Below are positions 1 through 52,238 of a DNA stretch of 52,238 bases, piece by piece; the stretch's first letter is position 1; every line of letters starts with the position of its first letter. The stretch is from Rhodopseudomonas faecalis. Its GTDB lineage: Bacteria; Pseudomonadota; Alphaproteobacteria; Rhizobiales; Xanthobacteraceae. The stretch spans positions 1 to 52,238 of the forward strand of contig NZ_QJTI01000027.1 of assembly GCF_003217325.1 (NCBI RefSeq). The letters run 5' to 3'. The position numbers and the translations under genes were made by a program. Under the pieces are notes generated by a model. The model ran no database searches. It was not told the DNA's origin and was given only the letters and a program-made list of their open reading frames with translations.

Positions 1-138
1 TCGTCGAACCTGACGCTGGCCGACACCAACGAGGAAGCGGCCAACAGCCAGGCGCTGTCGACCCGCCAGTCGATCGCGGTGTCCGCGCTGTCGCTGGCCA
101 ACTCGTCCCAGCAGAGCGTGCTGCAGCTGCTGCGCTAA
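1..138 (+). CDS. flagellin, C-terminal end only (partial)
   Basis: An open frame from the first base of the window to TAA encodes the last 45 residues of a flagellin. The peptide differs from the C-terminus of the complete flagellin at 554-2809 at only one residue (S for Q near the end of the LAN(S/Q)SQQSVLQLLR tail). The segment is the C-terminal D0 helix that packs in the filament core. The two genes are therefore tandem paralogues in the same direction, separated by two terminators. The N-terminal part lies outside the window. Confidence 0.93.
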   Translation, partial: SSNLTLADTNEEAANSQALSTRQSIAVSALSLANSSQQSVLQLLR

Positions 139-165
139 CAGACGTTCTCAGCACGACTTGGAAGG

Positions 166-196
166 CGGCGGGGGCAACCCCGCCGTTTTCTTTTTG
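166..196 (+). terminator. Rho-independent terminator of the upstream flagellin
   Basis: A perfect 8-bp stem (CGGCGGGG/CCCCGCCG, 166-173 with 178-185), GCAA loop, followed by TTTTCTTTTTT. It starts 28 nt after the flagellin stop codon. This is a textbook intrinsic terminator. Confidence 0.93.
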
Positions 197-217
197 ACCC
201 TGCCTTTTTCGCGAATC

Positions 218-247
218 AGCGGCGGCACCATCCGCCGCTCTTTTTTT
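218..247 (+). terminator. second, tandem intrinsic terminator
   Basis: A perfect 8-bp stem AGCGGCGG/CCGCCGCT (218-225 with 232-239), 6-nt loop, then C and seven Ts. It lies just behind the first terminator, so read-through between the two flagellin genes should be very low and each needs its own promoter. Confidence 0.85.
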
Positions 248-309
248 GCCTCCCGACGCCGTATGGTTAACATATTGTTTTCACGCGGGTTTGCTTTCCG
301 CCCGCGCGC

Positions 310-324
310 TTAAGGCGCTGTTAA
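310..324. promoter_or_regulatory. CtrA box upstream of flagellin
   Basis: TTAA-GGCGCTG-TTAA is an exact TTAA-N7-TTAA CtrA site, and it runs into the CtrA 8-mer TTAACCAT (321-328). The same TATGGTTAAC word occurs in inverted orientation at 262-271, giving a perfect 10-bp inverted repeat with 320-329. The flagellin start codon is 230 nt downstream, which leaves a long leader, as expected if FlbT acts on the flagellin 5' UTR. CtrA control is inferred from the motif. Confidence 0.72.
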
Positions 325-553
325 CCATATTTTAAAAAGTGCTCCGTCATAGTTCCGGTATTCAGGAAGCAGGTAGGCCGAGAATCGGCCGCGTCGATCC
401 GGTGCGCACCCGTGTATGTGCGACTGAGGTCCCACTTCCAGAAGGCGTCGAAGCACAACCGGCATCCATCGCGGCGGCCAATGCGGTCGTTCGGGGTGGG
501 GGCAGCCGCTGACCTGAAGGGTCAGCGCCAGCGCGGATCAGGAAGGTATCAAC

Positions 554-2809
554 ATGTCCAACGTCGTTCTCTCGGCATCGGTTCGCCAGAACCTGCTCTC
601 TTTGCAGTCGACTGCCGATTTGCTTGCGACTACCCAGAACCGACTTGCCTCAGGCAAGAAGGTCAACACCGCGCTGGACAACCCGACGAACTTCTTCACT
701 GCCGCGGGGCTCGACGCCCGCTCCAGTGACATCAACAATCTGCTCGACGGGATCAGCAACGGTGTGCAGATCCTGCAGCAGGCCAGCAACGGCATCACTT
801 CGCTGAACAAGTTGATCGACACCGCCAAGTCGATCGCCAACCAGGCGCTGCAATCCAACGTCGGCTACGCCACCAAGTCCAACGTCTCGGCCACCATCAC
901 CGGCGCGACGCCGGACGATCTGCGCGGCACCACCAGCTACACCAGCGCCAACGCGCTTTCGAAAGTGATCGTCGACGGCACCGCTGGCGGCGCCCATCCG
1001 ATCACCTCCACCACCACGCTCGGCGCGACCTCGGTGTCGCTGGTCGGCAGTGCCGCGCCGGACGGCGCCGGTACCGCCGCCTCGCTGGCGATGGGTCTGA
1101 CCCTGATCGGCACCCCGGGCGCTTCCACCATCAAGGGCACCGCGGCGCCGGTCGATGGCGACACCCTGACCGTCAATGGCAAGACCATCACGTTCCGGTC
1201 CGGTACGGCCGCCTCGGCCGTGCTGCCGGCCGGCTCCGGCATCAGCGGTAATCTGATCACCGACGGCAACGGCAACACCACCGTCTATCTCGGCAGCAAC
1301 GCTTCGCCCGCGGCGACCGTGAAGGACCTCGCCGACGCCATCGATCTCGCCAGCGGCGTCAAGAAGGCGCTGATCAGCAACGGCGGGGCGACCATTTCGC
1401 ATTCCTCGGGCACCGACGCGACGATCGCGAGCGGCGTGCTGACCCTGACCACCGGCACCGGCGCCGATCTCAGCATCACGGGTCACGCCGATCTGCTCAA
1501 CGGCCTTGGTCTGACCACCTCGCTCGGCTCGGGCGATGTCACCATCACCCAGTCGCGTCAGATCACCGCGGCGTCGCTCGGCATGCCGGTCCAGGACGGC
1601 TCGACGCTGAACGTCAACGGCAAGACCATCACCTTCAAGAATGCCCTGCCGCCCGATGCTGCGAATGTGCCGGTCGGTTCGGGCGTCCTCAATGGCGTGG
1701 TCGCTGATGCCTATGGCAACTCCACCGTCTATCTGCAGGGCGCCACCATCGCTGACGCGCTGAACGCGATCGACATCGCCACCGGCGCGCAGGGCTTCTC
1801 GAATTCGGCTGGCGGCGTGCTGTCGCTGAAGCCCGGTACCGGCGTTGCCTCGCAAGTTGTGGCCGGCGCGCTGAAGATTTCGACCGGCACCGCCTCGGAT
1901 TTGACCATTTCCGGCACCGGCAATGCGCTGGTGGCGCTGGGCCTGGCCGGCAACACCGGCACCGCTACCACCTTCACCGCGACGCGCTCGGCCGGCATCG
2001 GCGGCGTCAGCGGCAAGACCATGACCTTCACCTCGTTCAAGGGGGGCACCCCGGTCAGCATCACCTTCGGCGATGGCACCAACGGCACCGTGAAGTCGCT
2101 GGCGCAGCTCAACGCCAAGCTGGCGCCCAACAACCTGATCGCGCAGATCGACGCCAATGGCGTGCTGACCATTTCGGCCGGCAACGACTACGCGTCGGCG
2201 ACCATGGGCTCGAGCGTCGATGGCGGCGTGATGGGCGGCACCATCACCGCGGCGCTGACCTTCACCACGCCGTATCCGCCGGTGCCCGATGCCAACTCGC
2301 AGGCGGCGCGCGCCAAGCTGGTCGAGCAGTATAATAACGTCATCAATCAGATCACCACGACCTCGCAGGACGCCTCGTTCAACGGCGTCAATCTGCTGAA
2401 CGGCGACACGCTGAAGCTGGTGTTCAACGAAACCGGCAAGTCGACGCTGAACATCATCGGCACCGCGCTGACGCCGGCCGGCCTCGGCCTGCCAACCCTG
2501 GTGGCTGGTGTGGACTTCATCGACAACGCGGCGACCAACCGCACGCTGGCCGCGCTCAACACCGCCTCGACCACGCTGCGCTCGCAGGCGTCATCCTACG
2601 GCTCAAACCTGTCGATCGTGCAGATCCGCCAGGACTTCGCCAAAAACCTGATCAACGTGCTGCAGACCGGCTCGTCGAACCTGACGCTGGCCGACACCAA
2701 CGAAGAGGCCGCCAACAGCCAGGCGCTGTCGACCCGGCAGTCGATCGCGGTGTCGGCGCTGTCGCTCGCCAACCAGTCACAGCAGAGCGTGCTGCAGCTG
2801 CTGCGCTGA
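554..2809 (+). CDS. fliC: flagellin, large type
   Basis: Filament subunit of 751 residues. The N-terminal ~110 residues (SNVVLSASVRQNLLSLQST... with LASGKKVNTALDNPTNFF) and the C-terminal ~120 residues (SQAARAKLVEQYNNVINQI... to QQSVLQLLR) are the conserved D0/D1 helices. Between them lies a long Gly/Thr/Ala-rich surface region. This region holds an internal duplication: VNGKTITF at about residues 207-214 recurs at about 354-361 with similar following sequence (YGNSTVYL, ADAL-AID, GTASDLTISG, LGL), and a weaker third unit follows at about 480. Members this long occur in the thick subpolar filament of Bradyrhizobium. AGGAAGG lies 8-14 nt before the ATG. It follows a paralogous flagellin and precedes flbT and flaF, which control flagellin synthesis. 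Confidence 0.96.
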   Translation: MSNVVLSASVRQNLLSLQSTADLLATTQNRLASGKKVNTALDNPTNFFTAAGLDARSSDINNLLDGISNGVQILQQASNGITSLNKLIDTAKSIANQALQSNVGYATKSNVSATITGATPDDLRGTTSYTSANALSKVIVDGTAGGAHPITSTTTLGATSVSLVGSAAPDGAGTAASLAMGLTLIGTPGASTIKGTAAPVDGDTLTVNGKTITFRSGTAASAVLPAGSGISGNLITDGNGNTTVYLGSNASPAATVKDLADAIDLASGVKKALISNGGATISHSSGTDATIASGVLTLTTGTGADLSITGHADLLNGLGLTTSLGSGDVTITQSRQITAASLGMPVQDGSTLNVNGKTITFKNALPPDAANVPVGSGVLNGVVADAYGNSTVYLQGATIADALNAIDIATGAQGFSNSAGGVLSLKPGTGVASQVVAGALKISTGTASDLTISGTGNALVALGLAGNTGTATTFTATRSAGIGGVSGKTMTFTSFKGGTPVSITFGDGTNGTVKSLAQLNAKLAPNNLIAQIDANGVLTISAGNDYASATMGSSVDGGVMGGTITAALTFTTPYPPVPDANSQAARAKLVEQYNNVINQITTTSQDASFNGVNLLNGDTLKLVFNETGKSTLNIIGTALTPAGLGLPTLVAGVDFIDNAATNRTLAALNTASTTLRSQASSYGSNLSIVQIRQDFAKNLINVLQTGSSNLTLADTNEEAANSQALSTRQSIAVSALSLANQSQQSVLQLLR

Positions 2810-3001
2810 TCCTGAGGGCTGAGCCGGAACCAAGGGGACCGGGCAGGGTCCGCCCCCACCGTCTCGGCCATGCCGCCGAATCGGTGGATATCTGTGGTGG
2901 CCTGCGCAGATTTCACCGTCAGACCGGCTTTCCCGCACGACGATCACTGCTAATCAGGCCAGCGCTGGCGGCGGACAGAGCGCGTCGAACAGGAGCCCCC
3001 T

Positions 3002-3379
3002 ATGCCCTTGCGTGTCGAGTTGAAGCCGTTTGAGCGGATCATCATCGGTCAGAGCGTCATCACTAATTCCGATACCAGGACGGCATTCCTGATCGACGGC
3101 GACGCTCCGATTCTGCGTGAGAAAGATATCCTGACCGCCGAGACCGCCGACACCCCGGTGAAGCGCGTCTATCTGTGCGTCCAAATGATGTATCTCGAGA
3201 ACGACATCCCGAAGTATCAGGATTTGTTCATGGGATTTATCAAGGACTTACTCGAAGCCGTGCCGAGCTTCCGCGGCGCGATCGAGGAGGCCAGTAAGCT
3301 TATCTTAAGCGGCAATCTGTACAAAGCGTTGAAGGAGCTTCGTGCATTGATCAAGCGCGAAGAAGAGCTGTTGAGGTAG
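3002..3379 (+). CDS. flbT: flagellin post-transcriptional regulator FlbT
   Basis: 125 residues, the usual FlbT length, beginning PLRVELKPFERIIIGQSVI and containing the conserved centre YLCVQMMYLENDIPKYQ. In Caulobacter FlbT binds the flagellin mRNA 5' UTR and couples its stability to hook-basal-body completion; in other alphaproteobacteria its role can be positive. AGGAG lies 7 nt before the ATG. It lies directly after the flagellin and 3 nt before flaF, so the two regulators are probably co-translated. Confidence 0.95.
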   Translation: MPLRVELKPFERIIIGQSVITNSDTRTAFLIDGDAPILREKDILTAETADTPVKRVYLCVQMMYLENDIPKYQDLFMGFIKDLLEAVPSFRGAIEEASKLILSGNLYKALKELRALIKREEELLR

Positions 3380-3382
3380 ACC

Positions 3383-3748
3383 ATGTCGTATGCTGCTCAG
3401 GCTTATGCTCGTACCGCGCAGCAGACGTCATCTCCCCGCGAAACTGAAGCTCAGGCGCTGCTGAAGGCGGCGCGGATGCTGCAGGACGCGATGGCCCGTT
3501 TGGACGAGATCGATTCCGGCATCCAACGGGCGCTGATGTTCAATCGCAAACTGTGGTCGATCTTCGTCGGCGATGCGGTCAATGATCGCAATCCGGAAAA
3601 GATCGAGACCCGGCAGAACGTCGCTAATCTCGGCATCTTCGTGCTCAGCCAGTCGGCCGCATTGCAGCTCAAGCCCGAGCGCGACAAGATCCAAGCCCTG
3701 ATCGATATCAATCTGCAAATCGCCGCTGGTCTGAGCGGACGTCCGTAA
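3383..3748 (+). CDS. flaF: flagellin biosynthesis regulator FlaF
   Basis: 121 residues starting MSYAAQAYARTAQQTSSPRETEAQALLKAAR. This matches FlaF, the small helical partner that promotes flagellin translation or secretion and acts opposite to FlbT in Caulobacter. LWSIFVGDAV and NVANLGIFVL are family landmarks. It follows flbT by 3 nt, with GAAGAGC and TTGAGG from the flbT end upstream as ribosome-binding sequence. Confidence 0.94.
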   Translation: MSYAAQAYARTAQQTSSPRETEAQALLKAARMLQDAMARLDEIDSGIQRALMFNRKLWSIFVGDAVNDRNPEKIETRQNVANLGIFVLSQSAALQLKPERDKIQALIDINLQIAAGLSGRP

Positions 3749-3895
3749 GCGCGCAGCACGTCACGGAGTGACCGGGCAATTATGTGCAGGATGCGGCATT
3801 GGCAGCTTCATGCCTGAGCCCAAGCATGCCAAATCGCCGCGCGGTGGGGCCGGCGGTTATTAACAACGAATCGACGCGACAATGACGATCGGACG

Positions 3896-4270
3896 TCAGG
3901 CCGAGCGGTCGGTTTCGAGCGGGCGAACTTCCTGCTTGGCGCTCTCCTGGGCTCGAAGATAAGCGCGTGCGCGCAGCTTCGATTCCTCAGGGTATTGGCT
4001 GACAACCAGATTGGTGGCCTTGTCGATGGTGACAAACACGATCTGAGCGGCGGCGCGATCGACGAACATGCTGCGCGCGTACTGATCGGTCGCGGGCGGC
4101 GGCGGACGATAATTCGAACCGGTCGTCGTTGCCGAGCTGCTCTCCGTGGCCGTGACGCTCTTGTCCGGCGGCAGATCGGTTTGAACCGCCGTCCGCGCGG
4201 CTTCCGGCGCGGGCTTGATCAAGTTAGCAACAGGCGTCCCGATCGGCTTGACGTTGAAATCAGTTCCCAT
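3896..4270 (-). CDS. FlaG-like flagellar protein
   Basis: 124 residues. The N-terminal half is low-complexity (Pro, Ser, Thr, Ala). The C-terminal part (VFVTIDKATNLVVSQYPEESKLRARAYLRAQ) resembles the FlaG core, which has the pattern V-x-x-D-x-x-T-x-x-V-x-Q-x-P. FlaG proteins affect filament length, but the role here is inferred only from that short match and the position between flaF and the flgN-like gene. AGGAGG lies 6 nt before the ATG, which supports the start. No signal peptide or membrane segment is visible. Confidence 0.6.
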   Translation of the reverse strand: MGTDFNVKPIGTPVANLIKPAPEAARTAVQTDLPPDKSVTATESSSATTTGSNYRPPPPATDQYARSMFVDRAAAQIVFVTIDKATNLVVSQYPEESKLRARAYLRAQESAKQEVRPLETDRSA

Positions 4271-4416
4271 GGCAGCCTCCTGGCTCCATCAAGAAGAATC
4301 CAACCCATCCCAGTTTGGTTCATACGCCTAGTGTTTAAACTTGCCCCTCAAGCGCGAGCGCTCATTTAATTCAACTGCGAAAGGTTTGCAGTCCTAATAA
4401 CCGGCCGGCTTGCTGA

Positions 4417-4911
4417 TTACAGCGAGCGGCTGACAGCAATCGGCGAGATCGCGCGCGGCGAGGGCGCGGCGCGATAGCCGGACGCGGTGTAGGTCTGCGG
4501 CGCGTTGCGGCGCTGCATCTCGCTGTTGACGCCGCGCACGATCCCTTCCGAGACGGCATGGGCGGTGGCGAGCACCGTGAGGTTGACCTGCAGCATGGCG
4601 CGGAACACGTCGTGATGGCGATGCAGCGCGGCCAGCAGGTCCGGAGTAGCGAGCGAGATGTACTTCTCGCTGGCCTTGAACAGCAGGATGGCGCTGACAT
4701 AGCGGCGCGACAGCTCGGTCTTGCGCGGCTCGAGTTCCATGCCTTCACGGATCTTGCCGGCGCGAACCAGTTCGGTCTCGGCTTCGATCACCGTGAGCAG
4801 CGAGGTCATGACCTCCATCAGCTCTTCGGCGAATTTGCGCGCTTCGGCCGCAGTCTGAATCGGCGGGACGGCGCGTGACGCGGCGGCTTGCTGGGCGAAT
4901 TGCTGCTGCAT
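4417..4911 (-). CDS. FlgN-like flagellar chaperone
   Basis: 164 residues, mostly helical. The section AEELMEVMTSLLTVIEAETELVRAGKIREGMELEPRKTELSRRY has the FlgN signature: an early helix with L-x-x-E-x-x-L/V, then a K-x-x-L motif. FlgN is the secretion chaperone for the hook-filament junction proteins FlgK and FlgL. The tail is Pro/Arg/Ser-rich and probably disordered. It is the last gene of the flgI-flgJ unit, 17 nt after flgJ. In Caulobacter the equivalent third gene is flbY. The family assignment is by pattern, so it is moderate. Confidence 0.6.
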   Translation of the reverse strand: MQQQFAQQAAASRAVPPIQTAAEARKFAEELMEVMTSLLTVIEAETELVRAGKIREGMELEPRKTELSRRYVSAILLFKASEKYISLATPDLLAALHRHHDVFRAMLQVNLTVLATAHAVSEGIVRGVNSEMQRRNAPQTYTASGYRAAPSPRAISPIAVSRSL

Positions 4912-4928
4912 GGGAACGTCCTCACAAA

Positions 4929-5273
4929 TTAGCTGGCGCCGGCTTGTCTCAGGATCAATGCGCGGTAGACATCGGTGGAAATGCCGAGGCCACCGGCCTT
5001 GGCGATCGAGCGGGTGTATTGGTCGGTCAACATCGAGCGCCAGGCGCCGGTTCCGACGGTGCCGCCGAACGGGCCTTCGCCTTCGATGCCGGTGCTCATC
5101 TGCGATACCATCGCGTTCAGGAACATCGCCTCGAACTCGGTGGCCTGGGTCTTGGCCTTGGCCTGGGTCTCCGGCGACACCTTCTTCAGCGCCGCGGCGA
5201 GCGTGTAGTCCGGGCGGCCGTTGCGCACCGGCACGCCGGCTTCGAGCGCAGCGCTGATCGCGGGGGACATCAT
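4929..5273 (-). CDS. flgJ: flagellar rod-binding protein FlgJ (N-terminal domain type)
   Basis: 114 residues corresponding only to the rod-binding domain of FlgJ: ATEFEAMFLNAMVSQMSTGI...GPFGG..GAWRSMLTDQYTRSIAKAGGLGI. It caps the growing rod in the periplasm. Like alphaproteobacterial FlgJ/CheL proteins it lacks the muramidase domain of enteric FlgJ, so a separate lysozyme-like protein must open the wall. Its ATG shares one base with the flgI stop codon (TAATG), so the two are translationally coupled. Confidence 0.9.
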   Translation of the reverse strand: MMSPAISAALEAGVPVRNGRPDYTLAAALKKVSPETQAKAKTQATEFEAMFLNAMVSQMSTGIEGEGPFGGTVGTGAWRSMLTDQYTRSIAKAGGLGISTDVYRALILRQAGAS

Positions 5274-6406
5274 TACATCACCTCAATGTCGGCTTGGATG
5301 GCGCCGGCCGCCTTGATCGCCTGCAAAATGCCGATCAGGTCGCGCGGGCCGATGCCGAGCGCGTTCAGGCCATCGACCAGCTGCTGCAGCGACACGCCGT
5401 CCTTGACCACCGCGAGCTTTTTGCCGTCCTCGGTGACGCCAATCCGTGAGTTCGGGGTCACCGCGGTGCGGCCGCGCGACAGCGGATTGGGCTGGCTGAC
5501 CTGCGGGCTTTCGGAAATGGTGACCGTCAGATTGCCCTGGGCCACCGCCACGGTCGCGACTCGCACGTCGCGGCCCATGACGATGATGCCGCTGCGCTCG
5601 TCGATGATGATCTTGGCGGCGAGGTCGGGCTCGATCTGCAGCTGCTCGATTTCGGTCAGCAGCGCCACCACGTTACCTTTGAATTCCTTGGGGATCGACA
5701 GCTGCACGGTCGAGGGGTCGATCGGCTCGGCGGTCTTGCTGCCGAGATAGTCGTTGATCGCCGCGGCGATGCGCTTGGCGGTGGTGAAATCGGCATTGCG
5801 CAGCGCCAGTCGGGCGTTCGGCATCCGGTTCAGGGCGAATTCGATCTCGCGCTCGACAATCGCGCCATTGGCGATTCGGCCGACGGTCGGCACGCCGCGG
5901 GTAATTTTGGCGGCATCGCCCTCGGCCTGGAAGCCGCCGATCGCCAGCGAGCCCTGCGCGACCGCATAGACGTTGCCGTCGGCGCCGAGCAGCGGCGTCA
6001 CCAGCAGGGTGCCGCCTTGCAGGTTCTTGGCATCGCCCATCGCCGACACGGTGACGTCCATGCGCGTGCCCTGGGTGGCGAAGGCCGGCAGGTTGCCGGT
6101 GACCATCACCGCCGCGACGTTGCCGGTACGGATGGTGGCGCCGCGGATGTTGACGCCCATGCGCTCGAGCATGGCCTGCAGCGACTGCTTGGTGAACGGT
6201 ATGTTGTTAAGGGTATCGCCGGTGCCATTAAGGCCGACCACCAGGCCGTAGCCGATCAGCTGGTTCTGGCGCACGCCTTCGATATTGGCGAGGTCCTTGA
6301 TGCGCGAGGTCGCCGCGGCGGATGTGCAGCTCACGGCCAGCGCCAGCGCCACGACGCCGATCGCCTGCCAGAACCGCTGCACCAAACTCACACCCGCGCT
6401 CCGCAT
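5273..6406 (-). CDS. flgI: flagellar P-ring protein FlgI
   Basis: 377 residues. A signal peptide (RFWQAIGVVALALAVSCTSAAA) is followed by the strongly conserved mature protein starting TSRIKDLANIEGVRQNQLIGYGLVVGLNGTGD. FlgI forms the P ring around the rod in the peptidoglycan layer. A longer open frame extends upstream, but the ATG at 6406 is chosen because GGGAG lies 7 nt before it and because a sigma-54 promoter occupies the extension. The C-terminus (IGILQAIKAAGAIQADIEVM) is canonical. It heads the flgI-flgJ-flgN-like operon. Confidence 0.95.
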   Translation of the reverse strand: MRSAGVSLVQRFWQAIGVVALALAVSCTSAAATSRIKDLANIEGVRQNQLIGYGLVVGLNGTGDTLNNIPFTKQSLQAMLERMGVNIRGATIRTGNVAAVMVTGNLPAFATQGTRMDVTVSAMGDAKNLQGGTLLVTPLLGADGNVYAVAQGSLAIGGFQAEGDAAKITRGVPTVGRIANGAIVEREIEFALNRMPNARLALRNADFTTAKRIAAAINDYLGSKTAEPIDPSTVQLSIPKEFKGNVVALLTEIEQLQIEPDLAAKIIIDERSGIIVMGRDVRVATVAVAQGNLTVTISESPQVSQPNPLSRGRTAVTPNSRIGVTEDGKKLAVVKDGVSLQQLVDGLNALGIGPRDLIGILQAIKAAGAIQADIEVM

Positions 6407-6467
6407 CCCGTGCTCCCCGAGCTTGCGCGAGACCGCCGAAATCGTCGCGGCTCGCCGCAGCTTTCTA

Positions 6468-6483
6468 TGCCAGCGCCGTGCCA
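6468..6483 (-). promoter_or_regulatory. sigma-54 promoter of flgI operon
   Basis: On the minus strand TGGCACGGCGCTGGCA fits the -24/-12 consensus TGGCACG-N4-TTGCW at every fixed position except one (TG for TT). GG and GC have the required spacing. The predicted transcript start near 6456 gives a leader of about 50 nt before flgI. Caulobacter flgI is also sigma-54 dependent. Confidence 0.7.
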
Positions 6484-6577
6484 CCAGTGTCTTACGGATA
6501 CCTCTCTGATTTTATTTGATAAAAATTGCGCGGCCGGGAACCCGGCGGTGCGGGATGGCGGGCGAAACTGCCGATCG

Positions 6578-6592
6578 CGGCAAAATTTGCCG
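6578..6592. promoter_or_regulatory. CGGCAAA palindrome between flgI and fliX
   Basis: A perfect 7-1-7 palindrome CGGCAAA-A-TTTGCCG, about 95-110 bp upstream of the sigma-54 promoter of flgI, a usual position for an activator of sigma-54 promoters. A related palindrome (TTTGCC-C-GGCAAA) occurs before flgF. A site for FlbD or another enhancer-binding protein is inferred. Confidence 0.5.
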
Positions 6593-6597
6593 ATCCG

Positions 6598-6612
6598 TTT
6601 ACCCGCCATTAA
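6598..6612. promoter_or_regulatory. probable CtrA site between flgI and fliX
   Basis: TTTA-CCCGCCA-TTAA is one base away from TTAA-N7-TTAA and runs into the CtrA 8-mer TTAACCAT (6609-6616). It lies 100 bp before fliX. In Caulobacter the fliX promoter, divergent from flgI, is a CtrA target. Confidence 0.55.
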
Positions 6613-6713
6613 CCATAATTGCCGAGTTTGGCGGTGAGGTCCCGTCGTTCACGGCTGCGCAAATACCCTCAGCGCTCCCATTTGACAGACAAGGCAACAG
6701 CGGAACCAGCACG

Positions 6714-7127
6714 ATGCGCATCTATGGACCCAACGGGACCACGATCGGAACGCCGGCTGCCAGCAGCCGCCGCACCAGCGGCTCGTCCTTTACGCTCCCT
6801 GATACCGCCGCGCCGTCCGAGAGCCGGCAGGCCGCTGCGCCCAAGGCCGCGGCCAGCCTGGACGCGCTGCTGGCGATGCAGAGCATCGAGGATGACCCGA
6901 CCGAACGGCGCCGCCGCTCGGTGAGGCGCGGCCGGGGCGCGCTCGATGCGCTCGACGAGTTGAAGCTCGGGTTGTTGTCGGGCAAGCTCGACAACGCCAT
7001 GGTGGCCCGGCTGCGGGCCGCCGCCGCTGATCTGAAGGCTTCCTCGGGCGATCCCGGGCTTGATGCCGTGCTGGCTGAAATTGAGCTGCGGGTCGAAGTC
7101 GAACTCGCCAAAGCCGGCCAGTTCTAG
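6714..7127 (+). CDS. fliX: flagellar assembly regulator FliX
   Basis: 137 residues beginning MRIYGPNG, the standard FliX start. The C-terminal half (ALDALDELKLGLLSGKLDN...LRAAAADLKASSGDPGLDAVLAEIELRVEVELAK) is the conserved domain. In Caulobacter FliX links completion of the early basal body to FlbD and sigma-54 transcription. The middle is rich in Ser, Ala and Arg and probably flexible. The frame is open further upstream, but that stretch carries the CtrA site and the palindrome. It is divergent from flgI, as in Caulobacter. Confidence 0.88.
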   Translation: MRIYGPNGTTIGTPAASSRRTSGSSFTLPDTAAPSESRQAAAPKAAASLDALLAMQSIEDDPTERRRRSVRRGRGALDALDELKLGLLSGKLDNAMVARLRAAAADLKASSGDPGLDAVLAEIELRVEVELAKAGQF

Positions 7128-7294
7128 GGCTATTGCCTGATTCTCGATCAGCTTAGTTCCTGTTCAGAAACGAATATCCACCGCCACCTGTCCATTCGGT
7201 CGGCGAGGACAATGTTGTCTGTCACACTGCACCGCTATATAAGCGGCCGCGCGACCGGGTATTTATACCGGCCTCTTGGACAGATGGAACGGCC

Positions 7295-7705
7295 TTGGAA
7301 AAACTGAAGAGCTACCGACCCTCTGAGAAAGAGCCTTTCATGAACGATCGGCAGCGCGAGTATTTTCGCGCCAAGCTGTTAGCGTGGAAGGACGAGATCC
7401 TGAAAGAATCCAGGATCACACTGCAGACGTTGCAGGAAGAAAACGTCAATCACCCCGATTTGGCCGACCGTGCCGCTTCGGAAACCGACCGCGCGATCGA
7501 ACTGCGCGCCCGGGATCGCCAGCGCAAATTGATCTCTAAGATCGACGCAGCGCTGCAGCGTATTGAAGATAATACCTACGGATATTGTGAAGAGACCGGC
7601 GAGCCAATTGCACTCAAACGGCTCGAGGCACGCCCGATCGCGACTCTCTCGGTGGAAGCCCAGGAGCGTCACGAAAAGCGCGAAAAGGTCTATCGCGACG
7701 AGTAG
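7295..7705 (+). CDS. dksA: RNA polymerase-binding transcription factor DksA
   Basis: 136 residues from a TTG start. The sequence YRPSEKEPFMNDRQREYFRAKLLAWK, DLADRAASETDRAIELRARDRQRKLI and YGYCEETGEPI..KRLEARPIATL is the alphaproteobacterial DksA pattern. DksA inserts its coiled coil into the RNA polymerase secondary channel and works with ppGpp. Only one of the four zinc-finger cysteines remains (YGYC); the others are T, S and A, as reported for Rhodobacter DksA. The TTG is chosen because the conserved YRPSEKEPF block lies before the first ATG (7340), which would give a shorter protein. Its own strong terminator follows. Confidence 0.92.
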   Translation: MEKLKSYRPSEKEPFMNDRQREYFRAKLLAWKDEILKESRITLQTLQEENVNHPDLADRAASETDRAIELRARDRQRKLISKIDAALQRIEDNTYGYCEETGEPIALKRLEARPIATLSVEAQERHEKREKVYRDE

Positions 7706-7714
7706 GCCCCTTTC

Positions 7715-7747
7715 GCGCGGCGGTTCTCACCGCCGCGCTTTTGTTTT
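7715..7747 (+). terminator. intrinsic terminator of dksA
   Basis: A perfect 10-bp stem GCGCGGCGGT/ACCGCCGCGC, TCTC loop, then TTTTGTTTT. It starts 10 nt after the dksA stop codon and also separates dksA from the convergent gene at 7831-9264. Confidence 0.95.
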
Positions 7748-7830
7748 CACAGGTCGCTGAGTGCGCAGCGGCGGCTTGTTGCAGGCGTGTTCGCCGGCGT
7801 TTCGCACCAGCCCGCCATCGCTGCATCCTG

Positions 7831-9264
7831 TTACTGCGAGCTCAATGGCGCGCTACGCTGCAGCCGTGTCACCGGCGGCGGCGACCATTTCCCGATCAAG
7901 ACTTCCGCCTGCGGCGCATATAGCCGCATCACCAGGTTGAACGCTCCCTTTGGGGCCGGCAGCCAGTTAGCTTCCTTGGCCGCGCCCGGGCTGTCGTTCT
8001 GAATCAATAGATCGAGCGAGCCATCGGCGTTGGTTTGCAGCGGCATCCAACTGCTGAGCGCAAAACGGTTGAGCGTGTTGGCGACCTGGAACCCATCGGA
8101 ATCGTACAGCGTCACCGACCAGAACGCTTTCACCGGCGGCAGTTCATGCTTCTCGAAATGCAGCACGTAGGGCTGGCTGCCATCGAGCGGCTTGCCGGTG
8201 TCGTCGGCGATGTTCATCGGATAGATCGCGTCCTCGGGCACATTGGCGCCAAGCCCGGCCTGGGCGACGATGGCGCGTTTCAAGTAGTAATTGCCGTAGA
8301 CGCCCATGGTGTCGGTGTTCATGGTCCAGCCGTTGGCCACGCGCGCCAGTGTCGGTAGCTTCCACGCCATCAGGCGCTGGCTTTGCGCGGGCGCGGCCTC
8401 CAGCGCCTTGCGCACCGCAGGTGGCGCTTTGCTCACATCGAAGCTTTGCCCGGGCACGATGCCGATCTGGCTGAGCCGCGCGATCATCGGCTGATCGGTG
8501 GCGTGCGGCGGAATGATTTTGAGCAGTTCGGCGGCGTAGCTGAAATAGGCGCCGGCCGTCATGGTATCGACCTGTACTTTCGGCGGCGTTCTGGTATCGA
8601 CGCTGGGGTCGATCACGACGCGCGGCGGCGGGCCGGGCGGCTTGCCCCATTGCGATAGCGGCGTGATGGCGAGGCCAGCCTGTATCTTGTGCACGGCGGC
8701 GTAGTCCGACGGGCCGTCGGTCTTGGTGCGTCCGATGATCCACACCATCGGCGTCGGCGCCGCGATCGGCTGCATGCCGCTCGGAACCTGTCCTTGCCAG
8801 CCGGGCGGGGTGATCAGGAAGGTCGCGGCCTGCGTGCCCGTGGTACGCCAGCCGGGGGAGGCAAATACGTCGCTCCACATGTCCAGCATCGGCAGCAAGT
8901 AATAACGCCCGGACGTTTCGGGCACGGTGATCACCATCGGCTCTTTGGTGAGATCGAGCCAGGCACTGGAATACAGCGTATCGAAATTGGGGCGCACCAC
9001 GATTTTGAAATCCGCGGGCGGGTAGGCCGGAATATTGACGAATGTATTCATCGGCCCCTTGCCGAGTTCCTTGCCCGGCTCGGCGATCGCTTGCTTGCGG
9101 GTGATGTCCATCGTCACCAGCGGATAGAAATAGAGATAAGCCTCGACCCCGATCGCGAGCGCCTCGTCGTCCGACAATGCCGCCTGCGATCGCGTCGGTG
9201 CCATGGCTATCAGCACCGCCGCCGTCAGCGCGGCGATCAGCTTGCTCAACCCACGAAGAACCAT
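7831..9264 (-). CDS. exported DUF1254/DUF1214 protein
   Basis: 477 residues. A clear signal peptide (LRGLSKLIAALTAAVLIAMAPTRSQA) is followed by a DUF1254 domain (EAYLYFYPLVTMDITRKQ, FVNIPAYPPADFKIVVRPNFDTLYSSAWLDLTKEP) and a C-terminal DUF1214 domain (NYYLKRAIVAQAGLGANVPEDAIYP, LHFEKHELPPVKAFWSVTLYD). The pair is widespread in soil proteobacteria; its biochemical role is not established. GAGGAGG lies 6 nt before the chosen ATG. A perfect FixK-type box is 63 bp upstream of the start, suggesting oxygen-responsive expression. The gene is divergent from the TonB receptor. Confidence 0.87.
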   Translation of the reverse strand: MVLRGLSKLIAALTAAVLIAMAPTRSQAALSDDEALAIGVEAYLYFYPLVTMDITRKQAIAEPGKELGKGPMNTFVNIPAYPPADFKIVVRPNFDTLYSSAWLDLTKEPMVITVPETSGRYYLLPMLDMWSDVFASPGWRTTGTQAATFLITPPGWQGQVPSGMQPIAAPTPMVWIIGRTKTDGPSDYAAVHKIQAGLAITPLSQWGKPPGPPPRVVIDPSVDTRTPPKVQVDTMTAGAYFSYAAELLKIIPPHATDQPMIARLSQIGIVPGQSFDVSKAPPAVRKALEAAPAQSQRLMAWKLPTLARVANGWTMNTDTMGVYGNYYLKRAIVAQAGLGANVPEDAIYPMNIADDTGKPLDGSQPYVLHFEKHELPPVKAFWSVTLYDSDGFQVANTLNRFALSSWMPLQTNADGSLDLLIQNDSPGAAKEANWLPAPKGAFNLVMRLYAPQAEVLIGKWSPPPVTRLQRSAPLSSQ

Positions 9265-9326
9265 TTCGTCCTCCTCGATCCGATGAACCCGCGTCGGTGA
9301 TGGTGAACGGCGACCGGACAACGAAG

Positions 9327-9340
9327 TTGACTTTGGTCAA
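9327..9340. promoter_or_regulatory. FixK/FNR-type box before the DUF1254 gene
   Basis: TTGAC-TTTG-GTCAA is a perfect match to TTGAY-N4-RTCAA, extended to GTTGAC/GTCAAC. For the minus-strand gene starting at 9264, a class II position (centre at -41.5) puts the transcript start near 9292, leaving a 28-nt leader that includes the strong Shine-Dalgarno. The -10 region is not convincing by eye. Confidence 0.6.
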
Positions 9341-9460
9341 CTCGGTCAGGCGCGGGCCTTGTGCACCCGGCGTGTGACTGGATAGCGCGATTACTTATGG
9401 TCAGCGGGTTATCAGTTGCCGGCGCGAGCGCGTTCGGCATGCGATCACGGCTGGTGCGAT

Positions 9461-9492
9461 CAGTATGATGTTTCGTTGACAATATCATACTG
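9461..9492. promoter_or_regulatory. 9-bp inverted repeat upstream of the TonB receptor
   Basis: CAGTATGAT (9461-9469) and ATCATACTG (9484-9492) are perfect inverted copies 14 bp apart. The spacer contains TTGACA. The AT-rich arms stand out from the surrounding sequence. An operator for either divergent gene is inferred; the regulator is unknown. Confidence 0.45.
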
Positions 9493-9495
9493 TGC

Positions 9496-9550
9496 GTGTC
9501 ACGCTGCTGCTAACACGGCGAATGACCGTGACGTCATAACAGCGTGACAC
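9496..9550. promoter_or_regulatory. 11-bp inverted repeat upstream of the TonB receptor
   Basis: GTGTCACGCTG (9496-9506) and CAGCGTGACAC (9540-9550) are perfect inverted copies separated by 33 bp. The spacer contains the palindrome TGACGTCA (9528-9535). It ends 51 bp before the ATG at 9602. It may be an operator pair or a hairpin in the 5' leader. Confidence 0.45.
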
Positions 9551-9601
9551 CGACACCAGGGGGGACGTTCGCGGCCAGTGCCGTGGACGCAAGGCGTTTC
9601 G

Positions 9602-11809
9602 ATGAGTGATGGGGGCTTCCGTTCCGCTGCAGCGCCAAAGGCGCGCGCCGTGCTGCTGATGGGCACGATGATCGGCACCGCGCTGATCGTGTCGCCAACC
9701 GCCGCTCGGGCGCAGACCGCGCCGCATTCATTGCCGCAGATCGTGGTCGAAGCGCCGGCCGCCGAGCCGGAGCGGCCGCGGCGCCGCCAGACCTCACGGC
9801 ATCAGCCCGCCTCCAGTCCCGCATCGCCGGCGGCATCGGCCGCGGTTCCGGCGCAGGAACCGGCGACGCCCGCGATGAGCGCGCCGGTCAATCTGTCCGC
9901 CAGCGCCAGCAGTGTCAGCGGCGCCGAGATCAATGCGCTGCCGGTGTCGCGCGTTGGAGAAGTGCTGGAGGCGGTGCCCGGGCTGATCGTCACCCAGCAT
10001 TCCGGCGAAGGCAAAGCCAATCAGTATTTTTTGCGCGGTTTTAATCTCGATCACGGCACTGACCTTGCCATCACCGTCGATGGCATGCCGGTCAATATGC
10101 CGACCCACGGCCATGGCCAGGGCTATGCCGATATCAACTTCATGATCCCCGAACTGATCAGCGTGATGAACCTGCGCAAAGGCCCGTATTTCGCCGATGT
10201 CGGCGATTTCGGCTCGGCGGGTGCGGTCAGCATCGACTACCTGCGCGCCATGCCCAAAAACCTGGCCGAAGCGACGGTCGGCAGTTTTGGCTATCGCCGG
10301 CTGCTGTCGGCCGGTTCGACCAAGCTCGACCGCGGCACCGTGCTGGCGGCGTTCGAGGCCAACCACTCCAACGGGCCGTGGGAGGTCCCGGATAAGATAC
10401 GCAAGCTGAACGGCGTGCTGCGCTATAGCGAAGGCACTTTGACCGACGGTTTTAGCGTCACCGCGATGGGCTACGCCAATCGCTGGATCTCGACCGACCA
10501 GGTGGCGCTGCGCGCGATCGAGCAGGGCCGGATCACCCGGTTCGGATCGCTCGACCCGACTGATGGCGGCGTGTCGAGCCGGTTCAGCCTGTCCGGCCGC
10601 TACGCCAAGACCAGCGATTTTGGCCAGACCGACGTCAATGCCTATGTGATCAACTCGGCACTACAGCTCTACAACAACTTCACCTATTTCCTGGACGATC
10701 CGATCAATGGCGATCAGTTCGCGCAATATGATCGCCGCATGGTCTATGGTCTGAACGCCAGCCAGCGTTTTGATTATCGCTTCGCCGGGCTGCCGGTCGA
10801 AACAAGGATCGGGGTGCAGGGCCGCGCCGACAGCATCAATGTCGCGCTCAATAAGACGCTGCAACGCTCCTATCTATCCACGGTGCGCGCCGACGATGTT
10901 GAGCAGCAGAGCATCGGGCTGTGGACCGACACCACGGTGCGCTGGACCGACTGGCTGCGCACCATGGTTGGTGTGCGCGAGGACGTGTTCGGCGGCCAGG
11001 TGAGGAGCGACACCCCGGCCAATTCCGGCACCACGTCGGCCTCGCTGACCAGCCCCAAGGCCGGCATCGTGCTCGGCCCGTGGTTGGGGACCGAATTGTT
11101 CGGCAATGCCGGCTATGGCCTGCACAGCAATGATATCCGCGGCACCACCATCACCGTCGATCCGATCGACAAGACCACGCTCCTCGATCGGGTGCCGCTG
11201 CTGGTGCGTTCCAAGGGCGCGGAAATCGGCGTGCGGAATAAGAGCGTCCCGGGGCTGACCAGCGCGCTAGCAGTATTCATTCTTGATTTCGATTCCGAAC
11301 TACTGTTCGTCGGCGACGCCGGCACCACCGAGCCGAGCCGGCCGAGCCGGCGGGTCGGCATGGAATGGACCAATCACTACCAGCCGCAGCCCTGGCTCGG
11401 CGTCGATCTCGACCTTGCTTACAGCCATGCGCGCTTCACCAATCCGGATCCCGCCGGAAACTATATTCCAGGCTCGCCGGGCTGGGTGGCGAGCGGTAGC
11501 GTGACGTTCGGTCGGGAAACAGGCTGGTTCGGCGCGCTACGCGGCCGGTATTTTGGGGCGCGGCCGCTCACTGAGGATGGCTGGGTGCATTCGCAGGCGT
11601 CGCTGATCTTCAACGCCCGACTCGGTTACCGCTTCGATAACGGCATTCGGCTGCAGCTCGACGCGCTCAATCTGTTCGACGCGAAGACCAATCAGATTGA
11701 GTACTATTATATGTCGCGCTTGGCCGGCGAGCCTACGGGCGTCGGCGATCGGCACGTCCACGCCGTCGAACCACTCGCTTTGCGGGCAACTCTCGCGGGT
11801 TCGTTTTGA
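9602..11809 (+). CDS. TonB-dependent outer-membrane receptor
   Basis: 735 residues. A signal peptide ends near residue 37 (AARAQT) and is followed by a TonB-box-like LPQIVVEAP, a Pro/Ala-rich linker of about 55 residues, and a plug domain (VLEAVPGLIVTQHSGEGKANQYFLRGFNLDHGTDLAITVDGMPVN..HGHGQGYADINFMIPE). The rest is a beta-barrel ending in phenylalanine (LRATLAGSF), the usual signal for barrel assembly. Such receptors import scarce ligands with energy from TonB-ExbB-ExbD. The substrate cannot be read from the sequence, and no transport genes adjoin it. A GTG 24 nt upstream is an alternative start. Two inverted repeats lie in the promoter region. Confidence 0.92.
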   Translation: MSDGGFRSAAAPKARAVLLMGTMIGTALIVSPTAARAQTAPHSLPQIVVEAPAAEPERPRRRQTSRHQPASSPASPAASAAVPAQEPATPAMSAPVNLSASASSVSGAEINALPVSRVGEVLEAVPGLIVTQHSGEGKANQYFLRGFNLDHGTDLAITVDGMPVNMPTHGHGQGYADINFMIPELISVMNLRKGPYFADVGDFGSAGAVSIDYLRAMPKNLAEATVGSFGYRRLLSAGSTKLDRGTVLAAFEANHSNGPWEVPDKIRKLNGVLRYSEGTLTDGFSVTAMGYANRWISTDQVALRAIEQGRITRFGSLDPTDGGVSSRFSLSGRYAKTSDFGQTDVNAYVINSALQLYNNFTYFLDDPINGDQFAQYDRRMVYGLNASQRFDYRFAGLPVETRIGVQGRADSINVALNKTLQRSYLSTVRADDVEQQSIGLWTDTTVRWTDWLRTMVGVREDVFGGQVRSDTPANSGTTSASLTSPKAGIVLGPWLGTELFGNAGYGLHSNDIRGTTITVDPIDKTTLLDRVPLLVRSKGAEIGVRNKSVPGLTSALAVFILDFDSELLFVGDAGTTEPSRPSRRVGMEWTNHYQPQPWLGVDLDLAYSHARFTNPDPAGNYIPGSPGWVASGSVTFGRETGWFGALRGRYFGARPLTEDGWVHSQASLIFNARLGYRFDNGIRLQLDALNLFDAKTNQIEYYYMSRLAGEPTGVGDRHVHAVEPLALRATLAGSF

Positions 11810-12012
11810 AATAGTGCATCAGCGCGCATCGCAGACGAAATAATTAGCGGTTTATGCGCGCGCATTAACATCCCGGAATGGGTTTCTGGCCAATGTCTGC
11901 GTGGGATGGATGAGCGCCTTGGGCGATCGCCAAAGAATTTCTCTATGGGATGCTGCCGACTACGTTTGAGCGATGGGCTCAGCGCGCATCTCAGATCATT
12001 GGGGAGACAATG

Positions 12013-13713
12013 ATGTCACTGCTTGGGAACTTCAAAATCGTCTTCAAGGTCGGCTTGATCGTGGCGTCGCTGGCCTTGCAGATGGCGGGCCAGATCTGGT
12101 TCGCATCGATCCGCATGGAGAAGATTGACGAGTCCTATGCCGACGTGGTGCGCCGACTCGACAAATTCGCTCTGATCAACGCCCGCGCTGCCGGCAGCGC
12201 TGAGGAATACATTGCCAACGCCTTCCAGCTGGCTGCCGAAGGCAATGCACAGGGTGCGGCAAAATACGTCACCAAGATCGCTGATGACCGGCGCACCTAC
12301 GAAACCCAGATGGCCGAGGTCCTCAAGAACCTGCCGGAACATGCGGCCGCGATCGAGCCGGTTGTCGGCAAGGTGAAGAAGGCGTTCGTGGCTTGCGATC
12401 CGGCGATCGGCTTCGCTGCCAAGGCGGCGTCTCCGGATGACAGCATCAAGGCGTCGATGCGCCTGAAGGAAGAATGCGTGCCGCCGCTGCAGGACGCGCT
12501 GGCGACCCAGCATCAGCTGATCGCCGACCTGTCGGTGGCCGCGGCCAAGGCTGCCGACGCGCTGACCGCTCAGACCGAGTCCACGATTTTCACCACCTAT
12601 GTCACCGCCGCGATCGGCTTGCTGCTCAATCTGGCGTTCGCGATGTGGATCGGCATTGCCGGCCTGTCGCACCCGATCGATCGGCTGAAGAAGGCGATGC
12701 AGGCGCTGGCCCAGAACGATCTGTCGGTCGACGTGCCGGGCAAGGAGTCGCGTGACGAGATCGGCGACATGGCCCGCACCGTGGAAGTGTTCAAGAACAA
12801 TGCGATCGAGGTCGAACGCCTGAAGCAGCAGCAGCTTGCGATCGAGGAGCGTGCCGCTGCCGAGCGCAAGGCCGACATGGAACGGCTGGCCAACAACTTC
12901 GAGGCGTCGGTCGGCGAAGTGATCCAGACCGTCACCACCGCCGCGGCCGAACTCGAATCCGCGGCCCGCTCGCTGACCTCGACCGCCGAGCGCGAAGAAC
13001 ACCTCGCCAGCACCGTGGCGGCTGCGTCCGAACAGGCCACCGCCAATGTGCAGTCGGTTGCCTCGGCCACCGAGCAGATGACCTCGTCGGTCAACGAGAT
13101 CTCGCGCCGGGTCCAGGAGTCGGCCAATATCGCCCATCAGGCGGTCGATCAGGCCAAGCAGACCAACGACCGGATCGGTGCGCTGGCAACCGCCGCCGGC
13201 CGGATCGGCGACATCATCGATCTGATCAACAACATCGCGGGTCAGACCAACCTGCTGGCGCTGAACGCCACCATCGAGGCGGCGCGCGCTGGCGATGCCG
13301 GTCGCGGCTTCGCCGTGGTGGCGTCCGAGGTCAAGGCGCTGGCGGAGCAGACCGGCAAGGCGACCGACGAAATCAGCCAGCAGATCGCTGGCATGCAGTC
13401 GGCCACCCAGGAATCGGTGACCGCCATTCGCGAAATCGGCAGCACCATCGAGCGCATGTCGGAGATTTCCTCCAGCATCGCCTCGGCCGTGGAAGAGCAG
13501 GGCGCGGCCACCCAGGAGATCGCCCGCAACGTCCAAGAGGCGGCGAAGGGTACTTCGCAAGTCAGCAACAGCATCACCGATGTGCAGCAGGGCGCCAACG
13601 AGACCGGCACCGCTTCGGCGCGGGTGTTGTCGGCGGCACAGTCGCTATCGCGTGATAGCAGCCGGTTGCGCAGCGAGGTTGGTAACTTCCTCGACACGGT
13701 TCGGGCCGCATGA
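12013..13713 (+). CDS. methyl-accepting chemotaxis protein, transmembrane
   Basis: 566 residues. An N-terminal membrane helix ([21 protein letters not shown]) is followed by a periplasmic helical sensor of about 160 residues, a second helix ([24 protein letters not shown]), a HAMP linker ([24 protein letters not shown]...[14 protein letters not shown]) and a signalling domain with the hairpin tip [40 protein letters not shown]. It senses a periplasmic ligand and controls CheA. ATG occurs twice in a row; the second (12013) is chosen because GGAG is 6 nt before it. The ligand is unknown. It lies between flagellar blocks, close to a second receptor. Confidence 0.93.
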
Positions 13714-13748
13714 TGCCTCTGGCGACAATTTCTGTCGGATGAAATTGT

Positions 13749-13782
13749 ACCCCCCGAGCGGTCACCGCCCGGGGGGTCTTCG
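13749..13782 (+). terminator. terminator of the first chemoreceptor gene
   Basis: A long hairpin with outer arms ACCCCCCG/CGGGGGGT and inner arms GCGG/CCGC around a TCA loop, followed by CTTCGTTTC. The U-tract is weak but the stem is very strong, and it starts 36 nt after the stop codon. Confidence 0.65.
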
Positions 13783-13823
13783 TTTCAAACCTTGTCAACC
13801 GTCATTGATAGCGAACACCAATC

Positions 13824-15230
13824 ATGTTGGGTGCACTGAAAAACCTCAAAGCCGCACGCAGCCCCGCGCCGACCGAGTCTTTCGACCAGCCTGGCCATGA
13901 CGCCACGCTGGCGCGGGTTCAGGAGCTGGTGTCCTGCCTGATTCAGGACCGTTATGACGACGCCCTGGCCGGTGATGACGAGGTGGCGCGCAGTTTTGCA
14001 CCGCTGGTTCAGCATATGCGCGGCAAGACCGTCGCCGCCCTGACCATGCTGGCCGATATCTGGGTCGAGCAGACCGTGCCGCTGCTTGCCGTCGCCAATA
14101 TGAAGGCCGACATGCACGCGCTCGGCGAGCGAACCCAGTCGGTGGCCGATGCGGTCAGTGAATTGACGTCGTCGATCGGCGAGATCGGACGGGCGACCGA
14201 CGAGGTGGCGCGCGAGGCGGTCGAGGTGCACGACAAGGTCGCCGATAGCGCCAATGCCGCCGATCAGGCGGTGGCGTCGATCGGCAAGTCCGCGGAAGCG
14301 GTCGGCGATCTCGGCCACAAGGTCGATGCGCTCAGTTCATCGATCGAGCAGATCTCAGGGATTGTGAAAGACATCGAGGCAATCGCCCGCCAGACCAATC
14401 TTTTGGCGCTCAACGCCACCATCGAGGCGGCGCGTGCGGGCGAAGCAGGCCGCGGCTTTGCCGTGGTCGCGGGCGAGGTCAAGGCGCTGTCGAACCAGAC
14501 CGCGCAGGCTACCGATGACATCCGCCAGCGCATCGCCAGTCTGCAGGAGGGCATGCAGGACATCGTGGTCGCGATGCGGCAAAGCGGGGAAACCGTGGAG
14601 GCCGGCTCGGTTTCGGTGCGTGACGCCGGCAACATGATCAAGACTATCAATGCCACTGTGGATGCCGTCACCCGCAACATGGCGACGGTTGCCGAGGTGG
14701 TGCAGCAGCAGATGGCCGCCACCAATGAAGTGGAGGCCAGTGTCAGCGCCACCGCCACCATGTCCAGCGACGCCCTGACCGCGATCGAGCGGCTCGCGCT
14801 TGCGGTCGATCGGGTTGGCGAAGTGGTGCAGCCGCGGCTGCAGGAGTTCACCAAGAACATCAACGACCGCAGCCTGGTGCAGCTGGCGCGCTCCGACCAC
14901 GCCACCTTCAAGAAGCGCGTGATCGATACCCTGGTCGGCCGCGCCCATGCCAAGGCCTGCGATCTGCCGGACCATCACGGTTGCCGGTTCGGCAAGTGGT
15001 ACGACAGCCTGCAGGACCAGGAGATCAAGGCCAGCTCCGCCTATCGCTGCATCGCCGAGCCGCATCTGCAGGTGCACGCCTATGGCAAGGAGGCGCTGGA
15101 CAAGTTTCAGGCTGGCGATCTGGAGGGCGCGGTGTCGGCCGCCGCTGAGATGGAATCCGCCTCCCAGCAGGTGTTTGCGGCGCTCAATGAGATGTCGCAG
15201 CTGCTCGCCAACCGTGACGGCAAGAGCTGA
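13824..15230 (+). CDS. soluble chemoreceptor with CZB zinc-binding domain
   Basis: 468 residues with no signal peptide or membrane helix. The signalling domain is recognised by [40 protein letters not shown]. The C-terminal 120 residues form a chemoreceptor zinc-binding (CZB) domain with its His/Cys/His ligand pattern: [22 protein letters not shown] and [18 protein letters not shown] domains bind zinc with a cysteine and histidines and respond to zinc or to oxidants such as hypochlorous acid. The protein probably signals from the cytoplasm. The gene has its own 110-bp upstream region after a strong hairpin, so it is probably transcribed separately from the first receptor. Confidence 0.92.
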
Positions 15231-15420
15231 TCACGCCCTGGCGCGGCGGTCTGTACTGTCTGTGCTGACGTGGTCGCGGCACCTCGGTGTCGGGCTGCCG
15301 TGCGGCTGCCATGCGCTGGAGCCTGCGGCACGTTGCGGGAAGGGGGAGTGCGGCCTCCGCCAGGGGAGATGGCGAAGGCCGCGTAGAACACCAAGCTGCG
15401 CCTAGGTTCGCCGCTTCGTG

Positions 15421-15479
15421 TGGGAGCTGGTGGGAGATTTTTGGGAGAGTTCGTTGGGAGATCGATCGCGGCGCCGGGA
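15421..15479. repeat. TGGGAG repeats between chemoreceptor and flgH
   Basis: TGGGAG occurs at 15421, 15431, 15442 and 15455, with CGGGAG at 15474. The first three are one helical turn apart (10 and 11 bp). The repeats lie in the 277-bp non-coding gap between the convergent ends of the chemoreceptor gene and flgH. No function is known; the rest of this gap shows nothing recognisable. Confidence 0.5.
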
Positions 15480-15507
15480 GAAGCACCGCGATCGGAGAGC
15501 CGATGGA

Positions 15508-16272
15508 TCAGAACGGCAGCAGCACGTCCATCACCTGCTGGCCATAGCGCGGCTGCTGCACATCGGTGATCTGGCCACGGCCGCCATAGGCGATACGCGC
15601 TTGTGCAATCTTGGCGCTGTCGATGGTGTTGTCGCTCTGAATGTCCTCGGGACGAACGATGCCGGCGACAATCAGTTCGCGGATTTCAAAATTGACCCTG
15701 ATCTCCTGCTTGCCTTCAACCACCAGATTGCCGTTCGGCAGCAGCTGCGTCACCACCGCGGCCACCGTGGTCTGCAACGCTTCCTGGCGCTGCACCGAGC
15801 CCTTGCCGTCGGATGACGAGGTGCCATCGGCGGTCAGGATGCGGCCGGGCAGGATCGCGGTGCCGGGGTTGCCGATGGTCTTGCTGCCGATGAAATCGGT
15901 GACGCCGGAATCCTCGGAGTTGTTTCGGCTGCGCTGCGTCTGGTTGGCGATATTGGCCTTGTCGGTGATGTTGACGGTGACGGTCAGAATATCGCCGACC
16001 TGATGGGCGCGCTGATCGCGGAAGAACGCGCGCGATCCGTTGCGCCACAGCGAATTGGGATTGTAGGACGCCGGCTGCGGCGAGGGCATCGGCATCGACA
16101 CCGGCTTGTAGCCGGGCTGCGCCGTCGGATTTTCGATCGCCGCGAGCTTGGGCTGTTCGCCGATCTGCGACAGCCGATCGATCGACGAGCACCCGCCCGC
16201 AAGGCCGCCGGTGGCCAGCAGCACGCCGGCGAGAACGATGCGGTTGAACGGCACTGACTGGGACATGATCAT
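15508..16272 (-). CDS. flgH: flagellar L-ring lipoprotein FlgH
   Basis: 254 residues. A lipoprotein signal with lipobox LAGGC is followed by the mature L-ring protein, with SLWRNGSRAFFRDQRAHQVGDILTVTVNITDKA and the C-terminal IAYGGRGQITDVQQPRYGQQVMDVLLPF. FlgH builds the ring around the rod in the outer membrane. The ATG at 16272 shares one base with the flgA stop (TAATG); a second ATG two codons later (16266) is also possible. It is the last gene of flgF-flgG-flgA-flgH, the same order as in Caulobacter. Confidence 0.95.
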   Translation of the reverse strand: MIMSQSVPFNRIVLAGVLLATGGLAGGCSSIDRLSQIGEQPKLAAIENPTAQPGYKPVSMPMPSPQPASYNPNSLWRNGSRAFFRDQRAHQVGDILTVTVNITDKANIANQTQRSRNNSEDSGVTDFIGSKTIGNPGTAILPGRILTADGTSSSDGKGSVQRQEALQTTVAAVVTQLLPNGNLVVEGKQEIRVNFEIRELIVAGIVRPEDIQSDNTIDSAKIAQARIAYGGRGQITDVQQPRYGQQVMDVLLPF

Positions 16273-17306
16273 TACTCGGGCTTGGCGGCGTCGGCAGGAG
16301 CTGCGGCGGGCTGTTCGGCGTAAGCGATCTGACGCGGTTGTCCGGCGGAAATCGAGACCTGGCCGCGGCCGATCACGATGCCGGAGATGGTGCGCTTCGA
16401 TTGGATGTTGAGTACGTTGACGACGTCACCTTCGGCGCCGTTTTCCATCGCCTTGCCGCGCATGGTCAGATAGATGCCGGGCAGCTCGTAGATCAGGGTG
16501 ACGCCCTGGTCGCGCTGCACCAGATCGGGCTTGGCGAGATCGGCGGAGCGCAGCGGCTGACCGGGACGCAACGCGCGGCGCGCCTGCATGCCGACCACGC
16601 TGCTGCGGTCGAGCGCATCGGGGCCGACTTCGGAGCGCGGCCGCCGTTCCATCATCACGTCGGATGCTTTCACCACTTCGTTGCGTTCCACGCTGCGCGC
16701 CAGCACCGCGGTCTCCACGGTCTCGATCGCGTTACCGGTGTAGCGCAGCTTGACCGGCGTGCCGCCGGTCTCGTGCGCGACCTCGAAGGTCACGTCGAAA
16801 CGGCCGGTGCGGCTGTCGTGCCGCACCGCCACCGCTTCCAGCGCGCCGACATTGGAGGGGTCGAGCTGCACGTCCTGCGGCTCGCGGTCGAATTTCAGAT
16901 TGAAGGTGGCGTGGTCGGAGCGGCCGTTCTGGCGGGCCAGCGCGCGGATCACTTCGCTTTCGATCTCATGGCCGTCGATTGCGCGCGATAGCCGCGACAC
17001 GGTGACTTCGCGGATATCGCGGGTATCGACGCCGATCACCCGATGGGCGCGCAGCGCCGCCAGCACCTTGGCGGTCGGCAGCGAGCCGGTGGTGCCGATG
17101 TCGGGCGCGCGATAGATCGCGATGCCGGCGGCGGCGCCGGCGTTCTCGACCATGTCGCCGATCAGCACCAGATCGCTGTTCACGGTGACGCTCGGGCGCA
17201 GCACCGGCCGGGCGATCTCGGCGGGCTGCTCGGCATGGCCGGCGCTGCCGCACAGCGCGGCGAGACCGGCGATCAACAGGATGTAAGTGGAACGGCGAGC
17301 CATCAT
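16272..17306 (-). CDS. flgA: flagellar P-ring chaperone FlgA
   Basis: 344 residues with a signal peptide (YILLIAGLAALCGSAGHA). The C-terminal part contains the SAF-type region of FlgA: VERNEVVKASDVMMERRP, ALDRSSVVGMQARRALRPGQPLRSADL, and VTLIYELPGIYLTMRGKAMENGAEGDVVNVLNIQSKRTISGIV. It is a periplasmic chaperone for FlgI polymerisation. It is longer than enteric FlgA (~219 residues) because of an extra N-terminal domain of about 120 residues, common in alphaproteobacteria. Its end overlaps flgH by one base, and it follows flgG by 8 nt. Confidence 0.92.
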   Translation of the reverse strand: MMARRSTYILLIAGLAALCGSAGHAEQPAEIARPVLRPSVTVNSDLVLIGDMVENAGAAAGIAIYRAPDIGTTGSLPTAKVLAALRAHRVIGVDTRDIREVTVSRLSRAIDGHEIESEVIRALARQNGRSDHATFNLKFDREPQDVQLDPSNVGALEAVAVRHDSRTGRFDVTFEVAHETGGTPVKLRYTGNAIETVETAVLARSVERNEVVKASDVMMERRPRSEVGPDALDRSSVVGMQARRALRPGQPLRSADLAKPDLVQRDQGVTLIYELPGIYLTMRGKAMENGAEGDVVNVLNIQSKRTISGIVIGRGQVSISAGQPRQIAYAEQPAAAPADAAKPE

Positions 17307-17314
17307 CGCTCTCC

Positions 17315-18103
17315 TCAGCGCAGCATGTTGGAGGTCGACTGCAACATCTGGTCAGCGGCGCTGACCACCTTGGCGTTCATCTCGTAAGCGCGCTGCGCCG
17401 AGATCAGGTCGGAGATCTCGGTCACCGCTTCGACGTTGGACTGCTCCAGCGTGTGCTGCTGCATGTCGCCATAGCCGTCGGTGTTGGCGGTGCCGTCCTG
17501 CGGCGGGCCGGACGCCGGCGTTTCGGTAAACAGGTTGTCGCCGATCGGCTGCAGGCCGGTCTTGTTGATGAAGCGCGTCAGGCCGATCTGGCCGAGCAGG
17601 GTCGGGGTGGTCTGGCCCTGCACGATCACGGTGACCTGGCCCTGGGCGTTGATGCTCAGGCCGGACGAACCCTGCGGAATGGTGATGGTCGGCTGCACCG
17701 GATTGCCGTTGGCGGTGACGATGCGGCCGGTGTTGTCGGTCGTGAACGAGCCGTCGCGGGTGTAGGCGTAGGTGCCATCCGGCATCTGGATCTTGAAGAA
17801 CCCTTCGCCGCGGATCGCGATGTCGAGATCGTTGCCGGTGGTCGACAGCGTGCCCTGCGTCATGATGCGCGGCGTGCCGACGGTCTTGACGCCGCCGCCG
17901 ATATCGACACCAACCGGCTGGATGGTGCCCTGGTCGGAGGCCTGCGCGCCGACGCGCTTGATATGGTCGTAGATCAGGTCCTGAAATGCGGCGCGCTGCT
18001 TTTTGAAAGCAGTGGTGCGCATATTGGCGATGTTGTTCGAGATCACCTGAACGTTCAGTTCCTGGGCGGCCATCCCGGTCGCGGCGGTGTAGAGAGCACG
18101 CAT
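17315..18103 (-). CDS. flgG: flagellar distal rod protein FlgG
   Basis: 262 residues, the typical FlgG length. The N-terminal rod/hook motif MRALYTAATGMAAQELNVQVISNNIANMRTTAFK, the central IRGEGFFKIQMPDGTYAYTRDGSFTTD and the C-terminal LEQSNVEAVTEISDLISAQRAYEMNAKVVSAADQMLQSTSNMLR are all present. It forms the distal rod in the periplasm and is exported without a cleaved signal by the flagellar type III apparatus. It is second in the flgF-G-A-H operon, 20 nt after flgF. Confidence 0.96.
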   Translation of the reverse strand: MRALYTAATGMAAQELNVQVISNNIANMRTTAFKKQRAAFQDLIYDHIKRVGAQASDQGTIQPVGVDIGGGVKTVGTPRIMTQGTLSTTGNDLDIAIRGEGFFKIQMPDGTYAYTRDGSFTTDNTGRIVTANGNPVQPTITIPQGSSGLSINAQGQVTVIVQGQTTPTLLGQIGLTRFINKTGLQPIGDNLFTETPASGPPQDGTANTDGYGDMQQHTLEQSNVEAVTEISDLISAQRAYEMNAKVVSAADQMLQSTSNMLR

Positions 18104-18123
18104 GACTTAGGACTCCTCGAGAC

Positions 18124-18888
18124 TTACGCCGGGACTTCAGCAAGCTTTTCGATCGCGGCTTTGCGCAGATCGCCTTGCTGCTGAAGCAGGGTGGACAGCT
18201 GGGTGTAGGCCCGGGAGACGTCCAGCATCTGGGTCATCTCGGCCACGGAATTGACGTTCGACTTCTCGATAAAACCCTGCCGCACCTGGACGTTGACCGC
18301 CGGCTGCTGGGCCGCGCCGTCGCCGGCGGTAAACAGGTTCGATCCTTCCTTGATCAGCCGCTGCGGATTGGCGAACGACACCAGGCGCAGCTTGCCGCGC
18401 AGCGAGTCGATGGTGGCGGTGCCTTCCAGCACGCTGATATTGCCGTCGGCGGCGATGTTGATTTCGCGGTCGGTCGGCTGGAACACGATCGGGCCGTTGG
18501 CGCCGAGCACCTGATCGCCGCTCGCCGTCACGAGCTGACCGAGGTTGTTGATCTGAAACGAACCGTCGCGGGTGTAGCGTTCGCCGGCCGCGGTCTGCAC
18601 CACGAAGAAAGCGTTGCCGTCGATGGCGACGTCGAGCGGCGCCTTGGTCTGCTCCAGCGGGCCCGACGAGAAATCGTGAAAAGTGGCGCGGTCGTGCACA
18701 TAGCTGACGCGGCGGTCGCGGCCGACGAAATTGTCCTCGTGGGCGCCCGGCGACAGATATTCCTCAAAACGCATCCGCTCGGCCTTGAAGCCGGCGGTGT
18801 TCATATTGGCCATGTTGTTGGCAACGACATCCATATGCCGCCGCAACGTCATCTGCCGCGATAGTCCGATGAGGGACGCATTCTCCAT
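18124..18888 (-). CDS. flgF: flagellar proximal rod protein FlgF
   Basis: 254 residues starting MENASLIGLSRQMTLRRHMDVVANNMANMNTAGFKAE, the rod-protein N-terminus. The centre carries DVAIDGNAFFVVQTAAGERYTRDGSFQIN and the C-terminus EKSNVNSVAEMTQMLDVSRAYTQLSTLLQQQGDLRKAAIEKL. A longer frame exists upstream, but the ATG at 18888 has GGGAG 10 nt before it and gives the conserved start. It is the first gene of its operon. A sigma-54 promoter lies about 110 bp upstream, and fliL is divergent. Confidence 0.94.
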   Translation of the reverse strand: MENASLIGLSRQMTLRRHMDVVANNMANMNTAGFKAERMRFEEYLSPGAHEDNFVGRDRRVSYVHDRATFHDFSSGPLEQTKAPLDVAIDGNAFFVVQTAAGERYTRDGSFQINNLGQLVTASGDQVLGANGPIVFQPTDREINIAADGNISVLEGTATIDSLRGKLRLVSFANPQRLIKEGSNLFTAGDGAAQQPAVNVQVRQGFIEKSNVNSVAEMTQMLDVSRAYTQLSTLLQQQGDLRKAAIEKLAEVPA

Positions 18889-18998
18889 CGGCCACGATCT
18901 CCCCTGATCCGAGCCGGACAAGACCCTCTCCCAAAGGTCATCCCCGGCTGCTGTGCGACGCTGCGGCTCTCCCAAGCCCGCGCCTCACCAGTCTTGCT

Positions 18999-19014
18999 AG
19001 CGAAAGCCGTGCCA
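18999..19014 (-). promoter_or_regulatory. sigma-54 promoter of the flgF operon
   Basis: On the minus strand TGGCACGGCTTTCGCT matches TGGCACG-N4-TTGCW with one mismatch (TC for TT) and correct -24/-12 spacing. The predicted start near 18989 gives a leader of about 100 nt before flgF. In Caulobacter the same operon is a late, sigma-54/FlbD-dependent class. Confidence 0.75.
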
Positions 19015-19095
19015 AGCATGAAAGTGTTGGTGGATCAGTGGCTTGGTGGTTTTGCCCGGGCCGGGCAGGGCGGCAATAACCGCGCGTTTACCAAC

Positions 19096-19108
19096 TTTGC
19101 CCGGCAAA
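19096..19108. promoter_or_regulatory. TTTGCC-C-GGCAAA palindrome between flgF and fliL
   Basis: A perfect 6-1-6 palindrome about 80-110 bp upstream of the flgF sigma-54 promoter and 130 bp before fliL. The word TTTGCCCGG also occurs once more at 19051-19059, 45 bp away. A similar palindrome lies before flgI. This is a candidate FlbD (ftr-like) enhancer site, which in Caulobacter can activate one flagellar promoter and repress its divergent neighbour. Confidence 0.5.
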
Positions 19109-19142
19109 ATCTTCCCAGTCAGGGGCCCAAAGAAAGGTTCCG

Positions 19143-19150
19143 TTAACCAT
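19143..19150 (+). promoter_or_regulatory. CtrA 8-mer before fliL
   Basis: TTAACCAT, the second known CtrA recognition word, lies 96 bp before the fliL ATG. The following seven bases lead into AAAA rather than TTAA, so the full site is imperfect. CCGTTAA (19140-19146) and TTAACGG (19164-19170) form a 7-bp inverted repeat around it. fliL is a CtrA target in Caulobacter. Confidence 0.45.
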
Positions 19151-19238
19151 TGCAAAATAAGTTTTAACGGGGGCGCTCGGGCGCCGGAGGCAGTTGTATC
19201 GCGTCGCCTCTTGCTGGCAGCAGTTTCGGACCGCAAGC

Positions 19239-19739
19239 ATGGCTGACGAAGTCGAAGAAGGCGCAAAAGGCGAAGAAGGCGCAGCAGCTGCTCCTAAGAG
19301 CAAGATGAAGCTGATCATCATCGCCGGGGCCGCTGCGCTGGTGCTGCTGATCGGCGGTGGCGTCTGGTTCATGTTCCTGCGCGGCCATGATGAGCACAAA
19401 GAGCAGCATGCGGAGGCGCCGCCGCCGCCGAAGCCGGTGTTCATCGATGTGCCGGAAATGACCATCAACCTCGCCGGCGCGCCGGGCGAGCGCATCCAAT
19501 ATCTGCGCGTCAAAGCCGTGCTTGAGGTCAAGGACGACAAGATGGTCGAGACCATCAAGCCGAATTTGCCGCGCGTCACCGACCTGTTTCAGACCTATCT
19601 GCGCGAGCTGCGCTCCAGCGACATTTCCGGGTCGGCCGGCCTGTTCCGGCTGAAAGAGGAAATGCTGCGCCGGGTCAACGTCGCCGTCGCGCCCGGACAA
19701 GTGAACACCGTGCTGTTCAGAGAGATCATCATCCAATGA
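19239..19739 (+). CDS. fliL: flagellar motor-associated protein FliL
   Basis: 166 residues: a short acidic cytoplasmic start (ADEVEEGAKGEEG), one membrane helix (LIIIAGAAALVLLIGGGVWFMFL) and a periplasmic FliL domain (PVFIDVPEMTINLAG..RIQYLRVKAVLEVKDDKMVETIKPNLPRVTDLFQTYLREL). FliL surrounds the stators and supports torque or stator engagement. The ATG at 19239 is chosen over a frame extension because it gives the standard short N-terminus. It starts the run fliL-fliM-DUF6468-motE. Confidence 0.94.
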   Translation: MADEVEEGAKGEEGAAAAPKSKMKLIIIAGAAALVLLIGGGVWFMFLRGHDEHKEQHAEAPPPPKPVFIDVPEMTINLAGAPGERIQYLRVKAVLEVKDDKMVETIKPNLPRVTDLFQTYLRELRSSDISGSAGLFRLKEEMLRRVNVAVAPGQVNTVLFREIIIQ

Positions 19740-19754
19740 TGTGGGACCTTGCCC

Positions 19755-20960
19755 ATGGCTGGTAACGACCCCGTCGACCAGGACGCAATTGCTGCGCAAT
19801 GGGAAGCGCAGATGGCGATGGAGGACCCGGAGGAGGCCGCGAAAGCCGCGGCAGCCAACGAGCTCACTGGCGCCATGGCCGAGCAATGGGCCGCGATGGT
19901 CGAGGACGGCAGTCGCGACCTCAGCGGCAGTGGCAAGAGCGGCGGCGAGCGGGTCCTCACCCAGGAAGAAATCGACAATCTGCTCGGCTTCTCGGTCGGC
20001 GAGGTCAATCTCGACGACCACTCCGGCATTCGCGCCATCATCGACTCGGCGATGGTGTCGTACGAACGTCTGCCGATGCTGGAAATCGTATTCGACCGCC
20101 TGGTGCGGTTGATGACGACGTCCCTGCGCAATTTCACCTCCGACAACGTCGAAGTCTCGCTCGACCGCATCACCTCAGTGCGCTTCAGCGACTACATGAA
20201 CTCGATTCCGCTGCCGGCGGTGCTGTCGGTGTTCAAGGCGGAGGAGTGGGAGAATTTTGGTCTCGCCACCGTCGACTCCTCGCTGATCTATTCGATGATC
20301 GACGTGCTGCTCGGTGGCCGCCGCGGCCAGACCTCGCTGCGGGTCGAAGGCCGGCCCTACACCACGATCGAAACCAACCTCGTCAAGCGGCTGGTCGAAG
20401 TGGTGCTCGCCGACGCCGAACAGGCGTTCCGGCCGTTGTCGCCGGTGACCTTCACCATCGACCGGCTCGAGACCAACCCGCGCTTTGCCGCCATCACCCG
20501 GCCCGCCAACGCGGCGATCCTGGTGCGGCTGCACATCGATATGGAAGACCGCGGCGGCAATATCGAATTGCTGCTGCCTTACGCGACCATCGAACCGATC
20601 CGCGCCGTGCTCATGCAGATGTTCATGGGCGAAAAGTTCGGTCGCGATCCGATCTGGGAAGGCCATCTCGCCACCGAGATCGCCCAGGCGGAAATCTCGG
20701 TCGATGCCGTGCTCTATGAAGCCGATCTGCCGCTGCGCCAGCTGATGAGCCTCAAGGTCGGCGACACGCTGCCGCTGGAGATGCGCCCCGATGCGCTGGT
20801 GGCGGTGCGCTGCGGCAACGTCACTCTCACTGAAGGCCGGATGGGACGGGTCGCTGACCGCGTCGCGATCCGGGTCACCAAGCAGCTCCGCAAGCCGAAC
20901 ACCACCTACGCGATGTTCGAGAAGGCCGACGAGCAGACCAAACTCATGGAGTCACAATGA
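19755..20960 (+). CDS. fliM: flagellar motor switch protein FliM
   Basis: 401 residues. The CheY-P-binding motif LTQEEIDNLLGF is at residues 68-79, followed by the CheC-like middle domain (SYERLPMLEIVFDRLVRLMTTSLRNFTSDNVEVSLDRITSVRFSDYMNSIPLPA) and the C-terminal SpoA domain (LMSLKVGDTLPLEMRPDALVAVRCGNVTLTEGRMG). The CheY motif is usually at the extreme N-terminus; here about 67 acidic, Ala/Glu-rich residues precede it. A weaker look-alike (VDQDAIAAQW) sits at residues 7-16. FliM is in the C ring and sets rotation direction. It starts 15 nt after fliL and overlaps the next gene by ATGA. Confidence 0.95.
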   Translation: MAGNDPVDQDAIAAQWEAQMAMEDPEEAAKAAAANELTGAMAEQWAAMVEDGSRDLSGSGKSGGERVLTQEEIDNLLGFSVGEVNLDDHSGIRAIIDSAMVSYERLPMLEIVFDRLVRLMTTSLRNFTSDNVEVSLDRITSVRFSDYMNSIPLPAVLSVFKAEEWENFGLATVDSSLIYSMIDVLLGGRRGQTSLRVEGRPYTTIETNLVKRLVEVVLADAEQAFRPLSPVTFTIDRLETNPRFAAITRPANAAILVRLHIDMEDRGGNIELLLPYATIEPIRAVLMQMFMGEKFGRDPIWEGHLATEIAQAEISVDAVLYEADLPLRQLMSLKVGDTLPLEMRPDALVAVRCGNVTLTEGRMGRVADRVAIRVTKQLRKPNTTYAMFEKADEQTKLMESQ

Positions 20961-21493
20961 GCCATTCATTCGGGATCGCGATTGAAAGCCTGGTCGCCGC
21001 GCTGCTGGTGCTGACCATTGGTTACTGCATGGTGCTCAACAAGCGGCTGAAGCGGCTCAAGGCCGACGAACATTCGCTGAAGGCGACCATCGCCGAGCTG
21101 ATCACCGCCACCGAGATCGCCGAGCGCGCGATCGGCGGCCTGAAGATCACGGTGCGCGACGTCAACGACAATCTGCGCACCCAGATTGCCGCCGCCAATG
21201 AGTTGTCTGACGAGCTTGGCAAGCAGCTCGCGGAAGGCGACAATGTCATCCGACGGCTGTCGAAGATCGTCACCGCCGCGCGGCCGGTCACGGAAAGCGA
21301 CCTGACTTCGCTGGCGCCGGCCCCGGTGGTATCGTCGCCGCTGTCGGTTGCGCCGCACGCCGCTGTGCCGCTGTCCGTCGCCCCGCTGTCGGCTGCGCCG
21401 CTCTCGGCTGCTCCGCTGTCGCCGGCGAAGGCGGTGGCGGCCGCGGCCCAGGCTTTTGCTGAACGCCGAAGGATTGATGGCCTCGCTGCATGA
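20957..21493 (+). CDS. DUF6468-type protein in the fliM-motE operon
   Basis: 178 residues. One N-terminal membrane helix (SLVAALLVLTIGYCMVLNKRLKRL) is followed by about 75 residues of predicted coiled coil (KATIAELITATEIAERAIGGLKITVRDVNDNLRTQIAAANELSDELGKQL). The tail is a Pro/Ala-rich tract built from PLSVAP/PLSAAP units (about residues 130-155). It resembles the conserved alphaproteobacterial flagellar-locus family annotated DUF6468; the function is unknown. It overlaps fliM and motE by 4 bp each (ATGA), so it is tightly co-translated and probably belongs to the motor or its stator. Confidence 0.75.
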   Translation: MSHSFGIAIESLVAALLVLTIGYCMVLNKRLKRLKADEHSLKATIAELITATEIAERAIGGLKITVRDVNDNLRTQIAAANELSDELGKQLAEGDNVIRRLSKIVTAARPVTESDLTSLAPAPVVSSPLSVAPHAAVPLSVAPLSAAPLSAAPLSPAKAVAAAAQAFAERRRIDGLAA

Positions 21494-22236
21494 AGCTGTT
21501 TCGGGAAATCAGGGTTATCCCCATCGCGCTGATCGCGATCTGCGGCCTTGCTGTGCTGAAGATCGCCGGTCTGGTGCTGGATGGCGGATACGTGTTCGAC
21601 TACCAGCCCAATTCGACCAAGCGGTCGTGGGCGGAGGAGAACCTGAATTTCCCGACCGGCCGCAACTTCGACGACGTCACCGGATCGACCCCGGCGCCGA
21701 AGAAGGACGCCAAGCCCGAAGTGGCGGCGCCTGAGGTGGCCACCTCCACCGAACCGCCGCCGCCCGAGCCGCCGGCGATGTCGCCCTCGGAGCGCGCCAT
21801 TCTTGAACGGCTGCAGGCGCGCCGCCAGGAGATCGAAGCGCGCGCCCGCGAGGTCGATATCCGCGAAAGCCTGCTGAAAGCCGCCGAAAAGCGTCTCGAC
21901 GAACGGGTCGAGGAGCTGAAGGGCGTGGAGTCGCGGATTACGTCGGCGACCGGTCAGCGCGCCGAGAGCGAAGCCACCAAGTTCAAGAGCATCGTCACCA
22001 TGTATGAGGGCATGCGTCCCAAGGACGCGGCCAAGGTGTTCGACCGGCTGGAAATGCCGGTGCTGATCGAGATCGCCTCGCAGATCGCGCCGCGCAAAAT
22101 GTCCGACATTCTCGGGCAGATGACGCCGGAAGCCGCGGAAAAGCTGACGGTGGAACTCGCCCGCCGCGCCAGCGGTGGCGATCGCGCGACCACGGCCGAA
22201 TTGCCCAAGATTGAGGGCAAGCCTAGTCGCAATTAG
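21490..22236 (+). CDS. motE: MotE-like flagellar motor chaperone
   Basis: 248 residues: an N-terminal hydrophobic helix (IPIALIAICGLAVLKIAGLVL) as signal or anchor, a Pro/Glu-rich linker, a long coiled coil (about residues 97-155) and a C-terminal MgtE_N-like domain (KFKSIVTMYEGMRPKDAAKVFDRLEMPVLIEIASQIAPRKMSDILGQMTPEAAEKLTVELA). This architecture is that of rhizobial MotE, a periplasmic chaperone for the motility protein MotC. It overlaps the preceding gene by ATGA. No motC is recognisable here by name; the large TPR protein next door is the obvious candidate partner, by inference only. Confidence 0.83.
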   Translation: MKLFREIRVIPIALIAICGLAVLKIAGLVLDGGYVFDYQPNSTKRSWAEENLNFPTGRNFDDVTGSTPAPKKDAKPEVAAPEVATSTEPPPPEPPAMSPSERAILERLQARRQEIEARAREVDIRESLLKAAEKRLDERVEELKGVESRITSATGQRAESEATKFKSIVTMYEGMRPKDAAKVFDRLEMPVLIEIASQIAPRKMSDILGQMTPEAAEKLTVELARRASGGDRATTAELPKIEGKPSRN

Positions 22237-22245
22237 CGAGGATAT

Positions 22246-22260
22246 TTAACAGACGTTTAA
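22246..22260. promoter_or_regulatory. CtrA box before the large TPR gene
   Basis: TTAA-CAGACGT-TTAA is an exact TTAA-N7-TTAA site in the 111-bp gap between motE and the TPR gene, 88 bp before the chosen ATG. It suggests a separate CtrA-controlled promoter inside the fliL cluster. Confidence 0.68.
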
Positions 22261-22347
22261 ACCCGAAATTCTACTGTTCGGACGCATTGGAATGGCTCCG
22301 CCGCGTGGTTGCGGAGCTGTGCGCGCGAGCTGGAAGATACTGCCGAG

Positions 22348-25300
22348 ATGGCACACAGGGCTGTCAGGTCGATAGGGTCCCAGACCCGCGCAGCGCCGCG
22401 GGCAGGGCAGCCTTGGGCCTGCAGTCCCCGGGTTTTGAGTCCTCTTGCCTCCTGTTCGGTCGCGGCGTTGGCCGTGAATTGGCGACGCTTCGCCCGGTTT
22501 TCGGGCGTGCTGCTGCTGACCGGCGCGCTGCTGCTCGGCACCCTGGCGCCGGCCACCAGCCAGAACAACCGGCCGATACGTGGCGAGGCGGTGCTGTCGG
22601 CCGAAGGCGGCTATGCCCGGCTGGTGATCAAGCTCGAGGAAGACGTCGATTCCGAAGTGCTGCTTGCGGGCAGCGTGATGGTGATCCGCTTCAAGCGCCC
22701 GGTCGATGTCCCGGTCGATAAGATCGCCGATGCGGTGCCGGATTATGTCGGCTCGGCGCGCCGCGATCCCGATGGCAGCGCCATTCGCCTCGCTTTGCAG
22801 CGCAAGGTCACCGTCAATTCCATGACCGCCGGCGAGCGGCTCTATGTCGATCTGATGCCCGACGGCTGGAAGGGCTCGCCGCCCGGCCTGCCTCAAGAAG
22901 TGCTGAAAGAGCTGTCCGATCGGGCGCGCGCCGCCGAGCGCGCGCTGCGCCAGCAACGCGCCTCCATGGCCGCGAAAGCGCGCACGCCGATCCGGGTGCG
23001 TGCCGCGGTGCAGCCGACCTTTGTGCGCTACGTGTTCGAGATGCCCGACGGCGTCGGCGTCAACTCGACGCTCAGCGATCAGAAGCTGTCGCTGCTGTTC
23101 ACCGCGCCGCTGACCTTCGATCTGGCCGACGCCAAGCTGGCGGCGCCGCCGATTATTTCGGGTATCACGCAGAAACTGGATAGCGAGCGCTCGTCGATCG
23201 ATATCGGCCTGATCGGCAATGTCGACGTCCATTCGTTCCGCGAAGAGAAGAACTACATCGTCGATATCGGCTTCCAGCAGCCTGAGCAGCCGCGCGATCT
23301 GCCGGCCGCGATCAGCAAGCTGATCAACGGCCAGGCGGGTGGTCAGAGGAGCGTTCCGGTGCCGAACGCCCGGCCGGCCGAGCCGGCGCGCGAGATCGTG
23401 CCGCCGACCTCCGATACCCTGTCGCAGCAGATCAAGGGCGAGGGCGGCGCGCCCGAGTCCAAGCCGCCCGCGAAGGCTGAGACCAAACCGGAGCTGAAAG
23501 CTGAGACCAAACCGGAGCTGAAGCCGATCGCGCCGGTTGAAGCCAAAGCTGAGCCCAAGACTGAACCGAAGGTTGAGCCGAAGGTTGAAGCCAAGGTCGA
23601 ACCAAAGCCTGAAGCCAAGCCTGAAGCCAAGCCTGAGATGAAGGCTGAGGTGACGGCCGATCAGCCGCCGCCAGCCGCGCCGAGCGCGGCCAGCGAGCTG
23701 GCGATGGCGCCGCCGTCCAAGCCCGAGACCACCGCGCCGGCAGTCACCGCGCCTGCGGCCACTGAACCTGCTGCTGCCGCGCCTGAATCCAAGAGCGCCG
23801 CGCCGGCTGCCGCCAGCGCCGCCAAGCCCGGCATCGCGGTCGAGATCGGCCGCAGTCCCGACGGGCTGCGGCTCGGTTTTCCGTTCGGCAGCTCGGTGCC
23901 GGCCGCCTTGTTCCGCCGCGCTGACTCGCTGTGGCTGGTATTTGATAGCAACACGCCGATCGATCTCGATCCGGTGCGCCGCCAGGGCGGCGCCAATATC
24001 GCCGAGATCAAGGGGGTGCCGATGCCGACCGGGCAGGCGGTGCAGATCAGGATGAGCCGGCCGCAACTGGCTTCGCTGACCGGCGATGCGCAGGGCTGGG
24101 CGGTGGTGTTCGCCGATGTGCAGAAGACGCCGTCGCAGCCGTTGCAGCTGACGCGCGACATCAGCAACCCGACCCAGGCCAGCCTGAAAGTAGCGCTGCC
24201 AGGCGCCGGCGCGGTGCACCGCTTGTCGGACCCGGAAGCCGGCGACACGCTGCTGGTGGTGACCGCCGCGCCGCCGTCGCGCGGTTTCCTGAAGCGTCAG
24301 GACTTTGTCGAGATGACGCTGCTGGAATCGCAGCACGGCGTCGTGGTGCAGCCCAATTCCGACGATCTCACCGCCTCGATTGGCGATGGCCAGGTGATGT
24401 TCAGCCGGCCCGGCGGCCTCACACTGTCATCGGCCAGTTTTGGCGGCGGTGAGCGCAGCGCCGCGCGCGGCCGCCCGATCTTTGATCCCAACGAATGGCA
24501 GAAGTATCAGCAGGGCTTGTTCTTCGAAAAGCTCGAACCGCTGATGAACTCCGATGCCACCGCCACCGGCGATGGCCGCTTGCAGCCGCGCATGGAACTG
24601 GCGCGGTTCTACATGGCGCGCGGGCTCTATGCCGAGGCCAAGGGGCTGCTCGATCTCAATCTCGCCGAGAAAAGCGAGGACCCGATCGGTTTGGTGATGC
24701 GCGCGGTCTGCAACATCATGCTGTATCGCCCGGACGAGGCGCTCAAGGACCTCGGCAATCCGGTGATCGGCCCGAACTACGAGTCGCAATTGTGGCGCGC
24801 GGTCGCGATGGCGCGGAAGGGCAAATGGTCCGAAGCGCGCGAGAAGCTCAAGAATTTTGAGTTCGTGATCGACAGCCAGCCGCTCGATCTGCAGCGCGTC
24901 GCGCTTAGTGAGGCGATGCGCGCGGCGCTGGAAACCAAGGATTTTGCCGGCGCCAGCGCCTATAGCAGCGAGCTGGAACATGTCGGCATTCCGCCGGAGC
25001 TGCAGCCGACGGTGGCGCTGTATCGTGGCCGCCTGCACGAAGGCATCGGCCGCGATATGGAGGCGCTCGATTTCTATCAGCAGGCGGTCAATTCCACCGA
25101 CCGCAGCGCCGAGAGCGAGGCCAAGCTGCGCGAGCTGACGCTGCGCCAGCGCCGCGGCGAGATCTCGCCGACCGATATGCTGCCGGAGCTGGAACGGCTG
25201 GCGCTGACCTGGCGCGGCGACAGTCTGGAAATCCGCGTGCAGCAGATGATGGCGAAGATGTATGCCGAACTCGGCCGCTATCCGGAATCGCTGACCGCGG

Positions 25301-26250
25301 CCAAGGTCGCCACCAAGCTGCAACCGAAATCGGAAGAAGCGCGCCAGACCCAGGACGAAGCCGCCGCGCTGTTCTCGCAGGTGTTCCTCACCTCAAAGGG
25401 CGATGACCTGCCGCCGATCGACGCCTTGGCGATGTTCTATGATCATCGCGAGCTGACGCCGATCGGGCGCAAGGGCGATGAGATGATCCGCCGGCTTGCC
25501 GACCGGCTGGTGGCGGTCGATCTGCTCGATCAGGCCGCCGAACTGTTGCAATACCAAGTCGATCGCCGGGTCGAGGGCGCGGCGCGCGCCCAGGTCGCGG
25601 CGCGGCTGGCGATGATCTATCTGATGAACCGCAAGCCAGCGCGCGCCATCACCGCGCTGCATTCGACGCGCATCGCCGATCTGTCCGGCGAGCTGCGCCA
25701 GCAGCGGCTCTTGCTGGAGGCGCGCGCGCAGAGCGACATCGGCCGGCACGATCTGGGGCTTGATATCATCTCGAATGTGCCGGGCCGCGAAGCGATCCGG
25801 CTGCGTGCCGATATCTATTGGGCCAGCCGGCGCTGGCGCGAAGCGTCCGAACAGCTCGAACTCTATCTCGGCGACCGCTGGCGCGATTTCCGGCCGCTCG
25901 ACAGCACGGAGAAAAGCGACGTGATCCGTGCCACCATCGGCTATTCGCTGGCCGATGACAGTCTCGGGCTAGCGCGGTTTCGCGAAAAATACGCGCCGCT
26001 GATGACCGGCACCGACAAGGTGGCGTTCGATACCGCAAGCTCGCCCGCGACCGGCAGCAATGCCGAGTTCTCCGCGATCGCCAAGATGGCGGCCGGCGTC
26101 GATACGCTGGAAGGGTTCTTGCGCGAGATGCGCGCGCGCTTCCCGGAAGCGAGCGCCAAGGCGCAGCCACAGAAGCCGGGCACCGACCCGCAGGCCACCG
26201 GCTCGCTGCCGGAAATTCCGCCGATCCGCGAGATCAAGCTGACGCGCTGA
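22348..26250 (+). CDS. very large exported TPR-type protein of the flagellar cluster
   Basis: 1300 residues from the ATG at 22348; a GTG near 22471, just before the hydrophobic segment, is another possible start. The segment FSGVLLLTGALLLGTLAPATSQ looks like a signal peptide. An AMIN-like beta-rich region (RGEAVLSAEGGYARLVIKLEEDVDSEVLLAGSVMVIRFKRPVDVPVDKI) follows, then a Lys/Pro/Glu/Ala repeat linker (KPELKAETKPELK...KPEAKPEAKPE, about residues 375-445), a second beta-rich domain, and a C-terminal 650 residues of helical TPR-like repeats (ELARFYMARGLYAEAKGLL, VALYRGRLHEGIGRDMEALDFYQQAV). It is probably periplasmic. Its position after motE suggests a motor or stator role, but no function is established. 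Confidence 0.8.
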   Translation: MAHRAVRSIGSQTRAAPRAGQPWACSPRVLSPLASCSVAALAVNWRRFARFSGVLLLTGALLLGTLAPATSQNNRPIRGEAVLSAEGGYARLVIKLEEDVDSEVLLAGSVMVIRFKRPVDVPVDKIADAVPDYVGSARRDPDGSAIRLALQRKVTVNSMTAGERLYVDLMPDGWKGSPPGLPQEVLKELSDRARAAERALRQQRASMAAKARTPIRVRAAVQPTFVRYVFEMPDGVGVNSTLSDQKLSLLFTAPLTFDLADAKLAAPPIISGITQKLDSERSSIDIGLIGNVDVHSFREEKNYIVDIGFQQPEQPRDLPAAISKLINGQAGGQRSVPVPNARPAEPAREIVPPTSDTLSQQIKGEGGAPESKPPAKAETKPELKAETKPELKPIAPVEAKAEPKTEPKVEPKVEAKVEPKPEAKPEAKPEMKAEVTADQPPPAAPSAASELAMAPPSKPETTAPAVTAPAATEPAAAAPESKSAAPAAASAAKPGIAVEIGRSPDGLRLGFPFGSSVPAALFRRADSLWLVFDSNTPIDLDPVRRQGGANIAEIKGVPMPTGQAVQIRMSRPQLASLTGDAQGWAVVFADVQKTPSQPLQLTRDISNPTQASLKVALPGAGAVHRLSDPEAGDTLLVVTAAPPSRGFLKRQDFVEMTLLESQHGVVVQPNSDDLTASIGDGQVMFSRPGGLTLSSASFGGGERSAARGRPIFDPNEWQKYQQGLFFEKLEPLMNSDATATGDGRLQPRMELARFYMARGLYAEAKGLLDLNLAEKSEDPIGLVMRAVCNIMLYRPDEALKDLGNPVIGPNYESQLWRAVAMARKGKWSEAREKLKNFEFVIDSQPLDLQRVALSEAMRAALETKDFAGASAYSSELEHVGIPPELQPTVALYRGRLHEGIGRDMEALDFYQQAVNSTDRSAESEAKLRELTLRQRRGEISPTDMLPELERLALTWRGDSLEIRVQQMMAKMYAELGRYPESLTAAKVATKLQPKSEEARQTQDEAAALFSQVFLTSKGDDLPPIDALAMFYDHRELTPIGRKGDEMIRRLADRLVAVDLLDQAAELLQYQVDRRVEGAARAQVAARLAMIYLMNRKPARAITALHSTRIADLSGELRQQRLLLEARAQSDIGRHDLGLDIISNVPGREAIRLRADIYWASRRWREASEQLELYLGDRWRDFRPLDSTEKSDVIRATIGYSLADDSLGLARFREKYAPLMTGTDKVAFDTASSPATGSNAEFSAIAKMAAGVDTLEGFLREMRARFPEASAKAQPQKPGTDPQATGSLPEIPPIREIKLTR

Positions 26251-26291
26251 CCGTGTCGCCCGGCCGAGACGGCGCGCGGCAGTGCTCAATG

Positions 26292-26315
26292 AGAGCTACG
26301 TGTTGCCGTAGCTCT
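26292..26315. terminator. hairpin between convergent TPR gene and fliP
   Basis: AGAGCTACG and CGTAGCTCT form a perfect 9-bp stem with a 6-nt loop. It overlaps the last codons of fliP and lies 42 nt after the TPR stop. There is no clear U-tract on either strand, so termination is only possible, not shown. Confidence 0.35.
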
Positions 26316-27057
26316 GCACCAGACTGCCTGCCACCAGCGACCAGCCGTCGACCAGCACGAAGAAGATCAGCTTGAACGGCAGTGACACCACCACCGGCGG
26401 CAGCATCATCATGCCCATCGACATCAGCACCGAGGCGACCACCAGGTCGATGATCAGGAACGGCAGGAACAACAGAAAGCCGATCTCAAAAGCGCGCTTC
26501 AGCTCCGAGATCATGAAGGCCGGCACCAGAATACGCAGCGACATCGCGTCCGGGGTCGGCGGCGGCGGTTCGCCCGACAGGTCGATGAACAGCTTGAGAT
26601 CCTTCTCGCGCACGTTCTTCTGCATGAAACCGCGCAAGGGTTCGACCGCACGCTCAAAGGCCTGCTCGACGGTGATCTGATTGGCGACCAGCGGCCGGAT
26701 GCCTTCGTCGTAGGATTTCTGCAGCACCGGCCCCATCACAAAGCCAGTCAAAAACAGCGCCAGCGCCAGGATCACCGCATTGGGCGGCGCGGTCGCGGTG
26801 CCGAGCGCGGTGCGCAGCAGCGACAGCACCACCACGATCCGGGTGAACGAGGTCATCATCACCAGGATCGACGGCGCGATCGACAGCACCGTCAGCATCG
26901 CGATCAACTGGATCGCGCGCTCGGTGACGCTGCCGTTGCCCGGCCCGCCGAGATTGATGCTGATATCCTGCGCGCTCGCCGGATCGATCAGCGATCCGGC
27001 GGCGGCGAGGGTGATTAGGACTGCAAAAACTCTACGCGGTGTTTTGGCGGGGCTCAC
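26296..27057 (-). CDS. fliP: flagellar type III export protein FliP
   Basis: 253 residues with an N-terminal signal peptide, as in other FliP proteins, then hydrophobic helices and the family motifs ILVMMTSFTRIVVVLSLLRTALGTATAPPNAVILALALFLTGFVM and LRILVPAFMISELKRAFEIGFLLFLPFLIIDLVVASVLMSMGMMMLPP. FliP forms most of the export gate core with FliQ and FliR. The start is GTG at 27057, overlapping the fliO stop as GTGA. It is separated from fliQ and fliR, which are in the divergent operon. Confidence 0.96.
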   Translation of the reverse strand: MSPAKTPRRVFAVLITLAAAGSLIDPASAQDISINLGGPGNGSVTERAIQLIAMLTVLSIAPSILVMMTSFTRIVVVLSLLRTALGTATAPPNAVILALALFLTGFVMGPVLQKSYDEGIRPLVANQITVEQAFERAVEPLRGFMQKNVREKDLKLFIDLSGEPPPPTPDAMSLRILVPAFMISELKRAFEIGFLLFLPFLIIDLVVASVLMSMGMMMLPPVVVSLPFKLIFFVLVDGWSLVAGSLVQSYGNT

Positions 27058-28223
27058 GAAGGCGTCTTCGTGCGCCCAAGCAGCGAGGCCATCTCGTCCT
27101 CAAGGCTCTCGAAACCGGCCTTGATCGAGGGGTCTGCTGCCGGCGGCTGCGGCGCGTTGTCGGGCTGGGTGCGGGCCGGTGCCTCAGGGGCGACCGAGGG
27201 CGCGCCGACCCGCGGCTCTGCGGCGGTCTCGGCCGGGCGTGCGCTTTCCATCGGGCGACGCAGCGCAGCTTCCAGCCGCTGTGCCATGTCGGCGAGGTTC
27301 TGGTCGGCCGAGGACAGCGTGGGCGCAGCAGCAGCGGCCGCAGCCGCGGCGGCCGGCGCTACCGGCGGCTGGGACTGGCGCTCGGAGGCGCGCAGGCCCT
27401 TGAAGGCGGGCTCGCGCGGCGGGCGCGGCATCATCTGTTCAGGACGAGCCTGGCGCGAGGGGGTGTTGTCGAGGCGCGGCTCGGGGCGGACTTGCGGCTC
27501 GGGGCGGGGCGCCGGCTCGACGCGCACCGACAATTCGGGACGCAGCGGCGGCTCCGGCCGCAGCACCGGATCGGGGCGCAGCATCGGCTCGGGACGGCGC
27601 GGCTCCTCGGGACGGGGGATCGGCTCGGGATGAATGGCGGCGATCGAGTCGCTGACGCGCGGCTCGGGCGCGGGCGGCATCGGCCGGCGCGGTTCTTCCG
27701 CGAACGGCGGGCGCGACGGGCGCTGCATGCGCGGCGGCACCGGAGGCATCGGCGGCGGCGCCGGCGGCATCGGGGCGGACGCCATCGGCGCGGGGGCGGA
27801 CGGCATCGGCGCGGGCGGCATCAAGGGCGGCGGCGGCTCGGGCAACTGCGGCTCGAACGGCTCGGCCGCCTCCGGCTCCCAATTGGCTTCCAGCGGGGCG
27901 ACCCGCGGCGCGGTCTCGGCGCCGACCGGGCGCTGCGGCAACTGATCGCGCGATTGGGTGGCGCGCACGATATTGGGCTCGATCACGATGTCGGAGGGCC
28001 CGCCGATCATCAGCAGGTGTTCGACATTGTCGCGGCGCACCAGCACCAGCCGCCGGCGTCCGTCCACCGCTGCGGCGTCGATCACCGCCAGCCGCGGCAT
28101 GCGGCCGCGATTGGCGTTTGTGCCCAGCCGGCTACCGCCAAAACGGCGGACCAGCCAGGCGGCCAAGCCGATCAGCGCCAAAACGGCGACAAATGCAAAA
28201 AAGAAAGCAACTGGCGACTGCAT
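27054..28223 (-). CDS. fliO: FliO with a long proline-rich cytoplasmic extension
   Basis: 389 residues. The N-terminal 95 residues are FliO: one membrane helix (VAFFFAFVAVLALIGLAAWLV), then RLAVIDAAAVDGRRRLVLVRRDNVEHLLMIGGPSDIVIEPNI. FliO stabilises FliP during gate assembly. The remaining ~290 residues are rich in Pro, Arg, Glu, Ala and Met, with RPEP/RPDP repeats and APMP/PPMPP runs and an Ala10 tract, and are probably disordered. Enteric FliO is about 120 residues. A helical C-terminal segment (SADQNLADMAQRLEAALRRP; IKAGFESLEDEMASLLGR) is less biased and may be functional. It is the first gene of fliO-fliP. Confidence 0.88.
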   Translation of the reverse strand: MQSPVAFFFAFVAVLALIGLAAWLVRRFGGSRLGTNANRGRMPRLAVIDAAAVDGRRRLVLVRRDNVEHLLMIGGPSDIVIEPNIVRATQSRDQLPQRPVGAETAPRVAPLEANWEPEAAEPFEPQLPEPPPPLMPPAPMPSAPAPMASAPMPPAPPPMPPVPPRMQRPSRPPFAEEPRRPMPPAPEPRVSDSIAAIHPEPIPRPEEPRRPEPMLRPDPVLRPEPPLRPELSVRVEPAPRPEPQVRPEPRLDNTPSRQARPEQMMPRPPREPAFKGLRASERQSQPPVAPAAAAAAAAAAPTLSSADQNLADMAQRLEAALRRPMESARPAETAAEPRVGAPSVAPEAPARTQPDNAPQPPAADPSIKAGFESLEDEMASLLGRTKTPS

Positions 28224-28413
28224 GCCTCATCCCCGGCAATTCACACATGATCCGTGCCCGCGCGCGCTGGCATCTATCGATGCTGCGATGCTTTCGGACG
28301 ACGACCAACTCGGCTCTTGCCAACACCAACGATTGGCGGCGTTCTCCGCCCCTTTTCCTAATAGACCAGGAATCGGTTGAACCAAAACGACTTCTGACGC
28401 CGAACGCGCATCA

Positions 28414-28428
28414 TTAAGACGCGGTTAA
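28414..28428. promoter_or_regulatory. CtrA box, distal, between fliO and flgB
   Basis: TTAA-GACGCGG-TTAA followed by C is an exact TTAA-N7-TTAAC CtrA site. It lies 162 bp before flgB and 190 bp before fliO, so it could serve either divergent operon. Confidence 0.7.
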
Positions 28429-28513
28429 CGTGCTCTCCACGGCGCAGCTGGACCTCGCCCCGCCCCGGCTGGTTCGGCGCCACTATTATGCAGCGCTGCG
28501 GATATGGCAAATC

Positions 28514-28528
28514 TTAACCAGCTGTTAA
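28514..28528. promoter_or_regulatory. CtrA box, proximal, before flgB
   Basis: TTAA-CCAGCTG-TTAA, also exact, runs into the 8-mer TTAACCAT (28525-28532). It lies 100 bp from the distal box (same strand and spacing) and about 60 bp before flgB. Two exact boxes in a 366-bp gap argue strongly for CtrA control of the flgB-flhB operon. Confidence 0.75.
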
Positions 28529-28589
28529 CCATGAGGGCGGCAAATTCTGCCCATCTGAGCCCGGTTCAGGAACTCAGATGGAGCACGCC

Positions 28590-28997
28590 ATGCCGATCAA
28601 CGATCTTCCCACGCTCGCGGCGCTACGCACCAAGATGCAGTGGCATCAGGAGCGGCAGCGTGTGCTCGCCAACAACATCTCCAATTCGGATACGCCGAAT
28701 TTTAAGCCGAGCGATCTGGTCGAGCCGAAATTCGATCGCAACGGTCAGCCGCCGGTCGGCTCGCCGATCGGGTCGCTGCCGATGGTGCGCACCAGTTCGC
28801 AGCATCTGGCTGCCACCGGCGGCACCACGAGTTTTGCGGATCGCAAGGGCGGCTTCCAGACCCGCCCGGCGGGCAATGCCGTCAATCTCGAGGACGAGAT
28901 GCTGAAAGTGTCGTCGAACCAGATGGATTACGCCGCCGCGACCTCGCTCTACAGCCGTAGCCTCGGTCTGCTCAAGACCGCGATCGGCAAGCGCTGA
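28590..28997 (+). CDS. flgB: flagellar proximal rod protein FlgB
   Basis: 135 residues. LPTLAALRTKMQWHQERQRVLANNISNSDTPNFKPSDL is the rod-protein N-terminus and LEDEMLKVSSNQMDYAAATSLYSRSLGLLKTAIGK the C-terminus. FlgB is the most membrane-proximal rod subunit. Two starts have good ribosome sites: 28578 (AGGAA 6 nt upstream) and 28590 (GGAG 6 nt upstream). The second gives the usual M-x-I-N-D-L start and is preferred. It heads the operon flgB-flgC-fliE-fliQ-fliR-flhB-cckA. Confidence 0.94.
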   Translation: MPINDLPTLAALRTKMQWHQERQRVLANNISNSDTPNFKPSDLVEPKFDRNGQPPVGSPIGSLPMVRTSSQHLAATGGTTSFADRKGGFQTRPAGNAVNLEDEMLKVSSNQMDYAAATSLYSRSLGLLKTAIGKR

Positions 28998-29027
28998 TCG
29001 TTACCGAACACTTAAGGAGCCGTAGCG

Positions 29028-29453
29028 ATGACCGACAACGCAATGGACTTCTCGCGGTCGATGGCGATCGCCACCTCGGGCCTGCGCGCCCAGGCCGGGC
29101 GCATGCGGGTGATCTCGGAAAACATCGCCAACGCCGAGTCGACCGCGCAGACCCCGGGCGCCGATCCCTATCGCCGCAAGGTGCCGACCTTCACCACCAC
29201 GCTCGACCGCGAGCTCGACGCCCGCGTGGTGTCGCTCGGCAGGATCAAACCGGACCAATCTGCGTTCCGCATCAAATACGAGCCGAACAATCCGGCTGCC
29301 GACGCGGCCGGCAACGTCAAATATCCGAACGTGAACTCGCTGGTCGAAATGACCGACATGCGCGAAGCGCAGCGGTCCTACGAGGCCAATCTCAACATCA
29401 TCAGCGCCACGCGGCGGATGATTCAACGCACGCTCGACATCCTCAAGGCGTGA
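29028..29453 (+). CDS. flgC: flagellar proximal rod protein FlgC
   Basis: 141 residues, normal FlgC length. FSRSMAIATSGLRAQAGRMRVISENIANAEST and the C-terminal NSLVEMTDMREAQRSYEANLNIISATRRMIQRTLDILKA are diagnostic. AAGGAG lies 9 nt before the ATG. It is exported by the flagellar type III system and builds the proximal rod with FlgB and FlgF. Confidence 0.96.
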   Translation: MTDNAMDFSRSMAIATSGLRAQAGRMRVISENIANAESTAQTPGADPYRRKVPTFTTTLDRELDARVVSLGRIKPDQSAFRIKYEPNNPAADAAGNVKYPNVNSLVEMTDMREAQRSYEANLNIISATRRMIQRTLDILKA

Positions 29454-29467
29454 TCTAGGAGCCGCCC

Positions 29468-29797
29468 ATGGCCAGCCCCACTGTCGCCGCCAATGCCTAT
29501 GCCAGCCTCGCCCGGATCATCGGTTCCGGCAGCGGGGGCGGCGGTCCGGTCGCCGGCGTCAAGCCGGTCGATGCCACCGGCCCGTCCTTTGGCGAACTGC
29601 TGAAGAACGCCGCGGGCGACGTGCTCGATGCCGGCCGCAAGTCCGATGCCCAGACCATGGCGATGGCGTCCGGCAAATCGAACGTGATGGATGTGGTGAC
29701 GGCGGTGGCCGAGACCGACGTGGCGGTGTCGACGCTGGTCTCGGTGCGCGACCGGGTGATCCAGTCCTACGAAGAAATCATGCGGATGACGATCTGA
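29468..29797 (+). CDS. fliE: flagellar hook-basal body protein FliE
   Basis: 109 residues. GPSFGELLKNAAGDVLDAGRKSDAQTMAMASGKSNVMDVVTAVAETDVAVSTLVSVRDRVIQSYEEIMRMTI is the FliE core, including its C-terminal I-x-R-M/I end. FliE links the MS ring and export gate to the rod. AGGAG is 6 nt before the ATG, and the gene follows flgC by 14 nt. Confidence 0.95.
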   Translation: MASPTVAANAYASLARIIGSGSGGGGPVAGVKPVDATGPSFGELLKNAAGDVLDAGRKSDAQTMAMASGKSNVMDVVTAVAETDVAVSTLVSVRDRVIQSYEEIMRMTI

Positions 29798-29858
29798 CCA
29801 TGCTGGTCACGTGGCGTGCTGTCGAAGACGCGCCGGTTGCAATGACAAGGATACGACG

Positions 29859-30122
29859 ATGACCGGCTTGGAAGTTATCGATATTGCCCGCGACGCGGTG
29901 TGGACCATGGTGGTGGTGTCGGCGCCGCTGATGACGGTGGGCCTGGTGGTCGGCGTGGTGATCTCGCTGGTGCAGGCGCTGACCCAGATCCAGGAACAAT
30001 CGCTGGTGTTCGTGCCGAAGATTTTATCGATCTTCGTGACCTTCGTGCTGGCATTGCCATTCATCGCGGATGCGATGCACAGCTACATGATGCGGATTTC
30101 GTCGCGAATCATCGGGGGCTGA
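29859..30122 (+). CDS. fliQ: flagellar export gate protein FliQ
   Basis: 87 residues with two hydrophobic helices (VWTMVVVSAPLMTVGLVVGVVISLVQALTQIQEQSLVFVPKI and ILSIFVTFVLALPFIADAM). Length and the TQIQEQSL-x-FVPK motif are typical of FliQ. AAGGA lies before the ATG at 29859. It forms the export gate with FliP and FliR. Confidence 0.95.
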   Translation: MTGLEVIDIARDAVWTMVVVSAPLMTVGLVVGVVISLVQALTQIQEQSLVFVPKILSIFVTFVLALPFIADAMHSYMMRISSRIIGG

Positions 30123-30210
30123 CGCATGATCGGCTTGGCCTTCGCCGGCACGCCGGACCGGGCCTCCCAGCACAGCCAAGGGCGACGCGAGTTTCTCGCG
30201 CCGGGCCGCG

Positions 30211-30981
30211 ATGACCATCGACATCTCCTTTCTGCCGACACTGGCCGCCGCATTCCTGCTGACCTTCGCGCGGATCGGCTCCATGATGATGCTGATGCCG
30301 GGGTTTGGCGAAACCAACATCCCGACCCGCATCAAGCTGTCGATCGCGCTGGCGCTGACCCTGATCATCCTGCCGCTGCACCGCTCGGCCTATCAGATCG
30401 ACATGCAATCGCTCGCGCCGCTGATCGTGCTGATGCTGCACGAGGTGGTGATCGGCATTGTGCTCGGCGCGACCGCGCGGGTGACGCTGTCGGCGCTGCA
30501 GGTTGCCGGCACCGTGATCGCGCAGCAGCTCGGGCTCGGCTTCGTGACGGCGGTCGATCCGACCCAAGGCCAGCAGGGCCTGTTGGTCGGCAATTTTCTG
30601 ACGCTGCTCGGGCTGGCGCTGCTGTTTGCCACCGACAGCCATCATCTGGTGATTGCCGCGCTCAACGAGAGCTACAAGGTGTTTGCGCCGGGGCAGATGC
30701 TGCCGAGCGGCGACGTCGCGGCGCTGGCGACGCGGGCCTTCACCGGCGCGTTCAAGATCGGGCTGCAACTGTCGGCGCCGTTTCTGGTGTTCGGCCTGGT
30801 GTTCAACATCGGGCTGGGCGTGCTGGCGCGGCTGATGCCGCAGATGCAGGTCTATTTTATCGGCGTGCCGCTTTCGATCGTCGCCGGCTTGATGGTGCTG
30901 GCGGCGGTGCTGACCACCATGATGGGCACCTTTATGGAATACTTTATCGGGGTGCTCCATCAGCTGATGCCACGGACATGA
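30211..30981 (+). CDS. fliR: flagellar export gate protein FliR
   Basis: 256 residues, very hydrophobic, with LTFARIGSMMMLMPGFGETNIPTRIKLSIALALTLIILP and the conserved centre ALQVAGTVIAQQLGLGFVTAVDPTQGQQ. FliR completes the FliPQR gate. No Shine-Dalgarno is visible; instead a hairpin CGCGAG-TTT-CTCGCG (30186-30200) ends 10 nt before the ATG. The 88-nt gap after fliQ is unusually long for this operon. Confidence 0.95.
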   Translation: MTIDISFLPTLAAAFLLTFARIGSMMMLMPGFGETNIPTRIKLSIALALTLIILPLHRSAYQIDMQSLAPLIVLMLHEVVIGIVLGATARVTLSALQVAGTVIAQQLGLGFVTAVDPTQGQQGLLVGNFLTLLGLALLFATDSHHLVIAALNESYKVFAPGQMLPSGDVAALATRAFTGAFKIGLQLSAPFLVFGLVFNIGLGVLARLMPQMQVYFIGVPLSIVAGLMVLAAVLTTMMGTFMEYFIGVLHQLMPRT

Positions 30982-30992
30982 GGTGCTGACCC

Positions 30993-32063
30993 ATGGCCGA
31001 TGACGCATCAGAAGAAAAAACAGAAGACCCGACACAAAAAAAATTAGACGACGCTCATAAACGCGGCGATGTCGCCAAAAGCCAGGAGGTCAACACCTGG
31101 TTCATGATGGCGGGCGGCACGCTGGTGCTGTCGACATTTGCGGGCTCGATCGGCGGCGGATTGGAAAATCCGATGCGCAATCTGATCGAGAACTCCTGGA
31201 TGATCAGCACCGACGGCCATGGGCTGCTCGCGCTCACCAAGACGCTGCTGTACGTCACCATGGGCGCGATCGGCATTCCGCTGCTGATGCTGACCATCGC
31301 GGCGATCGCCGGCAACATTTTGCAGCATCGGCTGGTGTTTTCGGCGGAATCGCTCAAGCCGAAATTCAGCAAGATCTCGCCGATGGAAGGCGCCAAGCGC
31401 GTGTTCGGCAAGCAGGCCTGGGCGAATTTTGCCAAGGGCCTGTTCAAGGTGATCGCGCTCGGCGTGGTGATGGTCGCGGTGTTGTGGCCGGAGCGCGACC
31501 GGCTCGACGCCATGATCCATTTCGACATCCACAGCGTGGTCAGCACCACGCTGTCGCTGACCGTGAAGCTGATGGGCGCGGTGGTGGCGATGCTGGCCCT
31601 GGTCGCGATCGCCGACTTCTTCTTCCAGTATCGGCAGTGGTTCGAAAAGCAGAAGATGTCGCTGCAGGAGATCAAGGAAGAACACAAGCAGTCCGAAGGC
31701 GACCCGCACATCAAGGGCAAGCTGCGGCAGCTGCGCCAGCAGCGCATGCGCCAGCGCATGATGGCGGCGGTGCCCGATGCCTCGGTGGTCATCACCAACC
31801 CGACCCACTATTCGGTGGCGCTGTCCTATAAGAGCGGCATGGCCGCGCCGGTCTGCGTCGCCAAGGGCGTTGACGAGGTGGCGTTCAGGATCCGCGAAGT
31901 CGCCAAGCAGCATGACGTGCCGATCGTGGAAAACGTGCCGCTGGCGCGGGCGCTCTATGCCACCGTCAAGATCGACGAGGAGATCCCGGTCGAGCACTAT
32001 CAGGCGGTGGCGGAAGTGATCGGCTATGTGATGCGGCTCAAGCGCAGCCCGTTTAGCCGCTGA
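30993..32063 (+). CDS. flhB: flagellar export specificity protein FlhB
   Basis: 356 residues. N-terminal EKTEDPTQKKLDDAHKRGDVAKSQEV, four membrane segments, and the autocleavage site NPTH at residues 269-272, the same numbering as in Salmonella FlhB. Cleavage between N269 and P270 switches export from rod/hook to filament substrates. The 5' end is AT-rich for this genome and includes eight As (31036-31043) in codons Gln-Lys-Lys followed by a rare TTA. It follows fliR by 11 nt. Confidence 0.97.
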   Translation: MADDASEEKTEDPTQKKLDDAHKRGDVAKSQEVNTWFMMAGGTLVLSTFAGSIGGGLENPMRNLIENSWMISTDGHGLLALTKTLLYVTMGAIGIPLLMLTIAAIAGNILQHRLVFSAESLKPKFSKISPMEGAKRVFGKQAWANFAKGLFKVIALGVVMVAVLWPERDRLDAMIHFDIHSVVSTTLSLTVKLMGAVVAMLALVAIADFFFQYRQWFEKQKMSLQEIKEEHKQSEGDPHIKGKLRQLRQQRMRQRMMAAVPDASVVITNPTHYSVALSYKSGMAAPVCVAKGVDEVAFRIREVAKQHDVPIVENVPLARALYATVKIDEEIPVEHYQAVAEVIGYVMRLKRSPFSR

Positions 32064-32202
32064 GCGGATGAAAAGGCTGACCGGAACCGCAAAATGACGG
32101 TAAAGCGCTTATGACCAGCTTGCGCGGAAGGCTCCGATTCAGGCACTCAGACTCGGATCACATGCCGTGCTGCAGGACCGCTCGACGGGATAGATAACGC
32201 CG

Positions 32203-34782
32203 ATGATCACCGAGACATCACAGGGTCGTTCCGGCGAGCCGCAGGCCGCTGCGGAGCCGCCGCGGCGCGGCGGCAGCATTGCCTTGGTGCTGCTGATCGC
32301 CGGCGCGATCGTGGCGGCGGCGCTGGCGTTCATGACGCTCGGCCGCGCTCATGCCCAGCCCTATATCGTCGGCTCGCTGGCGCTCTTGGCGATGGTCGGG
32401 CTGTTCATGCTGTTCGCATTCGCGGCCGGGATCGTGCGCTTCGCGGACCGGGTCGCCGACGATCCGATCATGCGGCCGATGGCCGAGCACGCCTTCGATG
32501 GCCTCGCGGTCACCGATGCCCGCGGCCATGTCGTCTATGCCAACCAAGCCTATCTGAGCCTGACCGGCGCCACCAGCGCGCAGGATGTGCGGCCGGTTGA
32601 GCGGGTGTTTATCGGCAATCCCGACGTGTCGGAGGCGGTGTTCCGGCTGCTCAAGGCGGCGCGCGAGGCCAAGCGTCATTCCGAGGAGGTGCGGGTCGCC
32701 GGTGCCGATGGCGCCGCCGGGCGCTGGCTGCGGATGCGGGTGCGGCCGCTCGGCCCCTCCAAGAACGATGCGAAATTCACGGTCTGGTCGCTCGCCGACA
32801 TCACCCGCGATCGCGAGCGCCAGGAAGACGTGTTCCAGGAGCTGCAGCACGCCATCGAATATCTCGACCACGCGCCGGCCGGGTTCTTCTCGGTCAATGC
32901 CGCGGGCGATCTGGTCTATGTCAACGCCACGCTGGCCGATTGGCTCGGCCATGACCTCGCCGAGATCGGCTCGGGCGGCCTCAAGCTCGGCGACATCATG
33001 TCGGGCGACGGAGCGGCCTTGCTGACCTCGCTGATCGCGGCGCCGGGCGAGGTCAAGACCGAGGTGTTCGACGTCGATCTGCGCATGCGCAACGGCCGCA
33101 CCATGCCGGCGCGGCTGTTCCACAAGCTGGCGTTCGGCGCCGACGGCATTGCCGGGCCGTCGCGCACGCTGGTGATCAGCCGGGCGCGCGATGAACGCTC
33201 CGATCCGCAGCGCTCCGCCGAAGTGCGCTTCATGCGTTTCTTCGATCATACGCCGATGGCGATCGCCACCGTCGACAAGACCGGCGCGGTGGTGCGCGGC
33301 AATGCCCGCTTTGCCAAGCTGGCGCAGAGCCTCAGTTCGAGCGGCGCGGTGGCGCGCTCGATTCTGGCGGCGGTCAATGAGCGCGAACGCAGCCGGCTCA
33401 GCGATGCCATCAAGCTCGCTTCCGAAGGGCAGGGCGATATCGCGCCGGTCGAGGCGCTGCTCGATAGCCAGCGCGAGCGCTGGGGCCAGTTCTTCGTCAC
33501 CGCGATCGAAGAAGACGAGCGCGACGCCGAAGCGGCGATCGTCTATCTGCTGGAGACCACCGAGCGGCGCGCGCTGGAAAACCAGATCAACCAGGCGCAG
33601 AAGATGGACACCGTCGGCCAGCTCGCCGGCGGCATCGCGCACGACTTCAACAACGTGCTGTCGGCCATCATGATGGCCAATGATTTCCTGCTGAACGCGC
33701 ACAAGCCGACCGATCCGTCGTTCCAGGACATCATGCAGATCAAGCAGAACGCCACCCGCGCCGCGACGCTGGTGCGCCAGCTATTGGCGTTCTCGCGCCG
33801 GCAGACGCTGCGGCCGCAGGTGCTGCATCTCGGCGATGCGCTGTCCGATCTCACCATGCTGCTGCGCCGGCTGATCGGCGAGAAGGTCAAGCTCGATCTG
33901 GTGCATGGCCGTGATCTGTGGCCGGTGAAGGTCGACGTCTCGCAATTCGAGCAGGTGATCGTCAATCTCGCGGTCAACGCCCGCGACGCCATGCCCGATG
34001 GCGGCCGGCTGACGGTGCGCACCGCCAATGTCACCGCGCAGGAAGCCGAACGGCTGTCTTATAAAGGCATGCCGCCGGCCGATTATGTCCGGATCGACGT
34101 CAGCGATACCGGCACCGGCATTCCGCCCGACATTTTGGACAAGATTTTCGAGCCGTTCTTCTCGACCAAGGAAGTTGGCAAGGGCACCGGCCTTGGCCTG
34201 TCCACGGTCTATGGCATCGTCAAGCAGACCGGCGGTTTCGTCTATGTCGATTCCGAACCCGGCAAGGGCACCACGTTCCGCATCTTGCTGCCGCGCCACA
34301 ATGTCGAGAAGGAAGCCGAGAACGCCGCGCTGCAGGAGCCGGCCGCGGCTACCGCAACCTCAAACGGCGAATCGAAGGCCGAGAGCAAGCCGCGCGCGCC
34401 GGATCTGACCGGGCAGGGCACCATTTTGCTGGTCGAGGACGAGGAGGGGCTGCGGTCCCTGAACGCCCGCGGCCTGCGCTCGCGCGGCTATACCGTGATC
34501 GAGGCCGGCAATGGCATCGAGGCGCTGGAAGCGCTCGAGGAACAGAACGGCGTGATCGATCTGGTGGTGTCGGACGTGGTGATGCCGGAAATGGACGGCC
34601 CGACGCTGCTCAAAACGATGCGCGAGCGCAACCCGAAGCTGAAAATCATCTTCGTGTCGGGCTATGCCGAGGACGCTTTTGAAAAGAGCCTGCCGGAAAA
34701 CCAGCAATTTGCCTTCCTGGCCAAGCCGTTCACGCTCAGCCAGCTGGTGGCGGCGGTCAAGGAGACCATGGCGGAAGCCTGA
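32203..34782 (+). CDS. cckA: hybrid sensor histidine kinase CckA
   Basis: 859 residues. Two membrane helices (about 27-46 and 53-77) are followed by PAS-like regions (SEQUENCE around [29 protein letters not shown]), a DHp domain with [17 protein letters not shown] (phospho-acceptor H480), an ATPase domain ([58 protein letters not shown]) and a receiver domain with D791 ([12 protein letters not shown]). This is the architecture of CckA, which passes phosphate through ChpT to CtrA. The location after flhB is seen in other alphaproteobacteria. The 139-nt gap after flhB could hold a separate promoter. Confidence 0.88.
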
Positions 34783-34911
34783 TCGGTCGGCCGGTATCGG
34801 TGGTACCGCGACCGAGCGCCGCAGCACTGAGACATTATGATGGCTTCCCTTTTAGAAGGCTTCCGCCCATCTAAATGGCACTTCCCGATACCGGGATTAG
34901 AGGGAGAATCC

Positions 34912-35907
34912 ATGAAGTTCACGCAACGTACCCGCGGATTGGTCGGTGCCATTGCCGTCGCATTGTCGCTGGCCCTGCCCGCATCGATTATTGCGGCCTC
35001 GTCGGCCGACGCTCGGGTCGGTGGTGGCTCCAGCTCTGGATCTCGCGGCTCGCGCACGTTTTCGGCGCCGCCGAGCACCAGCACTGCGCCGAGCGCGGCG
35101 CAGCCTTTCAACCGTTCCATGGCGCAGCCTGGCAGCCCGGGCATGAGCGGTCCGGCCGCGGCGGCCCAGCCCAATAAGGGTGGGTTCTTCAATCGGCCCG
35201 GTATGGGCATGCTCGGTGGCCTCGCCGCCGGCTTCCTCGGCGCCGGCCTGCTCGGCATGCTGTTTGGCGGCGGGCTGTTCAGCGGCCTCGGCAGCCTGTC
35301 CTCGATCATCGGTCTGTTGCTGCAGATCGTGTTGATCGTGGTGGTGGTGCGGCTGGCAATGATGTGGTGGCAGCGTCGCAATGCCAATGCCAACGCCGCG
35401 GCCTATGCCGGCCCGAACGCTGGCCCGAATGCCGGTCCGGAAATCGGCCCCGGCCCGCAGGCCAACTACCGCAACGCCGCCGGCTTCGGCTTCGGCTCGT
35501 CCAGCGCGCCGCTGGAGATTGGCCCGGCCGACTACGAGGCGTTCGAGCGCCTGCTCAGCGACGTGCAGAGCGCCTGGTCGGAGGGCGACATTGGTCACCT
35601 GCACATGCTGGCGACCCCGGAAATGGTGTCGTACTTCAGCAACGACCTCGCGGCCAACAAGTCGCGCGGCGTCGAGAACAAGGTGTCCGACGTCAAGCTG
35701 CTGCAGGGCGACCTGGCCGAAGCCTGGCGCGAGGGCGAAACCGACTACGCCACCGTGGCGATGCGGTTCTCGCTGGTCGACAAGACCGTCGACGCCTCGG
35801 GCAAGATCGTCGAGGGCAGCGATCAGCCGACCGAAGCGACCGAGGTCTGGACCTTTGCGCGCCGCCGCGGTTCGGATTGGGAGCTGTCGGCGATCCAGCA
35901 GGTCTAA
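34912..35907 (+). CDS. Tim44-like domain membrane protein
   Basis: 331 residues. A signal peptide (AIAVALSLALPASIIAASSADA) is followed by a Ser/Gly/Pro-rich stretch, a Gly-rich hydrophobic region (GGLAAGFLGAGLLGMLFGGGLFSGLGSLSSIIGLLLQIVLIVVVVRLAMMWW) and a C-terminal Tim44-like domain (ADYEAFERLLSDVQSAWSEGDIGHLHMLATPEMVSYFSNDL...WTFARRRGSDWELSAIQQV). Bacterial relatives occur widely in alphaproteobacteria; their substrate or role is uncertain. AGGGAG lies 5 nt before the ATG at 34912. A strong terminator follows. Confidence 0.85.
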   Translation: MKFTQRTRGLVGAIAVALSLALPASIIAASSADARVGGGSSSGSRGSRTFSAPPSTSTAPSAAQPFNRSMAQPGSPGMSGPAAAAQPNKGGFFNRPGMGMLGGLAAGFLGAGLLGMLFGGGLFSGLGSLSSIIGLLLQIVLIVVVVRLAMMWWQRRNANANAAAYAGPNAGPNAGPEIGPGPQANYRNAAGFGFGSSSAPLEIGPADYEAFERLLSDVQSAWSEGDIGHLHMLATPEMVSYFSNDLAANKSRGVENKVSDVKLLQGDLAEAWREGETDYATVAMRFSLVDKTVDASGKIVEGSDQPTEATEVWTFARRRGSDWELSAIQQV

Positions 35908-35932
35908 CAGGCTGCTGCATCACACAAATTCA

Positions 35933-35964
35933 GGCGTCGCTGCCCCCGCAGCGGCGCCTTTTTT
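35933..35964 (+). terminator. intrinsic terminator of the Tim44-like gene
   Basis: GGCGTCGCTG pairs with CAGCGGCGCC (one G-T wobble) around a CCCCCG loop, followed by six Ts. It starts 26 nt after the stop codon. Confidence 0.9.
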
Positions 35965-36013
35965 GTTGGGGGAGGCAGATTGGGGGAGGCGGACCGGACC
36001 CCAGCAACGCAAA

Positions 36014-36032
36014 AGCCCCGCCAGGCGGGGCT
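36014..36032 (-). terminator. terminator-like hairpin for the minus-strand small genes
   Basis: AGCCCCGCC-A-GGCGGGGCT is a perfect 9-bp palindrome. Read on the minus strand it is followed by TTTTGC, so it can stop transcription coming from 36333 and 37012. Confidence 0.6.
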
Positions 36033-36073
36033 GATCGGTGGGGCTTGGCCAAAGCGCAACCGCCCAAACGTAA

Positions 36074-36095
36074 ATGCCCGCGCGAGCGCGGGCAT
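36074..36095. repeat. REP-like palindrome ATGCCCGCGC
   Basis: ATGCCCGCGC-GA-GCGCGGGCAT is a perfect 10-bp palindrome followed by GACG. It equals the right-hand core of the intergenic element family at 39141-39266 and 45102-45250. Confidence 0.65.
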
Positions 36096-36129
36096 GACGA
36101 ACCTTTGATGGTGCCGACTTGAACGCCGC

Positions 36130-36333
36130 TCAGGCGATCATGTCGACCCGGGTGCCTTGGCCGGGCGGCAGCGGCGGCTTGGAGGGCGCCTGGTCGCGCG
36201 TATCGGAAGCCTCGGCTTGCGGTTTCACCTGGGCCTGGTTCACCTTCGCTTCGTCCACCTTGGCGTCGGCCGGCTTCTGCGCCGGGGGCGGCGGAGGCGG
36301 GGGAGGTGACGCCGTGACGCTGGAAACGCTCAT
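36130..36333 (-). CDS. small proline-rich hypothetical protein
   Basis: 67 residues beginning SVSSVTASPPPPPPPPAQ, with eight consecutive prolines, then a Lys/Asp/Ala/Gln-rich section and the end GQGTRVDMIA. AAGGA lies 8 nt before the ATG at 36333. No signal peptide, membrane segment or known domain is visible. The good ribosome site, the downstream terminator and the biased but stop-free frame support a real gene. Function unknown. A longer frame upstream (to 36741) has no supporting start signal. Confidence 0.6.
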   Translation of the reverse strand: MSVSSVTASPPPPPPPPAQKPADAKVDEAKVNQAQVKPQAEASDTRDQAPSKPPLPPGQGTRVDMIA

Positions 36334-36541
36334 CGTGAACATCCTTCGTTGGTCTCGCCCAACGACCCTGCGCCCGCCCAGCCAACGAGTCGTGAATCCG
36401 TTCGGGGCAATTTGAAGGATCGCGGCGATTGTCGCTGGATGCTGAACCAAGCATGGCGCGGTTCGCTCAAAAGCCGCGCAATCGCCGGTAAGTCCCAGGA
36501 ACATCACGAGGTTTGTGCGGCTCGGCCGCCAAAGCTGTGCG

Positions 36542-37012
36542 CTACTCGTCCTTGCCGCGCGAGATCGAGATCGACGCCTCGGTCTTGGTGCGGTTGCAGC
36601 GGATGTCGAGCCGGCGGAACCTGGTTTTGACGTCATCGCCGCGCAGCAGGCCGAGCCGGCCGATGCAGCGCTTGGCGCCGCGCAGCGTGTCGGGTTTCGG
36701 GATGGTGAACACGATCGCCGCGGCGCTCGCCACCAGCTCAAAGAACGCCGGCTGCGGCTTGCGGCTGTCGGCGGTGGCGAACAGCTCGTTGCTGATGGTG
36801 CGGCTTGGGCAGCCGAGCCGCAGCTGCTTGGCGGCCGGATGGTCGAGATAGATGGTGTTGGCGACCGTCTTGCCGATGGTGAGCCCCTCGATCTGGCCTT
36901 TCAGCTGCGCGGCGGTATCGTCGCAGCGATCGGCACGGGCGCTGCCGGGCGCGGCCAGCATGGCAGCGAGCACCAAAGCCGCCGCGCTGAGGCGGGGCAC
37001 ACAGATCGACAT
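36542..37012 (-). CDS. exported hypothetical protein with four cysteines
   Basis: 156 residues. A clear signal peptide (LSAAALVLAAMLAAPGSARA) is followed by a mature protein with four cysteines (RCDD, GCPS, RCIG, RCNR), which probably form two disulfides in the periplasm. It ends in a charged tail (ISISRGKDE). GAGGAG lies 8 nt before the ATG. It has no family that I recognise. It may share a transcript with the proline-rich gene 208 bp downstream. Confidence 0.72.
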   Translation of the reverse strand: MSICVPRLSAAALVLAAMLAAPGSARADRCDDTAAQLKGQIEGLTIGKTVANTIYLDHPAAKQLRLGCPSRTISNELFATADSRKPQPAFFELVASAAAIVFTIPKPDTLRGAKRCIGRLGLLRGDDVKTRFRRLDIRCNRTKTEASISISRGKDE

Positions 37013-37140
37013 CGGGCGGTCTCCTCAAGGTTCCCGCAGACTGAGCCGGGGCCCGGCAGAATGCAAGCGGGGCGGGGGCGTGGTGCCGCGACGATCTCCC
37101 CAGCTGTCACGTCAGTGATTTTCCGATGTGAGCCAGCGAT

Positions 37141-37197
37141 TTCCCTCCCCCTTGCGGGGAGGGTCGGCCGAGCGAAGCGGAGGCCGGGGTGGGGGTA
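37141..37197. repeat. Rhizobiales intergenic repeat (CCCTCCCC hairpin)
   Basis: CCCTCCCC-CTTGC-GGGGAGGG is a perfect hairpin, followed by GGTCGGCCGAGCGAAGCGGA and a GGCCGGGGTGGGGG tail. This wording recurs in many alphaproteobacterial genomes as a dispersed repeat. It lies in the 397-bp gap before the fumarase gene. Confidence 0.6.
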
Positions 37198-37210
37198 CTC
37201 AGAGTTATCT

Positions 37211-37297
37211 GTAGCCCGGATGGAGCGTAGCGAAATCCGGGGCCATAAAGCCGTCCCCTCGGTTGTCCCGGATTGCGCTGCGCTCCATCCGGGCTAC
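37211..37297. repeat. long inverted repeat GTAGCCCGGATGGAGCG
   Basis: Arms of 31 bp (37211-37241 and 37267-37297) are inverted copies with two mismatches; the outer 17 bp (GTAGCCCGGATGGAGCG) are perfect. The loop is 25 bp. This is a known type of dispersed palindrome in Bradyrhizobium relatives. It ends 113 bp before the fumarase start and could shape its leader. Confidence 0.75.
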
Positions 37298-37409
37298 GGG
37301 CTTCGACCGGGCTACGGGCTCGCCCGGCGGCTCCCGTTTCGAACCCTTCAAAATCCTGACGAAAAGGCCTAGACAGAGCCCGCATTTCCCCCACCGCCGA
37401 GGCTCGCCG

Positions 37410-39062
37410 ATGAACGCTCCCACCGCCATTCCGTCCGAAAAGCCGGTTCCGCCCTATAAGCACACCCCGCTGTTTCCGCTCGGCAAGGACGAGACGCCCT
37501 ATCGCAAGATTTCGAGCGCCGGGGTGCGGGTGGAGAAGGTGCTCGGCCGCGACATGCTGGTGGTGGAGCGCGAGGCGCTGCGCGCGCTGGCCGAGGCCGC
37601 ATTCGGCGAGATCAACCATTATCTGCGCCCGGGCCATCTCAAGCAGCTGCGCGCCATCCTCGATGATCCGGAAGCCAGCGCCAACGACAAGTTCGTGGCG
37701 CTCGATTTCCTGAAGAATGCCAACATCTCGGCCGGCGGCGTGCTGCCAATGTGCCAGGACACTGGCACCGCGATCATCATGGGCAAGAAGGGTGCCAACG
37801 TCATCACCGATGGCGATGACGAGGCGGCGCTGTCGGAAGGCGCGCGCGACGCCTATCTGCGCCGCAATCTGCGCTATTCGCAGGTCGCGCCGCTGTCGAT
37901 GTTCGAGGAGAAGAACACCGCCAACAACATGCCGGCGCAGTGCGAGATCTACGCTGAGGGCGACGACGCCTATAAGTTCATGTTCATGGCCAAGGGTGGA
38001 GGCTCGGCCAACAAGAGCTTTCTGTTCCAGGCAACGCCGTCGCTGCTCACCAAGGACCGGCTGGTGGCGTTCCTGAAGGAAAAGGTGCTGACGCTCGGCA
38101 CCGCGGCGTGCCCGCCCTATCACCTCGCGATCGTGATCGGCGGCACTTCGGTCGAAAGCACCATGAAGACCGTGAAACTGGCGTCGGCCAAATATCTCGA
38201 CGCGCTGCCGACCCAGGGCTCGGAATTCGGCAACGCGTTCCGCGACCTCGAGATGGAACGCGAGATCCATAAGATCACGCAAAGCCTCGGCGTCGGCGCG
38301 CAGTTCGGCGGCAAATATTTCTGCCACGACGTGCGCGTGATCCGGCTGCCGCGCCATGGCGCCAGCCTGCCGATCGGCATCGGCGTGTCGTGCTCGGCCG
38401 ACCGGCAGATGGTCGGCAAGATCACCAAGGACGGCGTCTATCTCGAACAGCTCGAGCACAACCCGGCGCAATATCTGCCGGAGGTCGAGCAGGCACTCGG
38501 CGGCGAGGTGGTGAAGATCGACCTCAACCAGCCAATGAAGGACATTTTGGCGACGCTGGCCAAGCATCCGATCAAGACCCGGCTGTCGCTGACCGGCACC
38601 ATGATCGTGGCGCGCGACGCCGCCCACGCCAAGCTGCGCGCGCGGCTGGAGAACGGCGAGCCGCTGCCGGACTATTTTAAGAACCATCCGGTGTACTACG
38701 CCGGCCCGGCCAAGACGCCGGAAGGCTATGCCTCCGGTGCGTTCGGCCCGACCACCGCAGGCCGCATGGACAGCTTTGTCGATCAGTTCCAGGCCGCTGG
38801 CGGCTCGATGGTGATGGTCGCCAAGGGCAACCGCGCGCCAGCAGTGCGCGAAGCCTGCAAGAAGTATGGCGGCTTCTATCTCGGCTCGATCGGCGGCGCC
38901 GCGGCCAATCTCGCCGAGCACTGCATCAAGAAGGTCGAGGTGGTGGAATATCCGGAGCTCGGCATGGAAGCGATCTGGAAGATCGACGTCGTCGATTTCC
39001 CGGCCTTCATCATCGTCGATGACAAGGGCAACGACTTCTTCCAGGAACTCAATCTGGGTTGA
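37410..39062 (+). CDS. fumA: class I fumarate hydratase
   Basis: 550 residues. It is an iron-sulfur fumarase converting fumarate to malate in the citric acid cycle. The three cluster cysteines are C115 (MCQDTGTA), C234 ([18 protein letters not shown]) and C328 ([13 protein letters not shown]), each exactly ten residues later than in E. coli FumA. The C-terminal swivel domain contains [54 protein letters not shown]. The ATG at 37410 gives the normal start; an upstream frame extension runs through the inverted repeat and is not credible. It stands alone between repeats. Confidence 0.95.
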
Positions 39063-39066
39063 GGCG

Positions 39067-39087
39067 CGATCTCAATTATTGAGATCG
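39067..39087. terminator. palindrome right after fumarase stop codon
   Basis: CGATCTCAAT-T-ATTGAGATCG is a perfect 10-1-10 palindrome starting 5 nt after the stop codon. It can fold into a 3' hairpin. There is no U-tract, so a role in mRNA 3'-end protection is as likely as termination. Confidence 0.45.
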
Positions 39088-39098
39088 ATGCGATCAGA

Positions 39099-39132
39099 TT
39101 CCGGGTTCGCTCACTTCGTGAGCGCCCCGGAA
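39099..39132. repeat. hairpin TTCCGGG...CCCGGAA
   Basis: Outer arms TTCCGGG/CCCGGAA and inner arms GCTCAC/GTGAGC with a TTC loop, followed by TGACGG. It resembles a dispersed Rhizobiales repeat. It is the second of three palindromic units in the gap between fumarase and the DUF429 gene. Confidence 0.55.
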
Positions 39133-39140
39133 TGACGGAT

Positions 39141-39266
39141 GATACTAACCACTGCGCACGTCATGGCCGGGCTCGTCCCGGCCATCCACGCCTTGCTGCG
39201 ATTTTAAGACGTGGATACCCGCGCCAAGCGCGGGCATGACGGCTCACAATGGAGGGCTGCTGGTAT
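39141..39266. repeat. palindromic intergenic element, copy A
   Basis: It contains ATGGCCGGG-CTCGT-CCCGGCCAT (39163-39185), a linker, GACGTGGATACCCGCGCCAAGCGCGGGCATGACG in two halves, and an end ...GGAGGGCTGCTGGTAT. Its layout follows copy B at 45102-45250, but it starts at the second, internal GATAC(C/T)AA word and its ends have diverged. Confidence 0.7.
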
Positions 39267-39301
39267 GAGACGGCGTGCCTCTTGAGTGCGAGGGCGGTGC
39301 G

Positions 39302-40024
39302 ATGATCGCCATCGGTCTTGATGGTTTTCGCAAGGGCTGGGTCGCCGTCACGCTTCATGGCGACCGCGCCGCGATCGATTTTGTTCCCGACATTTCCTGG
39401 CTGCGATCGCAGCGCTTCACCATTGCGGCGATCGATATTCCGATCGGTCTTAGTGACGATGGCGAGCGCGCCTGCGATCGTGAGGCGCGGGCGCTGCTGC
39501 GGCCCCATGGCAGTCGGGTATTTTCCGGCGCGCGGCGCTGGCTGTGGCGCGACTTCGCCTATCCGCAGGATTTTGCCAAAGCCAATCAAGCCGCAGCGCT
39601 GCGCGGCCAGGCGCGGGTGTCGCTGCAGCTCTGGCATCTCGGCCCCAAAATCATCGAGGTCGATCGGTTCGTGTGCAGCCACCGCGATCTCGATCTGCGC
39701 GAGAGCCACCCGGAGCTGGTGTTCCGCCGCCTCAATGGCGAGCGGCCATTGCCGTCAAAGCACTCGGCTGATGGCCTCAAGCTGCGCCGCGATCTGTTGA
39801 TCGGGAGAGGTGTCGTGCAAATCGATGATTGGTTAGCAAGCGCGCGGATCGGCAGCGGCGCCAAGGCCGATGATGTGCTCGATGCCTGCGCCTGTGCGCT
39901 GGCAGCGCGTGATCTCGCCGCGTTTGATCGAACAGAGCGGTGCGGCGATCGTTCGGAGCGGTGTGTGCCCCGAGGCGAGCCGCCTCGGGACGATCATGGT
40001 CTGCCGATGCAGATCTGGTACTGA
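39302..40024 (+). CDS. DUF429 family protein
   Basis: 240 residues beginning MIAIGLDGFRKGWVAV, with IAAIDIPIGLSDDGERACDREARALLRPHGSRVFSGARR and ESHPELVFRRLNGERPLPSKHSADGLKLRRDLL. These are the DUF429 landmarks: an RNase H-like fold with an acidic centre (the D in GLDG, the D in IDIP). Proteins of this family are predicted nucleases; no substrate is established. The C-terminal 30 residues are charged and variable. The ATG at 39302 gives the family start; GAGGGCGG lies upstream. It appears monocistronic. Confidence 0.82.
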   Translation: MIAIGLDGFRKGWVAVTLHGDRAAIDFVPDISWLRSQRFTIAAIDIPIGLSDDGERACDREARALLRPHGSRVFSGARRWLWRDFAYPQDFAKANQAAALRGQARVSLQLWHLGPKIIEVDRFVCSHRDLDLRESHPELVFRRLNGERPLPSKHSADGLKLRRDLLIGRGVVQIDDWLASARIGSGAKADDVLDACACALAARDLAAFDRTERCGDRSERCVPRGEPPRDDHGLPMQIWY

Positions 40025-40058
40025 AGTGGCGCGCTGCTAAGAGCGCGCTCCGGTCAGC

Positions 40059-40355
40059 TTAGGCGCGGCTGCCCTTGAACGGGAACGAGCCCATCGGGCC
40101 GATGCCCATTTCGCCCGCCATGTTGTCGCCGTCCACCTTGCCGGTGAAGGCCAGCGTCAGCGGCATCGGATTGGTGATCGACAGCTTCCAGGCCACGTCG
40201 TTGCCATTCACGGTGCCGTCGAAGATCTCGCCGGAATCGCCATCAGCGGCCTGCGTGCCGGTCAAGGTGCCGCCCGAGCTCTGCAGCGACAGCGTCGCCT
40301 GCCGATCGCCCATCGGCGTGCTCATCGTGATATTCCAGTTGCCATCCACGGACAT
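40059..40355 (-). CDS. small hypothetical protein
   Basis: 98 residues: MSVDGNWNITMSTPMGDRQATLSLQSSGGTLTG in part, then SGEIFDGTVNGNDVAWKLSITNPMPLTLAFTGKVDGDNMAGEMGIGPMGSFPFKGSRA. The alternating beta-strand pattern with repeated G-D/N turns suggests a small beta-barrel or sandwich, as in lipocalin-like small proteins. No signal peptide. GGGAGAG lies just before the ATG at 40355. This kind of protein is common in Bradyrhizobium relatives, but no function is known to me. Confidence 0.78.
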   Translation of the reverse strand: MSVDGNWNITMSTPMGDRQATLSLQSSGGTLTGTQAADGDSGEIFDGTVNGNDVAWKLSITNPMPLTLAFTGKVDGDNMAGEMGIGPMGSFPFKGSRA

Positions 40356-40658
40356 TGCTCTCTCCCTATTGCCCCATGCGCGACCGGCACGGGATCGGCG
40401 TCCCTCATAATACATCGCAGGGTTCGGCAACAAGGAAATTTCGCGGTCGCAGCGAAAGCCGTAGCCGAAACGGTATCGCGCGATGGAAATGGCAAACGTC
40501 AAGAGCGTGCGACGATCAGTCCACGACTAACCATGAGCTAGTGCAGGACCGCGATTGCTCCGCCGCGGCGCGCCGTTGCTACGCGATTGTTAACAGCGCA
40601 TGACAGCCGACCGCTGCTATGAGGCCGCGCTGTCTTTATCATGTGACGCACGCGGCGA
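40356..40658. other. non-coding gap
   Basis: The 303 bp between the small minus-strand gene and the 3' end of the carotenoid oxygenase gene hold no convincing ORF, RNA gene or terminator. Only the upstream region of the gene at 40059-40355 is expected here. Confidence 0.6.
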
Positions 40659-42065
40659 TTAGCGCGCGGCCACCCAATTGCCGTGAAAGCCATCGGGAAT
40701 TCGGTGGCCGAGCTGCACCAGCGCGATCGGTCCGCTGGCAAGATCGGTGGCATTGAACACCGCCAGATCACTGCGCTTGTCGCGTGCGCGCCATAGCACC
40801 GCCAGCAGCCAGCCGTCGCCTTCGTCAGCATTGGCAGAGCGCGGCACGAATACCGGCTCGGACGTGGTATCGCCGGGGGGCAGGCGGTAGTGCGCGCGTG
40901 TCGATGTGTGATGATCGACATGCACCAGCCCGCTCATGCCGCCAAGCAGCTGCGAAGCGGGGTTGGCGCTGGCGTACCAGCCGTGCCGGGTTTTCAGTCC
41001 GGTGAAGCGATCATCAATGCGCGGGAACTCGCCGGTGGTGTCGTCGAGATAGGTGCGCTGGAACCGATCGCTATTGGCGGCAAGGTCGAAGGTCCAGCGG
41101 CACAGCCGTGCGCGCGATCGCTCCGGATCGGTCGGATGGCCGTTGACGTCGGGAAACAGCGGCGCCTGCTCGGATTGCATGACGTCGGCGATGATGCGCT
41201 CGCGATCGTCCCAGGCATTCATCACATGGAAGACAAAGCAGGCTTCGCTGCGGAACCAGCGAATGTCTTTGGGCGAGCCGGCCCGCGGCATCACGCCGAC
41301 ATAAGCGCCTTTGCCGGGTTCCCAGGCATAAGGCGGCTTGCCGCGAAACGCGCGCCACAGGCTGCCGGTCAGCGGCAGGATCGGAAACAGCACATAGCGC
41401 GCGGTGACGATGAAGTCGTGCACCATCGCCGCAAACGGCGCCTTGAAATGCTCGAAACGTGCAACTTTGCCATCGCGGTCGATCACGCCAAAACTCATGC
41501 GCGCGGTCAGCGGTCCGCCGGCATTGTAGCCGAAGAACAGCATCTCGCCGCTCACCGGATCGATTTTGGGATGCGCCGTGAACGGCCCGGTGATGGCGCC
41601 GCCATAATCGTGATAGCCGCGCGTCGCCAGCGTGTCAGGATCGATCTCGGTCGGCGGATGGCCTTCCTCCAGCGCCAATAGCCGGCCGCCATGAAACAGC
41701 ACGTTGGTGTTGGCGACGCCGCCATCATCGGTGACCGAGGACGGCGCGTCCGGCAGTTTGCGGTTGAAGGCGCCGAACAGCGGCCGGCCGGCGTCGTGTT
41801 CCGCCAGCCATTTTGGCGTGCGCACCCAGCGATTGCGATAGGACACCCGGCCATTATCGATCCGGAAGGCATGGAGCATGCCGTCGCCGAAGAACCAATG
41901 CGCGCCCGGCGATTCAAACTGCGGATTGGCGCCGTTGCGATACAGCGTGCCGTTCAGCTCGCGGGGCAGTTCCCCGAACACGGGCAAAAAATCGGCGTCG
42001 CATTCAATCTGAATGGGTGCCAGATTGCTGCGGTCGATCGACGACAGGTTGTGACGTTGCGACAT
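40659..42065 (-). CDS. carotenoid (apocarotenoid/stilbene) cleavage oxygenase
   Basis: 468 residues of the RPE65/carotenoid oxygenase family. The N-terminal motif LPRELNGTLYRNGANPQFESPGAHWFFGDGMLHAFRIDNG is diagnostic. The four iron-binding histidines are H165 (TAHPK), H216 (MVHDF), H280 (CFVFHVMNAWDD) and H461 (PDGFHGNW). These enzymes cleave double bonds of carotenoids, apocarotenals or stilbenes with molecular oxygen. The exact substrate cannot be told from sequence. No signal peptide, so it is cytoplasmic. It is divergent from a TetR regulator with palindromes in the shared promoter, suggesting local control. Confidence 0.92.
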   Translation of the reverse strand: MSQRHNLSSIDRSNLAPIQIECDADFLPVFGELPRELNGTLYRNGANPQFESPGAHWFFGDGMLHAFRIDNGRVSYRNRWVRTPKWLAEHDAGRPLFGAFNRKLPDAPSSVTDDGGVANTNVLFHGGRLLALEEGHPPTEIDPDTLATRGYHDYGGAITGPFTAHPKIDPVSGEMLFFGYNAGGPLTARMSFGVIDRDGKVARFEHFKAPFAAMVHDFIVTARYVLFPILPLTGSLWRAFRGKPPYAWEPGKGAYVGVMPRAGSPKDIRWFRSEACFVFHVMNAWDDRERIIADVMQSEQAPLFPDVNGHPTDPERSRARLCRWTFDLAANSDRFQRTYLDDTTGEFPRIDDRFTGLKTRHGWYASANPASQLLGGMSGLVHVDHHTSTRAHYRLPPGDTTSEPVFVPRSANADEGDGWLLAVLWRARDKRSDLAVFNATDLASGPIALVQLGHRIPDGFHGNWVAAR

Positions 42066-42122
42066 CGCGCGGCCTCGCCATCTTGACGCTGTCTAGTTAG
42101 GCTAGGAATGGACCTCCGCACC

Positions 42123-42148
42123 GTCAAGGTAATAACTTGACAGTGTCA
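42123..42148. promoter_or_regulatory. candidate operator between oxygenase and tetR
   Basis: Two overlapping symmetric words: GTCAAG-N7-CTTGAC (42123-42128/42136-42141) and TGACA-G-TGTCA (42138-42148). On the minus strand TTGACG (42122-42127) is a good -35 box for the oxygenase, so a bound TetR protein would cover it. Confidence 0.5.
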
Positions 42149-42169
42149 TGATCGTGAACCGGAACTGAA

Positions 42170-42985
42170 ATGGCCAAGCTACGTTCACCCGCACGGGACA
42201 AGGCAACCGCGGCGCGGGCCAAGGTCAAGAAAGCCGCAATGGCGCCCAAGAAGGCGTCCACGAAGGCGCCGCGCAAAGCCGCGCCCAAAGCGGTCCCCGC
42301 ACCCAAAGCTGCGTCGAAAACGTCGGCGCCGCAAACGTCGCCACTTGGCGTGCGCAGCAGCGCGCGGCGTGCCGAGGTGCGTTATCATCACCACGCGCTG
42401 CGCGATACGCTGCTGGTCGCGGCCGAACGGATTTTGGAGCGCGACGGCCTTGCCGGGCTGACGCTGCGCGCCACCGCGCGCGAGGCCGGCGTGTCGCACG
42501 CGGCGCCGACCCATCATTTTGGCGATCTCACCGGGCTGGTCAGCGATCTGGCGGCGATCGGCTTTGCGCGGTTCAACGCGGCGATGGTGGCGGCCGCGGC
42601 CGGCGCGGCCACGCCGCTCGAACAGGCCGCGGCAAGGGCGCGGGCTTATCTTGCTTATGCGCGCGCCCATCCGGCGATGTATCTACTGATGTTTCGCACC
42701 GAGCGGCTCGATCTCAATCGGCCGGCGCTGCGCGATGCCACCAACGCCGCCTTTGCCGGGCTGACCGGCACGATCGGCGATCTGCGCCGCGAGGCGGTCG
42801 ACAGCCAGTCGCTGTCGCTCGATCAGGCCGCCGGCATCGTGCGCGCTTGGTCGCTGGTGCATGGCTATACCACGCTGCTGCTCGATGGCCGGCTCGCGGA
42901 AATCCTGCAGCGGCTGCCGCCTGGCGTAGATGCCGAAACGCTGTTTGGCGCGGTGCTGACCGCGCCATTGCGGCCCCCGGCCTGA
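42170..42985 (+). CDS. TetR-family regulator with a histone-H1-like N-terminal tail
   Basis: 271 residues. The first ~57 residues are a Lys/Ala/Pro tail (KVKKAAMAPKKASTKAPRKAAPKAVPAPKAASK). Then comes a TetR DNA-binding domain (RDTLLVAAERILERDGLAGLTLRATAREAGVSHAAPTHHFGDLTGLVSDLAAIGF, helix-turn-helix about 98-117) and a ligand-binding C-terminal domain (ARARAYLAYARAHPAMYLLMFRTERLD). The tail is unusual in this family and would add non-specific DNA binding. It is divergent from the carotenoid oxygenase, which is the likely target. The next gene also carries an H1-like tail. Confidence 0.88.
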   Translation: MAKLRSPARDKATAARAKVKKAAMAPKKASTKAPRKAAPKAVPAPKAASKTSAPQTSPLGVRSSARRAEVRYHHHALRDTLLVAAERILERDGLAGLTLRATAREAGVSHAAPTHHFGDLTGLVSDLAAIGFARFNAAMVAAAAGAATPLEQAAARARAYLAYARAHPAMYLLMFRTERLDLNRPALRDATNAAFAGLTGTIGDLRREAVDSQSLSLDQAAGIVRAWSLVHGYTTLLLDGRLAEILQRLPPGVDAETLFGAVLTAPLRPPA

Positions 42986-43103
42986 GCGCGGCGGCAGGTC
43001 GCCGCTGCGGCCCCTTGCGAATGCGCTGACATTTGCGCGGAATCGCACTAGAACAGCGCGTTCGCGCGCCGCCTTTTCTGCTCACCAAGCCTTTGTCCCG
43101 CAC

Positions 43104-44036
43104 ATGCCCCCGATTCCAGAGTCCAAGCCGTATCGCATCGGCCGGTCCCGCACCGGGCTCGGCCTGTTTGCCACCAAGCCGATCAAAAAAGGCACCAAGA
43201 TCATCCGCTATTTTGGGCCGCTGCTGGACGCGCATAACGAGAAACACGACGCGATCGAGAACAAGTATCTGTTCCAGATCAACAAGCGCTGGACCATCGA
43301 CGGCTCGATCCGCAAGAACATCGCGCGCTACATCAACCATTCCTGCAAGCCGAATGCGGAGTCGGACGTCAATGTCCGCAAGCGCAAGGTGATCATCCGC
43401 GCGATCAAGAAGATCGAGCCGGGCGACGAGATCAATTATGACTACGGCACCGAATATTTTAAGGCGTTCTTGAAGCCGATCGGCTGCAAATGCGACGCCT
43501 GCGAGAAGAAGCGCGCCAAGAAGGCGGCCGAGGCCAAGGCCGAACGCGCCGCCGACAAGGCCAAATCGAACAACGGCAAGGCCAGCAGCGCCAAGACCAA
43601 GAAGGCCAAGGGCGCCGTGGCCAACAAGGTCAAGACCAAGGCCAAGGCCAAGGCCAAGACCGCTGCCGACAAGGCCAAGTCCAAAACCACCAAGTCCAAA
43701 ACCACCAAGTCCAAAACCACCAAGTCCAAAACTACCAAGACCAAAACCACCACGACCAAAGCTGCCAACGGCAAGGCGGCTGGTAACAGCAAGGCATCGA
43801 CCAAGACCAAGGCTGTCACCAAGACCAACACGGTCAGCAAGGCCAAGTCCTCGTCTAAGTCCTCGTCTAAGTCCTCGTCCAAATCCTCGTCCAAGGCCAA
43901 GTCATCGTCCAAGGCTTCGTCGAAGGCCACAGCGTCAGCACACACCACCGCCAGCAAGGCGAAGGCGGCCACCAAACCCGCCACCAAGGCGAAGCAGGCC
44001 AAGCGCCCCGCCAGCAAGCGCGCACGCAAAGCGTAA
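43104..44036 (+). CDS. SET-domain protein methyltransferase with H1-like tail
   Basis: 310 residues. Residues 8-125 form a SET domain: RIGRSRTGLGLFATKPIKKGTKIIRYFGP, RYINHSCKPNAES (cofactor-binding NHSCxPN at 78-84) and GDEINYDYG (107-115). A post-SET cysteine cluster follows (C128, C130, C133 with C81). SET enzymes transfer methyl groups from S-adenosylmethionine to protein lysines. Residues 135-310 are a histone-H1-like tail of Lys, Ala, Ser and Thr with SKTTK and SSSK tandem repeats; it is a plausible self-substrate and DNA binder. No clear ribosome site. No SET enzyme of this sort has a settled role in these bacteria. Confidence 0.9.
   Translation: MPPIPESKPYRIGRSRTGLGLFATKPIKKGTKIIRYFGPLLDAHNEKHDAIENKYLFQINKRWTIDGSIRKNIARYINHSCKPNAESDVNVRKRKVIIRAIKKIEPGDEINYDYGTEYFKAFLKPIGCKCDACEKKRAKKAAEAKAERAADKAKSNNGKASSAKTKKAKGAVANKVKTKAKAKAKTAADKAKSKTTKSKTTKSKTTKSKTTKTKTTTTKAANGKAAGNSKASTKTKAVTKTNTVSKAKSSSKSSSKSSSKSSSKAKSSSKASSKATASAHTTASKAKAATKPATKAKQAKRPASKRARKA
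43677..43751 (+). repeat. 15-bp coding tandem repeat (SKTTK units)
   Basis: Five head-to-tail copies of AAGTCCAAAACCACC; the first three are identical, the fourth and fifth carry one change each. The unit is in frame, so copy-number change would alter tail length without a frameshift. Confidence 0.9.
43845..43892 (+). repeat. 12-bp coding tandem repeat (KSSS units)
   Basis: Four copies of AAGTCCTCGTCT with one or two changes in the last two. They are in frame in the SET protein tail, 93 bp after the 15-bp array. Confidence 0.88.
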
Positions 44037-44248
44037 CGGCCGCCGCGCTGCGCCGTTGCTGCACAGCGGCATCAATGCTCCCGCGCGCGCCGTGCTGGCG
44101 CGCTGCGTCCTTGCCCCTTCTGGATGGCGGCGCGGCTTGGGTGCGCTCATCATCGCTTCCCACAAATGATCTCGATCCAGGCCGCGCAACTCTTGCGCAG
44201 CGCCCGGCAATGCGACGAAGATAGCGCTGGCTGAGGGGAGGACAGGCG

Positions 44249-44932
44249 ATGATCGTCAAACCACTCCGTATCGACGTCGTGTCCGACGTGGTGTGCCCGT
44301 GGTGCTATATCGGCAAAAGGCGGCTCGACCGCGCGCTACAGCAGCTCGGCGATGTGCCGGTGACAGTGCATTGGCGGCCTTACTTTCTCAATCCCTGGGT
44401 GCCGGCTGCGGGCATGGACCGCGATGCCTATCTCACCGCGAAATTCGGCTCGGTCGAAGGCTATCAACGGATCGCCGGCCGGATCGCCGAGGAAGCCGCG
44501 GCAGAAGGGCTGAACTACCGGCCGGAACTGGTGCGGCGCCAACCGAACACGCTTGATTGCCATCGGCTGATCCATTGGGCCGAAGAATTCGGCGGCACCA
44601 GAACGGCAGCCGCCATGAAACAGCGGCTGATGGAATTGTATTTCCGCGATGGCGGTGACCTGACCGACCGCCAAGTGTTGCTGCAGGCTGCGACCGATTG
44701 CGGGCTGGAGCCGGACCAGATCGGCGCGTGGCTCGACAGCGACCGCGACGTCGCGCTGATCAGCGCGCAGGCCAAGGACGCCGCCGAGCGCGGCATTTCC
44801 GGCGTGCCGACCTTCGTGTTCGGTCGCCGCTACGCGCTGACCGGTGCGCAGCCGCCGGAACAATTGCTGCGCGCCATCCGCCATGTCGCGGCGGAACAAA
44901 ACGCCGAGGACGATCTCGCCTGGGGGATCTGA
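44249..44932 (+). CDS. DsbA-family oxidoreductase, FrnE-like
   Basis: 227 residues. The thioredoxin-fold active site CPWC is at residues 16-19 (VVSDVVCPWCYIGKRRL), and the cis-proline loop is GISGVPTFVFGRRYALTGAQPPEQL. The rest (HWRPYFLNPWVP, RRQPNTLDCHRLIHWAEEFG, LYFRDGGDLTDRQVLLQAA) fits the FrnE branch of DsbA-like proteins, which work in the cytoplasm and are linked to oxidative stress or polyketide metabolism. There is no signal peptide, consistent with that. GAGGGGAGGA lies before the ATG. Confidence 0.9.
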   Translation: MIVKPLRIDVVSDVVCPWCYIGKRRLDRALQQLGDVPVTVHWRPYFLNPWVPAAGMDRDAYLTAKFGSVEGYQRIAGRIAEEAAAEGLNYRPELVRRQPNTLDCHRLIHWAEEFGGTRTAAAMKQRLMELYFRDGGDLTDRQVLLQAATDCGLEPDQIGAWLDSDRDVALISAQAKDAAERGISGVPTFVFGRRYALTGAQPPEQLLRAIRHVAAEQNAEDDLAWGI

Positions 44933-45063
44933 CACGGCGCCCGGCCGGTTCAAGCCGCGCCAAGTCCGCCGCGATGCAATGGCCAACATCATGCGATGCA
45001 GTGCGGCGTGACCGGTGCCATGCCGGTCATGCGGCAAAGGTGGGTGTGCGCGGCGGCGTGAGC

Positions 45064-45093
45064 GTCACGAATACTCAAGTCACGAATACTCAA
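45064..45093. repeat. perfect 15-bp tandem duplication
   Basis: GTCACGAATACTCAA occurs twice head to tail, ending 8 bp before the 149-bp element at 45102. It is non-coding. Confidence 0.85.
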
Positions 45094-45101
45094 AGTGTAT
45101 G

Positions 45102-45250
45102 ATACCAACGGAAATTGATACCAATCCATCTGCATGTCATGGCCCGGCTCCGCCCCGGCCATCCGCGTCCTTGATCTTGCGCCGCTTTCAAGACGTGGAT
45201 GCCCGCGACAAGCGCGGGCATTACGAGTCAATGGCAGGAGCCGTTGGTAT
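45102..45250. mobile_element. 149-bp element with perfect 10-bp terminal inverted repeats (copy B)
   Basis: The ends are ATACCAACGG and CCGTTGGTAT, exact inverted copies. Inside are a second GATACCAA word, a GGCCCGGC/CCGGCC hairpin, and the palindrome ATGCCCGCG-ACAA-GCGCGGGCAT (one offset). The element is non-coding. Related copies lie at 39141-39266, 49954-50048 and 52017-52059. The terminal repeats and size fit a MITE-like, non-autonomous element or a compound REP. No target-site duplication is evident. Confidence 0.7.
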
Positions 45251-45740
45251 GACGCTCATCCTATGCGGACTGCTGGATCAGTTAGTCGCGCCGCATGCGC
45301 GCTCAGTAGCGCTAACGATCAGGCGGTCAGTGCCGAGCAGGGCGCTTGATCAATGGTTCGTGAGCGGAGCGGATAGCGGACCGCGGAACTTATGCGCTTG
45401 AGCGCATCGCGGCCGGCGCCCAAACACCCGAGCAATGCGTTCAGTTTGGCCAAACGTGGTTCGCGGTCTTAACCATGGCTGGCGAATCTGCCGCTATCGG
45501 CAGCGGCGCGGCGGGGGCTGGCTAACAGTCGAGCTATGCCTGCGGCGTAACGCCGTGACCAATTGCATCAACTCTCCGTAGCTTGAAAACCAGCGCGACA
45601 GTGATCTATGGTCCTCGGGCTTGCCGCAGCCATCTGCAACAGCAGTCATTCCGATCTGTAGTTGCGAAGATCGTGCCACGGTCGAGCCAATCTGCAGCGG
45701 CCACGGCGAGCTGCGGATGCGAGGCGTGAGGAGAACAGCA
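45251..45740. other. non-coding gap
   Basis: 490 bp without a convincing gene. It contains a palindrome ATGCGCT-TG-AGCGCAT (45392-45407) and one CtrA 8-mer TTAACCAT (45469-45476) about 265 bp before the next gene. GAGGAGA at its end is the ribosome site of the gene at 45741. Nothing else is recognisable. Confidence 0.55.
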
Positions 45741-46067
45741 ATGGCTCAGTCAACCCATGACCCGTCGATGCCGAAGCGATGGCTGCGGCCCGCGCTTGGC
45801 TTGGTTGCGGGATGTTTTGTTGGCGGGTCGATGCTGGCGAGCACCGCCGTCGCGCAGATGCCGAACGTCAATCTGATTCCTGAACTCAAGAGCAAGAGCG
45901 CCGAGGAAATCGAACAGGAACGAATTGCGGAAAAAGCCTACCGAGACTCGCTGAGAAAGATCCCGGACAGCAAGGCATCGTCCGACCCTTGGGGCGATGT
46001 TCGTGGCACGGAGCCCGCTCGGGCCTCTGCTAAACCGAAAAACAAGACCGGTAACGCCGCGAATTGA
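45741..46067 (+). CDS. small exported hypothetical protein
   Basis: 108 residues. A basic start and hydrophobic stretch (RWLRPALGLVAGCFVGGSMLASTAVAQ) form a signal peptide with a cysteine inside it. The mature part (MPNVNLIPELKSKSAEEIEQERIAEKAYRDSLRKIPDSKASSDPWGDVRGTEP) is charged and helical, then Ala/Lys/Asn-rich. The IPELKSKSAEEIEQER...YRDSLRKIPD.KASSDPWGDVR pattern is of a small periplasmic protein type common in Bradyrhizobium relatives; function unknown. GAGGAGA lies 9 nt before the ATG at 45741. Confidence 0.8.
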   Translation: MAQSTHDPSMPKRWLRPALGLVAGCFVGGSMLASTAVAQMPNVNLIPELKSKSAEEIEQERIAEKAYRDSLRKIPDSKASSDPWGDVRGTEPARASAKPKNKTGNAAN

Positions 46068-46149
46068 CAGTGGGTGGCGCGCGATCATCGCGGCCATCAC
46101 AGGTTTTGCGCGGAGCCGGAGGCCGAGTGCAGCGACGAGGTTGTTCGCA

Positions 46150-46314
46150 ATGGACAAGAGCGTGGCTAGGCTGAATATCGAGCACTACCGCAGGCTGCTC
46201 GCCACAGATATCGACGACTGCAAGCGGCAGACGATTATCAAATTGCTCGCCCAGGAAGAGGCCACCCTGGCGAGCCTGATCAGATCCGAGAAGGCCGAGA
46301 AGAGCCGCACCTAG
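46150..46314 (+). CDS. small hypothetical protein (54 aa)
   Basis: 54 residues, DKSVARLNIEHYRRLLATD at the start, then IDDCKRQTIIKLLAQEEATLASLIRSEKAEKSRT: a short helical hairpin. Very similar short proteins of the form ARLNIEHFRKLL...KRQ-LL-LLAEEEAKLA are widespread in Bradyrhizobium relatives; function unknown. The start at 46150 is set by that conserved beginning. It follows the exported protein by 82 nt in the same direction. Confidence 0.75.
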   Translation: MDKSVARLNIEHYRRLLATDIDDCKRQTIIKLLAQEEATLASLIRSEKAEKSRT

Positions 46315-46652
46315 CGTTTTGGTTCCGATGCTTTCAGAACCGAGTTCGTGCTGTGACGGTCTGCCTTGAGTGCTGACGCGCGTTTTGATCGCGAAGTTCT
46401 GGATGGCGAAACTTCCAGCGTGCTTGCACACGCCCACATGAATTGCCGCGATCCGGAATTCTAAGGGGGGAGCTCGGCTTGGGATCCGGCCGCGGCCATC
46501 ATGGAGCGGCTAGTTAGATTGACCAATCCGCATCGGCCGATGCTGTGTGAGCCAATGGATACTACCTCAGCCGGCGTCGAAACCGGCCGGCTCTGAGCTA
46601 AGAATGCTCAGCTATCAGGGCTGCGGCTGACCGAAGGTCAGCCGGCCGCGCA
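46315..46652. other. non-coding gap with hairpins
   Basis: 338 bp without a convincing gene. It contains CTGAGC-N7-GCTCAG (46593-46611) and the strong hairpin CGGCTGACC-GAA-GGTCAGCCG (46624-46644). The latter starts 9 nt beyond the stop codon of the minus-strand gene at 46653 and may end its transcript, although there is no U-tract. Confidence 0.5.
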
Positions 46653-46844
46653 TCAGCCGTAGGTCAGGTGGCGCCATTCCCGCCAATGGGTCGGGCGGAC
46701 TTCCACGGGTTTGCCGCTCTTCGAATCGGCCCAGCCTTGTTTGGTCCGTCGACACGGGAACACCAAAGCGTGAGGGCCGTCATCGTCGATGACAGCCAGC
46801 TCAAGGTCCTGATCGTAAGGAGCGCTTTCGATTGATTGCCACAT
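46653..46844 (-). CDS. small DUF551-like protein
   Basis: 63 residues: MWQSIESAPYDQDLELAVID, then DDGPHALVFPCRRTKQGWADSKSGKPVEVRPTHWREWRHLTYG. The pattern W-x-S-x-x-A-P at the start and PTHWR-x-W at the end is that of DUF551-like small proteins; function unknown. There is no Shine-Dalgarno. A FixK-like box lies exactly 36 bp upstream of the start and TAGATA sits at the -10 position, so the message may be leaderless. Confidence 0.78.
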   Translation of the reverse strand: MWQSIESAPYDQDLELAVIDDDGPHALVFPCRRTKQGWADSKSGKPVEVRPTHWREWRHLTYG

Positions 46845-46879
46845 TGCTTCTATCTAGGCTAGCAGCGATCGCGCAAAAA

Positions 46880-46893
46880 TTGATCTAGGTCAT
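46880..46893 (-). promoter_or_regulatory. FixK/FNR-like box before the DUF551-like gene
   Basis: TTGAT-CTAG-GTCAT matches TTGAT-N4-ATCAA at 8 of 10 fixed bases. Its centre is 41.5-42.5 bp from the first base of the start codon, the class II activator position. The minus-strand TAGATA (46851-46856) fits a -10 box at the right distance. Confidence 0.5.
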
Positions 46894-47010
46894 CCGGTGA
46901 TGATCGGCCGACGGGCTCCTGGTGGCGCCTGCTCCCGCTCCCAGCGGCGTGCCGCTGGGGTGTTGTCATCCTGGTCATCTTCTTCCCGATCCGGTGGTGA
47001 CGCGCACGTT

Positions 47011-47187
47011 TCAATCGCCGCTATCGCCGAGCAGCTTGCCTGTCGCACAATTGATGAAGTGCAGTCGGGTGCAAGCCGGACACTCGAAGGCCTCGTACTC
47101 GCCGCTCTGTTCTGGGGGGCAGTTATCCTGCCGCCAGGCCTGAACGTTCATGCGGGTGCGCGGACATCGGTAGATGAAATGAGCCAT
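47011..47187 (-). CDS. 58-residue zinc-ribbon-like protein
   Basis: 58 residues reading MAHFIYRCPRTRMNVQAWRQ, then DNCPPEQSGEYEAFECPACTRLHFINCATGKLLGDSGD. Cysteines at C8, C23, C36, C39 and C47, including a CPAC pair, suggest a zinc ribbon. Proteins starting MAHFIYRCP-x-T are frequent in Bradyrhizobium relatives; function unknown. No Shine-Dalgarno is present. A perfect FixK-type palindrome lies exactly 36 bp upstream, the same spacing as in the neighbouring DUF551-like gene. Confidence 0.8.
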   Translation of the reverse strand: MAHFIYRCPRTRMNVQAWRQDNCPPEQSGEYEAFECPACTRLHFINCATGKLLGDSGD

Positions 47188-47222
47188 GACGGCGAACAGG
47201 GCGCCGACAGAAGCGTGATCGT

Positions 47223-47236
47223 TTGATCTAGATCAA
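47223..47236 (-). promoter_or_regulatory. perfect FixK/FNR box before the zinc-ribbon gene
   Basis: TTGAT-CTAG-ATCAA is a perfect match to the FixK/FNR consensus; the full palindrome TTTGATCTAGATCAAA spans 16 bp. Its centre is 41.5 bp upstream of the base before the start codon. No good -10 box is visible. No plus-strand gene follows within reach. Confidence 0.68.
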
Positions 47237-47361
47237 ATGGTGCGAGATTCTCCGCAATATTGGCCGGTTTTCCTGACGTTCGCTGCAAGTACTGGTGCAT
47301 GGGTAGTGGCGAGGCGTCAAGAACCGGACACTGTTATCCTTTGAAAAATGCAGACCTCGAA

Positions 47362-47392
47362 CGCCCAAAACCGCTGTGAGCGGTCTTGGGCG
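47362..47392 (-). terminator. 14-bp hairpin after the collagen-like gene
   Basis: CGCCCAAAACCGCT pairs with AGCGGTCTTGGGCG (one A-C mismatch) around a GTG loop. It begins 16 nt beyond the stop codon of the minus-strand gene at 47408. A T-run on that strand comes only about 12 nt later, so it is a probable but not classic terminator. Confidence 0.55.
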
Positions 47393-47407
47393 ATCGTGGG
47401 ACTACGA

Positions 47408-47758
47408 TTATTTTCGGGCACAGGTTGCGATCGTGCGGGCGGCGTTGGGACCGCAGCGAGCGGTGAGAATGCCGTTTTCGATCTGCAGATTGTCGCTGAA
47501 TTTCGCGCTGGTCGGGCCGACGCAGATGGCGGAGATCAGCGTCTCATCCTCGGCGCACTTGGTCGGGCAGCCATTGGCGGCGCAGCTCTCGGACGTCACG
47601 GTGCGGATGCTGCTGCCGGAGACGCCGGGAGGACCAGCGGGGCCCACAGGACCGGCGACACCCGGCTCGCCCTTGGGGCCGACCTCGCCGGATTTCTGAT
47701 TGCAGCCCGCGAGCGCAACCGTAGCGGCAAGTATTGCGATCAATGTCGGAACGCGCAT
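47408..47758 (-). CDS. collagen-like lipoprotein
   Basis: 116 residues. The lipoprotein signal (RVPTLIAILAATVALAGC, lipobox LAGC) is followed by a short collagen-like run of G-x-y triplets (GEVGPKGEPGVAGPVGPAGP, then PGVSGSS), and then by a cysteine-rich domain of about 65 residues (C at SCAANGC, KCAED, ICVG, RCGP, TCARK). It should be anchored in a membrane with the triplet part as a rod or trimerisation unit. Function unknown. GGAGGGG and GAGAGG lie before the ATG. A FixK-like box is 93 bp upstream. Confidence 0.85.
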   Translation of the reverse strand: MRVPTLIAILAATVALAGCNQKSGEVGPKGEPGVAGPVGPAGPPGVSGSSIRTVTSESCAANGCPTKCAEDETLISAICVGPTSAKFSDNLQIENGILTARCGPNAARTIATCARK

Positions 47759-47850
47759 CCTCTCGACCCCTCCAACCTGTAAGCGTCCACCCGATCACCA
47801 GCGACGGATGCGCCGGTGTGTCAGCTAATCTGACATTGCTCGAAATACCG

Positions 47851-47864
47851 TTGATTTCGCTCAA
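47851..47864 (-). promoter_or_regulatory. FixK-like box before the collagen-like gene
   Basis: TTGA-TTTCGC-TCAA keeps both TTGA/TCAA arms; one inner base (C where R is expected) deviates from TTGAY-N4-RTCAA. It is 93 bp before the start, allowing a leader of about 58 nt that includes the Shine-Dalgarno. Confidence 0.4.
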
Positions 47865-47956
47865 ATCACGGTGCCGCATTATTGGCCGGGGACCGCCAGC
47901 TAACGCGGCAATTCGTCATCTGGCATAGGCAATGAGCAGGCGGTGGAGAGGGTGGC

Positions 47957-48289
47957 TTAGCGTCGATGCTGGACCTGGTGCATCGCTCCGGTCAGGCTGT
48001 CGATGTAGTAACCGATGCCTTGCGGCTCGCGCGCGGTTGATGGTTCGTCGGCGGGCTCAGCGCGTTCGGCGCGCGATGGTTGACCCTGGGGCTGCTGATC
48101 GCGCGTGCGGGTCTCAAGGGCGCGATTGGCGAGCAGGTGCCATTCGATCGCCAGCTCTTCCCAATTCTGCCGCTCCGTCGCGTCGGTGGCCTGCTTGGCC
48201 CGTAGCTCGCTGGCGATCGCTTTCAGCCGAAACAGGGTGTGACGCGGCGTCGAGTTGTGAGCTGCAGATTGTTGATTGCGCTGGGCCAT
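47957..48289 (-). CDS. hypothetical helical protein (110 aa)
   Basis: 110 residues. The first two thirds (RHTLFRLKAIASELRAKQATDATERQNWEELAIEWHLLANRALE) are helical and the rest is polar (Gln, Arg, Glu, Pro) ending GIGYYIDSLTGAMHQVQHRR. The E-x-L-A-I-E-W-H-x-L-A motif occurs in small uncharacterised proteins of Bradyrhizobium relatives. The ATG at 48289 is preferred because GAGGA lies 6 nt before it; an in-frame ATG two codons earlier is too close to that site. No domain with known function. Confidence 0.72.
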   Translation of the reverse strand: MAQRNQQSAAHNSTPRHTLFRLKAIASELRAKQATDATERQNWEELAIEWHLLANRALETRTRDQQPQGQPSRAERAEPADEPSTAREPQGIGYYIDSLTGAMHQVQHRR

Positions 48290-48576
48290 CGCCATTCCTC
48301 GCAAAGCAAGCGATGCCTCAGCAGAATCGTGTTCGGAGCAAATTGCAAGAGGCCGTTGACCTCGGGTGATCACGAGGGACCGGGCACATGCTCGCGCTGC
48401 GAACAAGGCGGTCTCGAACCACCAGAAAGTCTATGGGGATTGCGCGCGCGCTTGGTGGTCAAATCGGCCGAGCGGCGCGAGGCTGGACCGGCGCCGCGGC
48501 CTGCGGTCGGCGGTTCGACCGTGGGGGTGGGGCCGGCAACGGTGCCGATCACCAGCGAAGGACGAGGAGTGCCGAC

Positions 48577-48765
48577 ATGACCTTCCATATCAACGCCATC
48601 GACACCTCCGGGGCGCTGTCGCTGCATCGCGAGACGGTCGCCGCTGCGATCAAGAAGGCGAACGAGTTGCTCGCTGACGGTTGCTGGGACGTGGAGATCA
48701 TCACGCCCGATGGCCGCAGCTATCCGGCCACGGCGCTCAATCAATTGGAGCTTGAACAGGGGTGA
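48577..48765 (+). CDS. small hypothetical protein (62 aa)
   Basis: 62 residues: TFHINAIDTSGALSLHRETV, AAAIKKANELLADGCWDVEI, ITPDGRSYPATALNQLELEQG. The strand-helix-strand pattern with a central A-x-K-x-A-x-E-L helix and T-x-D-G-R-x-Y ending is common in short proteins of these bacteria; function unknown. GAGGAG lies 7 nt before the ATG. The frame extends upstream but without a supported start. Confidence 0.75.
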   Translation: MTFHINAIDTSGALSLHRETVAAAIKKANELLADGCWDVEIITPDGRSYPATALNQLELEQG

Positions 48766-48874
48766 AGCCCGCGGCAGCGGTGTTTGGTCGCCGCTGCGAA
48801 AGATCAATTGACGCTGAGGCTGCGGACTGTAGCTAGCTGGCGCCGTGTGAACCGTACGCCGGAGAGGCTGCCTG

Positions 48875-49057
48875 ATGAATCTCTATCTCTATGCCGTCGT
48901 GATCGGCCTGGTGCTGCCGTGGATCATCACCACCTATCCGATCTTGCGCGCGTTCCGGCGCAGCGTCGGGGCGGGCATCCTGAAATGGCTGATGTTCTCG
49001 GCGATCACCGTGCCGGTGATGCTGGCGGTCATCTGGAGCCTGCCGCAGGCGAAATGA
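48875..49057 (+). CDS. small two-helix membrane protein (60 aa)
   Basis: 60 residues with two hydrophobic segments (LYLYAVVIGLVLPWIITTYP and GILKWLMFSAITVPVMLAVI) linked by a basic loop (ILRAFRRSVGA). GGAGAGG lies 8 nt before the ATG. A small inner-membrane protein of unknown function; nothing in the neighbourhood indicates a partner. Confidence 0.72.
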   Translation: MNLYLYAVVIGLVLPWIITTYPILRAFRRSVGAGILKWLMFSAITVPVMLAVIWSLPQAK

Positions 49058-49114
49058 CCGACGCTGTCGCCGCGGTGATGATCGGGCCCCGCCTGCCATG
49101 GCAGCGGGCCCTGG

Positions 49115-49315
49115 TCAGCGCGGCGGCTGCAGCCCTGGCGAATTGAGCCAGCCGTCGAGCTGCGCGGCGGCTTCCAAATGCCGCGCTTCGATCAGCATGC
49201 TGTTGCGCTCCAGGCCGCCCGGCAGCGTCTTGGCTTCCTGGCGCAGCCGGATCGCCTCTGCCTCGAGTTCGGCGGCGGTCCATGACAAAGGATCGTGCAC
49301 CCGATATTGGGTCAT
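49115..49315 (-). CDS. small hypothetical protein (66 aa)
   Basis: 66 residues: MTQYRVHDPLSWTAAELEAE, AIRLRQEAKTLPGGLERNSM, LIEARHLEAAAQLDGWLNSPGLQPPR. Helical, with the AxxLPxGxERxxLLxxARxxExAA-type motif and the ending WLNSPGLQPP, both frequent in short proteins of Bradyrhizobium relatives. Function unknown. GGGGAGGA lies 8 nt before the ATG at 49315. The ~280 bp upstream, to the SMR gene, hold nothing recognisable. Confidence 0.8.
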   Translation of the reverse strand: MTQYRVHDPLSWTAAELEAEAIRLRQEAKTLPGGLERNSMLIEARHLEAAAQLDGWLNSPGLQPPR

Positions 49316-49595
49316 GCGCGACGTCCTCCCCTGCTGGGTGGCGGGAGCGCGCGTTGTATTGGCTGTGCCGGTCATCGCCGGCGGCGGCTTTCCCGTAAGG
49401 CCGTGAGTATGAACCTGTGGCGGGCGAATGCCAGTGCTTTCTACAGGAACAGTGCTGCTAAAGATCATCACGGAAGCGCGTGTGGTCACGCTGCGTCGTT
49501 TCCGGTTCGCGTCATGAAAAAGCGTTACCGTCTGAACTAAGCAAACCGGTTCTGATGGCTCGGAACCGCCTTTGGGACACCGCGAGCGAGCGCCG

Positions 49596-49925
49596 ATGAC
49601 CTATGTTTTTCTGCTGATCGCCATCATCGCCGAAGTGATCGGGACGACTTTCCTGAAACTGTCGGACGGCTTCACCAAGCTCGGGCCGACGCTGGTGACC
49701 GTGGTCGGCTATGGTGTGTCGTTCTACTTCCTGTCGCTGACGCTGCGCACGCTGCCGACCGGGATCGCCTACGCCATCTGGTCCGGGGTTGGCGTGGTGC
49801 TGATCGCCGGCGCGGCTTGGGCGTTTATGGGGCAGAAGCTCGACATCGCCGCGCTGTGCGGCATCGCGATGATCATCGGCGGCGTGATTGTCATCAATCT
49901 GTTCTCCAATGCCGCGGGGCATTGA
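49596..49925 (+). CDS. SMR-family (EmrE-like) multidrug transporter
   Basis: 109 residues with four membrane helices. The essential proton/substrate glutamate is in AIIAEVIGTTFLKLSDGFT (E13), and the signature AYAIWSGVGVVLIAGAAW is in helix 3. The protein works as an antiparallel dimer exporting cationic compounds. A single SMR gene usually means a homodimeric, EmrE-like pump. The ATG at 49596 gives the normal N-terminus MTYVFLLIAI. An element related to the 149-bp repeat begins 29 bp after the stop. Confidence 0.93.
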   Translation: MTYVFLLIAIIAEVIGTTFLKLSDGFTKLGPTLVTVVGYGVSFYFLSLTLRTLPTGIAYAIWSGVGVVLIAGAAWAFMGQKLDIAALCGIAMIIGGVIVINLFSNAAGH

Positions 49926-49953
49926 AGACCGATCGTAAGCAATCCCGCCGCTG

Positions 49954-50048
49954 CCGTCTTGAAAGCGCCGCAAGATCAAAGACGTGGATGGCTGGGACGA
50001 AGCCCGGCCATGACGTGCGGATGGGTTGGTATCAATTTCCGTTGGTAT
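49954..50048. repeat. palindromic intergenic element, copy C (half, inverted)
   Basis: Read on the minus strand it matches the left half of copy B: ATACCAACGG, AAATTGATACCAA, then a CGTCATGGCCGGGC-type core and CTTTGATCTTGCGGCGCTTTCAAGACG in two parts. The outer CCGTTGGTAT (50039-50048) is perfect. The right half is missing. Confidence 0.7.
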
Positions 50049-50104
50049 TAGTCGCGCTCGAGCTTCCTCAGCCGCTGCTCGAGGTCTTTCAGATCGATCG
50101 CCAT
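50048..50104 (-). pseudogene. 18-codon ORF ending at element copy C
   Basis: MAIDLKDLEQRLRKLERD is followed by TAA. AAGGAG lies 8 nt before the ATG, a very good ribosome site. The stop codon shares one base with the terminal repeat of copy C, so this looks like the first codons of a gene cut short by the element. The heptad pattern (LKDLEQRLRKLE) resembles the start of several small helical or SnoaL-type proteins. A functional peptide is also possible. Confidence 0.4.
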
Positions 50105-50327
50105 TGGGGGCTCCTTGCGGGTGGATGGTCCCAATAGGTGGAACTTTTCGAGGCGAGGTCAAATGGAGTGAGAAGGGCGAGGCGTGCCGTGGCCTATGTG
50201 CCGTCGCGGCGATCCGCATTCCCGTTTGATCTCAACGGTTTCTTTTTCAATCCGTCGGCCTATATCCAATCTGAAACAGCGCCGCACAGTTCGTTAGGCC
50301 AAGATCGCCGCAACCCAGGAGTGCGAT

Positions 50328-50765
50328 ATGAAGTATCGTCGTCCGAGTGCCGGTCAGAAAGCAAAGCTGTCGGTTGTTCCGGGCCTCGGCCACAACAGCT
50401 TCTGGGACAGTGTCAGGAAGCCGGCGGGGGGACGGATGTACGCGATCGCGTTCGATCTCGATATTGAGACGCTCAAGGCGCATTACCACAACGACAGCTA
50501 CAACAACGCCTACGAAGACATCCGCAAAGTGTTTGAGGCGCATGGTTTTGCGCGCCAGCAAGGCAGTGTCTATTTCGGCAACGACCATGTCACGCCGGTC
50601 AATTGCGTGCTGGCGGTTCAGGACCTCCAGAAGCAACACGCCTGGTTCGGTAAGGCCGTGCGCGACATTCGGATGCTCCGCATTGAAGAGCACAACGACC
50701 TCCTGCCAGCGATCGCGGAACAGGAGCCGGAGTTGGATGCCGCCAAAGCGACGAAGACCGGCTAG
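50328..50765 (+). CDS. vapD: VapD-like RNase (Cas2-fold toxin family) with N-terminal extension
   Basis: 145 residues. From residue 37 the protein is VapD: MYAIAFDLDIETLKAHYHND, SYNNAYEDIRKVFEAHGFARQQGSVYFGND and VLAVQDLQKQHAWFGKAVRDIRMLRIEEHNDLLPAI. VapD proteins have a Cas2-like fold and cleave RNA. The first 36 residues (basic, YRRPSAGQKAKLSVVPGLGH...) are not part of the family; a normal VapD would begin at the internal ATG 50436. AGGAG lies 7 nt before the first ATG, which supports the long form. No VapX-type antitoxin gene adjoins it. Confidence 0.85.
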   Translation: MKYRRPSAGQKAKLSVVPGLGHNSFWDSVRKPAGGRMYAIAFDLDIETLKAHYHNDSYNNAYEDIRKVFEAHGFARQQGSVYFGNDHVTPVNCVLAVQDLQKQHAWFGKAVRDIRMLRIEEHNDLLPAIAEQEPELDAAKATKTG

Positions 50766-50822
50766 GTCAGGCCGGTTTCCGTGACTTAACGCCAACTCGG
50801 TTGCTGGGCGCTTCTCCAAAAA

Positions 50823-50837
50823 GAACATATTGCGAAC
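50823..50837. promoter_or_regulatory. LexA (SOS) box of recA
   Basis: GAAC-ATATTGC-GAAC is the exact alphaproteobacterial SOS box (GTTC-N7-GTTC on the other strand). A third GAAC follows at 50841-50844. It overlaps the -35 region, so LexA binding would block recA transcription. Confidence 0.9.
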
Positions 50838-50858
50838 AGGGAACAAATAGAGTACATT
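50830..50858 (+). promoter_or_regulatory. recA promoter
   Basis: TTGCGA (50830-50835), 17-bp spacer, TACATT (50853-50858): a reasonable sigma-70 promoter. It overlaps the SOS box. The predicted leader is about 65 nt. Confidence 0.65.
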
Positions 50859-50928
50859 GCTCCCGAGCCAAAGATCTGTGCGCCACCGCCGTGGCCGTTG
50901 CGAATCCCGTTCAAAAGGAGCACGACCA

Positions 50929-52016
<1,088 letters not shown>

Positions 52017-52017
<1 letters not shown>

Positions 52018-52059
52018 TACCAACGGTTCCTGCCATTGACTCGTCATGCCCGCGCTTGT
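52017..52059. repeat. palindromic intergenic element, copy D, truncated by an IS
   Basis: ATACCAACGG (52017-52026) followed by TCCTGCCATTGACTCGT and ATGCCCGCGCTTGT matches the inverted right end of copy B. The match breaks at about 52059, where the insertion sequence begins. It starts on the last base of the recA stop codon. Confidence 0.75.
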
Positions 52060-52238
52060 TGTTTAGCCCGGGGACATGTCGGACACCTGTTCGGGGACAT
52101 CACTGACACTTTTGGGCGTGGTCAAGTCGATCGTTGCGACTGACCACGATCCGAAGAAGATTCCATAGCGACCGTCCTGGTCGAGCGGCCGCACGGCGAG
52201 GCGTTCACCGCGCAAGGCGCGTGGCACCTGCCAGAGGC
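52060..52238 (-). mobile_element. insertion sequence, partial
   Basis: The boundary at 52060 (TGTTTAGCC...) is set by the abrupt end of repeat copy D. The inside encodes the C-terminus of a DDE/rve-type transposase on the minus strand and carries GGGGACAT words (52070-52077 and 52093-52100) usual at such ends. The rest lies beyond the window, so the other end and any target duplication cannot be seen. Confidence 0.7.
52063..52238 (-). CDS. transposase, C-terminal end (partial)
   Basis: 58 codons to TAA, reading LWQVPRALRGERLAVRPLDQ, then DGRYGIFFGSWSVATIDLTTPKSVSDVPEQVSDMSPG. The W-x-V-P-x-A-x-R-G-E-R-L-A-x-R-P-L and ATIDLT motifs match the end of integrase-type transposases of ISNCY/IS1202-like or IS481-like elements common in Bradyrhizobium. 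The exact family cannot be settled from this fragment. The catalytic core lies outside the window. Confidence 0.72.
   Translation of the reverse strand, partial: LWQVPRALRGERLAVRPLDQDGRYGIFFGSWSVATIDLTTPKSVSDVPEQVSDMSPG

What the first reader, a model, noticed from the sequence alone, without database searches (positions are those of the whole stretch)
43104..44036. Bacterial SET-domain methyltransferase fused to a repetitive histone-H1-like tail
The SET core is complete (NHSCKPN, GDEINYDYG, post-SET cysteines) and is followed by 175 residues of Lys/Ala/Ser/Thr repeats like eukaryotic H1 or bacterial AlgP/HctB. An enzyme that methylates lysine joined to a lysine-rich DNA-binding tail suggests automethylation that tunes nucleoid binding, or methylation of other basic proteins. 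Enzyme and substrate would then be one polypeptide, a possible minimal bacterial chromatin modifier. The domain calls are direct; the role is inference.
Basis: partly seen in the sequence, partly recalled or inferred. Interest (0 to 1): 0.8.

Follow-up and report, generated by a model that had tools for sequence, protein, structure and literature searches.

The report
Bacterial lysine methyltransferase with histone-like tail
A Rhodopseudomonas-like bacterium carries a complete histone-type lysine methyltransferase with a long lysine-rich tail; in some relatives the neighbouring gene makes a histone-H1-like protein, which hints that some ordinary bacteria chemically mark their own DNA-packaging proteins.

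Summary
ORF 43104-44036 (310 aa) is a complete SET domain (PF00856 E 6.7e-25; nearest solved structures are MLL-family methyltransferases) followed by 177 residues with 29% lysine. It is the only SET match in its genome (by nearest named relative, Rhodopseudomonas). The tail is a lineage trait: 16 of 16 genomes of the genus have the SET gene with a Lys-rich tail, and 77 of the 80 nearest named loci have a long basic tail. Its first part is a conserved basic segment, predicted helical; the rest is disordered and repeat-bearing, and longest here of all clade loci read. "H1-like" is compositional only: no H1/HC2 profile match, no globular H1 domain.

New: in some relatives a gene upstream of SET encodes a Lys-rich, H1-like protein ending in DUF6321. 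Of 391 family genomes 37 show DUF6321 (one below cut-off); 36 of these have SET, and in all 36 the two lie within 2.6 kb on one strand. They diverge in step. The window's genome shows no DUF6321.

Best reading: an endogenous methyltransferase tethered to the nucleoid that acts on basic DNA-binding proteins, tail automethylation being a secondary possibility. Activity, DNA binding and substrate are inferred.

The parts
43104..44036 (+). whole gene: SET-domain protein lysine methyltransferase with lysine-rich tail, 310 aa
43104..43502 (+). SET catalytic core plus post-SET zinc cysteines (residues 1-133); GLGLFA, YINHSCKPN, INYDYG, CKCDAC
   Evidence: PF00856 full length; MLL-family SETs nearest in PDB by sequence and by predicted fold
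43503..43667 (+). proximal tail (about residues 134-188): basic segment predicted as helix, begins EKKR, start conserved in the clade
43668..44033 (+). distal tail: disordered K/S/T/A-rich low complexity; contains 15-bp x5.7 (43675-43760, KSKTT) and 12-bp x4.4 (43843-43895, KSSS) tandem repeats
42170..42985 (+). upstream TetR-family regulator with a Lys/Ala-rich N-terminal extension; a homologue lies upstream of SET on the same strand in 59 of 80 related loci (in others it may lie beyond the fetched flank); functional link to SET unproven

Best explanation
An endogenous bacterial protein-lysine methyltransferase that works on the nucleoid. The SET core binds SAM and methylates lysines, most likely to the mono- or dimethyl state because a tyrosine (Y112) sits at what I recall as the Phe/Tyr switch position of INYDYG. 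The basic helix and the long lysine-rich disordered tail hold the enzyme on DNA or RNA by charge. Its main targets are lysine-rich nucleoid proteins in trans; in some relatives the natural candidate is the H1-like DUF6321 protein encoded upstream. In the window's genome, where no DUF6321 was found, the targets would be other basic proteins (the Lys/Ala tails of TopA and TetR regulators are candidates) and, secondarily, the enzyme's own tail. Shown: architecture, intact catalytic motifs, conservation of the basic tail, gene linkage in relatives. Inferred: catalytic activity, product state, DNA binding, substrates, biological role.
For: Complete SET with invariant motif residues and an MLL-like predicted fold. 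Purifying selection on the core: 11 synonymous against 1 nonsynonymous codon differences to R. palustris JSC-3b, while the tail changes freely (of 140 aligned codons 23 synonymous, 27 nonsynonymous; 44 codons unaligned) yet stays lysine-rich. Lys-rich tail in 16 of 16 genus members, basic tail in 77 of 80 related loci. H1-like DUF6321 gene upstream of SET in 36 of 36 genomes that have both (in G353 the DUF6321 match is below cut-off). The two genes diverge in step (Mantel r 0.84, 0 of 2000 permutations reach it; 34 loci, 26 distinct pairs). The one DUF6321 genome without a SET match has a DUF6321 protein lacking the N-terminal motif and the Lys-rich linker. Precedents: cpnSET reported to bind Hc1/Hc2 and methylate Hc1, Go1-SET to methylate archaeal MC1-alpha (review PMC3980110, passages); a Lys-rich H1-like domain is indispensable for HupB association with the nucleoid (PMC5676037, abstract); a C-terminal domain with Lys repeats gives TopA high processivity (PMC7398561, abstract).
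Against: No biochemical evidence for any step. 354 of 391 family genomes show no DUF6321 (at most 14 candidates per genome were scored there, so a few may be missed), and SET keeps its tail without it, so DUF6321 cannot be the sole substrate. Linkage may be mostly co-descent from one event: the pair is co-inherited, so the 36 cases are not independent. C. trachomatis NUE did not methylate Hc1 (PMC2904774, passages). A role of the window's tail as replacement for a lost partner is not supported: the naive test gives p 2e-5, but the test on phylogenetically independent pairs gives median p 0.625 and has little power.
Confidence: 0.45

Rival explanations
1. One reading: the tail is the enzyme's own principal substrate; automethylation of many tail lysines tunes its DNA binding, so enzyme and 'histone' are one polypeptide.
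For: The tail has 52 lysines in cis. Chlamydia NUE automethylates, K209/K210 being implicated, and mutants in these methylate histones less (PMC2904774 passages). In the window's genome no separate H1-like DUF6321 gene was found, and its tail is the longest of the clade loci read.
Against: No methylation data. Tail length is not shown to track loss of the DUF6321 partner once relatedness is allowed for (little power). In the alignment of homologues the distal tail keeps its composition but not its positions, so no defined site looks selected.
Confidence: 0.15
2. The tail is only a generic electrostatic tether (or solubility/RNA-binding tail); the SET domain methylates a non-chromatin protein such as a ribosomal or metabolic protein.
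For: Lys/Ala extensions occur on unrelated proteins in this genome: TopA, two TetR regulators. SET was found in 100 of 149 family genomes, DUF6321 in 7 of 149.
Against: Does not by itself explain why the H1-like DUF6321 gene, where found with SET, sits near it in 36 of 36 genomes, unless by co-descent.
Confidence: 0.25
3. The distal tail is a by-product of in-frame repeat slippage with little function; the functional part is the SET core plus a short basic helix.
For: 12- and 15-bp tandem repeats; a big length change between near-identical cores (177 against 147 residues at 99% core identity); tails of only 22 and 26 residues in two of 80 loci, one of which (L109) lacks the zinc motif.
Against: Charge is kept while sequence and length turn over: net charge +13 to +52, K+R 29-58% in 138 rows.
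Confidence: 0.08
4. A secreted nuclear effector of the NUE/RomA kind that methylates histones of a eukaryotic host.
For: Closest solved relatives are eukaryotic histone methyltransferases; several pathogen SETs are described as effectors (PMC3980110, PMC10117894; passages).
Against: Found in 16 of 16 genomes of the genus, which I know as free-living, and in relatives such as Nitrobacter; the Dot/Icm AnkI model is matched at 40 bits against a cut-off of 550. Secretion signals were not tested.
Confidence: 0.03

Closest known systems
Chlamydial SET proteins cpnSET and NUE
   Same: Bacterial SET methyltransferases; the organisms have H1-like proteins Hc1/Hc2; cpnSET reported to methylate Hc1, NUE to automethylate, K209/K210 being implicated (passages)
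   Different: From intracellular pathogens, NUE secreted; no long Lys-rich tail was described in the passages read; NUE did not methylate Hc1; here the H1-like candidate is a different protein (DUF6321) and a gene neighbour of SET in some relatives
Archaeal Go1-SET (Methanosarcina mazei) with MC1-alpha
   Same: Prokaryotic SET acting on an endogenous DNA-binding protein (PMC3980110 passage)
   Different: No fused lysine-rich tail mentioned in the passage read; different substrate protein
MLL/KMT2-family SET domains (MLL1, MLL3, MLL4)
   Same: Nearest sequences and folds in the PDB; Tyr at the switch position of ELxYDY (recalled)
   Different: About 30% identity over the core; MLL partner proteins and host histones belong to eukaryotes (recalled)
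Mycobacterial HupB and actinobacterial TopA with lysine-repeat tails
   Same: Lys-rich H1-like or Lys-repeat domains fused to a DNA-acting bacterial protein (abstracts)
   Different: Those are a nucleoid protein and a topoisomerase, not a lysine methyltransferase

Membership tests
SET-domain protein lysine methyltransferases (PF00856) | profile match over the curated cut-off | tested here: met
   88 bits against 22.4, positions 1-105 of 105
SET-domain protein lysine methyltransferases (PF00856) | pseudoknot motifs RFINHxCxPN and ELxFDY (as given in PMC3980110) | tested here: met
   RYINHSCKPN and EINYDY present; motifs in 168 of 169 clade loci
SET-domain protein lysine methyltransferases (PF00856) | SET fold | tested here: met
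   AlphaFold2 blocks over residues 1-150 at pLDDT 65-96; Foldseek best MLL1 SET E 1e-10, TM by target 0.66
SET-domain protein lysine methyltransferases (PF00856) | SAM-dependent lysine methylation | not testable with these tools
   needs an enzyme assay
Histone H1 / HC2 (PF07382) | HC2 profile match by the tail | tested here: not met
   no HC2 match for this protein at E <= 0.001; the own-genome HC2 search listed only TopA and a TetR, both below cut-off
Histone H1 / HC2 (PF07382) | globular (winged-helix) H1 domain | tested here: not met
   no such Pfam match at E <= 0.001; tail predicted as one helix, then disorder
AlgP-like regulators | AlgP orthology | not tested
Secreted SET effectors (NUE, RomA/AnkI) | match to the AnkI/LegAS4 equivalog model | tested here: not met
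   40.1 bits against cut-off 550
Secreted SET effectors (NUE, RomA/AnkI) | secretion by a type III/IV system | not tested
   no secretion-signal prediction was run
SET + H1-like DUF6321 gene pair (seen in some relatives) | DUF6321 gene within 3 kb upstream on the same strand | tested here: not met
   no DUF6321 in the window's genome (where no control rang); the same profile does ring in same-genus genomes G067, G345 and G412

The most novel reading that the evidence does not exclude
A home-grown bacterial chromatin-modification system in free-living Alphaproteobacteria: a nucleoid-tethered SET 'writer' with its own H1-like tail, ancestrally paired with an H1-like DUF6321 nucleoid protein as substrate. 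In lineages that lack the separate H1-like gene, such as the window's, writer and basic tail remain as one polypeptide.
Probability: 0.25. Interest if true: 0.88.

Novelty: new variant of a known kind. Interest (0 to 1): 0.6.

Why it matters
Whether bacterial SET enzymes mark the bacterium's own nucleoid proteins, rather than a host's histones, is unsettled: reports for chlamydial Hc1 conflict (PMC2904774 and PMC6426960 passages). The genus here has one SET match per genome (16 of 16), includes culturable laboratory strains (recalled), and in some species offers a linked H1-like candidate substrate. That makes a direct test possible: delete one gene, read the methyl-lysine proteome, assay one defined protein. 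It also shows that a lysine-rich tail is a lineage-wide feature of this enzyme and not an oddity of one strain.

Tried and rejected
Partner loss explains tail length: tails are shorter where DUF6321 is present (median 84 aa in 42 rows, 96 aa in 96 rows without; Mann-Whitney p 2e-5). With phylogenetically independent pairs (10 on well-supported branches) the median p is 0.625, and with so few informative pairs the test can hardly reach 0.05. Left as unsupported. Row states: for loci of the genome search, presence anywhere in the genome; for the named loci, presence in the fetched flank only (4 kb or less). Rows under 70% core identity or without the zinc motif (L109, which has DUF6321), the DUF6321-centred loci L142-L173, and six DUF6321 genomes whose SET had no locus were not in the tree; L102, which has only a truncated Lys-rich ORF with the same N-terminus, counted as lacking it.

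HC2/H1 homology: only compositional. SWIB, which a chlamydial paper says often co-occurs with SET (PMC6426960 passage): no match in the own genome, but no control rang either, so absence is not shown.

DUF6321 fold: AlphaFold2 model poor (mean pLDDT 57.5), so no fold search was made. DUF6321 region in PDB: best E 0.064, not credible. In plasmids and named phages: no match to the L034 protein at 1e-5. In IMG/VR: 14 loci, mostly ~110-aa proteins, in L218-L220 part of longer frames; no SET in these loci by a profile of the core.

Operon signals: terminator-like sites no more than in shuffles; one promoter-like site, on the other strand. Literature: a review states that SET genes have been identified in Bradyrhizobium japonicum among others (PMC10117894 passage), so the gene as such is in print; no paper on the tail, on a Rhodopseudomonas SET protein or on DUF6321 was seen in the listings. 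The B. diazoefficiens Tn-seq main text names no SET gene (find; supplements not available). Subscription papers are not held.

Full report
What is there. The ORF at 43104-44036 (+) encodes 310 aa. Residues 18-115 match PF00856 SET over the full profile (E 6.7e-25). The best solved relatives by sequence are MLL4 (E 4.4e-18), MLL3 and MLL1. An AlphaFold2 model from 37 sequences gives a mostly confident core (ten-residue blocks over 1-150 at pLDDT 65-96), one helix at 131-188 and disorder from about 190 to the end; overall mean pLDDT is 67. Foldseek places the model with MLL1/MLL3/MLL4 SET domains (best E 1e-10). It is the only SET match in the window's genome.

Catalytic integrity. Across 37 aligned sequences the invariant columns include G18, G20, Y36, R75, N78, H79, C81, P83, N84, Y112, Y114 and the post-SET cysteines C128, C130, C133. 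In 169 loci with at least 70% core identity (some genomes counted twice), GLGLFA is in 169, NH[SA]C.PN in 168, E[IL].YDYG in 168, and a C.C..C ending in 167. The role of each residue and the Phe/Tyr switch at Y112 are recalled knowledge of SET enzymes, not tested here; distances in the model were not measured.

The tail. After C133 come 177 residues with 29% K, 23% A, 32% S+T, 3% D+E, net +52. The other five frames have at most 4% K. Its distal part holds a 15-bp unit x5.7 and a 12-bp unit x4.4. Against JSC-3b the core has 11 synonymous and 1 nonsynonymous codon changes; of 140 aligned tail codons 23 differ synonymously and 27 nonsynonymously, with 37 and 7 further codons unaligned. So the tail's sequence and length turn over fast while its charge is kept. 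The start of the tail is the conserved piece; 133 of 169 loci begin EKKR.

Distribution. SET was found in 16 of 16 genomes of the genus, one match each, 100 of 149 of a family draw and 30 of 190 of a class draw, the window's genome included each time. One scan of named genomes matched 319 stretches, 175 of them relatives; the best 80 were kept, and include Rhodopseudomonas, Bradyrhizobium, Nitrobacter, Afipia and Tardiphaga. Of these 80, 77 have a tail of at least 55 residues with K+R of at least 28% and more than twice D+E; the exceptions are L095 (acidic share too high), L100 and L109 (short). In 138 clade rows (123 different core DNAs) the tail is 26-177 aa (median 92) with K+R 29-58%. The 11 more distant family members among the first loci (46-61% identity) have short tails of 7-57 aa, 9 of them with more R than K. 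The window has the longest tail of the clade loci read.

A neighbour in some relatives. In R. infernalis HC1 (L034) the gene directly upstream of SET encodes a 267-aa protein: an N-terminal basic motif conserved in its relatives (NPRKRAGKASKHL...PYPNLVDNM), a Lys/Ser/Ala linker, and a DUF6321 domain (PF19846, E 3.2e-27). DUF6321 was then found in 37 of 391 family genomes, 36 of them over the cut-off (7 of 149 in an earlier draw, all seven found again). SET is present in 36 of those 37. In all 36 SET lies on the same contig and strand, downstream, with 201-2573 bp between the two domain matches; the one below-cut-off DUF6321 (G353) is among them. The 37th genome (G027), without a SET match, has a short DUF6321 protein lacking the N-terminal motif and linker. 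Beyond the family the domain was weak or unseen: 1 of 289 class genomes, below cut-off, and in a phylum draw 4 of 398, three being the same family and one below cut-off. At most 14-19 candidates per genome were scored in the large searches, so counts of presence are lower bounds. The held library has no paper with the word DUF6321.

How to weigh that linkage. On a tree of SET core DNA, presence/absence of DUF6321 changes at least 15 times (for named loci only the flank was scored), so it is labile, yet SET and DUF6321 distances are strongly correlated (Mantel r 0.84; 0 of 2000 permutations; 34 loci, 26 distinct pairs). The simplest reading is an old pair that often loses the H1-like member, though the count of changes cannot tell gain from loss; some copies look broken or cut short (L107/L198, L187). 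Co-descent at one site would by itself keep the two adjacent, so 36 of 36 is suggestive, not proof, of joint function. The window's genome shows no DUF6321 (where no control genome rang; the same profile does ring in three same-genus genomes).

The tail in context. A search of the own genome with the HC2 profile found only below-cut-off matches, at the Lys/Ala tail of topoisomerase I (L140) and of a TetR regulator (L141). The TetR gene just upstream of SET has a Lys/Ala-rich N-terminal extension. Lysine-rich extensions thus recur on DNA-acting proteins here, which favours tethering to nucleic acid. Elsewhere such a domain is required for HupB association with the nucleoid (PMC5676037 abstract), and one with lysine repeats gives TopA high processivity (PMC7398561 abstract).

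Mechanism and precedent. cpnSET was reported to interact with Hc1/Hc2 and methylate Hc1, and Go1-SET methylates MC1-alpha (review PMC3980110; first part and passages). NUE did not methylate Hc1, but automethylates, with K209/K210 implicated and activity lowered when they are changed (PMC2904774 passages). I therefore rank: nucleoid-tethered writer of basic proteins in trans (0.45), tethered enzyme with a non-chromatin substrate (0.25), automethylation as main role (0.15), distal tail as slippage by-product (0.08), host effector (0.03). None of the catalytic, binding or substrate steps has been shown for this protein.

Novelty. Bacterial SET proteins are well known, in Bradyrhizobium too (PMC10117894 passage), and lysine-rich tails and SET/histone-like pairs each have precedents. 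Their fusion as a lineage-wide trait, and the linked H1-like DUF6321 gene in relatives, were not seen in the listings of the searches named, which cover open-licence PMC papers only. I rate it a new variant of a known kind.

Noticed in passing
window 42170-42985 (+): TetR-family regulator with a ~60-residue Lys/Ala/Pro-rich N-terminal extension; in the 12 relatives whose upstream TetR N-terminus could be read out by the script (of 59 with a TetR) it looks basic as well.
   Followed up: partly
L141:865-1758 (own genome, C1): A second TetR regulator with a Lys/Ala-rich C-terminal tail that weakly matches the HC2 profile, below cut-off.
   Followed up: no
L140:1516-3111 (own genome, C7): DNA topoisomerase I with a long Lys/Ala-rich C-terminal tail, resembling the lysine-repeat TopA of actinobacteria.
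   Followed up: no
window 43675-43760 and 43843-43895: In-frame 15-bp and 12-bp tandem repeats in the tail; strain JSC-3b, 99% identical in the core, has 30 fewer tail residues, so tail length probably varies through such repeats.
   Followed up: partly
L215-L228 (IMG/VR contigs): DUF6321 occurs in viral contigs, mostly as ~110-aa proteins, without SET in the fetched stretch; the bacterial H1-like protein may share its C-terminal domain with phages.
   Followed up: partly
L107:3320-3895, L198:769-1344, L187:2617-3093: DUF6321 genes beside SET that look broken or shortened, as if the H1-like gene were being lost.
   Followed up: no
window 43442-44029 (-): A 195-aa frame stays open antisense to the tail, probably a mechanical effect of its repeats; no sign that it is a gene.
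   Followed up: no
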